11,484 nucleotides of DNA from Caulobacter sp. CCH9-E1 (GTDB lineage Bacteria; Pseudomonadota; Alphaproteobacteria; Caulobacterales; Caulobacteraceae), in NCBI RefSeq assembly GCF_001556515.1, contig NZ_LSJA01000150.1:1-11484 (forward strand), written 5' to 3'. Under the pieces are notes generated by a model. It made no database searches, had not been told where the DNA came from, and saw only the letters and a program-made list of their open reading frames with translations. Shown here in pieces: positions 1-11,484 of the stretch. Positions within the stretch are counted from its first letter, which is position 1. Every line of letters begins with the position of its first letter. Both the position numbers and the translations under genes were made by a program.

Positions 1-114
1 GCTCCCCCGCGATGCGGGGGAGCTGTCGCGGAGCGACTGAGGGGGCTAACGCGGCCAACGTTCAGCTCGCCCCCTCCGGCCCTCTGGGCCACCTCCCCCG
101 CATGGCGGGGGAGG
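1..114. repeat. Modular palindromic intergenic element made of triloop hairpins
   Basis: The sequence folds into a near-symmetrical string of perfect hairpins. In order: a 10-bp stem 1-10/14-23 with loop GAT; a 5-bp stem 25-29/33-37 with loop GGA; a long-range 8-bp arm 39-46 (GAGGGGGC) pairing with 69-76 (GCCCCCTC) around a 22-base loop; a 5-bp stem 78-82/86-90 with loop TCT; and a 10-bp stem 92-101/105-114 with loop ATG. Neighbouring modules are separated by single bases (24, 38, 77, 91). The outer hairpins share the CTCCCCCGC core. The element ends 10 bases from the stop codon of the minus-strand hydroxylase, so it may also stop transcription or protect the transcript end, although it has no U-tract. 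Similar GC-rich blocks are, from memory, common between genes in Caulobacteraceae. It may continue left of the window. Confidence 0.8.
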
Positions 115-124
115 ATCTGGCGCC

Positions 125-1375
125 CTACAGCGCCACGCCCCGCAGCAGCTTCGGCAGATCGCCCACCCCGCCGCCGGCCTCGTGCATGAAGAACCGCCGC
201 GCCGGGGCGATGCGGTTGACCACCGCCAGGCCGGCGCCGCGCGCCACGCGCAGTAGTGGGTTGTCGTTCGAGAAGATCCGCACGAAGGCGTCGAAGGCCA
301 GGGCGTTGGTGACGGTGTCGAACCGCCGCCAGCGGGCGTAGCGCTCCAGCACGGCCTCGGCGCCGATGTCCTCGCCGTTGCGCACCGCCTCGACCAGCAC
401 CTCGGCCAGGGCCGCGGCGTCCTTGAGACCCAGGTTCAGCCCCTGTCCCGCGATCGGGTGCACCCCGTGGGCGGCGTCGCCGATCAAGGCCAGGCGCGGC
501 GCGGTCATGCGCTCGGCCAGCAGCAGCGACAGCGGATAGACGAAGGTCGGCCCCACCACCTCGACGGTCCCCAAGAAATCGCCGAACCGGCGCATCAGGT
601 GGGCGTGAAACATCTCCGGCGAGGCGTGGCGCAGGGCCTCGCCCCGCGCGGTGCTCTCGGTCCAGACGAGGCTGGCCCGCTGCTCGGTCAGGGGCAGGAT
701 GGCGAACGGGCCGCTGGGCAGGAAGTATTCGTGGGCGACGCCTTCGTGCGGGCGCTCCAGCTTGACGGTGCAGACGACGCCGCTCTGGCTATAGCCCCAG
801 CCGATATGGCCGATGCCGGCCGCCTGGCGCAGGACAGAGCCGCGCCCCTCGGCGCTGACGGCCAGCGGAGCGGTCAGGGCCCGACCGTCGGACAGGATCA
901 GGCGCGCCGCGCCGTCGGTGACTTCGAGGTTCTGGGCGGACATCGGCGCGATGACCGGGATGTCCTTCTCGATCACGGCCTTGGACAGCGCCGCGCGGAT
1001 CTGGCGGTTCTCGACCAGGTAGCCCAGGGGCTCACCCTCGATGCGGCCGGAGATCTCGCCGGAATCAAAGCGCAGGAACGAGGCCGACGGCTTGCGCGCC
1101 GCCGCGCCGGGCGTGCGGCCGTCAGTGACCAGGATCTGCTCGATGCGCTGGGCGTGCGGCTCCAGGCTCTCGCCCGCGCCGATCGCCCGCCACTGGCGGA
1201 ACGAGGAATAGGCGATGGCCGAGCTGCGCCCGTCAAAGCTTGGCGCCAGCTGGGCGTCGAACGGCTGGGGATCGACCAGCAGGGGCTTGAGGCCGCCGGA
1301 CTTCAGGGCCAGGGCCAGGGTGGCGCCGGCCATGCCGGCGCCCGCGATGATCACATCGGCATCGTAAGCGCGCAT
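125..1375 (-). CDS. UbiH/UbiF/COQ6-family FAD-dependent monooxygenase (ubiquinone ring hydroxylase)
   Basis: This 416-residue protein has the layout of class A flavin hydroxylases that put hydroxyl groups on the ubiquinone precursor ring. The Rossmann FAD/ADP-binding motif GAGMAG lies at residues 12-17. The second FAD/NAD(P)H region around residues 173-180 reads SAEGRGS, where the family usually has a DG pair, so Glu176 replaces the usual Asp. The FAD-ribityl motif GDAAHGVHPIAGQG starts at Gly299-Asp300. Length is normal for the family. The ATG at 1375 is the only sensible start because the FAD motif begins ten residues later, but there is no good Shine-Dalgarno sequence. Instead a 7-bp hairpin lies directly upstream. 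The gene follows marC after 47 bases on the same strand and may be cotranscribed. Which ring position it hydroxylates cannot be read from sequence, so I give no symbol. It probably acts at the inner face of the cytoplasmic membrane in a Ubi complex. Confidence 0.9.
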   Translation of the reverse strand: MRAYDADVIIAGAGMAGATLALALKSGGLKPLLVDPQPFDAQLAPSFDGRSSAIAYSSFRQWRAIGAGESLEPHAQRIEQILVTDGRTPGAAARKPSASFLRFDSGEISGRIEGEPLGYLVENRQIRAALSKAVIEKDIPVIAPMSAQNLEVTDGAARLILSDGRALTAPLAVSAEGRGSVLRQAAGIGHIGWGYSQSGVVCTVKLERPHEGVAHEYFLPSGPFAILPLTEQRASLVWTESTARGEALRHASPEMFHAHLMRRFGDFLGTVEVVGPTFVYPLSLLLAERMTAPRLALIGDAAHGVHPIAGQGLNLGLKDAAALAEVLVEAVRNGEDIGAEAVLERYARWRRFDTVTNALAFDAFVRIFSNDNPLLRVARGAGLAVVNRIAPARRFFMHEAGGGVGDLPKLLRGVAL

Positions 1376-1397
1376 GACGGGGGATATGGGCCCCGTC
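1376..1397 (-). promoter_or_regulatory. Perfect 7-bp hairpin abutting the hydroxylase start codon
   Basis: GACGGGG at 1376-1382 and CCCCGTC at 1391-1397 are perfect inverted repeats around an 8-base loop. In the minus-strand transcript the 3' arm ends on the base before the ATG at 1375, where a ribosome-binding site would be expected and none is seen. The hairpin could restrict translation initiation or help terminate the marC transcript. Its function is inferred; the pairing is directly visible. Confidence 0.45.
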
Positions 1398-1422
1398 TCC
1401 CAGGCCTGTCCAGTGCAGGCGC

Positions 1423-2121
1423 CTACTTATGGTTCGCGGCGTAGGGCGCCTTGGCGTCGGCGCGGACCAGGCCGCGCGTCGCGTCGCCGACGCCGACGAT
1501 CACGAACTGCACCGCCAGGGCGCAGAGGATCAGGCCCAGCACCCGCACCACGATGCTCATGCCGATCCGGCCTAGGACCCGGCTGATCAGCGGCGCGGCC
1601 CAGAAGGCGGCCACGACGACCAGCGAGACGGCGGCGATCACCGCCACCCCGATGCCGGCCCCGGCCAAGCCCAGCGGCTTGGCCTCGGCGGCGTAGATGA
1701 TCACGGTCGAGATCGCGCCCGGGCCGATCAGCAGCGGCATGGCGAACGGCACGATCAGGCGCTCGAAGCGCTTCTTGGCGTAGGCGCGGGGCGACTGGTC
1801 CTCCAGCCCCTCGGCCGCGTCGGCGAACATGGTGGTGAAGTCGTCGCGCACCATGTCCAGGCCGAGAATGAACAGGATGATGCCGCCGGCGATCCGGAAG
1901 GCTGGCATCGAAATGCCGAAGAAGGCCAAGAGCCCGACGCCCGTGAAATAGAAGAAGATCAGGAACGCGGTCATGAACAGGCCGATATAGACGGCCACCA
2001 TCCGCCGCCCCGCCGCCGCCGCGCCCAGGGTGGCGGCGGCGAACAGCGGCACGTTGCCGATCGGATCGATCAGGGCGAACAGCGCGACGAAGAAGTTGAC
2101 GGCGAGTTTGGCCTCGGTCAT
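1423..2121 (-). CDS. MarC-family integral membrane protein
   Basis: This 232-residue hydrophobic protein matches the MarC (UPF0056) family, whose members are inner-membrane proteins of uncertain function; early claims that MarC acts in multiple antibiotic resistance were not upheld. The hallmark N-terminal motif IDPIGNVPLF falls in the first membrane segment (Asp19-Pro20, Asn23). The second half carries the related LLIGPGAIST motif near residues 130-141, as expected for the internal repeat of this family. About six membrane segments are visible, near residues 8-30, 43-65, 70-92, 122-145, 150-175 and 185-210, with a charged loop near 93-118. Length is typical. The ATG has a good ribosome-binding site (AGGTAGGGA, about 6 bases upstream). 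The gene is divergent from pyrF across 86 bases and is followed by the hydroxylase. I leave the symbol empty because several paralogues (marC, ychE, yhgN types) fit. Confidence 0.9.
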   Translation of the reverse strand: MTEAKLAVNFFVALFALIDPIGNVPLFAAATLGAAAAGRRMVAVYIGLFMTAFLIFFYFTGVGLLAFFGISMPAFRIAGGIILFILGLDMVRDDFTTMFADAAEGLEDQSPRAYAKKRFERLIVPFAMPLLIGPGAISTVIIYAAEAKPLGLAGAGIGVAVIAAVSLVVVAAFWAAPLISRVLGRIGMSIVVRVLGLILCALAVQFVIVGVGDATRGLVRADAKAPYAANHK

Positions 2122-2164
2122 TCGACGTCCCTACCTTTCAGATCGCGCCCAAGCTTGGCTCTGT

Positions 2165-2191
2165 CCTAGAGCGGACGGTGACGCGCGCCAA
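2165..2191 (-). promoter_or_regulatory. Candidate sigma-70 promoter for the marC-family gene
   Basis: On the minus strand TTGGCGC (2185-2191) matches 6 of 7 positions of the Caulobacter -35 consensus TTGACGS. After a 12-base spacer, GCTCTAGG (2165-2172) partly matches the -10 consensus GCTANAWC (GCT and the inner A agree). Spacing is within the 10-14 bases expected, and a transcript would start about 35-40 bases before the ATG at 2121. The -10 overlaps a short inverted repeat (GCTCT 2158-2162 with AGAGC 2168-2172). The -10 match is only moderate. Confidence 0.35.
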
Positions 2192-2207
2192 CCCCGGGGA
2201 CTAGAAT

Positions 2208-2909
2208 ATGACCGCCGACCCGCGCCTGATCGTGCCGCTCGACCTGCCCACCGTCGACGAAGCCCGCGACATGGTCGAGCGCCTGGGCGACGCGGTCGGC
2301 TTCTACAAGATCGGCCTGGAGCTGCTGGCCAGCGACGGCATGGCCCTGGCCCGCGAGCTGAAGGCCAGCGGCAAGTCGATCTTCCTTGACTGGAAACTCC
2401 ACGACATCGGCGCCACGGTCGAGCGCTCGGCCCGCGTGCTCGCGCAGAGCGGCTGCGACCTCCTGACCGTCCACGCCGAGCCCCAGGTGATGAAGGCGGC
2501 GGTCCAGGCGCGCGGCGACTCCTCGCTGAAGATCCTGGCCGTCACCGTGCTGACCAGCCTGACCGACGCCGACCTGATCGAGATGGGCTACGCCTTCAGC
2601 GCCCGGGACCTCGTGGAGCGCCGCGTGCGCCAGGCGCTTGAGTGCGGCGTCGACGGCATCGTCTCCTCGCCGCACGAGGCCGGTCTCGCCCGCGAGATCG
2701 CCAAGACGGCGGGGAAGCCCGACTTCCTGATCGTGACGCCTGGCGTGCGCCCCTTCTGGTCGGCCAAGAACGACCAGGCCCGCGCCGCCACCCCCGAAGC
2801 CGCCATCCGCGCCGGCGCCAGCCACCTGGTCTGTGGCCGCCCGATCACGGCGGCGAACGATCCGCGCGAAGCGGCGCTGAAGGTGATCGAAGAGATCGCG
2901 GGGATCTGA
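2208..2909 (+). CDS. pyrF: Orotidine 5'-phosphate decarboxylase
   Basis: The enzyme decarboxylates orotidine monophosphate to UMP, the last step of de novo pyrimidine synthesis, in the cytoplasm. The 233-residue TIM barrel has the family length. The active-site signature is intact: Asp61-x-Lys63-x-x-Asp66 in LDWKLHDIGAT, which fits the family pattern although the usual Pro after DI is Gly. Substrate-binding residues Asp12 (VPLDLP) and Lys34 (FYKIG) are visible, as are the phosphate-binding stretch VTPGVRP and the C-terminal LVCGRPI. The ATG is preceded by GGGGA with a 7-base gap. The gene is divergent from the marC-family gene and convergent with the P-type ATPase, with only 24 bases between the two stop codons, so it is probably monocistronic. 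Family assignment is close to certain. Confidence 0.97.
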   Translation: MTADPRLIVPLDLPTVDEARDMVERLGDAVGFYKIGLELLASDGMALARELKASGKSIFLDWKLHDIGATVERSARVLAQSGCDLLTVHAEPQVMKAAVQARGDSSLKILAVTVLTSLTDADLIEMGYAFSARDLVERRVRQALECGVDGIVSSPHEAGLAREIAKTAGKPDFLIVTPGVRPFWSAKNDQARAATPEAAIRAGASHLVCGRPITAANDPREAALKVIEEIAGI

Positions 2910-2917
2910 GTCGGGGG

Positions 2918-2940
2918 GCTCTATTTCATGGACTTAGAGC
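2918..2940. terminator. Weak candidate bidirectional terminator between convergent genes
   Basis: GCTCTA (2918-2923) pairs with TAGAGC (2935-2940) around an 11-base loop and is followed by GCGTTT on the plus strand. It lies in the gap between the pyrF and ATPase stop codons and includes the ATPase TAA (2934-2936). The stem is only 6 bp and the T-run short, so this is tentative. A second GC hairpin, GCGCGC-TTTA-GCGCGC at 2977-2992, lies just inside the ATPase reading frame and could contribute on the pyrF side. Confidence 0.25.
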
Positions 2941-5474
2941 GCGTTTGGGCGGTTTGACCGCGCACGCCTCAACCTAGCGCGCTTTAGCGCGCGAACAGGG
3001 CCGAACCAGCCGCCGCCGACCAGCGCCAGCCCCAGGGCCGCGAACAGCAGGCCTGGCGACGGCGGCGCGACCTTGAAAATGGCGGCCAGGGTCGGGACGG
3101 CGAAGATCAGGACCAGGGCGCCGGACGCCGCCGCGGTGATCGTCCAGTAGATCCTGCGATGAGGCGAAAACAGCCGGCCGCCCGAAGACGAGGCGTCGGC
3201 CAGGGCCAGGGCCAGATTGCCCGCCACCAAGGTCAGGAAGGCCGCGCCGCGCGCCTGGCTCTCCGGCGCATGGCCCAGCGCCCAGACATAGGTCCCCAGC
3301 ACGGCGGCCAGGACGCCGGCCCCCTGCATCAGGGCCAAGCCTACCTGGCTGGGCCCGAACAGCGGCTCGTCCCGTCGCCGCGGCGGATGCCGCATGGCGT
3401 GCGCGCTGGCGGGCTCGGCCTCGAACACCATGGCGCAGACGGGATCGATCAACAGCTCCAGAAACACCACGTGCATCGGATAGAGCAGCGGCGGCAGGCC
3501 CAGCACGATCGGAATGAGGGCCACGCCAGCGATCGGGACGTGGATGGCCGTGACATAGACAAGCGCCTTGCGCAGGTTCGCGAAGATCCGTCGTCCCAGC
3601 CGCACCCCGCCCACGATCGAGGCGAAACTGTCATCCATAATGACGAGGTCGGCGGCCTCGCGCGCGACGTCGGTTCCCTTCTGGCCCATGGCGATGCCGA
3701 TATGGGCCGCCTCCAAGGCCGGCGCGTCATTGACGCCGTCGCCGGTCATGGCCACGACCTGCCCGGCGGCCTTCAGGGCCTGGACGATCCGCAGCTTCTG
3801 GTCCGGCGTGATGCGGGCGAAGAGGCGCGTGTGGCGCAGCCGCGCGGCCAAGGCCGCGTCGTCGAGCGCGGCGATCTCGGGGCCGATCAGCACCCCGCCC
3901 GAAGCGTCCAGCCCGGCCGCCTCGGCGACCGCCAGGGCGGTGGCCGGATGATCGCCCGTGATCATGACCACGGATATCCCCGCCGCTTGAGCCTCTTTCA
4001 AGGCCGCCGGAACGTCCTCGCGCACGGGGTCCAGGAAGCCGATCAGCCCTTCGAAGGTGAAGCGCATGTCCTCTGGAAAGTCGGACAGCGGCCCGGCCGT
4101 CATGCAGGACGCCACGGCGAGGACTCGCAGGCCTTGCCGGGCGAACCGCTCCACGACGGGGACCAGGCCGCCGATCTCGGCCTCCGTCAATCGGCATAGC
4201 CGGAAGATCGCCTCGGGGGCGCCCTTGGCGGCGATGCGCCACTGGTCCTCGGGCTGGCGCCAGGCCTGGACCATGGCCATGCGCTCGGGACGCAGAGGCC
4301 AGGTCCGTTCGGGCCCCTCTGGCGTCTCGGGCTCGGGGCCGTCCAGCAACGCCCGCACGGCCTTGTCCATCGGATCGACGGGACGAACGGCGCAGGCCAG
4401 TCCGGCCACGCGCAGGCAGTGGCGGGACGAATCGGGCGGAGGGGTGTCGGCGCTGACCGCCCAGTCCTCGCCCGGCGTCCAAACCCGCGCCACGCGCATC
4501 CGGTTCTCGGTCAGGGTGCCGGTCTTGTCGACGCAGAGAAACGACGCGCCGCCCAGCGCCTCGATCACCGCGCTGCGTCGCACCAGCACCTTCCGCCGCG
4601 CCAGGCGTCCGGCGCCGAGCGCCAGGAAGACGGCCAGCACCATCGGGAATTCCTCGGGGATCAGCGCGATCGCGACGGTGACGCCCGCCAGGACGCCGCC
4701 GATCCAGTCTCCGCGCAGCAGGCCATAGGCGACGGCCACGACCGCGCAGAAGGCGATGGCCAGGGCGCCCAGCAGCGTCACCAGTCGCCCGGCGGTCTTT
4801 TGCAGCGGCGTCGGCTGATGAACGATCGCGGCCAACGAGACCCCGATGCGGCCCAGCGCCGTCCTCGCGCCAGTTCTTTCGACCTGGGCCACGGCCTGGC
4901 CGCGCACGACCAGGGCGCCCGAGAAAAGATAGGGCCCGGCCTCGGCGCCAGGCTGGACGTCGGCGTCGATCGCCTCCCCATCGATCAACGGGCGCTTGGA
5001 GACCGGCGCGGACTCGCCGGTCAGGGCCGACTCATCGACGCTCAGCACATCGCCGCCGACCAGCACGCCGTCGGCCGGCAGCCGCTCGCCCTCGCCGATC
5101 AGGATGATGTCGCCCGGAACCAGGTCCCGCGCCGCCAGCCGCGCCTCGACCCCGTCGCGCACCACCCGCGCATAGGGCTGGGACAGATCGCGCAGGGCCG
5201 ACAGCGCCCGCTCGCTGCGCGCTTCTTGCAGCACCACCAGTCCGATGGTCGCCACGGCGCCCGCCATCAGGAACAGGCCCTCGCCCAGGTCGCCCAGCAC
5301 CAGATAGAGGCCGGCGGCCCCGATCAGCAGCAGGAACATCGGCTCGCGAAGCGTGTCGAGCAGGATCCCGGCCAGGCCTCGCCCGGCGGCGCGCGGCAGG
5401 GCGTTGGGGCCAAACTCGGCGAGACGTCGGTCCGCCTCGGCCTGAGTCAATCCGATGAAGCCATCGCGCGACAT
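2934..5474 (-). CDS. P-type cation-transporting ATPase, calcium/PMR-like P2 layout, substrate unassigned
   Basis: This 846-residue ion pump has all cytoplasmic signatures of P-type ATPases: an N-terminal cation-ATPase domain (residues 5-50), the actuator TGES loop at 152-155, the phosphorylation motif DKTGTLTEN with Asp316, the nucleotide-binding KGAPE at Lys417, TGDHPAT, and the hinge motif GDGVNDAP at 578-585. The ion-site helix M4 reads IPEEFP (272-277) where calcium pumps have IPEGLP; there is no CPC motif and no N-terminal heavy-metal domain, which argues against copper, zinc or cadmium transport. M6 contains ELLIDPVCAMVFEAEP. Hydrophobic segments near 55-75, 80-100, 235-300 and the C-terminal third are consistent with 8-10 membrane helices. 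The end is a short basic tail. Calcium, manganese or another divalent ion is plausible but not shown. The gene lies 126 bases downstream of the SDHAF4-like gene on the same strand and probably has its own promoter. Confidence 0.92.
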   Translation of the reverse strand: MSRDGFIGLTQAEADRRLAEFGPNALPRAAGRGLAGILLDTLREPMFLLLIGAAGLYLVLGDLGEGLFLMAGAVATIGLVVLQEARSERALSALRDLSQPYARVVRDGVEARLAARDLVPGDIILIGEGERLPADGVLVGGDVLSVDESALTGESAPVSKRPLIDGEAIDADVQPGAEAGPYLFSGALVVRGQAVAQVERTGARTALGRIGVSLAAIVHQPTPLQKTAGRLVTLLGALAIAFCAVVAVAYGLLRGDWIGGVLAGVTVAIALIPEEFPMVLAVFLALGAGRLARRKVLVRRSAVIEALGGASFLCVDKTGTLTENRMRVARVWTPGEDWAVSADTPPPDSSRHCLRVAGLACAVRPVDPMDKAVRALLDGPEPETPEGPERTWPLRPERMAMVQAWRQPEDQWRIAAKGAPEAIFRLCRLTEAEIGGLVPVVERFARQGLRVLAVASCMTAGPLSDFPEDMRFTFEGLIGFLDPVREDVPAALKEAQAAGISVVMITGDHPATALAVAEAAGLDASGGVLIGPEIAALDDAALAARLRHTRLFARITPDQKLRIVQALKAAGQVVAMTGDGVNDAPALEAAHIGIAMGQKGTDVAREAADLVIMDDSFASIVGGVRLGRRIFANLRKALVYVTAIHVPIAGVALIPIVLGLPPLLYPMHVVFLELLIDPVCAMVFEAEPASAHAMRHPPRRRDEPLFGPSQVGLALMQGAGVLAAVLGTYVWALGHAPESQARGAAFLTLVAGNLALALADASSSGGRLFSPHRRIYWTITAAASGALVLIFAVPTLAAIFKVAPPSPGLLFAALGLALVGGGWFGPVRALKRARLRRARSNRPNAL

Positions 5475-5600
5475 GACGCTGTCCGATCCGCCAACTCTAG
5501 ATTTCAGGACAAGACAAGATCAATCGCCGCGTCCGAGCTGGACTTTCGCCTAGCCGCGTCGAGCGCGTCTAGCGTCTTCCCGTGAGAGCCGGCCGAACGC
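5475..5600. other. Intergenic region between the SDHAF4-like gene and the P-type ATPase
   Basis: This 126-base region precedes the ATPase on the minus strand and should hold its promoter, but no good consensus match was found. Three CTAG tetranucleotides occur here (5497-5500, 5550-5553, 5569-5572) and a fourth just after (5601-5604), although CTAG is scarce in the surrounding coding sequence. Positions 5551-5577 contain three imperfect copies of an AGCGCGTC-like word. Nothing that could be a gene was seen. Confidence 0.4.
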
Positions 5601-5822
5601 CTAGAAGTCGACCGCCACGCCCTTTTTCTCCCAGTCGCCGAAGCGAGTTGGTTCCGGACCGTCGCGGCCGCCCTGTTCGGGAGGGAGCGACAACGCTTCC
5701 TCGGCCGCGCGGCGGGCGGCGGCTTCCTCGAGGGCGCGGCGGGCGGCGGGGCTCAAAGCCTTGCCGGGCGCGGCTCCGGGAACCTCAGGAGCATCGGAAG
5801 GGGCGGCGGGAAGATCAGACAT
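5601..5822 (-). CDS. SDHAF4-like succinate dehydrogenase assembly factor (DUF1674)
   Basis: This small protein of 73 residues ends in the conserved block GGRDGPEPTRFGDWEKKGVAVDF (residues 51-73, counted approximately), whose GPEPTR-x-GDWE core and terminal DF identify the DUF1674/SDHAF4 family. In mitochondria SDHAF4 binds the flavinylated SdhA subunit before it joins SdhB; a similar soluble chaperone role in this bacterium is inferred. The first 50 residues are Ala/Pro/Glu-rich and low in complexity, with no signal peptide or membrane segment, which is normal for the family. No clear Shine-Dalgarno precedes the ATG, but a good sigma-70 promoter lies about 25-50 bases upstream, so the message would have a very short leader. 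It is divergent from a haem-copper-oxidase-like membrane gene. Confidence 0.9.
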   Translation of the reverse strand: MSDLPAAPSDAPEVPGAAPGKALSPAARRALEEAAARRAAEEALSLPPEQGGRDGPEPTRFGDWEKKGVAVDF

Positions 5823-5845
5823 GACAAAGGTTTAACATCATGACG

Positions 5846-5874
5846 GTTGAAGCCGCCAGTCACATGCTGTTCAA
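5846..5874 (-). promoter_or_regulatory. Sigma-70 promoter for the SDHAF4-like gene, within an inverted repeat
   Basis: On the minus strand TTGAACA (5868-5874) is a -35 candidate, followed after 14 bases by GCTTCAAC (5846-5853). The latter matches the Caulobacter housekeeping -10 consensus GCTANAWC at every position but one. Transcription would start near 5839, about 15-17 bases before the ATG at 5822. The two boxes contain the arms of a perfect inverted repeat, GGTTGAA (5845-5851) and TTCAACC (5870-5876), so a dimeric regulator could also bind here. It overlaps what would be the first codons of a longer version of the divergent gene, which argues for the shorter start of that gene. Confidence 0.5.
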
Positions 5875-5920
5875 CCCCGCCTCCAAGATAACCGCGTTCG
5901 AATACCGAGGTAATTTAGAG

Positions 5921-6328
5921 ATGAGCCGCAGCCGCTGGCCCCACGCCTTCTTCGCGTCGGCCGCCTTCTACGCCATGGTCGGAGTCTGCTGGGGCCTGGC
6001 GATGGGGATGACCAAGAACCACGCCACCTATTCGGCCCACGCCCACCTCAATCTGCTGGGCTGGCTCAGCCTGGCGATGATGGGAACCTTCTACGCCACG
6101 CTCGGCCAGGGCGTGTCGAACAAGGTCAAGGCGGCGAACTTCGCCATCTCGAATCTGGGCGTGCTGCTGATGATCCCGGGGCTGTTCATGTATCTGGGCC
6201 AGGCCGGGCCTTCGGCGGTGTTCGAGCCGATGATCGCGGCGGGCTCGTTGCTGGTCGTCCTCGGCTTCTTCGTGTTCGGCGTCACGGCGATCCGGGGCCT
6301 GTTCCACGCCCTGGCGAAGACCGCCTAG
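5921..6328 (+). CDS. Small four-helix membrane protein related to haem-copper oxidase subunit I
   Basis: With the start at 5921 the product has 135 residues and four membrane helices, near 9-31, 40-62, 71-92 and 98-125. The motif HAHLNLLGW (His40, His42) opening helix 2 is characteristic of a family of short proteins annotated as cytochrome-c oxidase or COX1-like; it resembles one helix pair of cbb3/NO-reductase-type subunit I. The protein is far too short to be a working oxidase, so a role in haem or copper handling, assembly or sensing is only a guess. The reading frame is open from an ATG at 5840. I prefer 5921 because the extra 27 codons include rare ones (ATA, CGA, TTA, AAT), carry no family features, and overlap the divergent promoter. 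GAGG at 5907-5910 gives a 10-base spacing to this ATG. rsmB follows after 57 bases. Confidence 0.75.
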   Translation: MSRSRWPHAFFASAAFYAMVGVCWGLAMGMTKNHATYSAHAHLNLLGWLSLAMMGTFYATLGQGVSNKVKAANFAISNLGVLLMIPGLFMYLGQAGPSAVFEPMIAAGSLLVVLGFFVFGVTAIRGLFHALAKTA

Positions 6329-6385
6329 GGCCCAGCCGCGTCGAATCCGCTTGCGCTCGGGCGCGCCTCTTGGCACGGCGGGGCG

Positions 6386-7678
6386 GTGACTCAAGAACTG
6401 AACGACGGCCTCCCCGCCCGGGAGGCCGCCCTGACCCTGATCGACGCGGCCCTGTCGCGGCGCGGCGGCCTCGACGAGGCCGCCTCGGCCAACGGCTTCC
6501 GCTTCCTGGAGCCGCGCGAACGGGCCTTCGCCCGCGCCCTGGCCATGGCCGTGCTGCGGCACCTCGGCCCCATCGACCGCGCCCTGGCCGCCCGCCTGCA
6601 GAAGGCCCCGCCGGACCGCGTCATGCACCTGCTGCGCCTCGGCGCGGCCCAGGCCTTCCACCTGGAGGTCCCGGCCTTCGCCGCCGTGGCGACCTCGGTC
6701 GAGCTGGCCGGCGCCAACAAGGCCAGCCGTCCGTTCAAGGGCCTGGTCAACGCCGTGCTGCGCGGCCTGCTGCGCGACGCCCCGCCGAGCGACGATCCCA
6801 CCCTGCTGGCCCCACCCTGGCTCTATTCGCGCTGGGTCGCCGCGTTCGGCGAGGCCACGGCGCGCCAGATCGCCGCCCAGATCGCCCTGGAGCCCGCCAC
6901 CGACCTGTCCCTCAAGCCCGGCGCCGACGCGGCGGCTCTGGCCGAGACGCTTGAGGGCGAGGTCCTGCCCGGCGGGACCTTGCGCCTGCGCCGCAAGGGC
7001 GACGTCGCCGCCTGGCCGGGCTTCGAGGACGGGAGCTGGTGGGTGCAGGACGCCGCCGCCGCCGTCCCCGCCCGCCTGCTGGACGTCAAGGCTGGCGAGG
7101 CCGTGCTCGACCTCTGCGCCGCGCCCGGCGGCAAGACCCTGCAGCTGGCGGCCGCCGGGGCGAGCGTCGTCGCGCTCGACCGCTCGGCCGCGCGCCTCAA
7201 GCGTCTGGAGGAGAATCTAGTCCGCACCGGGCTCCAAGCCGAGGTCGTGGCCGCCGACGGCGCGACCTGGGAGGACACGCGGACCTTCGACGCCATCCTG
7301 TTGGACGCGCCGTGCAGCGCCACCGGCACCTTCCGCCGCCATCCGGACGTGCTGTGGGCCGCGCGGCCCGGCGACGTCGCCAGCCTCGCCAATGTCCAGG
7401 CCCGCATCCTGGACAGCGCCGCCGGCCGCCTCAAGCCCGGCGGGCGCCTCGTCTACTGCGTCTGCTCGCTGGAGCCCGAGGAGGGCGAGGCCCAGGTCGA
7501 GGCCTTCCTGGCCCGCCGCCCGGACATGGCGCTGGACCCGATTCAGCCGGGCGAAGGCGGCGCGGCAGGTTTCCCTGGGGCCAGCCTGACCGCGCGCGGC
7601 GCGCTGCGCCTGCTGCCGCACCAGCTGGACGGCGGCCAGGACGGCTTCTTCGCCGCGCGGTTTCGCAAGGCAAGCTGA
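6386..7678 (+). CDS. rsmB: 16S rRNA (cytosine-967-C5)-methyltransferase
   Basis: RsmB places a methyl group from S-adenosylmethionine on C967 of 16S rRNA. The 430-residue protein has the expected two parts. Residues 8-135 form a NusB-like helical RNA-binding domain (RERAFARAL, HLLRLGAAQAF, NAVLRGLLR). The Rossmann methyltransferase domain from about residue 215 has SAM motif I VLDLCAAPGGKT (240-251), motif IV LLDAPCSATGTFRRHPD with Cys310, and motif VI CVCSLEPEEGE with Cys360, the likely catalytic nucleophile by analogy to other m5C RNA methyltransferases. The start is a GTG; no in-frame ATG occurs until well inside the NusB domain. Length and domain order are normal. It begins a plus-strand run with rpe. 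The RsmB/RsmF choice rests on the N-terminal NusB-like domain. Confidence 0.92.
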   Translation: MTQELNDGLPAREAALTLIDAALSRRGGLDEAASANGFRFLEPRERAFARALAMAVLRHLGPIDRALAARLQKAPPDRVMHLLRLGAAQAFHLEVPAFAAVATSVELAGANKASRPFKGLVNAVLRGLLRDAPPSDDPTLLAPPWLYSRWVAAFGEATARQIAAQIALEPATDLSLKPGADAAALAETLEGEVLPGGTLRLRRKGDVAAWPGFEDGSWWVQDAAAAVPARLLDVKAGEAVLDLCAAPGGKTLQLAAAGASVVALDRSAARLKRLEENLVRTGLQAEVVAADGATWEDTRTFDAILLDAPCSATGTFRRHPDVLWAARPGDVASLANVQARILDSAAGRLKPGGRLVYCVCSLEPEEGEAQVEAFLARRPDMALDPIQPGEGGAAGFPGASLTARGALRLLPHQLDGGQDGFFAARFRKAS

Positions 7679-7762
7679 GCCCGCGACCAAGCCGCCCCAT
7701 TTCTACGCTTAACGCGTCCCGTCCGGGATGACAGAGCGACTCGGGCCCGCTATCCCAGGGTC

Positions 7763-8422
7763 ATGACCGCGCCGCTCATCGCCCCGTCGATCCTCGCCTC
7801 CGACTTCGCCCGCCTGGGCGAGGAAGTCGCCGCCATCGAGGCGGCCGGCGCCGACTGGGTGCATGTCGACGTGATGGACGGCCACTTCGTGCCCAACATC
7901 ACGCTGGGTCCGGACGTCGTTCGGGCGATCCGGCCGCACGCCAAGATCCCGTTTGACGTGCACCTGATGATCAGTCCGGCCGACCCGTATCTGGAGGCCT
8001 TCCGCGCCGCCGGAGCCGACATCATCAGCATCCATCCCGAGGCCGGCCCGCACCTGCACCGCTCCCTGAAGCGGATCCGCGAGCTGGGCGCCAAGGCGGG
8101 CGTCGTCTTCAACCCGTCCACCAGCATCGACCACGTCGAGTGGATCCTGGAGGACGTCGACCTCTTGCTGGTCATGTCGGTCAATCCCGGCTTCGGCGGC
8201 CAGAGCTTCATCCCCGGCCAGCTGCGCAAGGTCGAGGCCCTGCGCAAGATGGTCGACAAGGCCGGGCTAGATATCCTGCTGGAGGTCGACGGCGGCGTCA
8301 CCCCGGTCACCGCCCCGCAGTGCGTGGCCGCCGGGGCTGACGCCCTCGTCGCCGGCTCGGCGGTGTTCAAGGGCGGCCGCGAGGCCTACGCCGCCAACAT
8401 CCGCGCGCTGAAGGGCGGCTGA
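7763..8422 (+). CDS. rpe: Ribulose-phosphate 3-epimerase
   Basis: Rpe interconverts D-ribulose 5-phosphate and D-xylulose 5-phosphate in the pentose phosphate pathway (and in the Calvin cycle where present). The 219-residue TIM barrel is of standard length and has the family hallmarks: APSILASDF with Ser9, the metal-binding His34 and Asp36 in [13 protein letters not shown], His67 in DVHLMI, the phosphate-loop residues of VNPGFGGQ, and the acid-base pair Asp36/Asp176, the latter in EVDGGV. The ATG is preceded by AGGG at unusually short spacing. The 84-base gap from rsmB contains a small inverted repeat, TCCCG-TC-CGGGA (7717-7728), and no convincing promoter. The heparinase-like gene starts 4 bases after the stop, so the two are probably cotranscribed and translationally coupled. 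Confidence 0.97.
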
Positions 8423-8426
8423 TCCC

Positions 8427-10166
8427 TTGGCTCCAGCCGTCAAGCGTTCCGCCAACGGCTATCGTCCTCCCGCCAGGAAGCGGGCCCGGGTCTTTTGGCG
8501 GGCCCTGACGGCCGAGCTTTCCACCCACATCGAGCACGAGTGGTTCGGCTCGGGCCCGCATCGCCTCATTCTCTCCGGCCCCAAGGTCGAGGCCCTGGCC
8601 GCCCATCCGCGCGACCCGCGCCCCTCCAACGCCGGACAGGGTCGCCGCATCCTGGCCGGGACCTTGGCGCTGGACGGCGGCTCCGTGCGGATCGGCGAGG
8701 CGGGCGACCCGTTCGACACCGCCAGCCCCACGCGCCGCTTCGCCGTCAGCCTGCACCGCTTCGACTGGCTGCCCGACCTGATCGCCGCCAGCCCCGACGG
8801 CGCCCGCCGGGCCCTGCGCCTGATCGACGACTGGCGGCGGGTGTTCGGCAAGTGGAACGCCTTCTCCTGGGGTCCGGAATGCCTGGAGCGGCGGGTCTTC
8901 CACCTGGCCTGCGCCGCCCGCCCCCTGGCCGCCGAGGCCAGCGACGCCGAGGCCGCCGACCTGCGCCGCGACCTGGCCCGCCAGGCCCGGCACCTGGCCG
9001 AGATCCGGAAGATCCCCGCCCGCGCCCTGGAGCGCGCCGTCGCCGTGACGATCGCCGGCTGCGTCCTGGCCGGCAAGCCGGGCGAGGCCCTGATCGACAA
9101 GGGCCTCAAGGCCCTGGCCCGCCACATCGACCGCATCGTCCTGCCCGACGGCGGCCACGCCACCCGCTCGCCCGAGGCCGGGGTCGAGCTCCTGTTCGAC
9201 CTCCTGACCCTCGACGACGCCCTGCGCCAGCGCGGCAAGCCGACGCCCGAGGCCGCCGCCCGCGCCATCGACCGCCTGTCGACCGCCACACGCTTCTTCA
9301 CCCTCGGCGACGGTCATCTGGCGGCCTTCCATGGCGGCGAGACGGTCGGCCCGACCCGCATCGCCGCGGCCCTGGCCCATGACGATAGCGGCCCGCGCCC
9401 CCTGATGAGCGCCCCGCACAGCGGCTACCAGAAGATGGTCGGCGGCTCGCTCGAACTCATCGCCGACTGCGGTTCGCCCGCCGCCGGCTTCCTGTCGATC
9501 GCCGCCTGCGCCCAGCCGGCCGCCATCGAGATCCTGTGCGCCAAGGACCGGCTGATCACCAGCTGCGGCTGGAGCCCCGAGGCCGCCGGCGCCCACGCCT
9601 TCCGCCTGTCCGACGCGGCCTCGACCGTCTCGGTCGGCGACGGCTCGGCCGGTCGGCCGCTGTCCGGATTCCGCGCCAAGGCCCTGGGCCCCTGGCTGGT
9701 CGACGGCGCGACCAAGGTCGAGGCCCAGCGCCACGACGACGTCGGCGGGGTGTGGCTGGACATCGTCCACGATGGCTGGCGCCACGTCGGCCTGACCCAC
9801 ACCCGCCGCCTGTTCCTCGACGCCGTCGCCGACGAGCTGCGCGGCGAGGACAGCCTGACCCCCATGGCCGCCCAGGACCTCGACGCCGCGTCAGGCCCGC
9901 GCCGCTACCTGCCGTTCGCCGTGCGCTTCCACCTGCACCCCGAGGCCCGCGCCTCGATCGCCCGCGACGGCAAGAGCGTGCTGATCCGGGGCCCGAACAA
10001 CATCGGCTGGTGGCTGAGGAACGACGCCGTCGACGTCGAGATCGCCCCGTCGGCCCACTTCGACCACGGCCTGGCGCGCAAGGCCGGCCAGGTGGTGCTC
10101 AAGAGCCAGGTCCGCCCGGAGGTGGGGGCGAAGATCAGGTGGAAACTGACGCGGGCGGAGGGGTGA
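8427..10166 (+). CDS. Heparinase II/III-family protein, apparently cytoplasmic
   Basis: This 579-residue protein resembles heparinase II/III polysaccharide lyases. The N-terminal half (about residues 20-300) is a helical region consistent with the alpha/alpha toroid. The C-terminal half is the beta-rich heparinase II/III-like domain: APHSGYQKMVGGSLELIADCG (His331, Tyr334), THTRRLFLD, and the FHLHP strand (His502, His504). In characterised lyases the first block reads HADALSF with a His used in catalysis; here HSGYQ replaces it, so activity cannot be assumed. The N-terminus is strongly basic and has no signal peptide, unusual for an enzyme acting on extracellular glycans. The start is a TTG 4 bases after the rpe stop, with GGCGG about 8 bases before it. 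No ATG or GTG lies nearby in frame. Substrate is unknown; a cell-envelope or exopolysaccharide glycan is a guess. Confidence 0.85.
   Translation: MAPAVKRSANGYRPPARKRARVFWRALTAELSTHIEHEWFGSGPHRLILSGPKVEALAAHPRDPRPSNAGQGRRILAGTLALDGGSVRIGEAGDPFDTASPTRRFAVSLHRFDWLPDLIAASPDGARRALRLIDDWRRVFGKWNAFSWGPECLERRVFHLACAARPLAAEASDAEAADLRRDLARQARHLAEIRKIPARALERAVAVTIAGCVLAGKPGEALIDKGLKALARHIDRIVLPDGGHATRSPEAGVELLFDLLTLDDALRQRGKPTPEAAARAIDRLSTATRFFTLGDGHLAAFHGGETVGPTRIAAALAHDDSGPRPLMSAPHSGYQKMVGGSLELIADCGSPAAGFLSIAACAQPAAIEILCAKDRLITSCGWSPEAAGAHAFRLSDAASTVSVGDGSAGRPLSGFRAKALGPWLVDGATKVEAQRHDDVGGVWLDIVHDGWRHVGLTHTRRLFLDAVADELRGEDSLTPMAAQDLDAASGPRRYLPFAVRFHLHPEARASIARDGKSVLIRGPNNIGWWLRNDAVDVEIAPSAHFDHGLARKAGQVVLKSQVRPEVGAKIRWKLTRAEG
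10157..10163 (+). promoter_or_regulatory. Ribosome-binding site of the DUF3883 gene, inside the heparinase 3' end
   Basis: GGAGGGG lies in the last codons of the heparinase-family gene, 4 bases before the GTG at 10168. With the heparinase TGA at 10164-10166 only one base away from that GTG, translation of the two genes is probably coupled. The strong site favours GTG 10168 over the in-frame ATG at residue 20. Confidence 0.6.
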
Positions 10167-10167
10167 G

Positions 10168-11304
10168 GTGAAGATCCAGCCGCTCTACAAGCAATTGCTC
10201 AGTCGCCGCGCCGTACTTCAAGCGATGGAAGAATATGACCGGGACAAGACGGCGTTTCTTGACCGGTATGGATACGGCGAAGCTGATACCTACTTCCTCC
10301 GCCACGAAGGGCGGGCATACGCGAGCAAAGCAATTTTAGGCGTTGCGTATGGCTATCAGTATCCGGATCGAGGCCCCCTAAAGCACGATCAGTTCTCCGG
10401 CGGGAAAGCCGGAGCGGCGCGGCATCTCTCGATGCTTGGTTTCCATGTGGATGGGATCGACAGGGAGTCCGACGATTGGAAGCTTCAGGAAGTCCAAACA
10501 GTGGTCTCCGAATACTTTCGCCTCTATAGACTGCAGATTGAGGGATCTTATTCGCGAAAGCGAGATTTTAGCCAGACACTGGCGGCGATACCAACGCGCA
10601 ATGAAAGTTCCATAAGCCGGAAATTCAGCAACATAGCCGCTATTCTCGCTGAAGCTCAGTTACCGCTCGTCAAAGGCTTTAGCCCGCTTGGCAACAAGCA
10701 GACACTACTCGCTGCGGTCATTTATGATTGGGTTCGTGAAAGCCCGGAAGCGTTTGATACGCCTCTTTCAGCTGCCAGCCTTTCGCCATCCACCCCCGCG
10801 GGCGTTGAGGTCCCACCGCCTTCCGTTATCCGAGTTGCCCGCACCGCAAAGGAGCGAAAGGCGGTCCGCGTGGACTTTGCAGTGCGGGACGAGCGCAATC
10901 GCCGCCTTGGTAAAGCCGGCGAGGAGTGGGCTTTACGAGTGCTGAAACTCGAACTTGTCGAAGCGGGTAGGCCCGATTTGGCTGAACGGGTGACTTGGAT
11001 AAGCGACAAAGAAGGTGATGGGCTCGGCTACGATATCGCCTCCTTCGCTCGCAACGGCGACCCGCTAGCTGTCGAAGTGAAAACTACTAACGGTGGACAT
11101 GCAGCACCCTTCATTGTGACGGAGGGTGAGGTGCGGGCTTCCGAAGAAGAGTCGGGGTACGTCCTGATGCGGATTTTCGACTTTAGCCAAAACCCCCGCT
11201 TTTATCGGCTAGAGGGCTCCCTAAGGAAAAACTGCACCCTAAGGCCCTTAGCCTTCAGCGCCTTTCCCACGACGGAAGAAGACGGCCTGCCGATAGAGTT
11301 CTAA
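10168..11304 (+). CDS. Candidate type IV-like restriction nuclease: ScoMcrA-like head plus DUF3883 (PD-(D/E)XK)
   Basis: This 378-residue protein appears to have three parts. Residues 1-96 (YDRDKTAFLDRYGYG, then Tyr51-x-SKAILGVAYG, then FSGG at 76-79 and LGFHVDG) resemble the N-terminal head of ScoMcrA-type modified-DNA endonucleases. Residues 103-196 (EVQTVVSEYF, then RNESSISRKFSNIAAIL at 144-160, then LPLVKGFSPLGNKQ) match a domain I recall recurring in DUF3883 proteins. A Pro/Ser-rich linker near 197-225 leads to the C-terminal DUF3883 domain with Glu252/Glu253, GYD289, and Glu303-Val-Lys305, the arrangement of PD-(D/E)XK nucleases. No transmembrane segment or signal peptide is seen. GC is about 53-55% in lines counted, against 78% in the neighbour, and TTA, ATA and CGA codons occur, indicating recent transfer. 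Recognition of modified DNA and anti-phage function are inferred; the substrate is unknown. Domain assignments are from memory. Confidence 0.8.
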   Translation: MKIQPLYKQLLSRRAVLQAMEEYDRDKTAFLDRYGYGEADTYFLRHEGRAYASKAILGVAYGYQYPDRGPLKHDQFSGGKAGAARHLSMLGFHVDGIDRESDDWKLQEVQTVVSEYFRLYRLQIEGSYSRKRDFSQTLAAIPTRNESSISRKFSNIAAILAEAQLPLVKGFSPLGNKQTLLAAVIYDWVRESPEAFDTPLSAASLSPSTPAGVEVPPPSVIRVARTAKERKAVRVDFAVRDERNRRLGKAGEEWALRVLKLELVEAGRPDLAERVTWISDKEGDGLGYDIASFARNGDPLAVEVKTTNGGHAAPFIVTEGEVRASEEESGYVLMRIFDFSQNPRFYRLEGSLRKNCTLRPLAFSAFPTTEEDGLPIEF

Positions 11305-11324
11305 TTTGCCTCCGCTGGGCGCAC

Positions 11325-11477
11325 CCAACCTTACATCTCTCGAAGGCTGGAGCGTGCTGGGCTGACCGGGTTGGTCAAGGACCGGCCTCCGGCCGGCCGC
11401 CGCGCGGCGACGCGAAGCGTCGTCCTTGAGCAACCCGGTCAGCCCAGCGATCGTCTCGCCGTGAGATGTAAGGATGG
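11325..11477. repeat. Long inverted repeat enclosing three contiguous triloop hairpins
   Basis: An outer perfect 11-bp arm (CCTTACATCTC 11329-11339 with GAGATGTAAGG 11463-11473, plus a few pairs beyond it at 11325-11327/11475-11477) leads through an internal loop to a 26-bp stem, 11356-11381 with 11423-11448, containing one mismatch (11374/11430). The stem encloses exactly 41 bases (11382-11422), which are tiled without gaps by three perfect hairpins: CCGGCC-TCC-GGCCGG, CCGC-CGC-GCGG and CGACGC-GAA-GCGTCG. It could fold as DNA cruciform or as RNA from either strand. It begins about 20 bases after the stop codon of the foreign nuclease gene and may also serve as its transcript end. It could be a palindromic intergenic repeat, a non-autonomous mobile element or a structured RNA. 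No transposase is present and target-site duplications cannot be judged because the window ends at 11484. Confidence 0.8.
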
Positions 11478-11484
11478 CTCCCGC

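Follow-up and report, generated by a model that had tools for sequence, protein, structure and literature searches.

The DUF3883 gene and its insertion site

The window, that is, the whole stretch of 11,484 nucleotides of Caulobacter sp. CCH9-E1 that was analysed (contig NZ_LSJA01000150.1), carries in order genes for a FAD enzyme, MarC, OMP decarboxylase, a cation ATPase, a DUF1674 protein, RsmB/F, ribulose-phosphate epimerase and a heparinase-like protein, followed by the DUF3883 open reading frame. Up to this frame, the window is ordinary chromosomal DNA. The heparinase-like gene and the frame at 10168-11304 lie one base apart; this leaves no promoter space between the stop of the former and the start of the latter, and transcription would presumably begin within or before the heparinase-like gene. 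The GC profile drops from about 0.75 to 0.52-0.61 over the DUF3883 gene, which has a GC content of 0.559 as a whole, against 0.718 in the preceding 10167 bases. The features are as follows.

10165..11317, no strand: variable segment, replaced in a close relative (flank alignment, GC profile)
10168..11304, + strand: gene with GTG start for a protein of 378 amino acids composed of head, middle module and DUF3883 (NOV_C) domain, a head-bearing member of PADLOC PDC-S36
10189..10455, + strand: ScoMcrA-type N-terminal head, residues 8-96 (profile and structure match; PF26345 precomputed for the protein)
10462..10767, + strand: middle helical module, residues 99-200, probably Myb/homeodomain-like (structure prediction and conservation)
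10876..11256, + strand: DUF3883/NOV_C domain, predicted PD-(D/E)XK nuclease, residues 237-363 (Pfam and predicted fold)
10921..10923, + strand: codon of E252, the helix-1 acid (translation and conservation)
11032..11034, + strand: codon of D289 (translation and conservation)
11074..11082, + strand: codons of E303-V304-K305, the ExK motif (translation and conservation)

In the close relative G358, the heparinase-like protein is 95% identical, and the two genomes align at 92.5% over 5603-10164 and at 91.6% from 11318 to the window end (11484). In place of the 1153 bases between these flanks, G358 has 1319 different bases with a GC content of 0.543. Because the flanks align while the segment between them differs, the DUF3883 gene looks like foreign, exchangeable cargo between conserved flanks. 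The largest frame of the substitute segment, of 354 amino acids and lower GC, is on the opposite strand (L151 6942-8003), and has no Pfam or PADLOC match at E<=1e-3. Directly 3' of the DUF3883 gene, positions 11325-11477 hold a nested pair of inverted repeats, one of 27 nt at 96% and the other of 18 nt at 89%. Both probably belong to the host flank, since the close relative retains them at 91.6%. Rfam gave no match in the window, these repeats included, and NCBIfam gave none.

Architecture of the encoded protein

The order of head, middle domain and DUF3883 domain given in the preliminary description was confirmed by matches to PF26345, PDC-S36 and PF13020. The ScoMcrA-like nature of the head is likewise supported, as its predicted fold superimposes on ScoMcrA (5zmm) at 1.3 A with 43% identity over 68 aligned residues, although the head model was absent from the list of our Pfam scan despite PF26345 being precomputed for the same protein. 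The profile match to 5zmm ends at chain residue 94. In the portions of the ScoMcrA study available to us (PMC6224610), the SBD domain reads phosphorothioate, the SRA domain relates to 5mC, and the head is described as small, flexible and of unknown function. The head is thus not the modified-base reader of ScoMcrA, and the presence of such a head alone does not imply a modified-DNA target, contrary to what had originally been argued.

The C-terminal part matches PF13020 (DUF3883/NOV_C) with 55 bits, against a gathering cut-off of 22.1. Its predicted fold contains a PD-(D/E)XK core with the helix-1 glutamate, the strand aspartate and the ExK motif, in support of the proposed nuclease fold and its catalytic set of D289, E303-x-K305 and the helix-1 residue E252. 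No HNH match was obtained for the protein in Pfam up to E 1. PF26345 and PF13020 occur together in 59 of 81 homologues; 15 of the 81 were left out of the homologue alignment (A2). Among phage records, six match, in the DUF3883 part only, and none covers 80% of the query.

Our structure predictions revealed only helices in the middle part, over about 100 residues, with W104, E108, Y116, R144, K152, N155 and Q178 conserved (4 of the 80 loci, L020, L026, L052 and L072, were left out of the residue counts). This module is probably a DNA-binding domain, putatively Myb/homeodomain-like, as judged from the model. Its identification as an SBD or SRA domain was rejected, as the protein aligns with the 5zmm sequence no further than the head; the SBD is reported to comprise 10 helices and a three-stranded sheet (PMC6224610, in part). 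The NEco domain of EcoKMcrA was rejected as well, being built on a six-stranded beta-sheet according to sections of PMC7145662. Searches of the middle-domain profile against solved structures gave no credible relative (a single row, E 0.76), and a Pfam hint of mTERF (E 0.14) and a match to the DASH subunit SPC34 (E 0.003) were discarded as chance.

Exchange of modules among relatives

Searches with the middle-domain alignment, scoring no more than 12 candidates in each genome, found matches in at least 34 of 398 Pseudomonadota genomes sampled across the phylum; the head was found in at least 9 of the 398, with up to 13 candidates scored in each. The 35 matches returned fall at 30 loci, of which 17 encode the middle module with NOV_C, 6 the head, middle module and NOV_C, and 7 the middle module with HNH, the HNH being confirmed by Pfam in the 5 of these 7 that were scanned and by motif in the other 2. 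In one such protein, L123, the HNH half matches residues 156-286 of EcoKMcrA at 1.7e-31, with the front half outside this match, while the front part of PDC-S36 matches L123 residues 6-138 at 4.5e-28. The L123 family has 1604 matches, and several of the 120 listed are automatically named 5-methylcytosine-specific restriction enzymes or proteins. To judge from these alignments, the middle module is exchanged in nature between DUF3883 and McrA-type nucleases. Such fusions lend indirect support to the middle module as the reading part; a precedent for helix-turn-helix-type readers exists in the winged-helix domains with which type IV enzymes recognise 6mA (PMC11037411, in part). Our literature search joining Myb, HNH and modification-dependent restriction found no paper. 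At L126 (1096-2382), a UDG-superfamily domain, the middle module and a McrA-type HNH nuclease are joined in one protein.

A further family, that of P0080, has 139 matches, and the 120 listed combine a W-E domain with HNH; the head is found by profile in 49 of these 120, and an EVE-type domain, PF01878, is present in 2. The spacing W-x3-E-x7-Y ... R-x7-K-x2-N occurs in 91 of the 120 listed P0080 relatives, which are non-independent, in 66 of 69 middle modules (E or Q allowed) and in 0 of 24,000 shuffles, the motif having been spotted before it was counted. An hhalign comparison between the middle module and this W-E domain gave a probability of 25.6 and an E-value of 7e-4, with controls at 0.2-0.4. 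Homology between the two is only suggestive.

The head precedes different nucleases, NOV_C in the window protein and HNH in P0080 and others: L098 has it before an HNH_2 protein, and L096 joins it to HNH and a region that we read as SRA-like, with the PADLOC mREase_IV model matching in three stretches. A clear head, defined by at least 20 identical head residues, is present in 25 of the best 80 loci on genome contigs. On a tree of 105 rows, built by a quick method with P0075 and P0077 left out, the 46 rows with the head are clustered and require 6 changes, at least 2 of them forced by starred branches; on this tree, the history of the head is not one clean gain. P0075, from Oligoflexus, has the head and NOV_C/DUF3883 without a recognisable middle-module match.

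Genomic neighbourhoods of the relatives

The defence setting suggested for the gene is supported in its relatives. The neighbours of 26 loci, mechanically chosen open reading frames of 100-1300 amino acids amounting to 133 proteins, one of which (L026:116-673) is a fragment of a target gene that is split, match 169 PADLOC models at E<=1e-8, whereas 133 control proteins (of 134 such frames) from ten arbitrary stretches of six genomes match 13. The 25 near models listed include GajA, GajB, ZacB, ZacC and an RT-associated helicase, and 69 proteins further out match 49 models, including ZorC, ZorD, DpdE and SspD. Defence genes are thus enriched near the relatives by tally, which is not a count of systems, PADLOC models being redundant.

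The absence of an adjoining methyltransferase, reported in the preliminary description, holds for the window, where no DNA methyltransferase adjoins the DUF3883 gene. None was found by motif among the 133 neighbours, or beside the relative in the plasmid stretches examined, for which the gene table is incomplete. At L007 (150-2021), a protein with a methyltransferase domain and HNH_4 is encoded directly upstream of the relative. The relatives in L019, L022 and L027 lie directly downstream of gyrB, a placement which suggests that insertion recurs at a second site. Close behind the relative lies an HNH gene in L018 and L019, and a HIT-domain gene in L004, L013 and L024; the HIT domain occurs in 4 of the 133 neighbours.

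A plasmid relative beside aac(3)-IId

By tblastn, relatives are present in 1213 of 72,556 plasmid records, 1102 of them with query coverage of 80% or more. One relative, WP_000080860.1 (P0082; L081 5986-7122), adjoins aac(3)-IId on plasmids. It has the same length and three-part architecture as the window protein, with 37% identity over 369 columns, and matches PDC-S36 at 6.1e-107. Of the 1185 plasmid records that contain its DNA, most often from Escherichia, Klebsiella, Salmonella and Acinetobacter, 1117 reach >=80% coverage and 880 are predicted to be conjugative. This DNA also matches 599 of 5,426 complete E. coli genomes, or about one in nine (582 at >=80% coverage), with 545 of the 626 places on plasmids and 81 on chromosomes. 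A 3.5-kb query running from aac(3)-IId through the relative is at least 80% covered in 1026 plasmid records, the linkage being counted in plasmid records. A term search of the accessible text of PMC5517477 and PMC11232968, on the aacC2-tmrB region, found no nuclease or restriction gene named there. The family thus extends far beyond the window genome, and its abundant member beside a common aminoglycoside-resistance gene can be easily obtained and bears on whether resistance modules carry phage-defence cargo.

Proposed function

In our view, the window protein is most likely a restriction-type DNA nuclease that works as a single protein. It would act on incoming DNA of phages or plasmids, with the Myb/homeodomain-like middle module recognising the DNA and the C-terminal PD-(D/E)XK domain (E252, D289, E303, K305) cutting it, while the ScoMcrA-type head may be an optional accessory, perhaps for an extra DNA contact, regulation or sensing. 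The likeliest mode would be type IV-like, an attack on DNA bearing a feature absent from the host, such as a base modification, because no methyltransferase partner is seen and the middle module is shared with McrA-type HNH enzymes. We give this reading as a whole a probability of about 0.5. It draws on the observed domains and their conservation, the foreign origin of the gene, the defence-gene neighbours of the relatives and the swapping of modules, together with folds predicted by models.

The recurrence of an optional head before different nucleases is also what would be expected of a sensor or regulator. The protein might then be an infection-triggered, abortive DNase of weak specificity, held in an inactive state and switched on only when the head detects a phage product, after which DNA would be degraded broadly, and the PD-T4-1 and Tiamat (TmtA) models do match its DUF3883 part. 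However, the middle module resembles a dedicated DNA-binding domain and occurs with McrA-type HNH, and the 17 head-less NOV_C forms among the 30 classified loci indicate that a head sensor is not essential; we regard such a DNase as rather unlikely. A sequence-specific, type II-like endonuclease, with its protecting methyltransferase encoded elsewhere or supplied by a resident host enzyme, is improbable. Parts of an archaeal survey place DUF3883 "presumably" among type II restriction enzymes (PMC10609329), helical DNA-binding domains can recognise specific sequences, and the L007 methyltransferase-domain protein with HNH lies just upstream of a relative. Against this stand the lack of an adjoining DNA methyltransferase in the window, the examined plasmid stretches and, by motif, the 133 neighbours, and the apparent movement of the gene alone, replaced at one site, when the arrival of an unprotected type II enzyme should harm the host.

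The best fold matches of the predicted nuclease part are Hjc resolvases, with FAN1 also listed, which would fit a recombination or repair nuclease of the Holliday-junction or flap type, without a direct defence role. This fold is, however, common to Hjc and restriction enzymes, and the patchy distribution, variable site and defence-rich neighbourhoods misfit a housekeeping function, so that we hold this explanation to be very improbable.

Returning to the restriction nuclease, a more far-reaching version can be proposed only tentatively, and is doubtful as a whole: the middle module may be a Myb/homeodomain-like domain, so far undescribed, that reads modified DNA; joined to PD-(D/E)XK or McrA-type HNH nucleases and an optional ScoMcrA head, it would define a new type IV branch, the plasmid member serving as a barrier to phages or competing plasmids. 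The analysis as a whole brings the candidate PDC-S36 and the McrA-type HNH enzymes into one modular scheme of optional head, DNA-recognition module and exchangeable nuclease, and recasts the "unknown middle domain" as a testable reader.

Comparison with known systems

The closest described entity is PDC-S36, a single-gene putative candidate of PADLOC, which shares the middle module and DUF3883 with the window protein: residues 101-366 match positions 4-278 of its 280 at E 4.5e-75, over the full length. The term PDC-S36 was not found among the papers listed, and DUF3883 is named in seven papers; passages of PMC12988326 describe such PDCs as putative candidates from guilt-by-embedding, mostly or wholly unvalidated. 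The architecture had been thought possibly undescribed. This stands for the addition of the head, absent from the PDC-S36 profile, but not for the remainder, as the middle module with DUF3883 is PDC-S36 itself and DUF3883 was already called a novel restriction endonuclease domain in 2013 (PMC3710099, in part).

Other systems share single parts. PD-T4-1 (4.1e-12) and Tiamat (TmtA, 2.3e-7) have the DUF3883 part in common, their matches being restricted to that end of the window protein (residue 210 onward), and the TmtA models among those listed have 1302-1655 positions; no paper was found in which two or more of the names PD-T4-1, Tiamat and TmtA occur together. ScoMcrA, a type IV enzyme of SBD, SRA and HNH domains, has the head in common, but these three domains have no sequence match in the window protein, whose DNA-binding module and nuclease fold are different. 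In the P0080 family, 49 of the 120 listed carry the same head, the W-E domain mostly has the residue spacing of the middle module, and the nuclease is HNH. EcoKMcrA-type HNH enzymes such as L123 and its relative P0083 have the middle module in common, L123 being an HNH and not a PD-(D/E)XK enzyme and lacking the head. By its profile matches, the window protein is a head-bearing variant of the already catalogued candidate PDC-S36.
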